Below, in pieces: positions 1-64,000 of a stretch of 64,000 nucleotides of DNA. The notes below the pieces were generated by a model. That model had not been told where the DNA came from. It saw only the letters and a program-made list of their open reading frames with translations, and made no database searches. The DNA lies in contig JACVRA010000509.1 of NCBI GenBank assembly GCA_019828545.1, positions 41,849 to 105,848 on the forward strand. Direction: 5' to 3'. Source of the DNA: Paracamarosporium sp. OC-R06-R3. Lineage: Eukaryota; Ascomycota; Dothideomycetes; Pleosporales; Didymosphaeriaceae. Position 1 is the stretch's first letter. The number at the start of each line of letters is the position of its first letter. The position numbers and the translations under genes were made by a program.

Positions 1-2700
1 GCCTGTCTCCGCCTCGTGATCTTGACTGAATCCCAGCGGCGCAAGCAACCGGTGCATCTCCTTTCTCTCGTAAGCATGGCGCAAGGCCTCTTTGTGTGTC
101 GGCATGGCAGATAATCGTACGCAGGTGCATGAATGTCGCGGCGTACTCTCCAGGCCATCATGTTGACCGGATCCTAGCGGCACTTGCCCGCGTTTTCATG
201 TCGACTGCAGCGAGCCACGCATCTCGGTTCTCTCGTCAGGCGCATCGGCGACGGCATGCGAGATTGCCGTACGCAAGAAAACACGCAAGCGAACGAAGCT
301 CCAAGAAGGCTGCTTCGGCGAGAGAAAGCAGACGAGATTGTCTGTGCTTTGACCCGGTGGGGCTGGCTTCGCGTCGAGCCCCAGACACGGACGAATGCCT
401 GGCAGCGGCTGAATTGAACCCACCGGCACGATCCGCGACCGTCTCGCATTAGCAAGCCCTGGTCGTGAGGCCTAGCTCCATCCTCTCTGGCTCCCGCCCG
501 GCCCGGCCCGCGTCCATGTCGATAACATGGTCCAGCTCGGCGGCGACATGCTGACTCAAGGAGCAGCGTTGTGGGTCGGCGGCTGTCCAACTCCCCGAAC
601 GCCGACGCCCACAAGAACCCCAGTGGGTGCGCGCAGCAGAAGACTGAAGGACCAGCCAGAAGACAGAAGGACAAGCAGGGCTCACAATGTACGTGGTCAC
701 TCATCAAATGGCACATCAGTGAAGGCAAGAAGGAGTTGATTGCCTACAAACCGAAACTACATACGCTGGCATCTGCGTCCGTGTTGTGCCGCACCCCCGA
801 GGTGTTGGTATGTACCCCTAAGCGCCACCGTCGTTTCCGGGGGCGACATATAGGCCTGCAACATTCACCCTGGACCCGAGGTCCATTCGAATAGAACAAA
901 CCTATATGCCGCCTCCGCAAACGACGGAGGGACCCTTGGGATCAAAGCACGCGAAAATGCAGCACAACACGGACGCAGATACCAACCCAAACCCAAGCCA
1001 ATCCCTCCCAATTACGTCCTCCTCTTTCTCCAGACCGCAGTCTGGTGCGACACGCCCCTCCCTCCCCCCTCCTCCCCCCTCTGCCGCGCCGCCCCACCTC
1101 CCACCAGCGTGTCGCTGGCGGCGCAAGCAGCAATTTCTTCTAGCTCGTGGGATAGCCAGTATCTCTGCGTAAGAGACAGTTGCAGAGGTAGCAGACCGCA
1201 TGGTCCACTTGGCTAATCCCTTCGCTGCTAGGTTTCGTCCCCGCGACTATCTCTTTCTGGTTGTTGTCTCCAGACACTCGACGCAGTGCCGCTGTGTGCT
1301 GTGTGGCTCTTCTGGGGAGATTGTTGAGAGCGACAACAGGGTCTTGACTACGGCATAATGTCGAGCGGGTGGTGCAGGCGTCGTAGAATGACTTGGATGA
1401 GTTCGGTGTTCGTCATAGGCTTGACGAGATGGAGTAGGTATGTGGCGACCCCAGCAGCGTAAGTCGAGCAGTGAAGGGTCTCGGAGCGTATCGATGGCGA
1501 CATGAGAGATAATCGCATGCAAGGTCTCGGAGCGTATCGACGGCGGCATGAGAGATGTACGCAGGAAACCCCTGCGGCGGAAGCGGTGTCCCTTGAGATG
1601 GTAAGCATGAGAAGAACTCCATACGTATCAGTGATGACATACCAGACCCGTGGTTAGAAGCTATGATGTTGACGGAATACCAGATGTTGACGGAATCGCA
1701 GACGTTGACGGAATCGCAGTTGACGGAATCGCAGGTGTTGACTAAATCGCAGCGGCGCAAGCAAGCGGAAAGACGTCTGTGCATGTCGGCAAGGAAAAAA
1801 GGCATGAAAGAAAGTCATAAAAGAAAGTCGCAAAAGAAAGTCACCAAGGAAAGTCAAAAGATGATGGAATAAATCTGTGTGTGTCGGCATGGAAGACATT
1901 TCAGGCGCCTTAAATATTCAATCGGGCTATGGTTTGAAATCCCTATGCTCTACGACCTGCTGATCATTGTGCCATAGGAGTTACCCCGCTTGCTTGGGCG
2001 TGCTAGGGTTCACCTACCTCTCTCCTGACCTCAACACATGTCGATCTAGAGATGTTCGGTCACCGGTGCATGAATCCCAGCGGCACGTATCTCCTATCTC
2101 TCGCTGGTATGGCGCGTAACCTCAATACGTGTCGGTCTGGAATGTTCGGTCACAGGTGTATGAATCCTAGCAGCGCGCAACCTCAATACATGTCGGTCTG
2201 GACATGTTCGGTCACAGTGCATGAAATCCTGGTTGCGCCCATCTCCTTTCTCACATTGAGTATGGCGCGTGACATCAATATTTGTCGGCATGAGACATAT
2301 CCGCGCACAGGTGCATGAATCCGAGCGCCACCCATTTCTTTTCTCTCATTGAGCATGATACGTGGCCTCAACGCAAGCAAGCAATGGCCTCAACACATTT
2401 CGGGTGCATGAATTCCGGCAACACAAGCAAGCAATGCTCCCACATTTTCTCGTAAAATGTCGCATGACTTTGGAGCGGTGTAGGGAATCTTCGCACACGG
2501 CATCTCTAAGCGAATCGATGGCATCGGAGCATGTTCGTATACCAGACTTTCGGGTGGTGCGGGGTTCCTGTACGTGTCGACATTGGCGATACGAGGTACG
2601 AAACCACTCAGCCCGATGTTTGGAGCCTTGTCCGTCGAAGATGCGTACGCAAATAGGTACGAAAACCATTCACCCCGATATTTGGAGCCCATCCGTCAGG
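1..2700 (-). repeat. Degenerate GC-rich repeat field
   Basis: No supportable gene. The stretch is made of diverged copies of the repeat family that fills 22.7-34.9 kb, here mostly on the opposite strand. Recurrent words, read on the minus strand, are CATGCCGACACGCAC, CTTACGAGAGAAAGGAGATG and GGGATTCAGTCAA. Within it, 1663-1760 holds a short tandem repeat of a 9-18 bp word (TTGACGGAATCGCAG), and 2040-2320 repeats an ATGTTCGGTCACAGGTGCATGAATCC block several times. All reading frames here are short and overlap on both strands, so I treat them as non-coding. Confidence 0.6.
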
Positions 2701-2880
2701 TACACTAACACTCAGACTGATTGTTTGCTACACCCCCTCAAGCCACGACTGATTGCTAATGCCCTGTGCTACGCCCCCTCATGCCACGGGATGGTTATTG
2801 ACGCCCTGTGCTACGCCCCCTCAAGCCACGACTGATTGTTAACGCCCTGTGCTACACCTCCTTATGCCACCGGACGATGA
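2701..2880 (+). repeat. Short tandem repeat, about 50 bp unit
   Basis: Three to four imperfect copies of a roughly 50-bp unit containing CCCTGTGCTACGCCCCCTCA and a GCCACGACTGATTG word. It lies just upstream of the first real gene. No coding frame is supported. Confidence 0.6.
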
Positions 2881-3068
2881 TTGGAACCACGATCATTTGC
2901 ACCAAGCTACATGGTCAACAGCCTCTGAAGCTGAAATGCTGTCCTCCGCCGCACAAGTTTCTCTCCAGTGCCACTCATTTTCCACTACCAACAGTTGCAC
3001 TGTCTTTGAAGGAATCGTTCTAACAAACTTCGGCTTACTATCGACTCGGTCAAGACACACAAGACACA

Positions 3069-3620
3069 ATGACAATGTAAGTGTTTGCAATCCCACACCT
3101 CAAACACGACTAACTTGATAGGCCTAGCAAAAACCCAAACGACGTGGCCGCGTACATCTCGAACATAGTCAACACACCCAACCAACTATTCACCGTGATC
3201 ATCGAAGAGGCGGAGCGGGATGAGGCACAGGCTGCCACACCAGCTGCCGCACCGGACTCGCAGGCCGTCGCACGCGACGCTGTCTTGTCGCTCTCGGACG
3301 GCCGCGTTCGTTGCTTTCACATCGGACTGAAAGGGAGCAACACCAGCCTTGAGGTCGCGAAGGATATCTGTTCTCAGGAAGTCATCCATCGGACTGTGGC
3401 CACCGACCCTGCAATGTACTTCGCCGTGTACGATCCTGATTCGAACAAGGTCCATTTTTCGCTACTGGACCACAAGGCGGGGAAAATCGTAGATCTGGAG
3501 CAATACGACTTGGCTACTCGAGGGGCGGCTGCAGCACTATATTTGCGGTATTATGTGACTTTCAACTCCTATGCATTGCACCCACAGCCCGACGGCCTCG
3601 CACTCGGCGCATCCCGCTAG
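3069..3620 (+). CDS. Small conserved-looking protein next to APN2, unrecognised
   Basis: Two exons, 3069-3076 and 3122-3620, joined by a 45-bp intron (3077-3121; GTAAGT donor, GACTAAC branch site, ATAG acceptor). The first exon encodes only Met-Thr plus two bases of the next Met codon; joining gives MTMPSKNPNDVAAYISN and a 168-residue protein. The intron has all the expected signals, so I prefer this start to the ATG at 3144. There is an Ala-rich stretch near residues 48-60 and no membrane segment. I do not recognise a family. It reads toward APN2, about 400 bp upstream, and may belong to the conserved MAT flank. No lesions are seen. Confidence 0.65.
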
Positions 3621-3654
3621 CCTTAAGCTACAGGGACGACGGCATTGGTCTGGG

Positions 3655-3800
3655 CAGTTTCCTTTACACTGAAAACTTTCCTTTTCACTGAAAAAAAAGC
3701 TTTCCTTTTCACTGAGCACAACGCTCGGTTTACACTGAATACAACTCTCGGTTTACATTGAATACAACGCTCGCTTTGCACTGAATACAACCTTCGCGAC
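3655..3800. repeat. Minisatellite between the first gene and APN2
   Basis: Two related short units in tandem: about three copies of CTTTCCTTTTCACTGAA, then about four copies of a 22-25 bp unit containing CAACGCTCGGTTTACACTGAAT. It occupies the 405-bp gap before APN2; apart from it I see no gene in 3621-4025. Confidence 0.7.
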
Positions 3801-4025
3801 GGTGATTTGGAAGCGAGGGACTAGCATGGCACCCCGTCAGGTCAAAGCGCAGACCAAAGCGCAGACCGGGGCGCCGCTAGCTCTCAGCCGACAATAATAG
3901 CCGCCGCTGGAGTTTCTCATCACTCGCTTTGCAACCATGACTTTCACTTGTGCTCGCCCATCGCTGTGACAGAGTCCGACCTTGTGCCCACGCGCCTCCA
4001 CCAAAGAGGCTGCCATGGCAGCACA

Positions 4026-5921
4026 ATGGTTCGCATCACCACCTGGAATGTCAACGGCATTCGTAACCCCTTTGGCTACCAGCCATGGCGCGAGAAGCGC
4101 TCCTTGGACGCCATGTTCGACGTCCTCGACGCCGACGTGGTCATCATGCAAGAGCTGAAGATCCAGCCCAAGGACCTGACAGATGACATGGTCCTGGTTC
4201 CTGGCTGGGACTGCTACTTCAGCCTGCCCAAACACAAGAAGGGTACCACTCTCCTGCCCGCCATGCAACTCCCCCGCTGACCCTCGTCCCAGGCTACTCG
4301 GGCGTCGCAATCTACACACGCCAGGCAGTGTGTGCCCCCATCCGCGCCGAAGAGGGCCTTCTGGGTGTTCTGTGCCCGCCCGGCTCTTCGACGCCGTACC
4401 GCGACCGGCCTGCGAACGCCGCAATCGGCGGATACCCCTCACCCGCACAGGTTGCGCAGATTGCTGCCCTGGGCATCGACCCTGCTGCCCTAGACGCTGA
4501 AGGCCGCTGCGTGGTGCTCGAGTTCCCCGCTTTTGTGCTCTTTGGCGTCTACAGCCCGGCCAACAGCAACGGCCTCCGCGACGATTTCCGCTATGGCTTC
4601 CTCACAGCCCTCGATACGCGCATTCGCAACCTCGCCGCCATGGGGAAGAGGGTCGTCCTCACAGGAGACCTGAATGTGTCGAGGGAGGAGATCGATACGG
4701 CAAGGGCAGAAGAGAGCATGCGCCACGAGGGCATCACACGAGAGGACTACCTCAACGCCCCAAACAGGCGCGTCTTCAACCAGCTCCTCGAAAACGGCAG
4801 AGTCCCCGGCGCTCGGGATCCTGGAAGAGAGAGCCCTGTGCTTTGGGACCTCTGCCGGGAAATGCACCCCAAGCGCGAAGGCATGTTCACCCATTGGGAG
4901 CAGAAGATCAACGCGCGGCCTGGGAACTTTGGCTCGCGCATCGATTACGTGCTCTGCAGCATCGACATCCAGTCGTGGTTCTACGATGCGAATATACAAG
5001 AAGGCCTGATGGGCTCGGATCATTGCCCCGTGTACGCATCTACCAAGGACATTGTCGACTGGCAGGGAGAACAGGTGCACATGGTTGATTTGATGAACGC
5101 ACCGGGAACGTTCAAATCTGGTGTCAGGCTAAGAGACTTCAGTCCGACTCGAGACTTGCTTCCATTGTCAGGCAAGCTGCTTCCAGAGTTCGACAAACGT
5201 CGCAGCATCAAGGACATGTTCACCAGAGCCCGACCGAAGACAACCCCCGATACACAAGAACCTTCCACAGACTGCTCGAAAGCCAGCGTTGGCCCCGGTA
5301 TACTGCAGACAGTCAATGGCTCTGGTGCTAGCCAGAAGGTGTCGCTCAAATCACCCGAGAAGCGCCGCGCCTCAGGTGCACCGCTGTCGAGGACAACAAA
5401 GAGGGGCAAGACGAGCATCGCTGCTGAGGCTGGACAGCAATCGCTTCGAGGCTTCTTTGCCCCCAAGGCTGATTCTCCTACCAAACCCAAGTCGGAGGAC
5501 TCCTCGCCCGAGACTGTGCTTAACGCAAAGCCAACCGAGGACCCGCCGACAAGCTCAGAGGATGCGAAACCCCCCGCCACCCCCGCCACCCCACCCACGT
5601 CCGCCGTTGCGGAACCTATTCGGGACCCCGAAGCTTCCAAAGAGTCATGGGTCAAGCTCTTCTCCAAGAAGCCACCTCCACGATGCGAAGGCCACGATGA
5701 GCCTTGCAAGAGCCTCACCACAAAGAAGCCGGGCATCAACTGCGGGAGGCAGTTCTGGATCTGTTCCCGGTGAGTGACATCCCCACACGTTTGGTAACAG
5801 CCTGCTGACTTTCTTGTCCAGCCCATTAGGGCCCTCTGGGCAGAAGGAGAGTGGAACGCAGTGGCGTTGCGGCACCTTCGTATGGGCCAGCGACTGGAAC
5901 GCGCCCAGTCCGCAGAAGTAG
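4026..5921 (+). CDS. APN2: APN2, class II AP endonuclease / DNA lyase
   Basis: Exons 4026-4242, 4293-5769 and 5822-5921 give 597 residues. The introns (4243-4292 and 5770-5821) are GT-AG, and the frame is continuous through both. The N-terminus ITTWNVNGIRNP followed by MQELKIQ is the exonuclease III-type endonuclease start (catalytic Asn and Glu). LTGDLNVSREEIDTA and GSDHCPVYA are the later catalytic motifs (Asp-x-Asn and Asp-His). A low-complexity linker containing QQSLRGFFAPK looks like a PCNA-binding motif. The C-terminus is a GRF zinc finger (CEGHDEPCKS, GRQFWICSR, QWRCGTFVWASDW), completed only after the last splice. APN2 repairs abasic sites and 3'-blocked DNA ends in the nucleus. It is the classical MAT-locus neighbour in Pezizomycotina and supports the mating-type calls. 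Confidence 0.95.
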
Positions 5922-5933
5922 CGAGTATCACAA

Positions 5934-6395
5934 CCTCACCCCCACCATCACATACAATAGCACCAACATTTTTTGCAATCTTCATTTTCTATCGAGAGTC
6001 ACTAACTACCTACTTGCATTGGAACCCGTGCTTTCCATTATCCACATCCACCGATATTACTCTCCATGCATGCATTCATCCATGCATTCAAAATCAATTT
6101 TGCTCCTTGGTCATATGCTGCTTGCCTGCTTGCCTGCCTGCCTGCCATCCATGAAATTCATATGCAACCGTCTGTTCCGTGCTGCGCGTTCCAATGCTCA
6201 TGCGCCGTGGGAAAATTCAAATGCCGTTGTGCAACAACACCTTGCGTGAGTGGTAAAAAATCTATGCTGGGTATAAGGTATGCTGGTTGGGTGGTTGCGC
6301 AAGGTGTGGTGCTGTGTGTGCGGGGCTTTGGTTGAGGGGAACACTGTGGACGGTTCGACGTGTCGCGGATAGTTGAGAGACTGGCCACAATACCG
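5934..6395. repeat. Outer MAT inverted repeat, left arm
   Basis: This APN2-to-MAT1-1-1 intergenic region matches 9770-10133 in reverse complement. Shared landmarks are ACCTCACCCCCACCATCACA next to APN2, CCACCGATATTACTCTCCAT, CTTGCGTGAGTGGT and GGATAGTTGAGAGACTGGCC. The left arm is longer because of small indels, including a TGCCTGCT tandem at 6119-6150. The remaining bases to 6523 are 3' flank of MAT1-1-1. No gene seen. Confidence 0.85.
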
Positions 6396-6523
6396 AATCG
6401 TACTGAAGTGAACCACAACGAAAAGCTGATACTGACATGGCTGTAGCTCAAAGACGGTCCAAAATTCGAACTCAAAGTCCGATGATTACTCGAATCGAGT
6501 AACACTCCAAATCCATGGAAAGA

Positions 6524-7632
6524 CTAACGTGAGTTAGACGGACCATCCATACCGGGAAGGGTGGTGCTGGTATTGGCACCCTCACGGAAAGCGGCTAGAT
6601 TCATAGCGATCTCCCTAGGAGAAAGCTCGAAAGCGTCCAAGTCAAAGGGTAGGTTCAGACGATCGAAATCCATGTCGCCAGAGTTCTCTAGGCTGCCAGA
6701 CTGTTCCATACCATTGGTGGCAGGTTGATTCGATAGACCAGTTGCGGCATTGCGCATATCGTTGTGAACGGTCTCGTCGGCGCTGGTGTGTTGATCGGCA
6801 GTCTGCGCAGTAGTCTGATGAGAATCCTGGTAGGTGGTGTTACTATTGTAGGAGGTGACACCTACATCAGCAACCTGATCGGTAGTTGGCTGAGGGCCGC
6901 GGTAATTATTGCCGTTGCTCGTTGTGGCATGCGTTCCAACAGATGCGGATGCATTCTGATCTGTATCCAGGAGAATAGTAGTCATTCCGGTAAGTTTCGC
7001 GATCTCTCGCTTGACTTCACGTTGTTCTCGCTCAGCCATACGCTTCTCTATGGCCTGGAAGGAAGGCATTGTCGGGTTCGGAAACGCCGCCTCAGACATC
7101 GTTGCATTAGAGTGACCGAGGAAGGTAGCGCAGGTCGGGTCTGGGTTCAAGACGAAACCTTGAGCATAGCCCATGGTCTGGCAATAGCGTATGATGTCTT
7201 CAACAGAGTGTGCTTCGTGTGCGACTCCAGATTTCACAGGCTTCTTTCCGAAAGATGAGCGTTGCTTGAGCGTCGGTGCACCGTGCTTGTCAATACCTAG
7301 CACCCATCCCAGTTGTTCAAGATATACATCGGGGCGGGTTATGTTGAGGTAAGGGCAGACAACGCTGAAGAACTGGTCCAGAGGGACTTTGTTCTTGCCA
7401 ATCTGATCACGCATGGTTGACCATGCTTTCGTCATCAACGACCATTTGGATTTATCCGGATCGGAGTTCCACAGAGTTGCCATCGGCTGTGATAGATTCT
7501 TCATGGGCCACTCTTTGAAAGAGGGAATGTTGATGTAGTAGCCTAGAGGTGTGTTAGCTTTGTGGGAGATGGTTCTCGATTGGGATCAACATACATCGAA
7601 ACCCCACGAAAGCATTGAGAGGCTTCTTCTGT
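6524..7632 (-). CDS. MAT1-1-1: MAT1-1-1 alpha-box mating-type protein, rearranged 5' end
   Basis: The body exon 7542-6524 reads into the alpha box: [49 protein letters not shown] and YLEQLGW are characteristic. The upstream exon (from 7632) encodes [13 protein letters not shown] and splices at a phase-1 intron (7543-7594; GTATGT donor, GCTAACAC branch site, CTCTAG acceptor) to give FVGFRCYYIN. Alpha-box proteins are nuclear transcription factors that set MAT1-1 identity. Upstream of 7632 the gene does not continue into its own N-terminus: it meets half an HMG box (left arm, 7633-7989), then a transposase fragment. An alternative splice from the upstream donor at 7835 to the same acceptor skips the HMG piece and restores FVGFRCYY. 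The native ATG is absent on this strand; the shared N-terminal head is at 8797 on the other strand. The family assignment is firm, but expression in this orientation is uncertain. Confidence 0.85.
7550..7632 (-). repeat. Direct repeat of the alpha-box first exon and intron, proximal copy
   Basis: About 83 bp nearly identical to 7796-7878 in the same orientation, with three differences seen by eye. This copy encodes [10 protein letters not shown], with the usual Asn, and keeps a working acceptor (CTCTAG). The other copy has Asp instead and leads into the HMG piece. Confidence 0.85.
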
Positions 7633-7989
7633 TTACATATCTGCTGGACTGACAGGTGCGGAAGCTTGTCCTTCAGCTCCTTGTGCTTCGTGTCGCGATA
7701 CAACATCCAGCAGTTCATCGGACGAGGAGGGTTCTTGCGAATACCAGAAGCAGGGTGATTGGCGGTTGTAGATTGCTTGTCATCGTTTGAGGTGTTAGCT
7801 TTGTGGGAGATGGTTCTCGATTAGGATCAACATACATCGAAAACCCACGAAAGCATCGAGAGGCTTCTTCTGTTTCTCTGGGAGATTCTCAGGAATTTCC
7901 GGGATTTCCAGAAGCGTAGTGACGATCGTGGCTTGAGCCTTTGGGTCTTGGATGGCCTGCAGGACTTGGACCATCTCGGCGCCGGTGCG
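7633..7989 (-). repeat. Inner MAT inverted repeat, left arm (357 bp)
   Basis: Reverse complement of 8869-9225, with no mismatch found by eye. On the minus strand it holds the MAT1-1-1 N-terminal segment from [14 protein letters not shown] to [11 protein letters not shown], an intron-like stretch (donor at 7835), and the first half of an HMG box ([18 protein letters not shown] to LSVQQI). It stops exactly where the right arm enters the HMG intron, and there joins KQKKPLNAF of the alpha-box gene in frame. Its outer end abuts the transposase fragment at 7990. Confidence 0.9.
7796..7878 (-). repeat. Direct repeat of the alpha-box first exon and intron, distal copy
   Basis: Partner of 7550-7632. 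It lies inside the left inverted-repeat arm, so the same bases occur a third time at about 8980-9062 on the plus strand. It encodes [11 protein letters not shown] and the GTATGTTGATC donor. Confidence 0.85.
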
Positions 7990-8637
7990 GCCATTATGAT
8001 CAATCCATATACTAGCCCACACCATCTGTTGAGGTGGCCTACTTGTAGACTCAGCAGTAATCATACAAGGTTTCCATTTCTCATATGGATATCGAAATAC
8101 CCACTCAGCATCGTTGCCGCGGCCCTTTTGAACAGAGCACTCATCACTGAACCGAAAAGGCTCAGATCTCCAGCGATAGTTTGCGCACTCACGGCAGAAT
8201 TTTAACCGTAATTGAGCTGTTGCTCTATTGATTTTTGGCCATCTCTTTGCCCTGAAGTTGCTAAGTCCTTGCTCTTTGAGGGCTCTGTATAGTGTATCAT
8301 ATGATAAGTCCTTCCCCAGGTGTGCCTCCTTGATGAGCTGTTGATAGGTGATCTTAGGTGTTTTCCGTACAGCTCTTAATAGGACACGTTTCTCCCGCCT
8401 AGTAAGCTTAGGAGGCTGGCCTGATCGATATCGAGAGACGTTGCTGCCTGTTTTGTTATATCGATTAATTGTGTCGCGTATACACTTTGCTGAACAGAGA
8501 AACTCCTTGGCCAACTCCGCCGTTGTCGCACCAGCCTCAGCCTTTGAAACAATTGAATTGCGCGACTTTTCCGATAATTCACCACCTGCGACGCTTACCT
8601 TTACTTGTGCTGTGCAGGTGACCGACGATGAATGCAC
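7990..8637 (-). mobile_element. Tc1/mariner transposase N-terminal fragment fused to MAT sequence
   Basis: An open frame from ATG at 8637 encodes about 216 residues of a Tc1/mariner transposase. A helix-turn-helix region (LSEKSRNSIVSKAEAG, TTAELAKEF, IRDTINRY) is followed by a second DNA-binding region (KLTRREKRVLLRAVRK) and the start of the DDE domain (FRFSDECSVQKG, first catalytic Asp). The copy ends at WASIWIDHNGR, so the remaining catalytic residues are missing and it cannot transpose. The frame then continues without a stop into the left MAT arm (TGAEMVQVL) until 7795. With a splice from 7835 to 7543 it would encode a 606-residue transposase-HTH/alpha-box fusion. It sits in the spacer between the perfect inverted repeats. 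Confidence 0.85.
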
Positions 8638-8679
8638 AAACCCGCCGTGAATACCCCACGTGATACGCCGTGACTAACC

Positions 8680-8796
8680 TTGGCGCGCCTGCCGCCTCAA
8701 AAGCCTCAAAAGCCCCCACCTGCGAACTCTCCCACCCTTTGTTCACCCGAGTCCTTCCCAACCCCATCTCTTTCTGAAAAAGCCTGCAAACCCATC
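8680..8796 (+). promoter_or_regulatory. Only intact upstream region of the MAT pair
   Basis: This 117-bp, pyrimidine-rich leader precedes the ATG at 8797 (CCACC, CTTCCCAACCCCATCTC). It lies inside the 879-bp spacer (7990-8868) between the perfect arms, back to back with the transposase fragment. I infer that it contains the promoter or leader of the shared head exon. No TATA box is clear. Confidence 0.4.
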
Positions 8797-9756
8797 ATGT
8801 CTGCCACATACCTTGAAGGTGGTACTCGTCCTCCAACCGCTGCCGAGATTCGCGACTACTTGACCTCTCGCACCGGCGCCGAGATGGTCCAAGTCCTGCA
8901 GGCCATCCAAGACCCAAAGGCTCAAGCCACGATCGTCACTACGCTTCTGGAAATCCCGGAAATTCCTGAGAATCTCCCAGAGAAACAGAAGAAGCCTCTC
9001 GATGCTTTCGTGGGTTTTCGATGTATGTTGATCCTAATCGAGAACCATCTCCCACAAAGCTAACACCTCAAACGATGACAAGCAATCTACAACCGCCAAT
9101 CACCCTGCTTCTGGTATTCGCAAGAACCCTCCTCGTCCGATGAACTGCTGGATGTTGTATCGCGACACGAAGCACAAGGAGCTGAAGGACAAGCTTCCGC
9201 ACCTGTCAGTCCAGCAGATATGTAAGTAATTTCTTTAAAGCTAGTTATCTGACTACCAGCCAATTTCCTGTCGCAGATATGCTAACCATTAACAGCAACT
9301 CTTTGCTCTCAAGACTGGAAGAACCTTCCTGCAGCTGAGAAAGAGGAGTGGCGAGCGCGTGCTAAGGATGCGAAAGAGGAGCATCAGCGCATGTACCCGG
9401 ACTACAAGTACATGCCTCGCAAGCCCGGTCAGAAGAAGAAGCGCCAGTCTCGAAAGGTTGCACAAGCTGCGACGGCTTCAACACTCAACGGTACGCTAGG
9501 CAAAACCGACTCCGATACTTTGCCAGTTCTCACACCAACCTCAGCGAACTTGACCAACCTAGGCATGAATGTATCCAGTGCCATCATGCACAACACCAGC
9601 GACAACGAGTCTACCAGGCAGGGTTTGCTCGGAATCGAACTTGGTTCTATTCTCGACTTTGACTCTGCGGATCTCTTGGGCGATGAGGCCTACTCTTTCC
9701 GGGACGGAGCAGATGATAACACCACCTCGCCATCCTGCACTTCAGAGATTTTCTAA
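8797..9756 (+). CDS. MAT1-2-1: MAT1-2-1 HMG-box gene with a MAT1-1-1-type N-terminus
   Basis: Proposed exons 8797-9022, 9060-9221 and 9296-9756 give 282 residues. Exon 1 ([20 protein letters not shown] to [11 protein letters not shown]) is the N-terminus of an alpha-box gene, cut after FVGFR. After a phase-1 junction the protein continues into the MAT1-2-1 HMG box: [58 protein letters not shown]. The HMG intron (9222-9295, phase 1 in the Ser codon, GCTAACC branch site) is at the position conserved in fungal MAT HMG genes. The weak point is the first intron: only 37 bp (9023-9059, CACAAAG acceptor) keeps the frame. HMG MAT proteins are nuclear DNA-binding factors for MAT1-2 identity. This gene carries the only intact start and upstream region of the locus. 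Confidence 0.8.
8869..9225 (+). repeat. Inner MAT inverted repeat, right arm (357 bp)
   Basis: Mirror of 7633-7989. It begins at CGCACCGGCGCCGAG inside exon 1 of the HMG gene and ends at TATGTAA, just inside the HMG intron. The boundary bases differ on both sides (8868 T against C; 9226 G against A), so the arms are exactly 357 bp. Confidence 0.9.
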
Positions 9757-9769
9757 GTTCTTGGGCATA

Positions 9770-10133
9770 TTGTGGCCAGTCTCTCTCAACTATCCGCGAC
9801 ACGTCGAACCGTCCAGACACACCTTGCAACCACCCAACCAGCATACTTTATACCCAGCATAGATTTCCCACCACTCACGCAAGGTGTTGTTGGACAACGG
9901 CATTTGAATTTCCCAGCGCATGAGCATTGGAACGCGCAGAACAGACGGTGGATATGAATTTCATGGATGGCAGGCAAGTAGCAGGTCATGTGACCAAGGG
10001 GCGAATTTGATTTTGAATGGATGGAGAGTAATATCGGTGGATGTGGATAATGGAAAGCACGAGTGACTCTCAGAAAATGAGGATTACAAAAAATATTGGT
10101 GCTATTGTATGTGATGGTGGGGGTGAGGTATAA
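9770..10133. repeat. Outer MAT inverted repeat, right arm
   Basis: The 3' flank of the HMG gene is a diverged reverse-complement copy of the APN2/MAT1-1-1 flank. It ends at GGGGTGAGGT, the copy of bases about 10 bp past the APN2 stop. APN2 coding sequence itself is not repeated. This shows that the second MAT gene was added in inverted orientation together with APN2-side flank. No gene in 9757-10150. Confidence 0.85.
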
Positions 10134-10150
10134 CCTAAGCTAAATTATAG

Positions 10151-10217
10151 TCACGTGACTAGGGCGAAAACATGATAAGGGTAAGCGTTCCCTTACACAA
10201 CGACTTGTTCCAAATTT
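10151..10217 (-). repeat. Truncated LTR end plus flank, inverted copy of 20753-20819
   Basis: A 47-bp LTR terminus (TCACGTGACTAGGGCGAAAA to CCTTACA, 10151-10197) is followed by CAACG and ACTTGTTCCAAATT. All of it matches the solo LTR 5' end, its target-site duplication and its flank at 20753-20819 in reverse complement. Because the flank is shared, this is a segmental copy and not an independent insertion. It brackets a 10.6-kb island together with the solo LTR. Confidence 0.8.
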
Positions 10218-10305
10218 AGTAAGAGTAAAAATAACGACTTATTCTAAATTTACTAAGTCTTAAATTGTTAAGATAACTATAATTGAAAAGCTTAGCCTAG
10301 TAATG

Positions 10306-10356
10306 CCGTCACCGCCGCCGTCGCCGCCGCAGGCGGCGGCGGCGGCGGCGGCGGTA
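10306..10356. repeat. GCC/GGC trinucleotide palindrome
   Basis: A run of CCGCCGTCGCCGCCG meets GGCGGCGGCGGCGG through a GCAGGC centre, so the stretch can fold into a GC-rich hairpin. It lies in AT-rich surroundings between the truncated LTR and other retroelement-like sequence. No coding role seen. Confidence 0.75.
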
Positions 10357-10380
10357 GACTGGCAAATGGGTAGGGGTTGT

Positions 10381-10749
10381 GTAACGGGGGTCGCTTGGCA
10401 CAATGCCAAGCTTACAATCTTCACAGTGTGTCACAGTGAACTCGTAGTAAGGTAACTATCGTTGGATTGACGATGAGGATCTATCTAGTCAATCGGGGTC
10501 CTTATATACATGTTTAGGCTCTGCGTCTTCTTGGCATCTTGCAGAGCCGTCACGTGACCTTGGTCACGTTTCCATGTTATAGTCTATGTCATCCCCATAT
10601 ACTAGATCACCTGACTCCTGCTCCCAGGAGTCATCCTCGTTGTCGGTGTCGGTAGGTTCCCCTACCGAGCTACCTTGTTGCGGCACAGCCGTAACAGGTT
10701 GGGCCCGGGGTGGTCCAAGCGTGGGTGAAGGTAGGGTCAGGGTGGCCAA
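10381..10749 (-). mobile_element. Possible retroelement end: ORF tail plus LTR-like sequence
   Basis: A minus-strand frame, 10749-10564, encodes a Pro-rich then acidic 61-residue piece (DTDNEDDSWEQ, YGDDIDYN). Downstream of it, 10560-10381 is LTR-like in composition, with a TATATA word and a terminal GTTACA. The arrangement resembles the 3' end of an LTR element, but I find no protease, RT or integrase motif, so the call is weak. Confidence 0.25.
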
Positions 10750-10931
10750 AGCAACGGGTTAGGGTAGGGTAGAGATACCCACCAAGGTTGCGTATAGTAC
10801 TATTGTCAAAGATTACGTAAGAATCAAAAAGTAATAAGTATATTGTGTACTCTACGACTTGAACACAAGACTTAGTAGTCTTATGTATCTCTTCAAAAAT
10901 ACGACGCATTTTGGCAATTTTTGTATTGCCG

Positions 10932-10989
10932 GGAGCGGCTGGAACAGAGCTATATAGGATAAATGCTCTACCTTTGTTCCAGCCGCTCC
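10932..10989. repeat. Fold-back sequence with 15-bp perfect arms
   Basis: GGAGCGGCTGGAACA (10932-10946) and its exact complement (10975-10989) enclose 28 bp. Nearby, an ACTTATCCACTGGACTATTT word occurs twice (about 10998 and 11078). It may be the end of a small inverted-repeat element; no gene is seen in 10750-11371. Confidence 0.6.
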
Positions 10990-11371
10990 AAACATACACT
11001 TATCAACTGGACTATTTTCATGGCCTAACGCACAGTGTAGGCTATTTAGCCTACACAAATGTGGGCTTTAAATACACTTATCCACTGGACTATTTGACTA
11101 TAGCCTCGGGGTGGCATCGTGCTGCAACTCTTCCAGCGATCGATGGGTTCTGTTTGAATTTAAAATTATATGAGCAACATTACCAGGGGTCCTCTATAGC
11201 TAGTATACGGCTAAACTAGCGCAAGGCTGTGATTGGTTGCATTAGTGCTTGGACAAACACTCCGACGTTACGTTTTAAATAGCTACCTAGAAGGTATAGA
11301 AAACCATTTGATATGTACATATACACATATTTACTACAGCTGTTTATCACAGCTATTTATCACAGCAGCAG

Positions 11372-13841
11372 CTAATCTAAGTAGCACCTAGGCCTTTGAC
11401 GCTTTCGTGGTGGGGGTGGGACGAACTCTTCAACAGGGCTACTCTGCACAGAACTGTGCCACGGAGCTTCTTCTTCCTCTTCTTCTTCCTCTAAGGATAC
11501 TAATGGCTCAGGTTGAGGTACATTACTTGGGAGTTCAAATAAGTCTCTAAACTGACCACTGTCTTCGCTAGCCTCAATTGCAGCCTCTTGAGTTATATGA
11601 GTATCATCTATCTCTTGAGCAATTGCATGTTTGAGTATTAACAGCTGTTGAATTGTGCCTGCAGCAAGGTTAAGCCTTCGATTCCCAATTACGTCTTTAG
11701 CTGTATTAAAGACGCGCTCTACACCAACTTCAGCAATTGGTATTGCTGAAATGTCTTTAGCAACTTAAGCAAGCCGTGGATAAGCTCCCTCATTATCTTT
11801 CCACCATTGAAGGAGATCAAAGCCTTCGCTCTGTCTCACACAGGGTGTGCTAAGGTATAATTCACCTTCTTGATGAGTAGCACCCACGCAGTCTTCTTCA
11901 GTCTCAAATGATGTAGAAATAGAGCGCTGAGAGAGGTTACTCGTTGATCGCTGCTGTGGCCTGCGAAACCATTCACTAGTCTGCGTCCTCCTTGGGTAGG
12001 TAACTGAAGCAGGAGTAATATCCCTTTCTTCAAGAGAGTCATAGCGGTCTAGATACTCAAGGAACTCCTGGCGATATATATGTTTGCCTTGAACCTCCCA
12101 AGTCTTATCCTACGCATACAATTAGAAAGTATCTGTGATAAACGGCTGTGATAATATACCTCATACGCAGTGAGCTTCTGGGTTGGATCTAGTATGGTTG
12201 CGCAGTTAAATAGGTATCCGCGTTCACCTCCTGTCCTTGCGTAGTACTTAGACAGCTTCGCTCGACCCCTTTCAGCTGCTGATTTCACAATATTAGGCCA
12301 ATTTGTAACCCCTCCATCATCTTGATCTTCACTTAAGTCTTCTGTCATCTTATCAAGGAAGTCGAAAAGGCGGTTGTACATAAGCCAAATATATGAGATC
12401 TGAGGCCTCTCGTCCTGGCTGAGAAACGTAGTTGCATCTTTGAAGTTTTTTAGTATCTTTGTGACAAGCCCAAGATGATGCCATTCAGTAGCTGATAGTT
12501 GGAGTCGTTTAAGGTCGCGGAAATCGGCCTTAGAAACTTCACTGCTTCCTGTGTGGGAATTTGAACTCATCTTTTGTGCTATTTCTGTTCGGAGCCATTC
12601 ATCAATATAGTTCCTGAGGTGAACTGCGCGCGCACATATATCATATGTTGAGTTCCATTGTGTCTTTACATCTCGTATAACAGAGAGACGCTTCTTTGGT
12701 TCCTTGTCTTTTTGTGTAAGGATAAATCGCTCAAAACGCTGTGGTGACCGATCAATCGCAATACAGATAGCGCGGAGCTGCCTCAAGTTCGTATGTGATA
12801 GATAACTGTGATAATCCTGCTAACCTTGCGAAGGGAGTTTGGTACTGATACCCTTGTCTCAATATCGTTAATATGACGCCTCTGTAGAGTTTCGGCGACG
12901 TCTATCTCATTTGAAGCTGAGAGTCGAAGGTGCTGAATAATATCCTGAACAACAAGATTGATGATATGAGCAAGGCAAGGAATCGCGTTCTCCTTACACT
13001 CCCAATTTACGCCTGCTACTTTAAGCTTACTTTGAAGCGTTAAAGCCAGCGTATTATTGTTACTAGCATTGTCACAGGTGATTGCTAGTAGTCGCTGTAC
13101 TGTGTCCGTATTAGATAGAACCTGAAGAACGTCTCCTGCCATAGAAGCTCCAGTATGCCTCCCCCGAATTGGAATAAAATCAAGCAGTCTATTCCGAAGT
13201 TGCCAGTTGTCGTTAATGTAGTAGCTATTAATTGCAAGGAAGCTAAGGTGATTGTTTGCAGACCGCGCGTCAAGAACAATAGAAATCTTTGTATTCTTCC
13301 TAAGGTCTTCAAGGAGTGAGGCTTTTGCTTTTGTAAACTGCTCTTTAAATATCAGTTTAAAAGTATATCGACTGATTTTTGGTGTATTTAGCCTAAGGAA
13401 TTGAATAAAGCGCTGAAAGGATGGTCGCTCAATGGAGCGGAATGGCCAGTTGTTATCTACAATGGTAGATTGAATTGATAGAGTATTGAGGCAAAGCGTT
13501 GTTTTATTGAGTAGCTACGTTGTGGAAGCTATATACTGTACTGCCTTGATGATCCGATCACGTACCAGAGTCACGCAAGTGGCACCTGAGGTGATCCATA
13601 AGGTGGCCTATGCTTCATGGCTCATATCCGAAACCTCACATACAACAACACAGACTAATTCCTTTTGAAACGCCTCTGCTGAGTATAGTGGTATAGTAGG
13701 CGTATTATTTCTCGTAGTAGGGCTAAGAGTAGTTGTAGATAATTGAGAGTGAAGTGGTGATAAAATAGCCTGACACTGATTTAAGTTGCGGTGGTTGATT
13801 AGGTGCTTTGTACTAATACTGTAACGAGGCTTAGGACTCAC
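11372..13841 (-). pseudogene. hAT-family transposase, decayed
   Basis: Conceptual product read on the minus strand: an N-terminal part near 13841-13500, then the RNase H-like core (KISIVLDARSANNHLSF, FIPIRGRHTGASMAGDV, ITCDNASNNNTLA with the catalytic Asp) and the hAT dimerisation region (WWKDNEGAYPRLA, IPIAEVGVERVFNTAKD). The tail is Glu-rich and Pro-rich. Two introns are clear: 12778-12824 and 12110-12159; both contain TTATCAC words. The conserved LDCWTS-type motif is LDARSAN here. A stop interrupts PRLA*VAKD near 11765, as CAA to TAA, and others break the N-terminus. The enzyme would cut and paste its element, but this copy looks dead. Confidence 0.8.
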
Positions 13842-13899
13842 TGATCATATCGGGCTCCAGTGGCTCAGTTGAGCTATGATCGTCAGGAGCTCAAACGAG

Positions 13900-13911
13900 N
13901 NNNNNNNNNNN
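13900..13911. other. Assembly gap (12 N)
   Basis: Twelve undetermined bases between the hAT N-terminal region and AT-rich sequence. The join across it should be treated with caution. 13912-14550 holds no supportable gene; a 63-residue frame on the minus strand (14361-14170) has no recognisable feature. Confidence 0.95.
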
Positions 13912-14550
13912 ACCTCTTATCACGCACTCCCATATGCCTCTGCCCAGAGCACACCTAGCACAGACCTTTTAACTACCTGCGCCGATACAAATACCCTTTG
14001 CAGCTGGATGTGTAAGTGCAGTACTACAATTGTAGCAGAATACAAATAGATAACTATTATCTATGCGTGCAGCCTCACTAAATTGCTGCTATATAATACC
14101 TGTACGCATAGCAGAGTTCCAGCGTGGGTTTAGATTTGTAGGATTATTTGCCTAGGAGGTGCTTGCCCACTAAGTTTTCCATCTTGTATATATTGTTTCT
14201 TCCTTATAAGTTTCTGTATTGTTAGGTGGTGGGTATCGAAGAAGATAAAGAGGTCGTCTTTCTCCTTCTGCAGTAAGCTGGGTTGTATTAAGTTTGAATT
14301 GGTGAAGTTCTTCTGGTAGGTGATTGCTTAGGTTATGCTCAAGACTGGCCATACTCAACATGAAGGAATGGATGAATCAATAGTTAGAACTTATAGGGGG
14401 ATTACTGGAGGATGTGTACAGTACTATGTTATTTGGAATGCTATAATTACATTAAACCCTTTGTTGTGTAACAATAAGTCCGTGATAATTGGCTGTTATT
14501 AATGTTTGACTACAGCGCATTCCTACTCATCGGAATCTACAGGATGCATC

Positions 14551-15699
14551 TCAGTCTGAGAACCCCTCGAAATCTGTATCTCCCTCACTATCCATCTCCT
14601 CCTCACTATCTGTCTCATCATCACTAGCCAGAATATCTTTATCATAGCTATTTTTAGCCCGGCTGTACATCTCATCAATCTCAGAGTCCTCATCCTTCTC
14701 CTCGGCACACTCATTCTTCTCAAATTCAATATGAGGGTTGTCAGCGTCTTCGGCTGTGCCTTGAATATCTGGTAGGGGCGGAAGCTCAAGTGGTCTAATA
14801 AGATAAGTATATGTATGTAATAAAAGTATGTGATAACTTACTGGAAATCTTCCTTAGATACCATGTCTAGCTCTTGAGGAGTAAGCTCTTGAATAAATTG
14901 CATATATTCAGCCTTTTCCTGAGCATCCTTAAATGAGTGGGTATCAAGCTTTTTCTTTCCTTGCTGGTAGACCTTGCGCTTAATTCTGTCTAACGCACCA
15001 CCAGTGCTCCAGACACGAGAAACACCACGACTTGTTGAGGATTCTGTTGCTAAGGAGGTAGTTGTAGTTGCTGATTTCTTAGTTGCATTTTCGAAGGTTC
15101 TTTTGTCAATCTCGTCCTGGATTCTAGCCCATTTTTTATGGACGCGGGCGAGCTCAGACTCTAGCCATTCAGCTATTACAAGTAAGTAAGTGTGATAAAA
15201 AGCTGTGATAATACTAACCACTTTTTTGAGTATCAAAGCGCTTCTCAGCCTCGATGTCCCACTGATTTTTGAGCATTGTAGTCTTGTCTTCCTCTGATAA
15301 GCCATTGTATTCCTCATTCTTCTGCAGCTTCTTCTTCAATTGCAATTTTGCTTGGCGATCTGAAGCGCGGGCTTTCTCAATAACTTGCTCTTCCTTAGAA
15401 CGCAAGGCAGCTCGATCTCTCTGCTGAATAGCACGCGCGCTTGTACTGAGCGCTCCTTTGAAGGCGAACTTGAAATTGGTAGGGCGACCTTTCTTTGAAC
15501 CAGCCTGACCGCGAAGTGTAAGGATATTGCTAATTTCAGCAGCTTCAGACGCCCAACCCTATACGAATTAGCAGCTGCTGTGATAAAAGACTGCTATTAA
15601 TACCTCTGAGAGGGCAAAAAACTCTTCGCGCGCGAAACCCTCAGGTGTAGGAATTTCAGGAAGCAAGGTCTCAGGTGACTCGCGCTTGATTTCAGCCAT
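14551..15699 (-). CDS. Acidic coiled-coil protein divergent from the H3 variant, unrecognised
   Basis: Four exons on the minus strand (15699-15604, 15558-15219, 15172-14842, 14794-14551) give 336 residues with an unbroken frame. The introns are 45, 46 and 47 bp with GT-AG ends, and all contain TTATCAC words. The middle is charged and likely helical (RSKEEQVIEKARASDRQAK, LKKKLQKNEEY). The C-terminal 70 residues are strongly acidic (EEKDEDSEIDEMYS, SDDETDSEEEMDSEGD). No known domain is recognised. It starts 290 bp from the ATG of the H3 variant, transcribed away from it, so a shared promoter is likely. Acidic tails plus coiled coil are seen in histone chaperones; that role is inference only. 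The lack of stops contrasts with the decayed hAT and pogo genes beside it. Confidence 0.7.
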
Positions 15700-15988
15700 T
15701 ATAGAGGAGTAGGTGCAGAATACTGTGATAACGGTACGTGATTATTCCAATAGCTGTTGAGGTGTTGAGGTGCTGAGGTGCTGAGGTGCTGAGTTGCTAA
15801 CGTGGTTGGCAGGCTGTAGGGCAAACGGCATTTGGCAGCACCTCTAGGCAGGCAGGCGCACGTGACCTGAGCGGCTTGGCAATTACATAAGCATCTACAT
15901 ATCAAAACACCACAATACTCTACTTACACTGCAACACTCTACTTACACTAGAATACCCTACCTACACTACAACATCAATTCCTCTATA
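15700..15988. promoter_or_regulatory. Divergent intergenic region between acidic gene and H3 variant
   Basis: Two small tandem repeats occupy it: GAGGTGCT units at about 15758-15795 and CTCTACTTACACT units at 15915-15970, just before the H3 start. A GTGATAAC word like those in the introns lies near 15725. I infer a bidirectional promoter; no TATA box is certain. Confidence 0.4.
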
Positions 15989-16546
15989 ATGTCAAGAAGC
16001 AAGCCTAGACAGACCGCTCCTACTGCTAGGGCTGCAACAGGCGGCAAGCAGCCTAGAAAAGACCTTGCAACAAAAGCCGCCCGCAAAGCTCCTCAGAAAC
16101 AACCCAAGAAAACCGCGAGAAAACCGCGCAGGTACAAGCCAGGCAGTAAGTTATCACAGTTTATTATCACAGTTCTTAGCTAATAGTGCGCAGCTGTTGC
16201 TCTCCGTGAGATCAAGAGATACCAGAAGTCCACCGATCTCTTAATACTAAAGACACCTTTCTCAAAACTTGTGCGGGAGATCGCCCTGGAGGTTAGTGAG
16301 AGTTTGCGGTTCCACAGATCTGCTCTAGAAGCTTTGCAAGAGGCTACTGAAGCTTTCATAGTTGGATATCTTGAAGGTACATTGTTTTTCTCTACCTATT
16401 AGCTATATTCACTAACTCTAAAAGACTGCAATCTTAATGCTATTCACGCCCATCGCGTCACAATTCAAGTGAAAGACTCACAGCTTGCTCGGCGATACTA
16501 TGGCAAGTTTGGACAGCCAGGTTTCTCAGGGATAGATAGTTTCTAG
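15989..16546 (+). CDS. Divergent histone H3 variant lacking the K9-S10 pair
   Basis: Exons 15989-16145, 16194-16376 and 16425-16546 give 153 residues. The histone fold is complete: [20 protein letters not shown] (alpha-N), [36 protein letters not shown], then [18 protein letters not shown] and LARR. The N-tail keeps TGGK, PRK, TKAARK (K14, K18, K23, K27 equivalents), but where canonical H3 has ARKSTGG it has ARAATGG, so K9 and S10 are both Ala, and S28 is Ala too. There is a 5-residue insertion before this point and a 14-residue C-terminal extension ([14 protein letters not shown]). Loop 1 is not lengthened, so it is not an obvious CENP-A. The first intron (16146-16193) has two TTATCACAG words; the second does not. 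It would act in nucleosomes if expressed. Confidence 0.88.
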
Positions 16547-16658
16547 GGTAGTGGGATTTTTGGTTATGACTTCTGCAGAATAGCTTCTACGTTAATAAGA
16601 TACAGTTGCTACATTCTTTTTCTGTGATAATAAGCTGTAATAATCTAGCTTAACTATA

Positions 16659-18519
16659 ACGTACTTCATAAGCGAGTGGCTCACACAAGCGAGTGGCTCA
16701 CGATGCCAAGCCCCCATCAAAACGTACTATCACCTATAGTATAACGTGATGTCTCAACTATCAGTACAGCTACTAGTATTAAAAGAAGCTCAACTACAGC
16801 TTGCGCTCTAGGCTATGAAACAAGACGCGATGCTTTCTTAAAGACGCGCTGCAGCTATCTATAACGTCTCCCAAAGATCAATTAGCAATTAACGCGCTGG
16901 AATAACCTTTCGACCTGATTGCACGCCCAACTCAATGAATCTTCTAAAGACAGAGGAGCAGGTGATTGTTCAGCACATACTCGATCTAGATACGCGAGGA
17001 TTTCCGCCCCGGCTTGCTGCTGTTAAGGATATGGCTGACTCTTTGTTGGCTGAGCGGCAACGTAAGCCTGTTGGCCGGAACTGGGCTGCAAACTTCGTTA
17101 AGCGTCAGCCAGAGCTCACAGTGAAGTTCAATCGAAAGTACGACTACAAGAGAGCCCTCTGTAAGGATCCTGAGGTTATACAAGCTTGGTTCTGGCTTGT
17201 GGAGAATACTAAAGCTAAGCATGGTATCCTGGATGATGACATCTACAATTTTGACGAGTCGGGCTTCATGATGGGCATGATATTAACCGGAGCAGTTGTC
17301 ACAGGCTCTGAGCGTCGAGGACGGCCAAAGAGCGTGCAGCAGGGCAACCGGGAGTGGACTACAGTTATCTAAGGCATTAACGCGATGGGGTGGGCGATCC
17401 CACCCTTTATTATCTTTCAGGGCAAGCACCACCTCTCCACCTGGTATAAAGAGAAGGATCTACCACACGATTGGGTTGTTGCAGTCTCTGAGAATGGCTG
17501 GACAACAAATGAGCTTGGCTTACGCTGGTTGAAGCACTTTGATGAGCATACAAAGAAGCGTGTTGTTGGTGCAGCACGTTTGCTGGTTATCGACGGCTAT
17601 GAGAGCCACGACTCGCTTGAATTCTAGCAATACTGTAAGGACAATAAGATTATTACTCTCTGTATGCCTCTACATTCGTTGCACCTCCTGCAGCCGCTTG
17701 ACGTTGGCTGCTTTTCGCCGTTAAAGCGCACGTATAGTCGCCAGATCGAGAGCCTTATACGCGACCATATCAACCATATTACAAAGCTAGAGTTCTTACC
17801 AGCCTTTTACGCAGCCTATGAGCAGTCAATCACAAAGGAGAATATCTGCGCAAGCTTTCGAGGCGCTGGCCTAGTCCCACACGATCCAGAGGCAGTAATA
17901 TCAAAGCTTGATGTGAAGCTTCGCACGCCAACGCCGCCTGCGCCAGAGGTCACCCTCTGGGAAGCCAAAACACCAAGCAACGCGCGTGAGCTAGATGCTC
18001 AATCAACATTGATTCGCGATAGGATTCAGAGACATAAGAGCTCATCGCCTGCTTCTATTATTGCAGCGCTTAACCAGCTTAAAAAAGGCGCTGAGGTGAT
18101 AGCGTACGAAAGTACGCTTATGCGCGATCGGATCGCGAGGCTTGAGAAAGCAAATGAGGCTGCCACAACGCGTAGAAAGCGTAAAAAGAAGAGGATCCAG
18201 CAGAAAGGCACCCTAACAAAGGCAGAGGCAGAGGATATTATTACCTAAAGAGACGTTGAGCAGCAGCTAGAGGGGGAAACGCGCCAAGGCAAGGCGCGAT
18301 CAGGTACGAGTCGGCAGGCTTCAGCGCGCTGCAGCCGCTGCAGGCAGACTGGCCATAACTCACGAACCTGTAAGAAAGATACTATAGATACTCCTTAATC
18401 TAGCGCAGCTTAAATATTATAATTATCTTATTGCGTTATGAAGATAGGTTGCTGTAAAGGCGTAAAAAGTTGGTAGGGGTCGCCGCTCGCTTATAGTCGC
18501 CGCTCGCTTATAAACACGT
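16659..18519 (+). mobile_element. pogo/Fot-type element with terminal inverted repeats
   Basis: About 1.86 kb flanked by TA on both sides (16657-16658 and 18520-18521). Each end has a TIR that contains an internal direct repeat: ATAAGCGAGTGGC words at the left, and the complement of ATAAGCGAGCGGC words at the right. The internal conceptual transposase has a CENP-B/pogo-like N-terminus (RQRKPVGRNWAANFVKRQPE), then YNFDESGFMMG, VIDGYESH and HSLHLLQPLDVGCFSPLK (the DDE triad region) and a C-terminal CSRCRQTGHNSRTC knuckle. Confidence 0.85.
16755..18397 (+). pseudogene. Transposase of the pogo/Fot element, broken by stops
   Basis: The frame is recognisable throughout but is interrupted at several places, for example near 16814, 16840, 17370, 17627 and 18246. 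At each, TAA or TAG stands where Gln (CAA or CAG) is expected; 17370 and 17627 are the clearest. No frameshifts are needed. That pattern (C to T in CpA) is what RIP produces in Pezizomycotina. The protein would have been about 540 residues; it cannot be functional as it stands. Confidence 0.85.
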
Positions 18520-18907
18520 TACGAAAGATTGAATCTGAGAATAGACAATGTTTCAATTTTGAGAAGTCTTTCGCATATGAGCTCCAGGTCTTTCTTAAGC
18601 AACAACCCAAACAGCTTTCTTCGTGATAGATGCTACAGCCGCAATCAACGATGCGCAGGCACATTAGAGAGAGTCACTCGCTCAGCACGTCAAAGCGCAC
18701 AGTACTAGCCCAAGATTAAAGTACCAATCCTATCCTACACTCCGCTAGTCAAGGTTCATATACATCAGAATATGCAGCCCGGTCAACCTTCGGCTGAGAA
18801 GAACGAGTCTGCAAATCCTCAAGAGAGCTGATGCTCAGCATTTGGAATTTCTCATCATCATTAGGATGCCGATACTTCTGTTCGCCCTTGTAGAAACCTG
18901 TCATAGG

Positions 18908-20533
18908 TTAGCGTGGAACAGGTCGTTTCGCTTTCCAGCAACACATACCAATGGCCTCAGTGATAGAATTGAGGGGGACAGTTCTGAGTCGGAAGTTCGG
19001 ATCGAACAAGCCACGCGGGTGTCGGGGTGCGTACACAGACTCAGGGTTGGGGTACATCTAATACAATTAGCTATGACATTATTGTTGCCTTGAAGACTTA
19101 CTGGTTGAATAAAGACCCGGCGTCCGTCAAGAGAGGTATAGTTTGAGGGATAGTTAAGTCTCAGACTCTGCTTGCGATTAGTCGTGCCGGAGAGTGGGTT
19201 GACAAGGTAGGGTACCGTTTGATCGAAATCGGCCAAATGGTTCGCTTCTTCCGGAGTGCCTTGGGTATCCTGGGTGGGTGAGAAGGGGATCAACAAATGA
19301 TATGTGTATCTCACCTTGAAAGCTTTCCCTACGAACTTCCTCATCTTTTTGGTGTGCTTGTCAACAATTGCCAGTCCTCCGCGGGGTATATGCGCTTCGA
19401 ACGTGGCATGGTTTGGTCCATTTGCATGGTTTGGTCCATTTGCATGGTTTGGTCCATTTGCATGGTTTGGTCCATTTGCATGGTTTGGTCCATTTGCATG
19501 GTTTGGTCCATTTGCATGCTTTGATCCATCCTTTGCATGCGGGTATATTCTCTCCTTTTGGGGAACCCCAAAACCTGGAGAGTCCTTATATAGAAACTGT
19601 TGCCACATTTTGATGCCAGACTTGAAAGCTCCTTTGCTCATAGGTAATCGCATCATGGACAGAGTATCGATAAAAGTAATAGGTCCAGCAATACCCTTTG
19701 GTCTAGGCACGATCAAGGTATTTATCACCTTTTGAAAGGTTTCCAGGTCGTCAGAGAAATCCCTTGCATGCCTGCAATGAGGCACGTCGGAAGGACCAAA
19801 GTATTGATGAGGTAGGATTGCAACTTCCTTCAGCTGATCTAGCAAATGGAACCACACGCTCTGCATGGCCGCTGAGTCGGCAACCAGGAAATCGGCAAAG
19901 TAATCGCAGATCTTAGCAGCCATATCCCAGAAGGCATCGAGGAAGGCGGGGTCGCATTGTTTGAGGTGGAAATCTGATTCGGTGAAAGCTGAAGGGGTGA
20001 GCATGGTATTGAATGGTGTTGTTTCACTTACTTTGTTTGTTTTCGGATCCGGGGTTGATGATGAGGCGGCCGCGGCCGGGGTGGTCGAATAGGTTGTTGA
20101 TGCCTTTCCATACCGTCTCGAGCTCGAGTTCGTTGTCTTTGTTGATATATTTCAACGTTGTTGGCGGATTCTCTTCATAGTCGGAGATGAGTATGACAGG
20201 TGGATCCATAGCACGGCGACGGCGTCGTGGCGGACCAGAGGGTTGATGTGGTCTAGGTGGCGGACCCATAGCTGCAGGTTGATGGAATCCGGGTGGTGGG
20301 TTCATGGCTGCAGAGGGATGGAATGGCGGAGCCATAGTTATAGAATGATGGAGTCTAGGCGGCGGACCCATAGCTGCAGGTTGATCATACGGGTTCCAGG
20401 CTGCAGAGGGTTGATGGAATCCAGGTGGCGGGTTCATGGCTGCAGGTTGATGGGATCCAGGTGGCGGGTCCATGGTTGCACAGCGTTGATGGCGTCTGGC
20501 AAGCGGTCTTCTGGTGGGTAGGCTGGACAGCAC
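18908..20533 (-). CDS. Orphan protein with Pro-rich and HANGPN repeats
   Basis: Exons 20533-20032, 19988-19102 and 19057-18908 give 512 residues, or 492 if the ATG at 20473 is used. Introns of 43 and 44 bp (19989-20031 and 19058-19101) have GTAAGT donors and proper acceptors, and the frame is preserved. The N-terminal 130 residues repeat MxPPPGxHQPAA about eight times. Near the middle, HANGPN repeats six times in a row from an 18-bp minisatellite. The rest (DFHLKQCDPAFLDAFWDMAA, VPYLVNPLSGTTNRKQS) is globular in look, but I recognise no family. It lies between the pogo element and the solo LTR and has no stops. The 387 bp downstream to the pogo end (18520-18907) hold nothing I can name. Confidence 0.65.
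19405..19520. repeat. 18-bp minisatellite inside the orphan gene
   Basis: Six essentially identical copies of CATGGTTTGGTCCATTTG, read on the plus strand, followed by degenerate copies. The unit is a multiple of three and encodes HANGPN on the minus strand, so copy-number change keeps the frame. Confidence 0.9.
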
Positions 20534-20772
20534 GAGAAGTAAAGAAGCACTCTCTTGTTGTTAAACAAGGCAAAGAAGCACTCTTGCTGCTAAACAAGGC
20601 AGCAACAGAGTTGAAGCAAGTCGAAGCAAGTCGAAGCACACAACTATGTCAAAACAAGTGAGGCGAGAAAGTCCAATCTGAACTCGAGAAAAGTCAAGGT
20701 GTGGGCGCCAAGACAAATACGCGGGTCAAGCAAACGGGCGACGAGACTCAGTGAATTTGGAACAAGTCGTTG

Positions 20773-20978
20773 TGTAAGGGAACGCTTACCCTTATCATGT
20801 TTTCGCCCTAGTCACGTGAGTAGGCCACGTGACTATGTGTTCCGCCCAGGGTATGTAAGGACCTTCTTCCTTTATACCTTTTGGCTCTACTCTTAGTTTA
20901 GTCTCAATTCAGCTATACTTCACGGTTGATCTGTCCTAGAGAGTGCTAGCCCTACAAGCCCATTTACGTGGTCTTACA
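20773..20978 (+). mobile_element. Solo LTR with 5-bp target-site duplication
   Basis: A 206-bp LTR starting TGTAAG and ending CTTACA, flanked on both sides by CGTTG (20768-20772 and 20979-20983). It contains TTTATACC and ends 49 bp before the ATG29 stop codon, so it may affect that gene's 3' end. Its 5' end plus flank is repeated in inverse at 10151-10217. Confidence 0.9.
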
Positions 20979-21027
20979 CGTTGAGATTTTCACTCAGTGA
21001 ATTTGAGACAAGTTAAGATTTTCACTG

Positions 21028-22559
21028 CTACAAATAACGTGACCTTAGCTGGCTCAAGGTACTCATACGACCGTGCTGAATATTGCTGAGCAGTGCTTCT
21101 TCTAGGGCGGATGAACTGATGCTTGTGTCTGGAGTGAGGTTAGCCACTATCAAGACAGATTATGTTGAAGATGAGTCTTCAAAAGAGATATACGTACCAT
21201 CAAGATCACTAAAGCTACTTCCCATACTTGGTGTACCTTCACTGCCTTCTTTCTGTGACTTGGGTCCTGTCCTCTTCGGACTGGCATGTGCTAAACCTGC
21301 CCGAGGATTCGTGGTTTCGCTAATAGAACTTGCCAATGACGAGCAAGTCTCAGGTCCCGATGCCGTTTGTGCCGCAGACTTGTCGAGGTTGACCAAGCGA
21401 CCACTGCGACGCATACTATCTATCTTTTCTTGACGCCTTGCTTTATTCCCATCGCTTTGTGTCTGCGTTGGCCCGGTGGTGGGAGCGAACGGATTGACAT
21501 CTTGAAGATGGTCGTCGGGTTCGTCTACTTCCTCATCGTACGTGAGTAGTTCCCGTGGAGGCTGAGCTCTGAATCGAGGAGGTCTCTTGAACAACTGGCT
21601 TCGTGTTGCAAGGTTGTCACCATCAGAGTCTGAGAGAGAAGAGCTGCTGGATGAAGACGCAGAATCGGGAGAGCTATCGCGAGAGACGGGCGAGGAATTC
21701 TGCGGCACAGATGGACCTGAGGTTAGAGGATTTGCCCTTGGGATATCCTCTTTCCGGGGGCGAAGTGTGGAGCCCCGGAAGGAAGCATATTGGCCCAAGG
21801 CTTTGGACTGCGTAATGGTATTGGTAGAGGGGGTACGCGAGAGCGTCGGTCGGGGTACAGGAGGCGCTGAAAGACATCAGTCGGCGAGCATACTTCACTT
21901 GACGAGAATCTTTACCTGATGCACTCGACTCCCCTCTAACTGCTTCATCCCTTTGTCGCATGGACTCCCCTCTAATTGCTTGATCATCCCTTTGTCGCAT
22001 AATAGGTGTAGAAGGCTTGGAAGCTGGCCACAACGTCAGAGAGACCTTGCGAACGAATGCTTGCATTACCTTCTGAAAGACCACTGCCCCGCCTGTTCAC
22101 TGACGCCCCCGCTTTAGCATGATTGTTGTCCATGCCAGACGAAGCTGGCGCAGCCTGTCCGCCCACCCTCTTCATCTGAGCGCGTACGTGGTCGAGGTGT
22201 CGCTCGTATAGCCATGCTGCCTGTTGCAACAGGAACGTCGGAGGCACGTTGAAATGGCTTGCTCTGCGCACATTAGCTGCGGAACCGCTTGCACCGAGAG
22301 CACGTACAGCCAGACCCCTGTGCCCGGTCAGCGTAGCCTCGTTCATGGGCGCGGAGCAACTCACAGTCCAGATCCTCCGTCTTGGAGGTCTTGGAGACCC
22401 ATCTCCAGAGCTGGCAGTCCCTCCCAGCATCCCAAGTGACCTGAGGCGGTATGAGCGGAGACGCGGAGCCTACTGGAGCAAACTCGCCTGCTGCGGATCA
22501 ACGAAATCGCCGCGATCGAAGGGCAACCGGATCAAGACGGTGTACTGAACATCGGACAT
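21028..22559 (-). CDS. ATG29: ATG29, autophagy initiation scaffold
   Basis: Six exons on the minus strand (22559-22488, 22440-22365, 22276-22070, 22023-21916, 21866-21198, 21146-21028) give 416 residues. The N-terminus MSDVQYTVLIRLPFDRGDFV, then VTWDAGRDCQLW and FLLQQAAWLYERHLDHVRAQ, is the Atg29 N-terminal domain; the Ser-rich middle and C-terminal GTPSMGSSFSDLD with SALEEALLSNIQHGRMSTL complete the family pattern. Atg29 works with Atg17 and Atg31 at the phagophore assembly site in bulk autophagy. The first intron (22441-22487) appears to be GC-AG (CAG|GCGAGT). The second acceptor is the least certain; 22277 keeps the frame. No lesions. The solo LTR ends just past its stop. Confidence 0.88.
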
Positions 22560-24577
22560 GGTTCAGGCGTTTCCGAAGCAGCATGGCCTGAGGAGCATCG
22601 ATGGCGGGGAGTCCACACGCGTCTGAATGTCGCCGAGTAGCGCTAGGCTGAGGCTGAGGCCAGTTGCAGACCCGGTCAAAGCGCGGACAAGGGGCGCCCC
22701 TTCATTCTCTCCCTCGCCGAAGCAGCGTCGATGCAACATGAGCTTCTTTGAGTGTCTGGAAGCGCCTTCTTGCGTACGATGCCTCCTATGCCGTCGGTCT
22801 TGCATGCTTGCGAGAAAAAGGAGAGGTTTTGAGGCTGAACCATGGCACGAGGAATGCGGGGCGTGGAGAAGGACTCCAGAGCCGTCTGATGGAGCAACCA
22901 ATGAACTGCTGGGATTCGCTCCGGGGGAACGAACTCCCCTGAATGAAAGCCCGGATTATTGGCGGGGTGCGGAGAACCGTCTGATGGCACAGGGACCACA
23001 GTCTGGCTGAGACGGACTGGTTGAGCGTCGAGAGCGTACGTATCTCCCATGACAGCATGCACAGAGGTCCTGCGCCGGTTTTGCGATGGAAAGGGGATGC
23101 GTCGCTTGCTTGCGGCGCTGGATCCTTGAAGCTGGTGGCGGGGCGTGGAGCCTCAGAGCTGCGCTTCAGGGCACGCTGATGGAACGTTGACGCGTACGTA
23201 TCTCCCCTCCCATGCCGACACGCACAAAGGTTCTGCATCATGCTTACGATGAAAAGGAGATGCGTCGCTGGGCTTCATGCATCTGCGGACGAACATGCTG
23301 CCGTCGATTCGCCGCAAGGTCCTGCGTACGAAGATCTCGCATACCGCCGTCGATTCGCTCGAAAAACCTGCGCACGAACATCCCCCGCCGCCGTACGATT
23401 CGCCCTGAGGCCCTGTGTACGAACGTCTCCCGTGCCGACGCGCTCAGAAGTCCTCCGGCACGCTTACGAGAGAAAGGAGACGTGCCGCTTGGTTGCGGCG
23501 TTAGGTTTCAGGCAAGACAACAGTGCGGAGACGTACGCCGCTGAGATGCAGTCAAGATGACGGTGCGGAAACATACGCCGCAGGGATTCAGGCAACATCT
23601 AGGATTCGGTCAACATAATGGCTTGAGATAATGGCACGGAGACGATTCGCCGGGGTTCGGTCAAGACAATAACGCGGAGGAGCGTCAGACAACACGGCAC
23701 GGCTTGCTTGCACTGCTGGGGGCTCAGTCAAGATAATGGCCCCGAGGAGTGCATCGCCAGGATTCAGACAACATCTGAGATCCAGTCAACATGGCGCAGG
23801 TTGCTTGCGCCGCTGGGGTTCAGTCGGGATGACGGTGCGGCGACACACACTGCTGGGATTCAATCAGCATCTAGGACCCCGTCAACATGGCGCCGTTTGC
23901 TTCCGCCGCACGGATTCAGTCAGGACGGTGGCGTGGAGACATGCGTCGCCGAGATTCAGTCACGGCGACGGTGCGGAGACACACACTGCTAGGATTCGAT
24001 CAGCATCTGGGACACCGTTAACATGGCGCAGCTTGCTTCCGACATTCGGATTCAGTCAAGAGATGACGGTGCCGCTTGCTTGCGCCACTAGGTTTCAACG
24101 GAGACAAGACGACGGCGCAGAGACGTCCGTCGCCAGGATTCAGTCAAGATAATGGTGCGGAGGAGTGTGCCGACAGGATTGAGTCAAGACAATGACGCGG
24201 AGGAGTGTGCCACCAGGATTTGGTCAATACCTAGGATTCAGTCAACATCTAGGTCTCAGTCAAAATAATGGCCCGGAGTGCGCCCCCAGAATTCAATCGA
24301 GACAATGGCACAGAGACGTACACCGCTCAGATTCAGTCAAAAGATGATTACGCCGCTTGCTTGCGTCGCTGGGTTTCGGTCAAGATGGTAGTGCCGAGAC
24401 ATGCGTCGCTGGGCTTCAATCAAGACAATACGATAGCGCAGAGACATACGCCGACAGGATTCAGTCAATATCCAAGGTTCAGTTAACATGGAGCCTCTGG
24501 GATTCAGTCAGGATGATGATGCGGAGGAGTCCGCCGCCAGGTTTCAGTCAACACCTGGGATTCAATCAACATCTAGG

Positions 24578-25167
24578 TCAAGACAGTGTCGCAGAGACAT
24601 GCGTTGCTTCATCTAGAGACTTTTGTGGTGTCCACTGGCGCTTCTCTATCCACTCGGTGCGATTTTGGCCATCTTTGACCGTTTCGTTCGATGATACTGG
24701 ACTGACTTCTTCAGTTGGAGATCGCAGATCGAAATAGAACGGGTTGCGAGTGAATTCTTCTGCACGTGGAGACTTTAGAGCATCTAAGTCATCCATGGTT
24801 TGCGTAGGTTGAGGAGCGCGAGTAGGGAGCATAGCTTCCATCTTAGTCTGCAGCTTGTGCAGCTTCTGCTGATCTCTGAGGTTCGGTAAAGACTCTAGAG
24901 TTACTAGAGGTTCTTAGGTACATAGATGACTGGAGGCCCTTGTGCCGTGCTGTTTAATGAAGCGAATCTGTTGACACTTTTAGGCTGCGCTAAATTAGAG
25001 GGCGGCAAAATCGCTTGAAAAGACGGCCGTCGACTGTCGGCTTCAAGCTCTGCTTCACGTAGGGCGAAAGTGCGATGCTTGAAGATACTGCTAGGAAACT
25101 CGAAGTTTCTCGGAGATGCAAGGCCAAACGGATCCTCATCTGCGACTCTCGGCTTCAGCGGTGTCAT
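24578..25167 (-). pseudogene. Unrecognised gene fragment embedded in the repeat array
   Basis: Two minus-strand frames (25167-24904 and about 24899-24590) look like coding sequence and are free of the repeat words: KPRVADEDPFGLASPRNFEF, FKHRTFALREAELEADSRR, then LRDQQKLHKLQTKMEAML and TRNPFYFDLRSPTEEVS. Stops separate them near 24900 (CTCTAGTAACTCTAG). Repeat sequence abuts both sides abruptly. I infer the remains of a protein with disordered, Ser/Pro-rich character; family unknown. Confidence 0.4.
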
Positions 25168-27404
25168 GTGGAACTCAGTCGCGCGCGCTTGGATTCAGTC
25201 AATAGATGATTACGCCGCTTGCTTCCGCCGCTGGGTTTCGGTCAAGATGATAGTACCGAGACATGCGTCGCTGGGTTTCGATTAAGACAAGACGATGGCG
25301 TAGAGACATACGCCGCCAGGTTTCAATCATCATCTAGCATTCAGTCACCATCTGAGATTCAGACAACATCTAAGATTCAGTCAGCATCTCGCCGCTTGCT
25401 TGCATCGCTAGGTTTCAGTCAAGATGGTCGTGCCGAGACATGCGTCGCTAGGCTTCAATCAAGACAAGACGATGGTGCAGAGACATACGCCGCCAAGATT
25501 CAGTCAACATCTAAGACTCAGTCAGCATCTCGCCGCTTGCGTCGCTAGGTTTCGGTCAAGATGACAGCGGGGAGGAGTGTGCTCCTAGAATTCAATTAAG
25601 ACGATGGTGCAGACGTGTGCTGCCAGGACTCATTCATCTGGGGTTTAGCCAACATGATAACGTGGAGAATCAGGGCTTTAAGACTACCGTCTTGGCGGAG
25701 CTCATCGAATATGTTCAGAAGCGCTAGGTCTTCTGCATACAGTGTCAACATGCCGTCGCCGACACGCCCGGAGGTTCTCCGCCAGTCTTACAAGATCAAA
25801 AAGATGTGCTGCTTGCTTGCATCGCTGGATTCACGAAGCTGGTGATGCGGCATGGAGTATCAGAGCGTTAGTACATCGAATGGTCGGAAACATTGGCTTT
25901 CCTGCGTACAAGTATCTGGCATGCCGTCGCCGATACGCCCGAAGGTCCTGTGCCGCTTACTTGTGCTGCTGGGCTTCATGCACGTGTGCACGAACATGCC
26001 GTCGCCGACACGCCTCGAGGTCCTACGCCAGGTCTTACAAGATGCGTTGCTTGCTTGGCCGCTGGATTCATGAAGCTGGTCACGCGGCGTGGGATATCAG
26101 AGCTTCGGACTACAGTCTGATTGTAGCTCATTGCGTAATCGGAAGCGTTGGGTTTCCTGCATACATCTCTCTCATGCCGTCGCCGATACGCCGAGATCCT
26201 ACGCCAAGCCTTACAAGATGAAGGAGATGCGCTGCTTGCTTACGCCGCTGGGATTCATGAAGCTGGTGGCGGCGTGGAGTATCAGAGCTTCAGCTCATTG
26301 CGTGATCGGAAGCGTTGGTTTTCCTACGTACAAGTATCTCTCACGCCGTCGCCGATACGCACAGAGGTCCTGCGCCAGCAGAAGGAGACGCGTTGCTTGC
26401 ACTGCCGGGATTTAGTCAGCATGATGGCATAGAGGAGTGATTCGGTCAAGATGATGGGTGGAGGGAGAGGCGTTGCTTGCGTCGCTGAGATTCAATCACG
26501 TGTGCTGCTTCCGCTGCTGGGATTCACTCGACATGCCGTCGCGGAGGAGCGTACCGCCGATATTCAGGAAGATAAGATGCGCACCGCTTGCGCTGCTGGA
26601 ATTCAGGCGCAGAGGAGTGTGTCGCTGGTGTGATTCAGTCAATATACGAAACGCACGGATACCAAAACACCGCTCCGCCGACGACATAGACACTATATCA
26701 AACCGCTCGCACCGCACCATCTGCTTCACCCTCTGCCGCTTGTACACCACTGACTTCGACCAATACACATAAACACACCTCTACAGTGGCGTGCTGGAGA
26801 AGCTTGCTAGGTATAAGCCTTAGCACAGCACCCTAAACGTCAGTTGCAGCGACAAGTCCTGGCTCGCCTCATTTAAACCGTGCACGCTCCTCCGCAAACG
26901 AATTAGACGCTACACGACACCGAAGCCACATGTCATTGTTGGGGTATCTCGAGGGGCCTTTAATCGCAACCACACGGGACTACTCAATCCTTGGCAAGCT
27001 GCTAACGTTCTTCTCATCAAACCCTTTGTCGCCCTCATGCTTCCTGAGTGCATGGGCAAAACATTCCCCTTTATTGTTAGACCTTTGAACTATACAAACC
27101 CCTCATAGTGATACATATACAATATAATTCTTTTTTTATTACGCTCTGATTCCCAGGGGAATCACCCTTTTTGCATCATTCATGTACCAAGGCGTATGCC
27201 AAATTTTCATCAAAAACAACACTCCAGATGCAATATAATACTTCTCATTAATTCAGCAAGCCTCCGATTCCCGTTCTTAGGCCCATGTTCATTCTCTAAG
27301 ACGACAAGATTGTTGAGGCAGAGGTATTCGGGCAGGGCCAGGATGGCATTGGTCGACCATCTTCACCCAGCAGAAGGAGTTGTTCGTCAATCTTTAACCT
27401 CGCC

Positions 27405-28495
27405 ATGTCCCAACATCAACCTGCAGAGCGCTGCCCGCCGCCCATTGGAGTGTCTGCACTAGATCTCTTCGACCAAGTTCAAGGAAGCTTTGATGAAAAC
27501 GTCCTAGATGTATATTTGGATGGCGGGGCAGACGAATGTATGGACGCCCATTTCCAGAAAATGTCTAAGCCAGTAAAGGTAGGCCTAGAAGAAGTGCATC
27601 GTATAAGAAAATATCTTAGTATTAATCCAGATCTATTAAAGGTTACTGCAATTCCACAGGAAACTGTAATGGCTTGCAACGTCGAGACATTCCTTCGACA
27701 CACAGGCGCGCTAGTCTATCTCTGGAGCTACAACCAAGCTATGCTGGAGGTTCGTTCACTCTATGATCCAGTAATATGTTTAGTCCCAGCAAACTCTGTA
27801 GACATTTTTGCTATGGCTGCTGTTAGAAGCTACTGCAATGGTGACTCAAGGGAGAAAGCATCCTCAAGCAAGTTCCTAGAGTACTTTACATGTATGCTAT
27901 CTTCGCCCTTATCGATCGGAGACCTTTCCTATATGCGTTTATTTGCCTGCTTAGCTATCTGTCGCTTTGGCGATGATGTAGATAGTGCAAGAATACTCCT
28001 ATGTAAGTAATCTGCGTTATCCCATGCTAAAGGTAAGGAGGTTAGTGGATAACAGCTCATAGTATCAAGCCTTAAAATCGGACGAGAGGCGTTCACATCT
28101 CAGTTATTTAAAGCTGAAATAGCGGACGAAGAATTGCGTCACTGGTGGAAGGTTTTCTAATGTATTATCTTCTTAGAAAGGTTAGACTTTATAGATACCC
28201 TATTAGTACTCTACAACCAGTTACTAACATATCTATGTATAGTTGGTTTGCAAACAACACGCACCAAGAAGTACGGATCAAACATGGAGATCTTAATGCA
28301 CGTCTAACACTATTTGCCTGTCCGCCTAATAGCTTGCTCTTACAGCTAGCAGTTCCCATTGAGACATCTAACGCCGCATAGCTGTATGAACTGCCACGGT
28401 CACAGCATTATAGCACACTTGAGACATACCTCAATTCTCTTATGCAATGGCAGCGCACTCTTCCGCCCTTAACAAAAGTAGAGGACAGTAGCCGT
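27405..28495 (+). pseudogene. Unrecognised decayed gene, two or more exons
   Basis: An open frame from 27405 (MSQHQPAERCPPPIGVSALD) runs to a likely splice donor near 28002 (CTAT|GTAAGT). An acceptor near 28064 continues it (LSSLKIGREAFTSQLFKAEI, DEELRHWWKVF). A further coding-like stretch (ISMYSWFANNTHQEVRIKHG, LFACPPNSLLLQLAVPIE) ends at a TAG that would be CAG (28379-28381), after which LYELPRSQHYSTLETYLNSL continues in the same frame. The first exon alone could encode 200 residues. No family is recognised. It looks like an ancient gene caught in the repeat array and damaged by C-to-T changes. Apart from it, 25170-27404 holds only repeats and AT-rich sequence. Confidence 0.4.
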
Positions 28496-29000
28496 CTCCG
28501 GGTAGTATTAGACTTCCTGTGTGCTCAACCTCTAATGGAGACGAAATTGTTCCTGTACCTGGAGTCTGCTGTGATCCAATCTTGGCACGCTTCGGAAGTG
28601 GTTCATCTGCAAACTCCCGATTACGCTCGGAATTCTCCTCCGCCTGAGTCCGCTTTATCGCCTGTGCCTTGCTAATAAGGTCCGGATTTTGCGCTGCATC
28701 TGTGCCAACATGGTCGGCATCCTGCACGAATCCAAATTGAACAGCGCTCTGATTGGGTCTTCTCTGGTGCTCCCCTTCAGTGTAGGTGAGCTCCTTCAAC
28801 ACGCGTAAAGGATCGAAACACCTAGAAATCCAAGCCTGTCGCTCCGATTCTGGAATATACTGTGCTGCAAGATACATTGCACGCTCTGTACGTAATCAGC
28901 ATCACCCAGACAGGAAGAATAGACGTACCAAAAGCAGCTACAGCACGTCCGGCGGTGTCAACGCTTTCTTTGCTCACGGTTGCTGCCGAACCTACCGACT
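28440..29000 (-). pseudogene. Unrecognised gene 3' fragment
   Basis: Two exons are plausible on the minus strand: upstream ALAEESVGSAATVSKESVD, then a GTACGT...ACAG intron near 28880-28930, then ERAMYLAAQYIPESERQAW and SRCFDPLRVLKELTYTEGEH, with a charged C-terminus ending near 28440. Upstream of about 29005 the frame meets a stop, so the start is missing. No family recognised; it lies tail to tail with the fragment at 27405-28495. Confidence 0.35.
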
Positions 29001-29277
29001 CTTCTGCTAATGCTCAACTAGGGAGTGACTACAAGTCAGGCTGGGCAGTGGCTTCGCATCTTGTAAGTGATTTTCTTAGAAAATTGTTTTTATAAAGGAT
29101 CAAACGCGGCGCGGAGTACGGGGTCTTTGTGTTACGTTCTATTGGTTTTAATTGGCAGATGCTATGCTGTGTGGTGGGAGCTCCAGACTGGCGGTGTGGT
29201 TGGTTTATATAGGAAGGGGAGCTTCCGTTGTCTTTCCTTCCTCCTCTCCTTGCCTCGTTGGCGGTGCCTGCGTCAGA

Positions 29278-30113
29278 ATGGCGCTTTTTTTCCCCTTGGA
29301 GCTTCAGCTGTTGGTGCAGGATGCGCTGGTTTCGGAGTGTTCTTTCTCGGAGCTGGCGGGGTCGCTTCAGGTATCGCGGGCGTGGGCGGCGCGGTCGGAG
29401 ACGCTGTTGTTTCGGTGGATACGGTTGCAGAGGATTGGAGTGCAGTTGCCGGCTTTTGAGCAAAGCATGGCTGGGTTTGGTTTGCTTACGTCCCAAGTTA
29501 CAGGTGGGTGCCTCGCCGACGGAGGGTTGTGTTGTTCCTGGGAGCTAACGGGTAGTGTGTAGCGCTGCGGTTGCAGTTCGTGTCTGTCGCGTGTTCGGTG
29601 GAGCGCGACGGAAGGGTGTCCTGGTGGCTCGCCCGGGAGAGCGGATCGTTTCCTCCCGATTGCGGGGATGCGGATTGTATTCGTTGTGCTTCGGTGCGGG
29701 CTCGGGATCGGACGGTGGATGTTCGTGGATCGTATGTCGCGGTTCTTCTAGGTGATCGTGAGGGGCCCCATCGCGAAGCGTTGTTTGCGGAGCTTTCTTC
29801 GGAGGCACTCGGTGTGTTGCCCGGTGGGGTGGTGCCGCTTGCGCTCGATCTTTTTGGCAGGGATCTTGCCGTCGGTGTCGCTGATCCTGATGTTGTGCTT
29901 GCGACCAGGCTTTATGGTGGTCAGTTTTCGTCTGGAGCGGGTTGCGCGTGTCGTGGGACTGTGGTGTGCCGGAGGTGCCAGGTGGTGTCGGTGCATGGTC
30001 GGGGACGATTTTGCGTTGTGGTACCGTCTTTTCTTTCCGTGAAGCCTTTGTGGTTTGCGCCGTGGTGGAAGTGTGTTTCGGATGTGGCTGGTTCTTCGTG
30101 GCTTCGGTGCTAA
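29278..30113 (+). CDS. F-box-like protein in the repeat array
   Basis: Exons 29278-29503 and 29563-30113 give 258 residues. The 59-bp intron has GTGGGT, a GCTAACG branch site and a GTGTAG acceptor, and the join is in frame. The N-terminus (FFPLELQLLVQDALVSECSF, SELAGSLQVSRAWAARSETL) has the spacing of an F-box: a Pro-Leu-Glu start, hydrophobic pairs and Trp. The rest is Cys-rich and Val-rich with no recognised domain. If it is an F-box, it would recruit substrates to an SCF ubiquitin ligase; this is inference. Its codon use is strongly G/T-biased. A long, low-complexity antisense frame (30255-29545) is a shadow of this composition. Confidence 0.5.
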
Positions 30114-30410
30114 GTGGCGTTTGATGTGTGTCGGGTGTCTTCGTGTTGTTTTCATCTGCGTTTGTTTGCGGTTTCTTCGCCAAGCCCCTCAGGCATTCAT
30201 CCGCCCAACGCCTCACTAGCCCTGCACAAGTTTCCTGCACGGGCATGTTCCGCAAGGTGCAGGCTCTGGCGACACACTTATCGGCAACGTGAGCAGCTGC
30301 AATGAGCCGGAAAGCGAGTCAAAGAACGGCGAAAGCCATCGCACTATTAACAACGACTAGGGCCATTTCGAAATCGAGACAGACGGTCGAGCGGAAATGT
30401 CGTGGGTGAA

Positions 30411-30535
30411 GCTGCATTTTCAATAGCACGCGCTACTGGTGGGGCACAATTTCGCCTGACCAGGTCAAACCAAAACACGAACAAGGCGCCGTCCTCTGCT
30501 TGGCGGCATATGTCTCTCTCATCGGCGTAGCTTCC
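30411..30535 (+). repeat. 125-bp dispersed repeat, inverted copy at 43815-43939
   Basis: GCTGCATTTTCAATAGCACG to CGGCGTAGCTTCC is repeated in reverse complement at 43815-43939 with no difference seen by eye. It includes CAGGTCAAACCAAAACACG, a word that also occurs in weaker copies near 30740. Confidence 0.85.
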
Positions 30536-33500
30536 TTGGACGATGCTGATGCACATAGTGCAGCTTCGTCGAGCGTATGTGAAAACGTCGACTGCTCCCC
30601 GCAATACGCGATTCCGCGCTCGCGCTCGATATGAAGGGTATACTACTCATTGTCAGTATCCTCGCAGGTTGAAGCGTAGGCGGCGGCGCCTTCCGCTTGG
30701 TGCTCTCGTACGAAACATGCACCCACCGCGCCTCACCAGGTCAAACCAAAGCGCAAACAAGACGCGCCTCCGTATCTGCTCAGCGGCACATGCCCATCTC
30801 TTTCTGTCATCGAAGAAGCTCTCATGGAACATGTCGGCGCACCCAGCACAGCTTCGTTGAGTGTAGAGCGTGCGACGAACGTGTACTCTTCAAAGCTCAC
30901 CACTTCACCACCTCGACTGCTCCCTCACAACGCACGATTCCACTCCCGCGCTCTTTACGAAGCATGCAGTACTCACCGCACCTCACAGGTCAAAGCGCAA
31001 GCAAAGCTCAAGCAAAGCTCAAGCAAAGCGCCCTCTTCTGCTTGACGGGACATGTCTCTCTCTCTCATCGAAGCAGCGTTCTTGGAAAACGCTGCGGCAC
31101 ACTTAGCGCAGCGTCATTGCGTGTCTGGAAGCCTGTGTTGGTTTCCTCAGGAGCGTATGGATATGTCGCATGCCGTCGCCGATGCGTGCCGAGGTCCTGC
31201 CATGCTTGCAAGGTAGAGGATATTCGCTGCGCGCGTTGCTGGGATGTATGAACAAGGCGCACTCTTCTGCTTGATGGCACACGTCTCTCTCATCGAACCA
31301 CATGCTTGGAAGACGATTGCGCAACCGGCGAGGCGTCAGTTTGTGTTTGGAAGCGCTTGCGTGCTTGGTTTCCTTAGGAGCGTATGGGTATCTCCTATGC
31401 CGTCGCCGACACGCACCGAGGTCCTGCTATGCTTATGAGACAAAGTAGATGCTGCAGCGCACCTAACGCAGCGTCGTCGAGTGTTCGGAAACGCGTGCTT
31501 AGTGTCCGGAAGCGCGTGTTTGGTGTCCTGCGTACGAGTATCTCTCATGCCATCGCCGATGCGTGTCGAGGTCCTGCCATGCTTACGAGATAAAGCAGAT
31601 TCGCTACTTGCGCCGCTGGGATTTAGGAAACTGGTAGTAGGCGAAGGCGGGGCGTGGGGGACTGGGAGTTCGGAGTACGGTCTGCCCGCGGAGATGGGTG
31701 CGAGCGTGGTTCACGGGGAGATGGTATTCTTCCGAGCTGGAGGACATGTTCGGCTTACGCCTAGCATTCATGAAGCTGGTGGTAGGCGAAGGCGGAGCGT
31801 AGAGCGTAGGCCTTCAAAGTACGGTCTGTGTTGAGCGCATTGAATGTGTTCAGAAGCGTTGGGCCTCCTTCGTACAAGTACCTGGCATGCCGTCGCCGAT
31901 ACGCACTGAGGTCCTGTCATGCTTGTGAGTCAGAGGGAGATATGCTGCGCCGCTAGAATTTGGTCAACATGATGGCGTGGAGGGAGACGCGCTTCTGGGG
32001 CTGGTGGTGCGGCGTAGAGCATCGGAGCTTTAGACTACGGTCTGCGTGGAGCACATCGAATGTGTGTGGAAGCGTCAGGTCTCCTTCGTTCAAGTATCTG
32101 GCATGCCGTCACCGATACGCACCGAGGTCTTGTCATGCTTACGAGCTAGAGGGAGATGGGCTGCTTGCGTGGCTAGAATTTGGTCAACAAGATGACGCGA
32201 AGAAGAACGCCGCTGGGAATCATGCACCTGTGTACGAATATCTTCCATGCCGCCGTCGATACACACAAAGTTCCTACGCCAGTCTACAAGCTGGAAGGAG
32301 CGTCCGCGTTGCTTGGTTGCTTGCGCTGCTGGTGTTCATGGGCTGGTGGCGCGGCGTAGAGCATCGGAGCTTCAGACTGCGGTTTGAGTGTTTGGAAGCG
32401 TTGGGTCTCCTTCGTACATGTATCCGGCATGCCGTCACCGATACGCTCAGAGGCCCTGCGCCAGTCTTACGAGATAAAGGAGATGCGCTGCTGGAGTTTC
32501 CTGTATATGAATATCTCCTATACCGCCGTCAATACGCACGGAGGGCTCGGAGGTCCTACCATGCTTATGAGCCAGAGGGAGACGCGCTTCTTCGCCGCTG
32601 GGAATCATACACCTGTATACGAATACCTCCCATGCTATCGCCGATACGTACGGAGGTACTGCCATGCTTATGAGCTAGAGGGAGACGCACTTCTTACGCC
32701 GTTGGGAATCATGTACCTGTATACGAATATCTCCCATGCCGCCATCGATACGCACGAAGTTCCTGCGCTGGCCTACAAGCTGGAAGGAGATGCGTTGCTG
32801 GGATTCATGGGGCTGGTGGCACGGCGTAGAGCATTGGAGCTTCGGACTACGGTGTGAGTGTCTGGAAGCGTTGGGTCTCCTTCGTACGAATATCTTCTAT
32901 GCCGTCGCCGATACGTACGGAGGTCCTGCCATGCTTGTGAGCCAGAGGGAGACACGCTTCTTGCACCGCTGAGAATCATGTACCTGTACATGAATATGTC
33001 CTATGCCGCCGTCAGTACGCACCGAGGTCCTGCGCCAGCCTAACAAGCTGAAGTAAGATGTGCTGCTGCAATCCAGTCAACATAACAGCGCGGAGAAGTG
33101 GTGGGGTATAGTAGAGCTCACTGAAAGTGTTTGGATGTGCTGGGCCTCCTTCATACAAGTATCCGGCATGCCGTCGCCGATACGCACCGAGGTCCTACCG
33201 TGCTTGTGAGCCAGAGGGAGATGAGCTGCTTACGCCGCTGGGATCTAGTCAGCATGAGGGAGACGCGTTTTTCACACCGCTGGGAATCATGTACCTGTAT
33301 ACGAGTATCTTCCATGCCGTCGTCGATACGCTCAGAAGTCCTGCCGTGCTTACAAGCTAGAGGGAGATGTGCCGCTTACGCTGCTGGGATTCAGTCAATA
33401 TGATGCTGCGGAGGGAGACACGCTTTTCGCACCGCTGGGGATCACGTACCTGTATACGAATGTTTCCCATGCCGCCGTCGACACGCTCGGAGGTCCTGCT

Positions 33501-34563
33501 ATACTTACAAGCCAAAGGGAGATGTGCCGCTTGTGCCGCTGGGATTCGGTGAAGATGGTGGCGTGGAGGGAGACGTGGTGCTTGCACCATTGAGACTCAC
33601 AGACCTGTGAACAAACATCTCGCATGCCGACACGCACAGAGGCCCTGCTCCAGTTCTACGAGAGAAAGGAGATGTGCTGCTTGCGCTGCTGGCCTTTCCT
33701 GTACACGAAAATGTCCTATGCTGCCGTCAATACGCTCAGAGGTCCTGCCATACTTACGAGATGCAGCGAACCCGGTGGCACAGCGAACTGGCTTGAGCGT
33801 GGGGCATATGGGTTCAGAGTAAACTTACCAGCTGAAAGGAGATGTGCTGCTTGCTTGCACCGCTGGGGGTTGGTGAAGATGGTGGCGTGAGGGAGACGCG
33901 CTACTTTTTGCCACCGAGAAATATCTCGCCTGCCGACACGCACAGAGGCCCCGCGCCAGTTTGACGAGAGAAAAGAGACGCGTTGCTTGCTTGATCTGCC
34001 AATATTCAAGAATCTGGTGGCGTGGTGAAGTGAAGTGGAGGAGGGTGGAGAGCACAAGGCTTCAAAATACCGTCTGAAGAGGGGAAGAGCATCGAGCGTG
34101 TTTGGAAGCGCGCTTAGTCGCTGCTTCTAAAACTGTCTGCCGTGCCGAAGCATACGGAGGTGCTGGCCATTCGACGAGCTCACTGAATATGTTTGGAAAC
34201 GTTTGGTTTATGCTGCTGTCCATAGCCACGGAGTTCCTGCGACAGTCTACAAGCTGGAAGGAGATGCGCTGCTTGTTCGTGCTGCTGAGATTGGTGATCC
34301 TGGTGGCAAGACAACGGCGGGGCGGAGGGCCCAAGGATTCAGAGTACCGTCTGCCAGCAAGAAGGGGATGTCCCTGCCTACAACTATCTTTTATGCTGCC
34401 GTCAATATTTACAGAGTTCGTGCACCAGTCTCCAAGCTGCTTGCTTGCTTGTGGGGATTCCGTGGAGGTGGTGGCACGGCCGAAGGGCGGCGCGGGCGAA
34501 CAGCTTCAAGGCTTCAGACTACACAAATGTACCTACAGCACTCATCTCCATGCACAGCACCGG

Positions 34564-34723
34564 TATCCTACCTCTACAACTATGTCGCATGATGATACGC
34601 ACATGGAGGTCCTGCGCCGTGCTTACAAGCTCAACGAGGTGCGCGGCCTACTTGCTTCCAAGTCTCCAGTGAACCTGGCGGCACCAAAGCTTCAGTCTAC
34701 AGCCCCTCTCCAGAGAAGGTTAT
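34564..34723 (+). repeat. About 160-bp dispersed repeat, direct copy at 42507-42666
   Basis: Starts TATCCTACCTCTACAACTAT and continues through CTTCCAAGTCTCCAGTGAAC with very few differences from the copy at 42507, where it cuts into the SET gene. From 34880 to 35790 I see no gene or strong repeat, only a (TCAA)n tract near 35095-35112. Confidence 0.8.
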
Positions 34724-35793
34724 GGGTGGGTGCGTGGTTTACGGGGAAACGATGCCGTTGCTACGAGGAGACGCGCTGTTTGCTTCGCAATCTTCGGTGA
34801 ATCTGGTGGCTTGGTGAAGCCGTGGAGCGTGTGGCATCAAGGCTTCAGTCTACGGCCCCTCTGCAGAGATGGGGATAGGTGGGTGCGTGGTTTATGGTGA
34901 GGAGAAGCCGGTGGTTTGGCTAACGAGGATCCACATCTAGCGAGGACGGTACAACACCAAAAGTCACACATTTCAGCTCGCCATATCTCCGCCAATTTTC
35001 GTTCCATCTTGCTGCAAAGTAGTAGGCCCGACCACCATAGGATCATCTGCAATCTGAGCCAGCTTTTCCCACCACCTTTCGCCGTTTCTTTGACAATCAA
35101 TCAATCAATCAATTACTCCATCTGTAAGCCTTTTCTCTGACCGTGCATCACTGCCAGGTGCATAGCAGTGTAGAAACCAACAGCTGCGGTCAGTATGCAC
35201 GCCTCTCCACATTCCTAGGTATCTCCGCAATGAAGGACAGTGCTGGCTATGCCCGGTAGTATCAAGAGAGCGCAGGGGATAGGCGTGAGCCACAGGCGAG
35301 GAGCATAATGCAGCGGCCATGCATGATCTTGATTCCACAACTCCTGGTCATTAGACTTTTTTCATGAAAAGTGAAATGCACGCGCATTTTCCAGCAGCAA
35401 AGTATCCTAACTTAAACCTCACAGCTTGGGCTTGGCTGTGCCTCCGGGGCATTCGCTATCTACGGCCTTAGTATGCACTTTCATGAGTGGAGCACTGCAA
35501 CTCCATGCAATCAACGCCGAGAGCCACTGCAAGCCTCCTCTGCAACACATCATCCTTGTACGGGGTATGAACTGGGGGTATAGGTACGCACGCGAAACAT
35601 TCGTGAGTAAGGCACATCGGCATCACAGGCTTGCTATTAAAGTGATCCGTCAAATCCATCATTTCTGTACATTACTCGTCTCCACACAGCGTCTGAAACC
35701 TTGAGGTAAGCACAGGCGGCTTCCACCCTTAGACATACGTTCATGTTGATACAGGTCATCTTCGCCAGCCATCACATCCCAGACTCGTCTATC

Positions 35794-36220
35794 ATGTCAG
35801 GCAAAGCCAACGCCTCTGGCACTCCGGCTAGGTCTGATGCACAGGACTACGATTTAATGCCCAATGATGGAAGGAGAGACAATCGAGATAGCGAGGCACA
35901 ACGCAACACACGACCCACGAACTCCGTGCCCCCTTCTGCACCAATGAACCGATATTGGCAAATGACTAGCGATCCTATTGTCTTAGCACTCCATGATGCT
36001 CTTTCCGGGTCGACATCAAATGGGAAAGCACCTTAATGAGTTGCAGTCGTCGATCTAGTCAAAGCACATAGAAAAATAGTATCCAATTCACTTTGTAGCC
36101 TTCGTGGTCAAGTTCTAAATTTCCCTGTTGGCGTGATAAACCTGACCAGAATTAAAGCACTGTCTGGGGGCAGAAAGCGGGATACATGTGATGACCACAA
36201 TGCAAGTTTCACCTTAGCCA
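35794..36220 (+). pseudogene. Unrecognised small decayed gene
   Basis: An ATG at 35794 opens an 80-residue frame (MSGKANASGTPARSDAQDYD, PMNRYWQMTSDPIVLALHDA) that stops at 36034 (TAA TGA). Coding-like sequence then continues (VVDLVKAHRKIVSNSLCSLR, VLNFPVGVINLTRIKALSG) to about 36220. No family is recognised. 36230-37000 is AT-rich with no supportable gene. Confidence 0.3.
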
Positions 36221-37008
36221 AGTAGGATTTGAAAAGGTAATTGATCTCCCTACCACGGGCATTGCTGAAGTTCGATGTTGGATCCTACCCTACGCCTACC
36301 CTTGTCGTGGCACTAAGTAGGTGCATATCTAGTCTATGCACCTCATCGCTTCATTCCTTGAGGTCTCAGCTTTGTGAAACGTTAAGGCGGAAGTGCGGCA
36401 AGCGGTCATGGACCTAGATTTAAAGCACCAAGATCTCCATATCATCAAGACCGCTACATTCACGAACATTAATCTTACCATCTTCGTTGAACTTCGCTTT
36501 TAACTTGCGTATCCTCCTGTCGAACGTCGTCCCGGTCTCTTATCTGGCAAACCAATCCTATATTGCATTACAACAAGACAAAAGCCACAAGGTAATACCA
36601 AGAAGGAACGATCTGCGGGTTGCATGCTTAGGACGATACAGGAACTCCTCTTACTACGCCCCTAGAAATATTAGAATGTCTAGCAACCCGTTGAACGCCG
36701 GCACGAACCACTCCGATTTAGGACGTGTTTAGAATAACACCCAGACGAATGGTAATAGCGAGGTTACAACCTAAAATGACTAGGGTAGTACTTTAACAAT
36801 TGTTACGGACAGCACTCGGCGAACCGTGTATATAAGCAACTTATAAGTTAATTCTGCTAAAGCTGAAAGCCGCAACTATAATCTTAGTCCAGAATTACAA
36901 TCATAATAGTTTGCAAAGCAACCATAGTATTACTCCGTGAAAGACGTCGCACATATCCATCCAGAGCTTTTCAAGAAGCGACAGTAATTACATAGGCCAG
37001 CAAGCACA

Positions 37009-37752
37009 CTAATCAAGCTTGGTAATCAACTTGCGAATCGACTGCTCCTCATCAAAGAAAGAGAACCACCCACTCCTCGTAGCGCTCCACCGTTGGCACG
37101 CCGGAGGTAAGGGGCAAGCATGCTCCCAATCGATGACGGCGACAGGCCACAACGTATTCTGGTCCAGCATGATATTTTGTGGACCTAGATCACCGTGAAC
37201 TAGAACAACATCGTTGCTGGTAGACGTCTTGGGTACCCAGATTGGCCTCTTATCGTACTTGAGCACCCAGGGCGGTGGAAGCATGAATCCGTTTATTGAA
37301 GTCGAATTGAATCTAAGAGAACTGAGCCCGGGGAGAACCGTCTCCTTGATGAACCGTTCTGTGTTCGTCCGGGCTATGTTGATGCAAGCGTTGCAGGAGC
37401 CTTCATAAACTCCATGTTCTTGCGGCATCCAGCATCTGTCGTTGACCATATCGGCGCGGACGGAGTTGGGAACAAGCTCAGTCACCAGATACCATCGCCC
37501 ATTGACGTCTTTGCCGATTTGTTTCACCCTAGGTACTGGTATTTCTGTGTTGTTGCGGACAATTCCTAGGACCACAGCTTCGTTTTGAAAGCGCTCTGGC
37601 AGCCATGGAATCACGACAGGTCCTCCATTCCATTTACTGATGGGTCGTTCTTCGAGAGGGCGCTCGCGTTTGATGAAGGCGGTATCAGTGAAGCTGTAGC
37701 ATCTTTCGTCTGAGTTGATAAAAGTGCATTCATCCGGCGATACAGTAGCCAT
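37009..37752 (-). CDS. APH/choline-kinase-like phosphotransferase
   Basis: A single exon of 247 residues from the ATG at 37752 (MATVSPDECTFINSDERCY). An in-frame ATG at 37848 adds 32 residues with no family features, so I prefer the shorter form. The catalytic motif VLVHGDLGPQNIMLD and the metal-binding VAVIDWEHA are those of the aminoglycoside phosphotransferase fold; IPVPRVKQIG and WYLVTELVP fit the N-lobe. Fungi carry many such genes of unknown substrate, and antibiotic resistance should not be assumed. It is shorter at the C-terminus than many relatives. The 3' neighbourhood is AT-rich and gene-poor. Confidence 0.8.
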   Translation of the reverse strand: MATVSPDECTFINSDERCYSFTDTAFIKRERPLEERPISKWNGGPVVIPWLPERFQNEAVVLGIVRNNTEIPVPRVKQIGKDVNGRWYLVTELVPNSVRADMVNDRCWMPQEHGVYEGSCNACINIARTNTERFIKETVLPGLSSLRFNSTSINGFMLPPPWVLKYDKRPIWVPKTSTSNDVVLVHGDLGPQNIMLDQNTLWPVAVIDWEHACPLPPACQRWSATRSGWFSFFDEEQSIRKLITKLD

Positions 37753-38061
37753 AGTAAAGATTAATGGAAGATGTCGAGATGATGGAAGAAGTGAAGGCAG
37801 TGGTATGCGGAGCGTACGGCTAATGGCTGTGGCTCCACTGCACTTCATGGATCGGGTGCTATTGCTAGGTATCCGCTGCCGGACAAGAGATTGGCCAGCA
37901 GTTACTCTCTCTAGTTAATGCATATAGCTACGGCTATATGCAAGTAAGTGCTGCTCAAATGGGATTATGCAAGCCCTTAACACGTGCATGAACGCTACTA
38001 AATCCAATATTTCTCACGTGAAATCTAGACTGATGACCAGGTTCACTGGCACATTCATATT

Positions 38062-38450
38062 ATCAATTGCTTTTAGCCTGCATTGCAGTCCACAATGTCA
38101 CCAGTTGGTCTGCTACGTTCTTCAGATGCTCTCCACATCCCCATTTCACAATGCTCTCCACCGTTTCCATAAACCCAGATACGTCACGACGAATAGCCAT
38201 GTGACAGCTTTGTATAATACTCATCTGGTATAAGCGATCACCGTCTTGCTTCGTCATATAATGTGCCCATAGCTCATGAATGGGCCCCTCTGTCGTAATA
38301 CTAAAGACGATAGGTGTAGTCTTGGAAAAGCTCTCCGAGTCAACGTTGTTGACAAGATTAGACAGGTTGTGCAGGATATTTAGAGCACATGCGCCAGATA
38401 CGGCAGCCTGATTCTGTGCCTCGTAGATAGTCCTGCTGTTGCCGTATCAT
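38062..38450 (-). pseudogene. 3' fragment of a large fungal family (DUF7924-like)
   Basis: The minus strand from about 38440 encodes TIYEAQNQAAVSGACALNIL, then VFSITTEGPIHELWAHYM, LYQMSIIQSCHMAIRRDVSG and a stop near 38063. The EAQNQAAVSG...ILHNL and TEGPIHELW patterns match my memory of a widespread uncharacterised fungal family, I believe DUF7924. The 5' two thirds are missing: upstream of 38450 lies the kinase gene on the other strand. The first 130 residues of this fragment have no stop. Confidence 0.5.
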
Positions 38451-38515
38451 TCGGCAAGTATTCATTCCGACAAAGCCACAGCAAGGCTACTCAGTCTACG
38501 CTCAAGAGAGGCGCC

Positions 38516-39395
38516 ATGATCGATCCAGATTCGCTGCTGGGCTCGACAGCAAGGTTCCTCCAAGTACGGCGCGACGTTGTCTTGAAGTATCCGGTGACTT
38601 GCAGCCCCAACAGCGTGTGCCCGCCAACAATGGCAGACAAAATTGCCAAAAATTTCAACGTCGAGCGGCACATTCTAAAAGCTTTGGGCAAGCACCCGAG
38701 GATTGTGAGGTACAGCTCCAACGACGGCATGCACGGTTCGCAGGTTTTTAATGCTATGTCATAGATACCTTGGATGGCAGCATAAATCAGAAGATCAGTC
38801 ATCTCTGCCTGGGCTGCTCCTCGCACAGGCTAGCCATGGCAGTCTCCAGGAATGCCTAGATGACAAGAATGACCATTTGAGCCTCGCGATTCGCAAGAAA
38901 TGGTGTCTCCAGGCCGCTGAATCCGTCGAGTACATCCATTCATGTGGTGTGATCCACTCCGACCTTCGCCCTGAGAATCTTCTCGTTCATGCCACGTCGC
39001 CAACGTCTTTAGACCTTTGGCTGTGCGACTTCGGCGGCTCCACGTGTAAAAGGCTCGCCCTCGATGGCGGACATCTGCCCGACTCTGGCTTTTTTGACCC
39101 CAGCGCAGTAGGAGTGACAGAAAAGACAGATATCTTCAGTCTTGCTTCTGTCTTCTACACAATTCTTACGGGACACTGGCCATATCGAAGTCCGGGCGGC
39201 CGGTTTGAGAGTGGTGAGGAAATGGTCAAATACATGGTCCTCGTTGACGGCTGCTTTCGCCAGCGTAAGTTTCCCGATGTGAAAGGGCTCTTTGCTGGGG
39301 GCGTCATCACAAAATGCTGGTTGAACGAGTACGAGTCTGCCAAAGATGTTGTCAAGGCACTTAAACTTGAGATTGTACGGTCAATCTCCGAATGA
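38516..39395 (+). CDS. Small Ser/Thr-type protein kinase
   Basis: Exons 38516-38709 and 38765-39395 give 274 residues; the 55-bp intron (GTACAG...CATAG) restores ATT GTG AGA in phase. VVLKYP has the ATP-binding Lys; HSDLRPENLL is the catalytic loop (HSD for HRD) and CDFGGS the metal-binding motif. TDIFSLASVFYTILTGHWPY is the kinase C-lobe. The glycine-rich loop is short or absent at the N-terminus. It belongs to the small fungal-specific kinase-like group often found beside HET/NLR genes. A second member is at 61740-62459. It is likely cytosolic; substrate unknown. It starts head-to-head with the 38.06-38.45 kb fragment. Confidence 0.8.
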
Positions 39396-39773
39396 GAGTA
39401 TGTCGAAACTATATAGTGATGTCTCCTCGCTGCGGCCCATCTCCGCCGTCCCTTATTCCATCCTAGAGCTGATGGCAATAGCGGAGCTTCATCCTCCATT
39501 CATCGCGGTACTCGGTCGAAGAGTGTGAATATTGTTCGCTTGAGTTGGTTCCTGTCGAGCATCTTCTCACGGTCAGAATTACAACTAGCCCAGCAATATT
39601 GCTTAGAGCTTACCTTGAGGTCTAGATTACGGGTTCCTGCAACCGTGCTTGCCGCACTTGCGGTTTTCCCTGCTCGAGCCTCGTAACCTCTAGAGGTATG
39701 AGTTCACGACTTTGACTTGATTTCCAGTGAATTATTTCCAAGGAGGTAATTTCCACCCAATAAGTGACTCTAT

Positions 39774-40260
39774 CTAACATCGCACATCATCAAACAAGTA
39801 TGTACCAACCCCCGGCATCATGAACTGTGGAGATTTGCTGTGGCATATTCGCGCCGCGTAATTGAATGCCGCTTTGCCCCCTTCAATATCTCCTCTTAGA
39901 AGGCGTGCAGTACAAATGAAAAGATGCATTAAAGCGACTATAAAGACCTCTTCTTCAAGTGGATAGTATCTTCTCCCAAGATTCAACGCGGTAGTCCAGC
40001 TGCTTTCTGCATCGGGTAAAGGTGAAATCCGTGCTAGTGAGATGAATGCTCGAAGATGCCCATGCCGATCGATGATGTCTGGATCAAGTAGTTGCCCATA
40101 AATGTCACAGAGCTCCATAAGTAGTCGGTGGGCTTCGTCAAAGCGATTTTCCCTGATCTCAATCTCGGACAGAGAAAGAAGTAGACGCCGAAATCCTTTT
40201 GAACGCTGCGCCCAGACTAACGCGAAGTGTAGCCTGAAAAGGCGAGCGTATGTGGCTCAG
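39774..40260 (-). CDS. 3' part of a helical-repeat (TPR-like) protein
   Basis: From about 40246 the minus strand reads ARLFRLHFALVWAQRSKGFR, LLLSLSEIEIRENRFDEAHR, LLMELCDIYGQLLDPDIIDR, then ALMHLFICTARLLRGDIEGG and a stop at 39774. The alternating helices with RFDEAHRLL and DIEGGKAAFNYAAR look like TPR-type repeats of an NLR or regulator tail. The frame meets a TGA just upstream (near 40250) and no clear splice fixes the 5' side, so the gene may start further upstream within 40260-40830 or be truncated. 39396-39773 holds nothing I can name. Confidence 0.4.
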
Positions 40261-40831
40261 GATCTTATCGAAAAACTGTTTCACCTCGATGAAGAACACG
40301 GAACCGAGCCTGGGAAGGACAGGTCTGTCGTAATAGATGCGGCTGTGCTGGCAAGCATCGTTTCCTCCCCAGTCTTCTTGGGCCGGAGTGATTGCGCTGC
40401 CTTGCCCGACCAGCGCCCAACGCCTTCCGTTGGCCACGCGTGGCCGACCAGCTTTGCCTTAAAAGACACATCGGTGAAGCGTGCGATAGTACACTCAACC
40501 GTTAAAACCACTCAGAAATTCCAGATCAGACCACGAAAACGACCAGGTTTCAAAGGAGTAGCTGGACAAGTCGAGATTTTTACGTCTATCATGAAGTAAA
40601 GACGATAGTAGCGGAAGAGAGTGATGTCTTACAGATGTCGCTGATAGGTGAAACGCTGGCGTTCTATGCGCCGTCCAAGCTCGTACCCTCGCAGTCGCAT
40701 GCACAGTATGCGGTGCAGCCTGCGAGTCTTTGCACTGTTGACTCCATGCAAACACAATTTGTACATTTGCCTGTACACGTACAGCTCAGCACTTCCTTGA
40801 TATCAGGCTCAACTTCCTCAAGATTCTGGCT

Positions 40832-42506
40832 CTAGTATCTGTTGATACGACCAAGCTCCTTCAACAATCTTGGCCCATCCCGAGGAAGGTGCTCGTTGAT
40901 TGTGAGCGGATGTGTCCACCTATACCGAATGCCCTTTAGGTCTCCAGGTGTCTCCGCATCCATGAACATTAAGCCAGTCCCAAGGAAGTGCTGCAGGCCG
41001 ATAACCCGATGAATTGGTAGTACCTTTGTACCGCCTATCATCACGAAACCAGATCCGGCAACCAGCGGCACCATCTTCATATCACAGTCTATAGTCCCAT
41101 AGGCTGCAAAATGGTCTTCCTGGGCGCTGCTTAAGACTTCGGTATTGACACACCATCCCTTTCCCCCACAAGAGGCCTGAACCAAAGTATTGGGCCACAA
41201 ATCGAGATGCTCGGATGATTCGGTCCCTTGTTCACCTGCGATAGCGAACCCAAGGCAGCCTGCCGCGTCTGCCAGGTCATAATTCTTTGATTGGCCAACT
41301 CTTTTCTCCACACTTCTATGCCTTGCGCTATCGACGGATCGAACCGCACGACTCAGCACATCAAAGCGATGTATGCCGTTAATCGGAAAGTTTCGAGGCC
41401 CTAGGATCGATCTGAGATCCACGTCCAGAAGGTTCCAAGGTAGCTCGTTATGCGACTTCGATAGTCCGACAAAGTTTGGCGGCTTTTGCCCAAAGAATGA
41501 GCCCTGAAATCTCTCCCAGACTTGCTTTGCCGACACAGAGAAATTGTTCTCCGGGTGTTGCACTGTAAATGAGGCATCGAGAGAGAAGAGTTCTAATTCC
41601 TTCATGAAAGCGGCAAGCTCCGCTCTCTCCTGCTCGGCATCGTGGTTAAGATCCACGAGGAGGAAGTACGTCGCAACCATGTTGGCATCTATCAGACGTC
41701 GGAATTGATCGGCTGTGGTGACCACGAGTAAGACATCAGGTGCGTTTTCGAAAACCTCTACAGCCTGATCAGTAGGTTCGATGAAGAGGGGGTCAGATAG
41801 CCAGTCGAAGCTATCCCCATTAACATGCTCTGATCGAGAAGATGTTAGCCGCGATATCGCAGACCGGTAGAACCGCTGGCAAGGGCCTGACCGCATCGAT
41901 CCAAATGAAGTGATGGCTTGTCCCCGTTCCTTGGCCAAAGGTTGCGCCCGCAGAAGCTCACGTTGAGGCCAAAATCGAGGCTGATGATTTGAACTGCTTT
42001 GTGGCTTACATGCCAAACATGAACAGGCTGCGTTTCCTCGGCCAAAATAATCCTTGCCATAGTAGATTGTTATCTCCGTCCCTTTTTCGATGGCATCAAG
42101 TGCAATGACAACAGTGTAAGCGCCATGTACTTCCAGCCTGGCGTTGGGAATGCATCTATGATTCAGGAATCGCGGAGATCCAACAACGACGTATGGGGTT
42201 CCGCAGGGCCCGTCCATGCGACCGAATTGGAGACACTCCTCCAATGCGCCGGTTACATTAGTGACGTCCACATTGGCTCCCCGAAGATATGGCACGGGCC
42301 CTTTTGGTATTCGTTCTCTCGCCACTATTCCCCATTGCTCTTGCTCTGAGTACTGTATCGTCGTGGCTAAATCGAAGGGACATTTTGGGGATAGCGCTTC
42401 ATGGTAGAGTGCGAGCTGCTTGCACAGATAGCCAGATTGAGGAGAATCGAGGTAAAGCTTGGCGGATTGAGGATCTTGGCAAACCACCTCGTCCCTTAGG
42501 TGTGAA
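40832..42506 (-). CDS. SET-domain protein with a possible JmjC-like C-terminus, 5' truncated
   Basis: One open frame of about 558 residues. The SET core is seen in WGIVARERIPKGPVPYLRG, SPRFLNHRCIPNARL (the RFxNHSCxPN pocket, with Arg for Ser), GTEITIYYGKDYFG and a post-SET CSCLACK. The C-terminal half has TESSEHLDLWPNTLVQASCG, which could supply the HxD iron site of a JmjC-like cupin, so a methyltransferase-plus-demethylase fusion is possible but unproven. The gene is cut at 42507: its first codons in the open frame (42547-42508) come from a dispersed repeat also present at 34564. The true start is therefore missing or unknown, and function is doubtful. Confidence 0.65.
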
Positions 42507-43075
42507 TATCCTACCTCTACAACTATGTCGCATGATGATACGCACATGGAGGTCCTGCGCCGTGCTTACAAGCTCAACGAGGTGCGCGGCTTACTTGCTT
42601 CCAAGTCTCCAGTGAACCTGGCGGCACCAAAGCTTCAGACTACGGCCCCTCTGCAGAGAAGGTTATATGTGGGCGGGTGCGTGGTTCACGGGGAGACGAT
42701 GCCGTTGCTACGAGCTGGACGGGGGACGCGCTGTTTGCTTCAAAGGCTTCGGTGAATCTGGTGGCTTGGCGAAGCTGTGGAGCGCGTGGAATCAAGGCTT
42801 CAGACTACGGCCCCTCTGCAGAGAAGGTTATGGGTGGGCGGGTGCGTGGTTCACGGGGAGACGATGCGGTTGCTACGAGCTGGACAGGAGACGCGCTGTT
42901 TGCTTCGAGGGCTTCAGTAAACCTAGCGACACAAAGGATCAGCGAAACGTGGGGCACCACAGCTTCAGACTGTGGCCTCTGCAGGAGATGGGGATAGGTG
43001 GGTGCGTGGTTCACGGCGAGGAGAAGCCGTTCTTACGATGAGGAGAGGAGAGGCGCTTCAGTGAAACCTGGTGGT
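42507..43075 (+). repeat. GC-rich repeat cluster, same family as the large array
   Basis: Starts with the 160-bp repeat shared with 34564, then two to three tandem copies of an about 170-bp unit (ACGGCCCCTCTGCAGAGAAG, GTTCACGGGGAGACGATG, ACGCGCTGTTTGCTTC). The last part (GAGAAGCCGTTCTTACGATG) recurs at 63970-64000, the edge of the window. Confidence 0.8.
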
Positions 43076-43129
43076 ACGTGCATTCGAAGCCCTGCAAACT
43101 CGGCTGCTACCGACTTTTCTGTAAGTTAG

Positions 43130-43800
43130 GCAGACTTATTGCCTTATTTGTTCTCCTAATTGCCTCGCTTGTTCTCCTAGTTGCCTTACTTATTCTCCTA
43201 ATTGCCTAAACCTCGCCTGCTTTCTCCTCTGCCTTCTACGCCTCACGCCTACTCACGCCTGCTTGTTCTCCTAATTGCCTCGCTTGTCTCCTAATTGCCT
43301 CGCTTGTTCTCCAAATTGCCTACACCTCGCCTGCTTTGTCCCCTGGCCCAACCTGCTGCTAACACACTCACGCCTTGTACGCCTGCTCACGCCTACTCAT
43401 TCTCCTAATTGCCTGTACCTTGCCTGCTTTCTCCTCTGCCTTCTACGCCTTATCGCCTTGGGGCGGAGCGGAGCGCCGGGTGCCATGCCCGCCCCGCCCC
43501 GCCCCGCCCCGCCCCATCTTTTTTGCCGTGCCGCAGGTCTTTGCAGCACTTGCTCGACGAGGACGACCCCAATCGACTCCACCTCGTTGCCTTTTACGCC
43601 TCCCGCTTTATACGCCTACCACGCCTACTTGTTCTCCTAATTGCCTTACGCCTGACCCACTGCCAACGCCCTCACGCCTTGTACGCCTGCTGTGCCTGCC
43701 TATTGTTTTGACTAACTCTGCCTCCTCAACATCCTTTGCTGCCTCTTGTGCCTGACGCGCTGCCGTCAACACACACCCTCACGCCTCCAGGCGTACAAGG
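43130..43800 (+). repeat. Pyrimidine-rich imperfect repeats (CTCCTAATTGCC)
   Basis: Many diverged copies of an about 20-bp word, CTTGTTCTCCTAATTGCCT, mixed with GCCTGCTTTCTCC and ACGCCTACTCACGCC. A GCCCCGCCCC run lies at 43490-43515. Related perfect tandem copies occur at 46805-46925. No gene supported. Confidence 0.7.
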
Positions 43801-43814
43801 CAGAGGAGAAAGTA

Positions 43815-43939
43815 GGAAGCTACGCCGATGAGAGAGACATATGCCGCCAAGCAGAGGACGGCGCCTTGTTCGTGTTTTGGTTTGACCTGGTCAGGCGAAA
43901 TTGTGCCCCACCAGTAGCGCGTGCTATTGAAAATGCAGC
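43815..43939 (-). repeat. Inverted copy of the 125-bp repeat at 30411-30535
   Basis: Exact reverse complement by eye. It sits between the pyrimidine-rich repeats and the kinase pseudogene. Confidence 0.85.
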
Positions 43940-44085
43940 GTCACCCAGGTGACCTGACGAGACCGGCAGTGGGGCAGACGACATGGGCTGCGGCCGCGCC
44001 TGACATGCCGCCTGTTGCTTCACGGATTGGACGCCAACCATGAGTTTTTACGTTCCCCTCTTTCGCTCCGAGGGCACATGCTCCT

Positions 44086-45330
44086 TTACATCCGCTCTCG
44101 CAACCTATGTAAATACATAGTGTCGGCCATCCATGGGTACTTCAGGAGTTCAGTCGCCGATTTCCTGTCTTCCGGCCGCCATCTGAGCATCGAGCGTATG
44201 AAATCGAGAAACAATTCCTTTTCCTCCCCTTCAAGCACCGACACTCTTTCTTCGAGTGACATCTTAGGAATCGTTACACTCTTGGAGCCACCCGTCCAGT
44301 GTCCTATTGAACTTAGCAGAGTTCATGTCGGGACCATCTCAATGACTAACCTTGCTTGTCGAAGACCTTCTTTGTCATATGGCTGCTTTGCGTGTACTCA
44401 AGCGGAGGCATTCCAAGGTATGCAACCATTTCGGAAACATGATGCGTCTCTGATGGGTTGCCCTCGTTGTCACGGGCGTCGAATAGATGCTCATCTTCAA
44501 ACAAGTCCCACACCTAATCAAGAGTAAGTCATTGAGACTTCCTTATACGTGGCGACACTCCAAATGTCCACCTTAGGGCCCCACTCCATCTCGAAAATTA
44601 TCTCTGGTGCACGGTATAGCTCAGGCTGAATTAAGCCAGAGTGGGAATCTCCTATCCGTGCTTCTCCAAAGTCACAGAGAACTGGTTGGCCCCAAAGATC
44701 ACCCGTAGGATGGGGAAGCTTACGGGAACTGTAAATGGTGCGTGTGTCGTCAATCACTTTGGATGCTGACGGGTTCTCTGCTTCAGCTTTCTCGAAGTTT
44801 TCCAGAATAGTGTCATCATCCACAGTCAGCATGATATTTCCAGGATTGACGTCTAACTTGTCAGTTGATTTAATCATATTACATCATCTTGCCGTACCTG
44901 TATGTACGACCTTGGCCTCGTCGTGTAAGAACGACAGCGCCTTTAGCACATTGGCTAGCATACACTTCAGAAGCGGAACGTCGAGCTTGTGTGCTGGGTT
45001 GTAATACTGGAGCTGTCGAATAGTCATGTGCATGGGTGGATGAACAAAGCACAAATGTTTGCCAGCCGGACCGTCGAGCTCAAATTCGCCATACAGTCCG
45101 CGGATGTATGCTTGGCCGCGATGCTGTGATTGCATAGAACTAACATGCTCGTAGAAATCTAGCTCTCGATTGAGCTGTGGGGTCTTTTCGGCATCTCGGG
45201 TACAAATCTTGACAGCGACGAAGCCAGCGTCTCGTTCTCTGTGCATGGATGATCAGACTTTGAAGGGTACCATGGAAGGCGCTCCTCCTCGAAGAGCTCG
45301 CTGGCATTCATTTTCGTACTCTGGAAGCGC
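44086..45330 (-). pseudogene. SRPK-like protein kinase, N-lobe deleted
   Basis: Read on the minus strand: FEEERLPWYP (SRPK N-terminus) is followed at once by HRERDAGFVAVKICTRDAEK, so the glycine-rich loop segment is missing. A clean 45-bp intron (44853-44897) then joins VVHT to DVNPGNIMLTVDDD, the catalytic loop with the typical DxNPGNIM of the family. DFGEARIGD, YRAPEIIFEMEWG and DIWSVA follow. The next intron (about 44514-44548) does not restore the frame under GT-AG, yet VWDLFEDEHLFDARD and the C-terminus (LFLDFIRSMLRWRPEDRKSA, then YPWM) are preserved to a stop at 44086. SR-protein kinases phosphorylate splicing factors; this copy looks inactive. Confidence 0.65.
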
Positions 45331-45692
45331 GAAATTCGGGACAGGTGAGAGGGAAATTTGAAGCGAGTACATGCGCGTTGACCAAATCTCAGCATGGTGT
45401 AGAGACACTATATCATTGTGGGAAGTTAGTGTGACGGTCCAAAGGTATGTTGGCCGCACTGATGCCTAGCACGGTCCAATGACGCGTCTGTGCTCGTCGA
45501 TCAATTGGCCCACCACGCGCCCAAGGTGATCAGGTCGATTTGGCTGACAGGGTTGGCGGAGTCTCGAATCGGCTGTTGAGACTGAATCCTTCGCAAGATT
45601 GACTGGTTCAACTTGATCGAAGCCTCTGTCCAATTCGGGATGCGGTACGCAGCAGTACCTAGCAATTTGCAGAATTTCTCGCCCATAGTAGC

Positions 45693-46076
45693 CTACATAT
45701 AGTGCTTGACCTTTTCACGACCCCAAAATCCGCTCACTCTGGTCAAGGGAGCTAGACACTCCCTCTTCAGATCTGATGTAAGGTCTGTAGCATTGCTTGT
45801 GAAGCACTTCCACCGCTCTGCATCTGCGTCGGTACAATTCAGCCATCGCCCCCTGTTCTGTTTGTATTGAATGCATTCATTCATCGTAACTTCTTCAATT
45901 CGTGAGAAACATATCCACATCTTCACCCGGTCGCGTAAAAGTTCGTCGCGCATAGCCACACACGCAGCAAACTTATCGCATTCATTTTCAAGTGAGCGAA
46001 GCGTTTCTCGAAAACGTTTGACTGCTTGTTCGATCGAGAGCATATTGGTTTTTAAAATGAATTCTTGGATGTGCAT
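45693..46076 (-). CDS. Unrecognised coding-like frame
   Basis: A 127-residue frame on the minus strand with a plausible helical N-terminus (MLSIEQAVKRFRETLRSLEN, ECDKFAACVAMRDELLRDRV) and several Trp and Cys. A second coding-like piece lies upstream at 46330-46137 (LQYYNLDMISVLSLAEGAIL, GLGDGIILTLREFIAKALHS). They may be parts of one gene. No family recognised. Confidence 0.3.
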   Translation of the reverse strand: MHIQEFILKTNMLSIEQAVKRFRETLRSLENECDKFAACVAMRDELLRDRVKMWICFSRIEEVTMNECIQYKQNRGRWLNCTDADAERWKCFTSNATDLTSDLKRECLAPLTRVSGFWGREKVKHYM

Positions 46077-46599
46077 GCAGGGCGTTAGCCAACATTTCTT
46101 TGTACGATGTATAAAACTGATACAGACATGGCACGCTTAAGACGGTGGCAAAAACTCGGCTTGCCCCGCCCTAAAGATCTTCTCGGAATGGAGTGCCTTT
46201 GCTATAAACTCTCTTAACGTTAGTATGATTCCATCACCGAGGCCGAGGTAATCTTGCAAAATCGCTCCCTCTGCCAGAGATAACACGCTGATCATGTCAA
46301 GGTTGTAATACTGAAGCGATCGCATGTCGAAGCGCCTTCCTTGTTTCAGGCCAATGCAAGCACGCCCCATCACGCTCGCGCAAAGAGGAAGAGGGTCGAG
46401 TCCAAGCTGTCATCTCGACCACGGAAGCACCCACGAAAGCTCTCCACTTCGCTTTCCAAAAGCCCGAATTCTCCCCAGCTCCAGCCGTCACAGAGCACAT
46501 CGTCCCTTTCACTCTCTGCCGCTGAACTTGTCAATACATATTCTCATACTCAGGCCGTGGAGGCCTTTGGCACAAAGTTCGAGTTCGAGATAAAGCAAT

Positions 46600-46960
46600 T
46601 GCCTCGCTTATTCTCCTAATTGCCTTATTCTCCTAATTGCCTTATTTTCCTAATTGCCTAAACCTTGCCTGCTTTGTCCCCTGCCTTGTACGCCCAACCT
46701 GCTACTAATACACTTACGCCTGCTTATTCCTTTAATTGCCTTGTTTGTTGTCTAATTGCCTTGCTTGTTCTCCTAATTGCCTCGCTTGTCTCTTAACTGC
46801 CTTGCTTGTTTCCTAATTGCCTTACTTATTTCTTAATTGCCTTACTTATTTCTTAATTGCCTTACTTATTTCTTAATTGCCTTACTTATTTCTTAATTGC
46901 CTTACTTATTTCTTAATTGCCTTACTTATTCTCCTAATTGCCTAAACCTCGCCTGCTTTG
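46600..46960 (+). repeat. 20-bp minisatellite
   Basis: At 46805-46925, about six near-perfect tandem copies of TTATTTCTTAATTGCCTTAC; on either side, diverged copies (CTTGTTCTCCTAATTGCCTT). Same family as 43130-43450. Confidence 0.9.
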
Positions 46961-47020
46961 TCCCAAAAAACATGCACAGAAAGACTATTTCTAGACACCG
47001 GTGGATCCTCAGCCTAGTTT

Positions 47021-48248
47021 GTGCACTTCCTAACGAAACGTACTACGAAAAGCGCAGTCCACTTTAATAGCCAGGCCGCCCACAATCAAATGCTCAAGGC
47101 TGTTAATAGGATCCCAACTAAAAGCCGTCAGGTTTTAACGCAAGAAGTGCGGGAAGCAATTCCCCCTGCTGTTCAAACCAAATTCCAAGACGTGTTCAAC
47201 AAGGCGATCAAGCTAATTCAAACTAATCTCATAGGAGCATCACAAAAGAGACGACGTGAGCATTTTCACCTTCCGTGTAGTAGTTTCTGACCCCAAAAGG
47301 AATAGCGGACGGGAACGGTAGTCCACTGGCCACAACTATTCAGAACTTCTCTACGCCGGTGAATAATACTTACATATACACCAATATATGCCAAAGTGCC
47401 ACTCACTTCAACTTAGGAAACCCTCCTATCCTAAGGGTTGCAACTATGCTTCCTCTATTTACCGCAGGCGCTATTAGGAGACTGCAAAGCAACCATGGTA
47501 CATGGACTGCAGCTATTACGATGTCCTTCCTCAATACCTCGTCTTTTAGGCACAAAATAGGCTGCATAATGAGCCTAGAAGTTACGAACAATAAAGTCAA
47601 ACGGCTTACAAGTAAACTGTTCCATATCTATATTAAATCGACGGACGAACATCAATACCTTATTCTACCATCCAGCCCCAGAGTTATCCCTAGCCCAGGC
47701 CTTATCTTACGAGGCTGCAAACGGAATAAGATCTTGGATTAGCTCAGTTGCGACATTAAAAAGGCAATTAAGACAAGTCCAGCCTTCCAGGAAGAAGCTG
47801 AGCAAGGAAACCCTCTTACAGAACTACAAAGATTGTTGTTAGCAAGCATTGAGCGAGATGCTTCTACTCTGCAACTTAAAAAGCGCGAGGAGCTCGAAGA
47901 TCTCAAACGTCAGTACAGGGACCTGATGCGTCTTTACAAGTTGTTGTTGGGACAAGTTTGGACCCAGCGACCTGGCTTTAGGCTCAAAGCAGCGCTCATC
48001 ATTCTAAGCTATAACGGTATGTATCTATACAGAATCTATGATGTCTTGTTCTGAGTTGGATAGCAAAACCTACTCATAAGGACGTATATGATAAAGAGTT
48101 GGAAAGGGTGAATGCTTTTAAGAAGAATCAGTTAAGAGACTGGACTGAACAGGAGGAGGATTATGTTCGTGCAATTCAGGAGTGTTTCAAGGACGGGCAG
48201 TACTTTGCTGCTATCGATTTAGAGTGCTCAGGTAGACGAATCACATGA
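47021..48248 (+). pseudogene. Decayed multi-exon gene, unrecognised
   Basis: Coding-like pieces on the plus strand, broken by stops: NRIPTKSRQVLTQEVREAIP and FQDVFNKAIKLIQTNLIGAS (47100-47250); ITMSFLNTSSFRHKIGCIMS to 47742; AIKTSPAFQEEAEQGNPLTE, then ASIERDASTLQLKKREELED (47760-48000); and DWTEQEEDYVRAIQECFKDG ending in FAAIDLECSGRRI (48070-48248). The last motif has the AIDLEC look of a DEDD exonuclease first motif, but this is only a hint. A 70-bp part (47754-47823) recurs at 61489-61558. 48249-49325 has no supportable gene. Confidence 0.4.
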
Positions 48249-49325
48249 ATTTGCGTTGTCAGTTGCCAGGCAAAAGACACAGACCCATGGCCGGATAATT
48301 TGTCAACACGATCCAAGTAGACCGATGGCGCTGCTCGCTGGGCTCATGTCTTTGTAAAGGTCACCCTTGTAGAGCGAGCTGATGGAAACTCATGGTTCCT
48401 TACGAGATACTGTGCCGTGCCCGAATCTTGACCAGTCCGCTGAAAATTGGCTACACTACGTATTGTACACGCTCACCAAACCACATAACGTACGTCCATC
48501 TCTCACGAAACACCCATTGTGCCGAAACACAACCCTCTACTAGTGTAATTCACAGATTTATTCGTAAGATCCTGGACCTATAAAGCCTGTCTATACAGTT
48601 AATAGCCCGCACTTTCTACTCTACACCAGCCATCCTAGGGAGATACCATGTTGTGAGCGTGCTGTCAATCGCTCTGTTTATGGCGACTTGTCGCGTCCCA
48701 AGTTCGAAGTCCCGTCTAGGGAACATGTCAAAGAAATATTCAAATTCAGAGGCACAGCAAGGTATAGAAACTTAGAAAGTCTATCCTTACAAAGTTTGCA
48801 GAGCTGAACGCCCTAGGTCGCAAAGTCCGAGAGCTCCGAAGGATAGCAGTGGTTTTGAGCGCAAGGGATTAGCGGCAGGGGCTGCATTATGTCATGTATT
48901 TTAGAACGACGGTACGCCCGATCCACTAGCGTCCCGGCAGACTAGAACGTCAGCCATCAATGTGATACTTTTCTATTTTTAGTCCGCTTCTGCTCGGTTC
49001 CATCTCATTCTAGGAGGGCACTAGCGGTTGCAGGCAGGAGCTCGGTCCTTCTTCGAGCATCACCAGCATACAGTAGGCGATGGAATCAATGCAGGTAATC
49101 TGACCTCTTCGCCAAGATGATTCGGCCCCAGTTCCTTGTTACATCACGTGATCAGATAGCTGAAGCGGGGATTGAAGCGCGAGGCTGCAGTCATGCGGAG
49201 CTGGCTCACAGCCTCAAGCGCTCAGCCTGATCATTTGAAAGCAGCCATGCACTTGCATTCGTCTCCTACACCGCCGCCAGCGTTTGCCAACGGCCCTCGC
49301 GTCTACAGAGCATGCGTCTGCCGCG

Positions 49326-52208
49326 ATGCGTCTGCTCCAGCGCCTGCCAGGCGGCACCTACGAGCTGACCTACTTCGACCATGACGATCCGCCCCCGTAC
49401 GCCATCCTTTCGCATACCTGGGAGGAAGGTCAAGAAGTCTCATACCAGGAGCTTATTGCTGGTGCAGGCAGAGACAAGACGGGGTTCGAGAAGATCCGTT
49501 TCTGCGGTGAACGAGCAGCAGCAGACAAGCTGCAGTATTTCTGGGTTGACACCTGCTGCATCGACAAAACAAACATCGGCGAGTTAGATACAGCAATTAA
49601 CTACATGTTTAGATGGTACTAGCGCTCATCTAAGTGCTATGTATACCTCTTAGACGTTTCTGTGGGCGATTACGACCCCGCGGCCTTTCTAATAACATGG
49701 GCAGACGCTTTTCGCCGCAGTCGATGGTTCACACGCGGATGGACGTTACAAGAGCTCATGGCACCGGGCAGTGTTGAATTCTTTTCTAGGGAGGGCAAGC
49801 GTCTGGGCAGTAAGATAACCCTAGAACACCAAATACACGACATCACTAGAATACCTATAAGGGCTTTAAGAGGACATAACCTTGCTGAGTTTAGCGTTGA
49901 GGAGCGTATGAGCTGGGTGACTTCGCGTATAACGAGTGTGAAGGAAGACCGAGCATACTGTTTGCTTGGCATTTTTGGAGTGTTCCTGCCAATAATACGT
50001 GGAGAAGGGGAAGAGCACGCAATGAAGCGGCTTAGGAAGGAGATTCGAGAACAACAAGAATTAGAAACTGCGCAGACAAGCAGCGGCAGCCACAACATGC
50101 GTAAGTGGGCACTAACAGCTATGTGTGGCTACAGGTTGCTAATGAATCTTTCGCAGAACGACTGCAAACCACTCGCCCATCCTATGTGATCCCTTTCCGC
50201 CGTGACCCCGACTTTGTTGATCGCGGGACGCTGCTCGACGAGCTGAAGGAACGATGCTCTGCGCCAGCGTCCCGGGTGGCGCTGGTTGGTGTTGGAGGTG
50301 TGGGGTAGGTTTTCTAGCAGTTCCTTAGGTCGGCGGTCGCACCTCGTCTAACAAGGGAACAGCAAGTCGCAGCTGGCCATAGAGCACTGCTACCGCACGC
50401 ATGAAACATCGCCAGGGATGTGGGTACTATGGGCGCATGCCAGCAGCACCGCCCGGCTCGAGCAGAGCTTCCACGACATCGCTGACCGTATCAAGATCGA
50501 AAGGCGACAAGATCCGCAGGTTAACATCTTTAAGCTGGTGCACGACTGGATGTGCGACACCAACGAGCGGTGGCTGCTCGTATTGGACAACGTCGACGAT
50601 GCTGGCTTTCTGCTCGATGTCCAAGGTACTAGCTCTAAGACGATAGCGAAACCGTTGCACGAATACCTTCCAAGCTGCGAGCATGGATCTATTCTTGTGA
50701 CAACGCGGAACAAAGAAGCCGCCTTGCAGCTGGTAGAACAGCGCGACATTATCCCGCTCGATCCGATGAGTGCACCACAGGCGCGGTCTCTGCTCGCAAA
50801 GAAGCTCGGAGTGCCAGCGGCTGACAGTGGTACTGCCGAGCTCACTGAGCTCGCTACAGTACTTGAACACATGCCGCTTGCCTTGGTTCAAGCTGCTGCA
50901 TATATCTCGCAGAGAGCGCCGCTGTGCTCCGTAGCGCAGTACCTTGATCAGTTTAGGAAGAGCGAGCGCAAGCGGACGAGCCTTCTCAGCTACGACAAAG
51001 ACCATCTGCGACGCGATCGGGAGGCGAAGAACTCAATCATCATGACGTGGCAGATCTCGTTCGAGTACATACAGCAGACACGGCCGTCGGCAGCAGACTT
51101 GCTATCATTGATGAGCTTCTTCGACCGCCAGGGGATTCCCAAGAATGTACTACAGACGCAAGCCGAGGATCAAGAGGGCAAATTCAATCGCAAAATCGAT
51201 GAGGCTAGGGCAGGTCGCAATGGGCACGACAAGAGCGTGAATGATGGCGACGTTGAGGGGCAGCTTGGCGAATTTGAGATCGACGTAGAAGATGAACTTA
51301 GGAACGACTCTGCGGATGCCTCTGAAGACAACAACTCTGAGGACAACGACTCTGAGGACAGTGACTCTAAGGACAACGACTCCGAAGATGATACATTTTT
51401 GGAAGACGTCACAGCCCTACGCAACTTCAGCTTCATCTCTGTTAACACTGACAGCACAATTTTTGAGATGCACGCCCTAGTGCAACTATCGATGCGTACG
51501 TGGCTTGCGGCGAACGGAAGATTAGGACGCTACAAAGACCAATTTATCAACAACCTTTGCGAGGCGTTCCCTACAGGGGAGTATGAGAATTGGACAGCGT
51601 GTCAGGTGCTATTCGCGCACGCTAAGGCGGCGTCTGGTCACAAGCCAGAAGCGGTATCTTTACTAGTGCAGTGGGCTACATTGCTGTATCGTGCAGCATG
51701 GTGTGCAGAGGGCAAAGGAAGTGCAGGTGAAGCAGAGACGCTAGCAATACAGTCATTGAAGGCACGGAAGAAGGTTTTAGGGCGAGAGCATGAGGATACT
51801 ATATGGAGCATGGCGATGGTAGCGGATGCCTACTCACTTGCGGGACGGTGGGATGAAGCGGAGAAACTAAGAGTGCAGGTGATGGAGATTCGCAAGACGA
51901 AGCTCGGAGCAGACCATCCCTCCACGCTGACCAGCATGGCCAACCTCGCGTCGACATACTGGAACCAAGGCCGATGGGAGGAGGCGGAGAAGCTAGAGGC
52001 ACAAGTGATGGAGACGAGCAAGACGAAGCTTGGAGCAGACCATCCTTCCACGCTAACCAGCATACACAACCTAGCTTTCACATGGAAGTCACTCGGCCGG
52101 AGTGTAGAAGCTATAAGATTAATGCAGCAGTGTGTGCAGCGGCGGGAAGAAGTGCTTAAAGCTAGTCATCCTAACTCTATGTCTTCCCTGTCGGTCCTGA
52201 ACCAATAG
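49326..52208 (+). pseudogene. HET-NB-ARC-TPR protein with one in-frame stop
   Basis: Exons 49326-50100, 50157-50304 and 50363-52208 give 922 codons, counting one TAG at 49619-49621. HET domain: YAILSHTWEEGQEVSYQEL, FWVDTCCIDK, then WFTRGWTLQELMAPGSVEFF. The second splice restores the P-loop GVGGVGKSQLA. WLLVLDNVDD is Walker B, GSILVTTRN the sensor, and MPLALVQAAAYI the GLPL-like motif. An acidic Ser/Asp/Glu/Asn linker (EDNNSEDNDSEDSDSKDNDS) precedes C-terminal 42-residue TPR units (GRWDEAEKLRVQVMEIRKTK, LGADHPSTLTSMANLASTYW). Such proteins mediate heterokaryon incompatibility and cell-death signalling. The stop falls in FRWY*RS, where relatives have Gln, so CAG became TAG. All else is intact, so loss may be recent or the stop could be an assembly error. 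Confidence 0.9.
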
Positions 52209-53380
52209 GAAGAAGAATAGGCAGACGTTAAGTTATCTACCAAGTTCAAGGACATGCGCTTGTAAGTACCTATAGTTGTAAATTATGTGAGCAAAAGCTG
52301 TGTCAACAATTGTAGGCCGTGATAATAAAGTCTGATTTAGAGCTTGTCTGGCGCATGCAGGTCGTCTACAGTCTTAAGTCAGTGGCGCCAAGCTTTCACT
52401 ATAAATAGTCTCTGCCGGACACAAGGTCTTTGTTCCGGCACGTAAGGCAGCTCAAGAAGGTTCAATCATCGCTCGCTCAGTAGGATGGGGTAACTGTTTG
52501 TAGACTAGTCAATTCGCACAGCAGGTCTATGCACGTCGTAATATATAAAGTGCCCGATTGGCTCCTTCAAGTCTAAGGTACCGACAAGGGGTGGCGATCT
52601 GCACATTCTGGACGTCAATTGCAGCCTCATCGCTAGGATCAGCATTGTAAGAATGGATTTAAGTTCTCAAACTACTAGAGCAAGGATTTGGACTTTAATA
52701 ATCCCATACAAAGCTTTTAGTAGCTAGTAGAGAATAGCTATTAATTTGGCTGCAACGGGTATACCTGTGTAACTAATGACGGGAGACTTCTGAACGATTG
52801 TAATAATATAGTTAATAAGTCTCATTCAGATGGCACGATGTTAAAGTATATAATGCTGTAATCTAGCTCGAAATGGAACAAGGCTGACAGAAATACTCAG
52901 TTCTAAAGTCTAAGTACCGAGAGAATGTTTCGTTACGATGGTTGTTTCGCCACGAATGGATATACGTTAAGATAGTGATAAACAATTGAGGCGTGATGGT
53001 GTAGGCATTGACAAATTCTGCAACGCGAACATTATAAGCCATCGCGCTTGCGCGCAGGTTTTTCGTGGTGATGACCAGCCATTGCCTCACAGAGTATCGC
53101 GAGGTGCGAAATGTCGTTGATCATTGCTTTTCGCATAGAGCGCCTTGCACTCACCATGCAAAAATCCAATGGCACGCATCAGTCCCCTTTCATCTCGGTG
53201 TCATGCGGGAATTCTCAAGCACCCACATAACGCGAAAGATAACATTAAATGTAGTAATGGTTGTGCTAATCATTGGCTTCCCTCAAAGCCTCTGCAGCGA
53301 CACCCAGGATCCGTGCGTATCCTTTGCATATACACCACTACGGGTAGCCTACACACCCCTGAGTCCGTTATTTTGGTCAC
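52209..53380. other. AT-rich intergenic stretch
   Basis: No supportable gene, RNA or mobile element. Short frames only; composition shifts to AT-rich after the NLR gene. A CCGTGATAATAAAG word near 52319 is reminiscent of the island intron motif but stands alone. Confidence 0.5.
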
Positions 53381-53687
53381 TTATGTGTGAGTGCGCATGC
53401 TGCTTGCGGGCCGAGTGGCCAGCTCGGCGCGCACGCGCTGCCCATACAGCATCGCATCCTTGAGGGCTGCGGCTTCTTTGCCCACAAGGTGGACAGCAAC
53501 GGCAGGACAGGCCGAGGTCGTCGTGGCCGACGTGTCGAGGTCGAGGTCGAAGTCAATCGTGATATCCCTGTCATTGGCAGGGACGACTAGAGCAGCTGGT
53601 AAAGATTCGTGAGCGTGAGCAGTCATCATTCCAGAGCGACATACCTCTCCTGAAAAGAGTTGCAAGGGCTTTCTTGATGTGCGACAT
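53381..53687 (-). CDS. Small two-exon protein, unrecognised
   Basis: Exon 53687-53645 (MSHIKKALATLFRR) and exon 53586-53381 are joined by a 58-bp intron (GTATGT...CTCTAG), giving 82 residues in frame: VVPANDRDITIDFDLDLDTS, then VAVHLVGKEAAALKDAMLYG and a stop. The Asp-rich and Thr-rich middle is low complexity. No family recognised; it may be a chance frame, as it overlaps frames on the other strand. Confidence 0.3.
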
Positions 53688-54139
53688 TGCAGAATTCAGT
53701 CTGAATGAGGGCTCAGTGTCGAGATGCGATGAGATGAGACGACGCAGGTGGCCGCTACCCATCTGCGAACGTCTCTTATCACCCGCATTCTTGACACTAT
53801 GGCCTCAACTAGACTTCAACTTTGTTGTTGGGTTGAGTGAACCAAACTTCGAACTTCGATCTTCGTTAGAGCCTTGCGCCAGCGCCAAGCGCGCCTTGCC
53901 TGTTTTTGGTTAGCTTTGGCGCTAATCCTTTTCAAGACAAGCTTTAACCTTCTCCAGACCGCCGAGTACGAGGGATGCACGTACTCACCCTTTGTTACCA
54001 TCCCAACCTTTATGGGCACAAACCGCCTGACTCTTTCTTTGGCAAAACAAGACCTAGATATGTGTGAGTGAAGTTTATGGACTTACACTAGTAGTTTGTA
54101 GTATGTCGATAAGACTCGTTTAAAGGAAATGCCAGCGGA

Positions 54140-54245
54140 TAGGGCTAGGGGTGATTTGCTAAGAGGTGATGGATAGGGCCAGCGGTGGCAGATAGGGTCA
54201 GCAGATAGGTCAGCAGATAGGCCAGCAGATAGGCCAGCAGTAATA
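54140..54245 (+). repeat. 12-bp minisatellite (GATAGGCCAGCA)
   Basis: Five to six imperfect tandem copies of AGATAGGCCAGC and related words. The rest of 53688-55060 holds no supportable gene. Confidence 0.7.
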
Positions 54246-55062
54246 AAGGACAACACCAAAAGTCCGCCAAGACTTGTAGAAGAAGTTCGCGAGAGCGTTA
54301 GCGAGCATGCACGGACGAAAAGTATCAACTTTGCAAGGCGATAGCGCCTCCTACAAGCCAAAAACCCCTAATCGGAGGGTAAAATAAAGTTAGAGGCGAT
54401 TTTTACGCGTCGTACGATACTAAAAACAAGGCGTGCAGGTCCTTAGATCTTGAGACCAATTACTAATGAATGAATTCCTTAATGAATTATCAACCCCCGT
54501 TATGGCGATGTGCCAGGTTCGAGCCGCTCCACCATGGATGATCGCACCTTATGCCGCTACTGGAGTGGCAAGCTGACGCATAAAGTTGACGACCCCGGCC
54601 TTCTCAATATCCTAGACAAGCTGATGTATCCTTGCTGATAAGTATGATTTGCGCTATTCCTGTACTATGCTCTTACACTCTTTGTAATCCTCTCTGATCA
54701 GTTCGCCCTGTTCTCGTGCGTATTGCTCCTCTGGTTCTGCTCGATATCCGGATCAGATTTGCGGCGACGAACATGGATCCCAATGCGCGAAGGGATCTGC
54801 AGGATTTGGTAGTATAGGTGGCTGCATCCACTTGGATACATTTCATATGGTCAGATTCCAGGCTTGGGAAACAATTACCCCAGACTAGGTCGTCCAAGGC
54901 TGTTAAATGTAAGCAGCTTGTTGCTTTGAGAATATTGTGCAACCTTGCATCGTGGACGGAGTTGGATTCGAATCAGATTAGCTTGATAAAGTATGCCCAC
55001 AGTTGGCATAATATAACCTGCACAAAGGCAGCAGTATCTGCTGCATTGCAGTTCCTATAGCT

Positions 55063-55208
55063 ACGATTCATCAGTACCGCTTCAACAAACCGATCTTGAC
55101 GCTGTTGACCCATCACGAACTTCCATGGTCCTAGCCAATTGACTTTGGACGAAACAAAATGATTATTACTCGATCAAATCAGCTTTCGCTGATTTATTGG
55201 TTTCTTGT
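55063..55208 (+). repeat. Hairpin-ended repeat, type A, copy 1
   Basis: About 146 bp almost identical to 59171-59315. Near its end is a perfect 8-bp stem with a 4-base loop, AAATCAGC-TTTC-GCTGATTT (55176-55195). Confidence 0.85.
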
Positions 55209-55463
55209 TGTTGAGACCGATTTACTCTATTTATTATATAGAAGATATATAGACAGATGAAGATATCCAGATCAAGGACGGGCTTACTAGGGGGGGAACA
55301 GCAGGCATTTTCTTCAATTACATTGGAAGGCAGACTGGTCACCATCAATACGCATGTGTAGGGATGATTCGCGTTTGGAAGCGTTACAATTTCCTGCACT
55401 AGCTGGTGATCGGTGATTGACGAGTGGCGTGCAGAATTTACAATCTTCCCATCTATGACCTCC

Positions 55464-55609
55464 TTTCTCGGTACCACTTCAACCATCCAAGCGTGACGGT
55501 GTTGGCCCTCACGATGTTTTGGTAATCCTAGTCAATGGAACTACCAAATGATACTAGAGGAATAGTAAACGCGCAAATCAGCAAAAGCTGATTTCATGGT
55601 TTATTATTA
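55464..55609 (+). repeat. Hairpin-ended repeat, type B, copy 1
   Basis: About 146 bp. It resembles type A in the same orientation (GGTACCACTTCAACC, CCTAGTCAATGG) and ends in the stem AAATCAGC-AAAA-GCTGATTT. Near-identical to 59891-60020 except for an 18-bp gap. Confidence 0.85.
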
Positions 55610-56084
55610 TGACCTCCATATGACCTGCATGTGCCAGCTTCGTATTTCGTGGACTGACCGACGAGCCACAAGACGAGCTAACTTGTACTTCTTCGGCCAC
55701 TGACACAAATGGCACGATATCAAGAAGACGAATGTGTTGTATCACGTCAAGTGAGCATTCTGCAGTGTTCGCCATGGGCGGTTTTCAGAGCCGTTTGCCA
55801 TTACCAAATAGAATTTGTCATTATGGGGCTATGGATATGGAAACTCAACTACGTAAGGCCGTTATAAAATGCTGCGGTAATGAGTGCAACAAGCGACAAG
55901 ACTACTGGATCATACCGGCCGTAAGCAAGAGAACACAAGACGTAAGAAATATATGGTAGATATACAACATGATTCAATGATCTGACCAAGAATACCCTGA
56001 AGGAAAAGAAGGAGTCAAATGTTGAGGATGCTGCGAGGAATCGCCGGGCATTGCTGCTGTGGACGCGGCATCACCATCGTGAAT

Positions 56085-56864
56085 TCAGTCCAACGAGCGC
56101 CTCAGGTAGGTGCCAACAGCTCGGTACTCCCTTTCCAGATGATCGGCATCTGCATCCTGCCCTGCAAGTCGTGACTTTTCAATCTGGCCCAGGATAATGT
56201 CGCGGAACTGGCTAATCATGATTGCAGCCAGATCGACGGTCTGATCCTTGTTGATCTGGTTAGGTTGAAGACCCGCTTGTTTGATTCCTTCGTCAATGTT
56301 GTTGCGTTTGAGAGGCCTTAGTCCCTTTGCGCCATCCTTGGTGACGCCCTGTCGTATAATATCAGGATTGATCAGCAGGATTGCTCGCCATAACCTGGAG
56401 AAGGCCCAAGACTGCTCCTGCCGAGCCAATGTTTCGCGGTTCGCTTTCGCCTTCGCCTTCGCGACCCCTCTCAGGCTAAGGTTCTTCCTGGAAAGATAGG
56501 GATGGTGATGTGCGTGCTCAGACACTTGATGCAGCCTGTGTGTGACTCGCCTATTGAGCGCGAGGTCCCCTACAGGGTCCACTAGAGGTTGGTCTTCGCT
56601 ACGTGTATACGTCGGAGTTGACGGGGGTGCAAGTGGGGTTATCGATGACCGACTCGTTCTAGTACCGTCGGAGTACCACTCGTCAATTGATGGTAATAGG
56701 CCTGGTCGCTCTTCGCTAGGTGTATACGTCGGGGTTGACGGGGGTGCAAGTGGGGTTATCGATGACCGACTCGTTCTAGTACCGTCGGAGTACCACTCGT
56801 CAATTGATGGTAATAGGGCTGGTCGATGCTCCCTGAGACAATGAGTGGCTGCATGCTGTGACAA
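56085..56864 (-). CDS. Orphan protein with a 39-residue tandem duplication
   Basis: Open frame of about 260 residues ending at 56085. Residues from about 14 repeat twice: RPALLPSIDEWYSDGTRTSR followed by SSITPLAPPSTPTYT, nearly identical at DNA level (117-bp units, about 56590-56823). The C-terminal half is helical and charged (LARQEQSWAFSRLWRAILL, AAIMISQFRDIILGQIEKSR, ADHLEREYRAVGTYLRRSLD). The first codon of the open frame is TTG, so the real start is probably in an upstream exon past 56870; I could not find an in-frame junction. No family recognised. Confidence 0.5.
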   Translation of the reverse strand: MSQHAATHCLREHRPALLPSIDEWYSDGTRTSRSSITPLAPPSTPTYTPSEERPGLLPSIDEWYSDGTRTSRSSITPLAPPSTPTYTRSEDQPLVDPVGDLALNRRVTHRLHQVSEHAHHHPYLSRKNLSLRGVAKAKAKANRETLARQEQSWAFSRLWRAILLINPDIIRQGVTKDGAKGLRPLKRNNIDEGIKQAGLQPNQINKDQTVDLAAIMISQFRDIILGQIEKSRLAGQDADADHLEREYRAVGTYLRRSLD

Positions 56865-58240
56865 AGGTAGATAAACTCACAGAGGAAACCATAGAGTATG
56901 ATCAGTTGGTGAATTTTCCATTTTCATGTTGCTGTTCTCAGGATTGGAGTGGTACGGAATTGGGAGTGCTGCCATTCTGGTCTAGGGGGCGAGGGTACTA
57001 TCGATGGAAAGAACCGCGTTAGGGAGCAGAAGTGATATCTTAGAAGAAGCGAGGATGATGAAGTGCAAGAGCAGCTTGAAGGCAGGGACAGCGCCTTTTA
57101 GGTTCTGCAAAAAAGGCTATTGCTCCAACCTCATGCAGAAAACATTGGCTGCAGGCAAGATGGGCGTGTGCGGAAGACGGAAGATGACCCGGTCGTTCAA
57201 ACCTTCGACGTAGGTTGCGCGGCTGCAGTGCCACTGGGAAGAGCATCACTGTGCACCTGCATATAAAAGAGTAGTCACATTTACAAAGGGCAACCACGCA
57301 AGAATGAACTAATGTGGGGGAAACGGCTCGGTATGAACTAGCGAGGCATTTGCACGGCAGGCAGGAATGCTTCTTTGGACGTACAGTTATGCAGTGTTCA
57401 GCGCGAAGAGCATCGGTCAACAAGTGGCTTCATCGTACAAGGAGGTATAGGCCCACATTTCGGTGGAGTAGATGGTACGTGTGCAAGCTCACACTTCTGC
57501 TCGGTCAAAGGCCTCCATGCACATGAGGTGCATGGCAAGCGGCACTTTCCCGGGGACTAACAAGCCAAACTGGTAGGAAAAATGGGTTGTCTGGGATCAG
57601 TGACCCTTCTGCGCAATCTGACGTCCAGTAATGTTTGATCCCCACTGAATTGAGAGAACGCAAACTGAGAGGGCGCATACCTGGTTATGTTAGGCGAGGG
57701 GTCCGTAGCATCGATTGGCAACACAACGTCCGTCTAACGGCGCGCTCGAACCAAGCCAGCCCTGTACTGTGCACGCAACTCTTTATCGGCGGAAAATGCG
57801 AACGCGACAGCGGATGTATCGGCCCGCTCGAGCTTTTCGTACAGAACAGGCCTGGGGTGAGTTGCACGGCCCGCTCCCATTGTCCAGCCTCAGCGCACTC
57901 AAAGGTGGTCGTGGGGATACATCGAACCCCCACACTTCCAATCCATAACCTTCCCTACTATGCTCATGGTTCATAATGCCAGAAGATGAGCGATGTTAGG
58001 GCATAACAGCGCATCGCAGACTGAGGCAAGCCCCAGCAATTACGCTTTCCACGAAGGACTTTTTGCATTTGTATAGGCACCCGGCCGCCCGGCTTGAGCC
58101 CGCTCTGTGTGACAATAACACAATGACACGATAACTAGTTGACATGAAAGCCCCGCACCTGCCCTTGGCTCTCGTACCCGCATGACTCAGGTCTGAATTG
58201 TCATGTTACGTCCAGCCGCTGAGAAGTCATCTTGCTCGCC

Positions 58241-58618
58241 TCATTGCAGGGACATTTGCTCCTCACGAGAACCGCAGTTGCGGTCCGCAGCACGGTGTCC
58301 ATTTTGACATGGGCGAGCGGCCTGCGGCATGGAAGTTAGAATGTACGCTTTGATGGTTGCACGGTGGAAGCACTGTGCTTTCGCAGAGCGCTGCAGCCGT
58401 CGCAGGCCTGCAAATATTCTTACGGTCAATGGCCGTCTACTGGCTCTACGACGCGGAAGAACGCCATTACTACCCGTCTTGCCACAGGCTGCACGAGCGT
58501 GCATAATGTTCAGGTTGCTGATGAGCTGAATATCACCCTGCTGGCGATCAAATTGGGTGCAGACCTTGTTGGCTGCTTCTTCCACTGCCTCGACAGCGTG
58601 CATTGAAAGCTCTGTCAC
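58241..58618 (-). pseudogene. Possible TauD-type dioxygenase 3' fragment
   Basis: On the minus strand, HAVEAVEEAANKVCTQFDRQ is followed by QGDIQLISNLNIMHARAA. GDIQ...NxxIMHAR is the C-terminal signature of TauD/clavaminate-synthase-like dioxygenases, where His binds iron and Arg binds 2-oxoglutarate. Upstream and downstream sequence does not continue the family, and stops appear above 58630. I infer a small decayed remnant. 56870-58240 has no supportable gene. Confidence 0.35.
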
Positions 58619-59170
58619 GCGGGCTCCCCTTCGCCAAGAGAAAGCCCCAAGTAAGGAGCTGCGTCTCTACCATCTTACCAGCAACCTTCACCGCGGTTCA
58701 TATGAAACACTTAATTTGGGCGGATCGGGGCCTACGCTGGCTGGCGTAGCACGACCTCGCTAGGCTACCAAAGTCGCTCGCGGTGACAATTTCGCCCACG
58801 GGTACCAATCCCGACATGTCAACACAAACGAAACTTCACTTACAATTCTGCGACAGAGCTCAGTGCATGTTCCGACTTGCGTTCAAGTAGCAAATATCTG
58901 ACGTTCTTCGGGCTTCGCGCGAGCAATCTCTGAGCAAGCAACACACCTTTTCGAGGATCGACCCTTGTAGTGTGGGGGAAGTGGCCCGCTTCTTGTGCTT
59001 CCCCCGCGTTACAGAGATCCTTGTACAGATGGCATGTCCATGCATCCGTGTTCGTTAGTCCTCGAGAATCACCTCCCGCTCATTCATGCATACTCGCAAT
59101 CTATCAGCTGTAAACGAGGCGATCGGACATCGAGCCCCCCCCGATCAATGCATGCAGCCTGTACCATGTG

Positions 59171-59315
59171 CGATTCATTGGTACCGCTTCAACAAACCGA
59201 TCTTGACGCTGTTGACCCATCACGAACTTCCATGGTCCTAGCCAATTGACTTTGGACGAAACAAAATGATTATTACTCGATCAAATCAGCTTTCGCTGAT
59301 TTATTGGTTTCTTGT
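59171..59315 (+). repeat. Hairpin-ended repeat, type A, copy 2
   Basis: Copy of 55063-55208 in the same orientation, with the same terminal 8-bp stem. Confidence 0.85.
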
Positions 59316-59890
59316 GGTGTACCATGTGGAAGGCCTTCTCGCCTCACGTGTGGGGAAGACGGACTTCTCGAGGTTCTCACTACCGGTAGTATATCGCATC
59401 GAGGACTCGGCCGTGATGCTGAACCCGTCATCTCTGTGTGCGATTGCAGCGACGTGACAAATCAAGATGCAGCTGCACGCTTTCGCTATATCCAACTCAC
59501 AGGTGCACCTCTTTGTGCGAGGTCTTCTCCTGTTGTGTACCTACAACGTCTTACAAAGCCGGTCTAGTGTCGAAAACACGTAGTCGGCGTGTTGCTGGGA
59601 TCAGAGACCAGGATTGTAGACGGGGGATACGGAAGGTGGTGGATCGTATCCACTCTGCCTCAGCCCGTCAGTACGACGATAACTGGTCTTGGTGACGTCG
59701 CCCGATAAGCAGGTTTATGCTTCCTCCGCCCTACCGCAAGGGCGTTGACGCTGCTCTCATTTTTGACTTTAGCCCTGACATGGATGATGAAGTATTTTCC
59801 GACGCACTATGCCCGTAAGGGCGAAGATATATTCTGCATCCAGGCAGCAGAGCTCTGTTGCCTCGCAGTATGCAGTATCCATGGTTGCGA

Positions 59891-60020
59891 TTTCTCGGTA
59901 CCACTTCAACCATCCACCCTCACGATGTTTTGGTAATCCTAGTCAATGGAACTACCAAATGATACTAGAGGAATAGTAAACGCGCAAATCAGCAAAAGCT
60001 GATTTCATGGTTTATTATTA
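59891..60020 (+). repeat. Hairpin-ended repeat, type B, copy 2
   Basis: Copy of 55464-55609 with an 18-bp internal gap. The A-to-B order and orientation are the same as at 55 kb, but the sequence between (59316-59890) is unrelated to 55209-55463. 60021-61090 holds no supportable gene. Confidence 0.85.
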
Positions 60021-61099
60021 GCCCTGAGAGCGCGGCTACGCCTAGAGATTGACTGCAGGTGGTGGCGTTCACGATTCGCAGCAAACAAGGCATGAGCGGT
60101 GAGCGCGGCAAAGGGAGAGCACAAAACTAAGACTCATTGCATCGCCTCGCAGCATTCGTGAAGACGACATGGGAGGTCTGGCAAAGGGCATGGCAACCAT
60201 GAACGTCCACGGATCGTACGGCAGCCTCCCGCTTCGCGAAGATCAATTATGGGTTCCTAACATGTAGTACATGTACGGTGGCATTGCTGGCGGTCAGCAG
60301 CAATTTGGTATGCCGCACCTGACAGGCATGCATGACTGTGACACATTCGTACCGCAGAATCTCCAATGAGTAACGGATGGGCATCTCCTGTCTTCTCGGC
60401 GGTATGCCTAGACTCATGACGCCGCACCACGACTCAATGTCATCCCACGAGAGGGACGTCCCCGACATATCGCTACGGCACCTCAACCGCCGTTGTGGAT
60501 CGCTCCCCGAACGAAGTGTACAAACGCATTGCCACATTATCCCTGTCGCAATTGGTCTAATACGGCGTGCAGCTCGTCAACCCGAAGCAAACGTCTGGTG
60601 CCACCATCTCGCCTCAGCGCCTCCTGCCGGGCACTACTGATGATATGCTACACGCCTGGGGCTACCGCGTCGACACCTGTGCGACGCACCATCACAACGC
60701 TCTCGGGCTTCTTACCATGTAACGCGCCGAAGGTTTCAAACAACAAGCTCGAGAATTGGAGCCCATAGATATCTAGTGCGCGGAGTCGATCGAAAGGAGG
60801 GGGTTTGCATGCAGGGTTGAACGAGCGGGAAGGTTTGAATAGGGAGGAACCGGAGGACTCGTGTGATCTTGGTGCTGCGTTATGGATGGGCAGGAACAGC
60901 TTCATGGAAGATGTGAGAACGGTCGTCTCATCATACATTAGGTAGGATTAAGAAGGAACGAGGTGCCAGTAAGAGAGGGCCGGTACAGGCGCTGGGCAGG
61001 GGGCCTCCGTAGTACGATGGACAGATTAAAGATGATTGGCAACTAGATGTCGGCCGTTTCTCAAAATCTTGTGAATCATCCAAGAAACCTTCCACGAAC

Positions 61100-61488
61100 C
61101 GAGCGGGTTCTAGTGTGCAGCCAGAAGACGAACGTGCGTGGGCTTGTATCGCGGGTGCTGTGCGCGTGCTGTATAGCGAGCTGCGGTTTGGTGTGATCCG
61201 TCAATGCTGCAGCGTGGAGGAGGTAAAAACCGCTGCACCAACGTCACCTTACCTTCCCCGCCAAGACCTACCAGCGTGTCCCGTTACCCACACTGCAACA
61301 GCGTTGGCAGAGACATGGCAGATCAGCTGCAGCTGCTAGTGAGGAGCGACTCGAGGGCGAACGTGTCACGGCTGGTCAGCGACTGGCTGCGGGATGAGGC
61401 GAACGGAGGTGGTTGCTGTTATTGGACAACGTTGACGACATACAGTAGAGACCTTCTTCTCGTCGCGAAAGCGCCGGCTCGGTTGCGG
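61100..61488 (+). pseudogene. NB-ARC (NLR) fragment
   Basis: SRANVSRLVSDWLRDEANG (61350-61407) followed, after a one-base frameshift, by WLLLLDNVDD matches the segment IFKLVHDWMCDTNERWLLVL of the NLR gene at 50.5 kb. This is the Walker B region of a fungal NB-ARC domain. The frame is broken on both sides, and the fragment ends at 61488, where a 70-bp piece of the 47.7-kb pseudogene begins. Confidence 0.55.
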
Positions 61489-61558
61489 CATTGAAAAGGC
61501 AATCAAGACAAGTCCAGCCTTCCAGGAAGAAGCTGAGCAAGGAAACCCTCTTACAGAA
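61489..61558 (+). repeat. 70-bp copy of 47754-47823
   Basis: Near-identical, with two differences, both of which are A or T in the 47.7-kb copy where this copy has G or C. It encodes AIKTSPAFQEEAEQGNPLTE. It joins abruptly to the NLR fragment. Confidence 0.8.
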
Positions 61559-61739
61559 TGTGTATACAGGTATGCCTAAAACCAAAGCAAAAAGAATTCC
61601 ACCAAATCGATTTGAGACCTAAGGGTCATGAGTCATCGTCTTCGTGCCCTCAGCCAGATGACTGCGGGTACCAAGCAAAATACCACGACGGCTTTCGAAA
61701 GGGTTGTGTAGGGGAACGCCACGGCAATGGATTGATTCT

Positions 61740-62459
61740 TCATGTTGCTAGTCTAGTCATGAATATTATTTCACCTTCGGTCTTGATATCGCGTAATAAA
61801 CTCTCCATGCTCGTGTAACGCCTTCCCCAGCACTTTGCGATAATAGAGTGACAGATGTCTAAGCCGTCGAGTCGAGAGAATTTATCTAGGGAATACGCCT
61901 CCTCGATCTCATTAATCGACAGATCAGAATACGGCTTAGATCCTGTAACGATCTCGTAGAAAGTAGACCCAAGGGCGAAAATCTCACTTTGGACACAGAC
62001 GCCCTGAATATTAGGGTGCGAATGGCTTGACTCATAGCAGCTCAAGTACGGCTTTCCATCAATTACTGACCCTGCGAAATCCGCAACCTTCGCGTTGAGA
62101 TTTTGGTCGAGGAAGATGTTATTACAGGAGATATCGCTGTGAAGAACGCCTTTGGAATGGAGAAAGCATATAGTCGACGTAACTTGTTGAATCCAGCGAA
62201 GCTTTGTGGTAGGCGGAATGGCCTCATCGTGATTCATGCGATACTGTCGAATTGAACCATGGTAGGCAAACTCTAAAAGAATCCCGTTCTCTACGGGACC
62301 GTAGTACTTGAGAATGCCATGGTAGCTTCCTAGGCGTTCGTATATTTGTCTCTCTCGTTCAATGAAATGAACATTGTTAGGAAGAGTCCACTTCACGGCG
62401 AACCCGCTTGTCCCAGTACCAAGGAGATCTCCAAGGCTCAGACCACATGGATACCACAT
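61740..62459 (-). CDS. Small fungal protein kinase
   Basis: A 239-residue frame from the ATG at 62459 (MWYPCGLSLGDLLGTGTSGF); an earlier GTG at 62480 is in frame but is not a likely start. GTGTSGFAVKW is a short glycine-rich loop with its Lys. ILLEFAYHGSIRQY is the hinge, HSDISCNNIFLD the catalytic loop (HSD for HRD), and DFAGS replaces DFG. SEIFALGSTFYEIVTGSKPY is the C-lobe. These substitutions are common in this fungal group, so activity remains possible. It is related to the kinase at 38516. The N-terminus is short; an upstream exon is possible. Confidence 0.8.
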   Translation of the reverse strand: MWYPCGLSLGDLLGTGTSGFAVKWTLPNNVHFIERERQIYERLGSYHGILKYYGPVENGILLEFAYHGSIRQYRMNHDEAIPPTTKLRWIQQVTSTICFLHSKGVLHSDISCNNIFLDQNLNAKVADFAGSVIDGKPYLSCYESSHSHPNIQGVCVQSEIFALGSTFYEIVTGSKPYSDLSINEIEEAYSLDKFSRLDGLDICHSIIAKCWGRRYTSMESLLRDIKTEGEIIFMTRLAT

Positions 62460-62479
62460 TAACTGGTCTGAGTGCTGCA

Positions 62480-63969
62480 CCGCCGGTAATCGCAGATTCT
62501 GAGTATTCGTTTAGTATTGCATCACGGGCGATTGGGACACCTTACGCTCATCTCAGCTCAAGAAGGCTGGTAGAATGGGAAGGTCGAAGGGGTGGTTGAA
62601 GCTGTTCGAAAGCTTACAAGCGGAGCCACGCCAAAACAGATACTCAAAGGTGATATTCTTAGGGTTGGTTTGGACGAAGCAAGGAAACAGGAAACATAAA
62701 GCGGACGCGAAAGGGCGCAAAGCGGGAAATGAAAGCTTGCTGAGTTCCGAAATATGGTATTGCTAGGTTCAACGGCAAGAACTGGCAATTGCAATACAAT
62801 ACACACAGGGCCGTGTTGCACTGCAAGGACCCTCCGCAGCGGAGACACAAGTCCCTCTCAAATTTTGGCAATGGGCTATTTATGGCCTTGACAGAGATAG
62901 GAAAATAGGGACCCAGAGACGATAACCGTGAAATAGGATCCAGATAACAGACTTTGCATGGTTCGGATACCTCTTTCAAAGACCATAACGAGGCTTTGTG
63001 TGAGGAATTGGTCATTACTGTATCGTCGCAAAGAGCACAACATAGATGTTGCAGAATAGTATAGAAATCGATTCCCAACTTTAATATTTAATTGCTATGG
63101 GGTCAGCGGGCATAGCGAGGGGTCCTTTTTTGGGCTCCAGCTTACACTCGTGCATCGTTGGTCGACACTTCTGCCCCATCACATAGACGTAGATCAGGCG
63201 CAGCCAGGCACAACTCTGAACGACTCTCTAAGCTTATCGTAGAGCTGGACGAGATATCAGTCAGTGCCACCTGCATAAAGGACTCACCTATGAAGCAAAG
63301 AGCCTGGATATATATGCTGGGAGACATGCCGTTCTGCAAAGTATGGCTGGAGGGAACCAGGGCAGGAGGGCTAGGATTTGATGCATTAGTGGGTGGCAGC
63401 ACGGTTGAGGGGCTGTCTGGAGGGTTGCTGTTGCAGCCTCGCTCCTAACATGCCTCTTCGTTGGTCGACCGATGCTTCAACATCGGTAGGCGGCAAGGCC
63501 TTGTGAGGCATGAACAAAAGCAAATATAGATTTGCAAGCTATAAGTGCGATGCCCACATCCACTGGTGTTTGTGTAGAAAGTATTGGTAAGAAATATGAA
63601 AGTCTATGTGGTTGCCCAGATTTGGTCTATCCACCTACCGCAAGCAGGTATGCTTTGATCTCAGTAATCAAACTATAGAATCTCAGCCCTTTTACTCCAA
63701 ATACATGGGCACTGCTACTTTATCGAAGGTAAGTTCGCTTCGATAATGCTTGGCATACAGATGGGCTCACGTTTTGGAGCACAGGTCGGACAACAGTCCC
63801 TACCGTGATACTAAAAAAGCTTCAAAGGCTCGGAAAGGCTTTCATATCTGGCCCACGGTGGAGCTCGTTGAAGGGGTTTGGACAAGACTTGGTCTCTTAC
63901 TTGTACAACGGAAGCACACGGTGGACCTGATGGCACAAATGATGGCCGAGTGTGGAGAGGTCTTCAGAG
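62480..63969. other. No supportable gene
   Basis: Only short frames with no recognisable feature; a 96-residue plus-strand frame (63158-63448) has no motif I know. No repeat of note until 63970. Confidence 0.4.
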
Positions 63970-64000
63970 AGGAGAAGCCGTTCTTACGATGAGGAGAGGA
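63970..64000 (+). repeat. Edge copy of the GC-rich repeat family
   Basis: GGAGAAGCCGTTCTTACGAT followed by GAGGAGAGGA matches 43019-43053, so a further repeat field probably begins at the window edge. Confidence 0.7.

Follow-up and report, generated by a model that had tools for sequence, protein, structure and literature searches.

The mating-type (MAT) locus of Paracamarosporium sp. OC-R06-R3 raises the question of whether two mating-type genes can be served in turn by a single start region that is flipped from one to the other. In the window (the whole stretch of 64,000 nucleotides that was analysed), MAT1-1-1, the alpha-box gene, and MAT1-2-1, the HMG-box gene, lie head to head on opposite strands and are fused in one locus with inverted and diverged 3' flanks, and a short segment carrying a canonical start is enclosed between two long inverted repeats, referred to below as arms. 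This arrangement had been read in the first-pass annotation as a candidate invertible mating-type switch. MAT inversion between arms derived from MAT1-1-1 is already known in Sclerotiniaceae, and inversion between the arms described here appears plausible. The reading favoured in this work, which we hold to be just about probable, is that the arms are a young, locally templated inverted duplication that became competent for inversion by chance.

Layout and genomic context of the MAT locus

The features of the locus are collected in Table 1. The body of MAT1-1-1 scores 125.3 bits against the Pfam MATalpha domain (cut-off 28.1), and the closest MAT1-1-1 is that of Paraconiothyrium brasiliense (50%; P0001). 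The HMG box of MAT1-2-1 is split by an intron, and both halves are recognised by Pfam, the first (3e-9) having been scored on the arm 1 copy at 7554-7820 (-), identical to arm 2, and the second (2.6e-7) on 9286-9756; the closest MAT1-2-1 proteins are those of Didymosphaeria variabile and Paraphaeosphaeria sporulosa (53-54% over 73%). Paraconiothyrium brasiliense and Didymosphaeria variabile belong to Didymosphaeriaceae, Pleosporales, which points to a probable placement of the fungus in this neighbourhood. Among the other relatives, the MAT1-1-1 (P0031) and MAT1-2-1 (P0079) of Zopfia rhizophila are each modelled on a contig of 332122 bases and are therefore probably encoded on one contig, a likely homothallic arrangement.

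Table 1. Features of the MAT locus and its immediate flanks (positions in the window)
Feature	Positions	Strand	Remarks
APN2-like DNA lyase	4026..5921	+	Pfam Exo_endo_phos 1.3e-11; named from its domains and place
Outer inverted flank, 3' of MAT1-1-1	5933..6380	+	blocks 91-100% complementary to 9782-10129
MAT1-1-1 body (exon 2)	6524..7542	-	1019 nt including stop; CTCTAG acceptor; Pfam MATalpha_HMGbox 2.4e-36
MAT1-1-1 own intron 1	7543..7594	-	52 nt, intact; CTAAC branch-like site
Remnant of MAT1-1-1's own exon 1	7595..7632	-	conserved Asn kept
Arm 1	7633..7989	-	exon-1 codons 25-75, truncated intron 1, HMG exon, GTAA
Tc1/mariner-like transposase fragment	7990..8595	-	Pfam HTH_Tnp_Tc3_2 9.8e-13
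Putative 5' region of head	8596..8796	+	assigned from its place between the end of transposase homology and the ATG
Head: first 24 codons of MAT1-1-1 exon 1, from ATG	8797..8868	+	
Arm 2	8869..9225	+	exon-1 codons 25-75 (8869-9022), intron remnant, HMG exon, GTAA of intron 2
Intron remnant in arm 2	9023 to about 9064	+	
HMG exon in arm 2	about 9065-9221	+	
HMG intron 2	9222..9295	+	74 nt, GTAAGT...AACAG
MAT1-2-1 body (exon 3)	9296..9756	+	Pfam HMG_box 2.6e-7; near-invariant HMG columns kept
Outer inverted flank, 3' of MAT1-2-1	9782..10129	-	

In the assembly (43.1 Mb, 337 contigs), MAT sequence is confined to the contig of the window, save for one weak match to the HMG query on contig C260 (27%, E 7.2e-5), and a second MAT locus was not found there. 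The locus is adjoined by the APN2-like gene, in which a GRF zinc finger scores 19.3 bits, under the Pfam cut-off of 25.9. The outer flanks share 74% overall identity, with gaps, and form an old inverted pair of the kind expected from an inverted MAT1-1/MAT1-2 fusion. A remnant of a hAT-like transposase (11765-12109, -; Pfam Dimer_Tnp_hAT) lies beside the MAT locus, next to an ORF (12783-13514) for which no family was matched, and a run of 12 N at 13900-13911 possibly marks an assembly gap. Pieces of a Tc5/pogo-like transposase with HTH_Tnp_Tc5 and DDE_1 domains are found at 16893-18248 (+), and an ORF between transposon pieces (15866-16183, +) encodes what we take to be a likeness to the N-terminal tail of histone H3. 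Farther along, an ORF at 18901-20151 (-) contains head-to-tail HANGPN repeats and matches no Pfam family, and a large protein with tetratricopeptide repeats (50352-52208, +) presumably resembles fungal NLR-like proteins.

Neither gene body contains a stop or a frameshift. Near-invariant columns were derived from 28 of the 42 alpha relatives and 24 of the 44 HMG relatives, after removal of models that were partial or redundant, and are kept at 62 of 65 positions in the alpha body, at 15 of 18 in exon 1 and at 49 of 50 in the HMG part, where the sole difference falls at the artificial start of the query. When the whole alpha protein was compared by leaving out one sequence at a time, deviations numbered 7/87 each for P0002 and P0003, 3/86 for P0001 and 6/83 for the reading of the window. 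Both gene bodies look constrained rather than decayed. This bears on the view that the lineage is asexual and that at least one of its MAT genes has been put out of action by nested rearrangements, a view that would agree with the failure to find the native N-terminus of MAT1-2-1, with the loss of a splice acceptor and of the 5' end proper to MAT1-1-1, and with the transposon pieces within the locus and to its right, but fits poorly with uninterrupted bodies that keep their near-invariant residues, even if decay may not have had time to become visible since the arms arose; we consider it quite improbable.

An alpha-headed HMG gene

The first-pass annotation had assumed a single head shared by both genes. 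Alignments with relatives replace this notion by another, in which exon 1 of MAT1-1-1 stands before an HMG gene devoid of its own N-terminus. This exon aligns with the N-termini of the MAT1-1-1 proteins of 8 of 9 relatives, the ninth model lacking the exon, and its first 24 or so residues show little conservation among the aligned sequences; the head is also matched by P0001. None of the nine aligned MAT1-2-1 proteins carries an alpha head; most have a different N-terminal stretch of up to about 115 residues, some models being shorter, and this native stretch is missing from the locus studied here. It was not found elsewhere in the genome either, in searches with P0044 or with residues 1-100 of P0043, the latter search having no positive control. 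The presence of the alpha exon-1 head, together with the missing native N-terminus, indicates that the HMG gene is an alpha-headed chimera.

Among the 44 HMG relatives, one more protein of this kind was identified, P0071 of Lindgomyces ingoldianus (Lindgomycetaceae), whose alpha exon-1 head is detected with E 6.8e-10 by a profile of 33 relatives plus the head from the window and with 1.8e-4 by the latter alone. A search with P0071 for further alpha-headed HMG proteins returned seven proteins, of which one (P0087) was new and lacks an alpha head. As in the window, MAT1-1-1 exon-1 sequence precedes the HMG box in P0071, but the fusion point is different and the protein is known as a prediction alone; the two chimeras look independent.

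Perfect inverted arms around one canonical start

The arms had been described by eye as 357-bp inverted repeats free of mismatches, and alignment of both bears this out, as they are exact reverse complements over 357 of 357 nt and lie 879 nt apart. Identity over 357 bases cannot be attributed to chance. Of the five inverted pairs of at least 60 nt in the whole window (20-nt exact seed), this pair is the longest and the sole perfect one. A second long inverted pair (30403-30536 and 43814-43947; 134 nt, 99%) is spaced 13 kb apart. Read outwards from the head, each arm begins with codons 25-75 of exon 1, continues through intron 1 as far as the branch-like site and then through the HMG exon, and closes with the GTAA of the following intron; the arms thus join a MAT1-1-1 fragment to an HMG exon, so that a piece of MAT1-1-1 also sits at MAT1-2-1. 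Between them lie the transposase fragment, about 200 bp that may hold a promoter, and the 24 codons with which the head begins. Both gene bodies are outside the arms, and the spacer, unlike the segment that turns in Sclerotinia, holds no whole MAT gene.

Several elements of the first-pass annotation hold at this level: the 879 bp contain the only canonical MAT start, the 24 codons from the ATG at 8797 face the HMG gene, and the transposase fragment, a Tc1/mariner-like piece, faces the alpha-box gene. It had further been stated that in either orientation one gene would have the head and the other the transposase. This is correct for the canonical 24-codon start, which is single, but not for exon-1 codons 25-75, the part belonging to the alpha box, which stay with both genes whichever way the spacer lies.

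The ends of arm 1 are sudden joins that do not follow gene structure, one leading from the middle of the transposase to exon-1 codon 25 and the other from the donor of the HMG intron to exon 1. An open frame is kept at both (chance about 1 in 9), as judged by ORF 7554-7820 for the join to the exon-1 remnant, and few bases at most are shared at either. The sequence of the arms occurs in the assembly on contig C244 only, at the two places in the window, and a contig with the opposite orientation was not found, one orientation having been assembled. The locus might owe its appearance to assembly, with the orientation of the spacer or the repeat itself being wrong, given that arms longer than short reads would make the orientation uncertain and that the N run at 13900 may be a gap. 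Misassembly by overlap would be hard, however, where the joins of arm 1 share so few bases, and no N run was found inside the locus, which makes such an artefact very improbable.

The transposase fragment and the start of MAT1-1-1

The transposase fragment is 85% identical to C232:15862-16470 of the same assembly, and the homology stops within one base of the edge of arm 1, by which its C-terminal side has been cut off. No convincing terminal inverted repeats were found around the C232 copy. The fragment was considered as the agent of inversion and rejected, as it ends after ..WIDHNG, where the C232 copy continues, and so misses the rest of the catalytic domain, a reading for which we presume the usual domain layout of Tc1/mariner transposases. 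Its frame remains open into arm 1, in frame with exon 1 (ORF 8673-7795, -), and in-frame ATGs occur on the alpha strand 25 and 12 codons before arm 1, within the transposase fragment, and once within the arm.

Given a promoter and a long splice, one strand would therefore already provide alpha-box coding sequence without any inversion. A static homothallic locus could be imagined on this basis, in which both genes are expressed as assembled and the arms are irrelevant, the HMG gene using the alpha head and MAT1-1-1 a transposase-derived or internal (MVQ...) start. The open transposase frame would suit such a locus, as would the weak Pfam alpha match of exon 1, which begins within the arm (24.0 bits, short of the 28.1 cut-off), the poor conservation of the first residues, about 24 in number, and the alpha-headed HMG protein predicted in Lindgomyces ingoldianus. 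The transposase would, however, be in frame by chance in 1 of 3 cases, the fragment has no known promoter and the splicing problems described below apply equally, and we regard a static locus as distinctly unlikely.

Splicing and the case for a switch

Fungal splicing favours short introns and CAG/TAG acceptors. The chimeric intron between exon 1 and the HMG exon has lost its normal acceptor and retained the CTAAC branch-like site. Past this site, the first AG is met after 19 nt, at 9082 (the corresponding distance in the native intron is 11 nt), and its use leads to a frameshift and a product of 135 residues; use of the AG at 9059 keeps the frame, with an intron of 37 nt and a product of 282 residues, and the AG at 9124 is followed by an immediate stop. 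A GTGGGT donor is present at 9009 and would be in frame with the acceptor at 9082.

After inversion, the same AG sites would be met by the alpha gene. Its head, as had been noted, can be joined in frame to the alpha body (226 nt of exon 1 plus 1019 nt), giving 414 residues, a normal length and exactly that of P0001 of P. brasiliense, but this product would require an intron of 293 nt, from the exon-1 donor in arm 1 at 7836 to the acceptor side of the alpha body at 7542, that skips them all. With the normal acceptor lost, the transposase in frame and exon-1 residues 25-75 present in each arm, neither orientation yields a clean gene by ordinary splicing.

Of the proposed invertible switch, the perfect arms, the single canonical head and the in-frame product of 414 residues thus stand, whereas no second orientation was seen and the splice signals are poor. 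In its full form, the proposal would be a programmed reversible switch, in which the arms recombine in the sexual cycle, the promoter and start codon are handed to the HMG or the alpha gene depending on orientation, and nuclei come to differ in mating identity. Besides the features just named, the constrained gene bodies would be accounted for, and there are precedents: in Sclerotinia the arms are identical and derived from MAT1-1-1, and the alpha box is cut after its first 15 residues in the inverted (Inv+) form (PMC3574095), and flip/flop systems are stated to have arisen at least 10 times in yeasts (PMC6692504). Set against this are the single orientation in the one assembly, the splice signals of the chimeric intron, which disfavour a proper product in either orientation, the replacement of Asn by Asp in the arm copy (see below) and the in-frame ATGs that the headless gene still possesses. 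We judge a programmed switch to be possible but unlikely. Reversible start-swapping, whereby one promoter and 24 codons turn between the arms, the canonical start passes to a different mating gene in each orientation and the other gene receives a transposase-derived start, is in our estimation unlikely as well; if true, what defines cell identity would be the relocation of a start and not of a gene.

Origin of the arms

The young, accidental duplication is favoured over a selected switch because of the lost acceptor and the Asp change. The remnant of the own exon 1 of MAT1-1-1 and the arm copy form a direct repeat (D1) with 81 of 84 positions identical, and one of the three differences converts Asn to Asp in the arm copy; among the 42 MAT1-1-1 relatives, 33 contain a match to the motif and every one of these has Asn at this residue, while the other 9 have no motif match. 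The arm copy, or its last homogenisation, is probably young because no divergence is seen between the arms (0/357, with an upper limit of about 0.8% by the rule of three), as compared with 3/84 in the exon-1 duplicate and 74% identity in the outer flanks. Judged by these figures, the outer flanks would be old, the exon-1 duplicate younger and the arms the youngest or recently homogenised.

We infer the order of events, the repair mechanism and the capacity to invert as follows. A Stemphylium-like inverted fusion would have placed both mating-type genes head to head and left their 3' flanks as the old inverted pair. In MAT1-2-1, the native N-terminus would have disappeared and exon 1 of MAT1-1-1 would have been gained, and later the 5' end of MAT1-1-1 would have received an inverted copy of a 357-bp block of the chimeric gene, inserted between the truncated transposase and the last codons of the exon 1 proper to MAT1-1-1. 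The copying would most likely have proceeded by microhomology-type templated repair, with the outcome of a small cassette in which one canonical start lies between perfect arms and whose inversion, by recombination between the arms, could take the start away from the HMG gene and give it to the alpha gene. Recombination of this kind is proposed for the 250-bp arms of Sclerotinia sclerotiorum, which likewise derive from MAT1-1-1. The assembled orientation appears to be the simpler ancestor, since in it the head runs on into arm 2 and the HMG intron without a break in gene order. The reverse order of events could also be envisaged, with the HMG exon entering MAT1-1-1 first. An origin of the arms by staggered-break inversion was disfavoured by reasoning, as removal of either arm leaves unnatural joins.

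We think that the arms are a repair accident rather than a selected switch. Against this it may be said that continued exchange would likewise produce perfect identity of the arms, that the gene bodies look constrained and that the reading frame stays open across either join of arm 1.

Comparison with known systems

A search of the open-licence literature in PubMed Central returned nothing on mating type in Didymosphaeriaceae or Lindgomyces, on chimeric MAT genes in Pleosporales or on inverted fusion in Dothideomycetes. Inversions at MAT have been described in other ascomycetes. In Sclerotinia sclerotiorum, a 3.6-kb segment is bordered by identical copies of a 250-bp piece of MAT1-1-1 that also occurs at MAT1-2-1; half of the progeny carry this segment inverted, and Inv+ transcripts retain no more of the alpha box than its initial 15 residues (PMC3574095, Chitrampalam et al. 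2013). MAT inversion is likewise recorded in Ciboria shiraiana (PMC10569646). Inverted MAT regions have also been reported in Cochliobolus kusanoi, Peyronellaea and Stemphylium, with their stability not established at the time (PMC3574095). In the flip/flop systems of the yeasts Ogataea, Komagataella and Ascoidea, expression is switched to another MAT gene by inversion between inverted repeats, which in Ascoidea rubescens take in the 5' end of MATa1 (PMC6692504).

With the Sclerotinia system, the locus shares identical inverted arms derived from MAT1-1-1 (250 bp there, 357 here) and a MAT1-1-1 divided near the start of the alpha box. It differs in that the Sclerotinia segment of 3.6 kb turns with whole genes in it, that the truncation of MAT1-1-1 there affects the 3' end and that progeny show both orientations, whereas here the segment to be turned would measure 879 bp and contain no more than a start region, two genes would compete for this region and one orientation was seen. 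The Stemphylium-type fusion is likewise found in Pleosporales and consists of two fused genes, one inverted relative to the other, but perfect internal arms or a shared exon do not figure in the excerpted description (PMC3574095). Yeast flip/flop also relies on inversion between inverted repeats, but entire MAT genes are shuttled in yeasts between an expressed and a silenced site, while in the locus described here the start would be relocated and the genes left where they are. Even if the cassette never turns, the locus documents a chimera of alpha exon 1 and HMG gene together with a MAT1-2-1 without its native N-terminus, and Lindgomyces ingoldianus provides a second predicted alpha/HMG chimera in another pleosporalean family. 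On the favoured reading, it would show an inversion-competent MAT arising through a few local repair events, and its anatomy, similar to that of Sclerotiniaceae, would be convergent in Pleosporales, on a far smaller segment.
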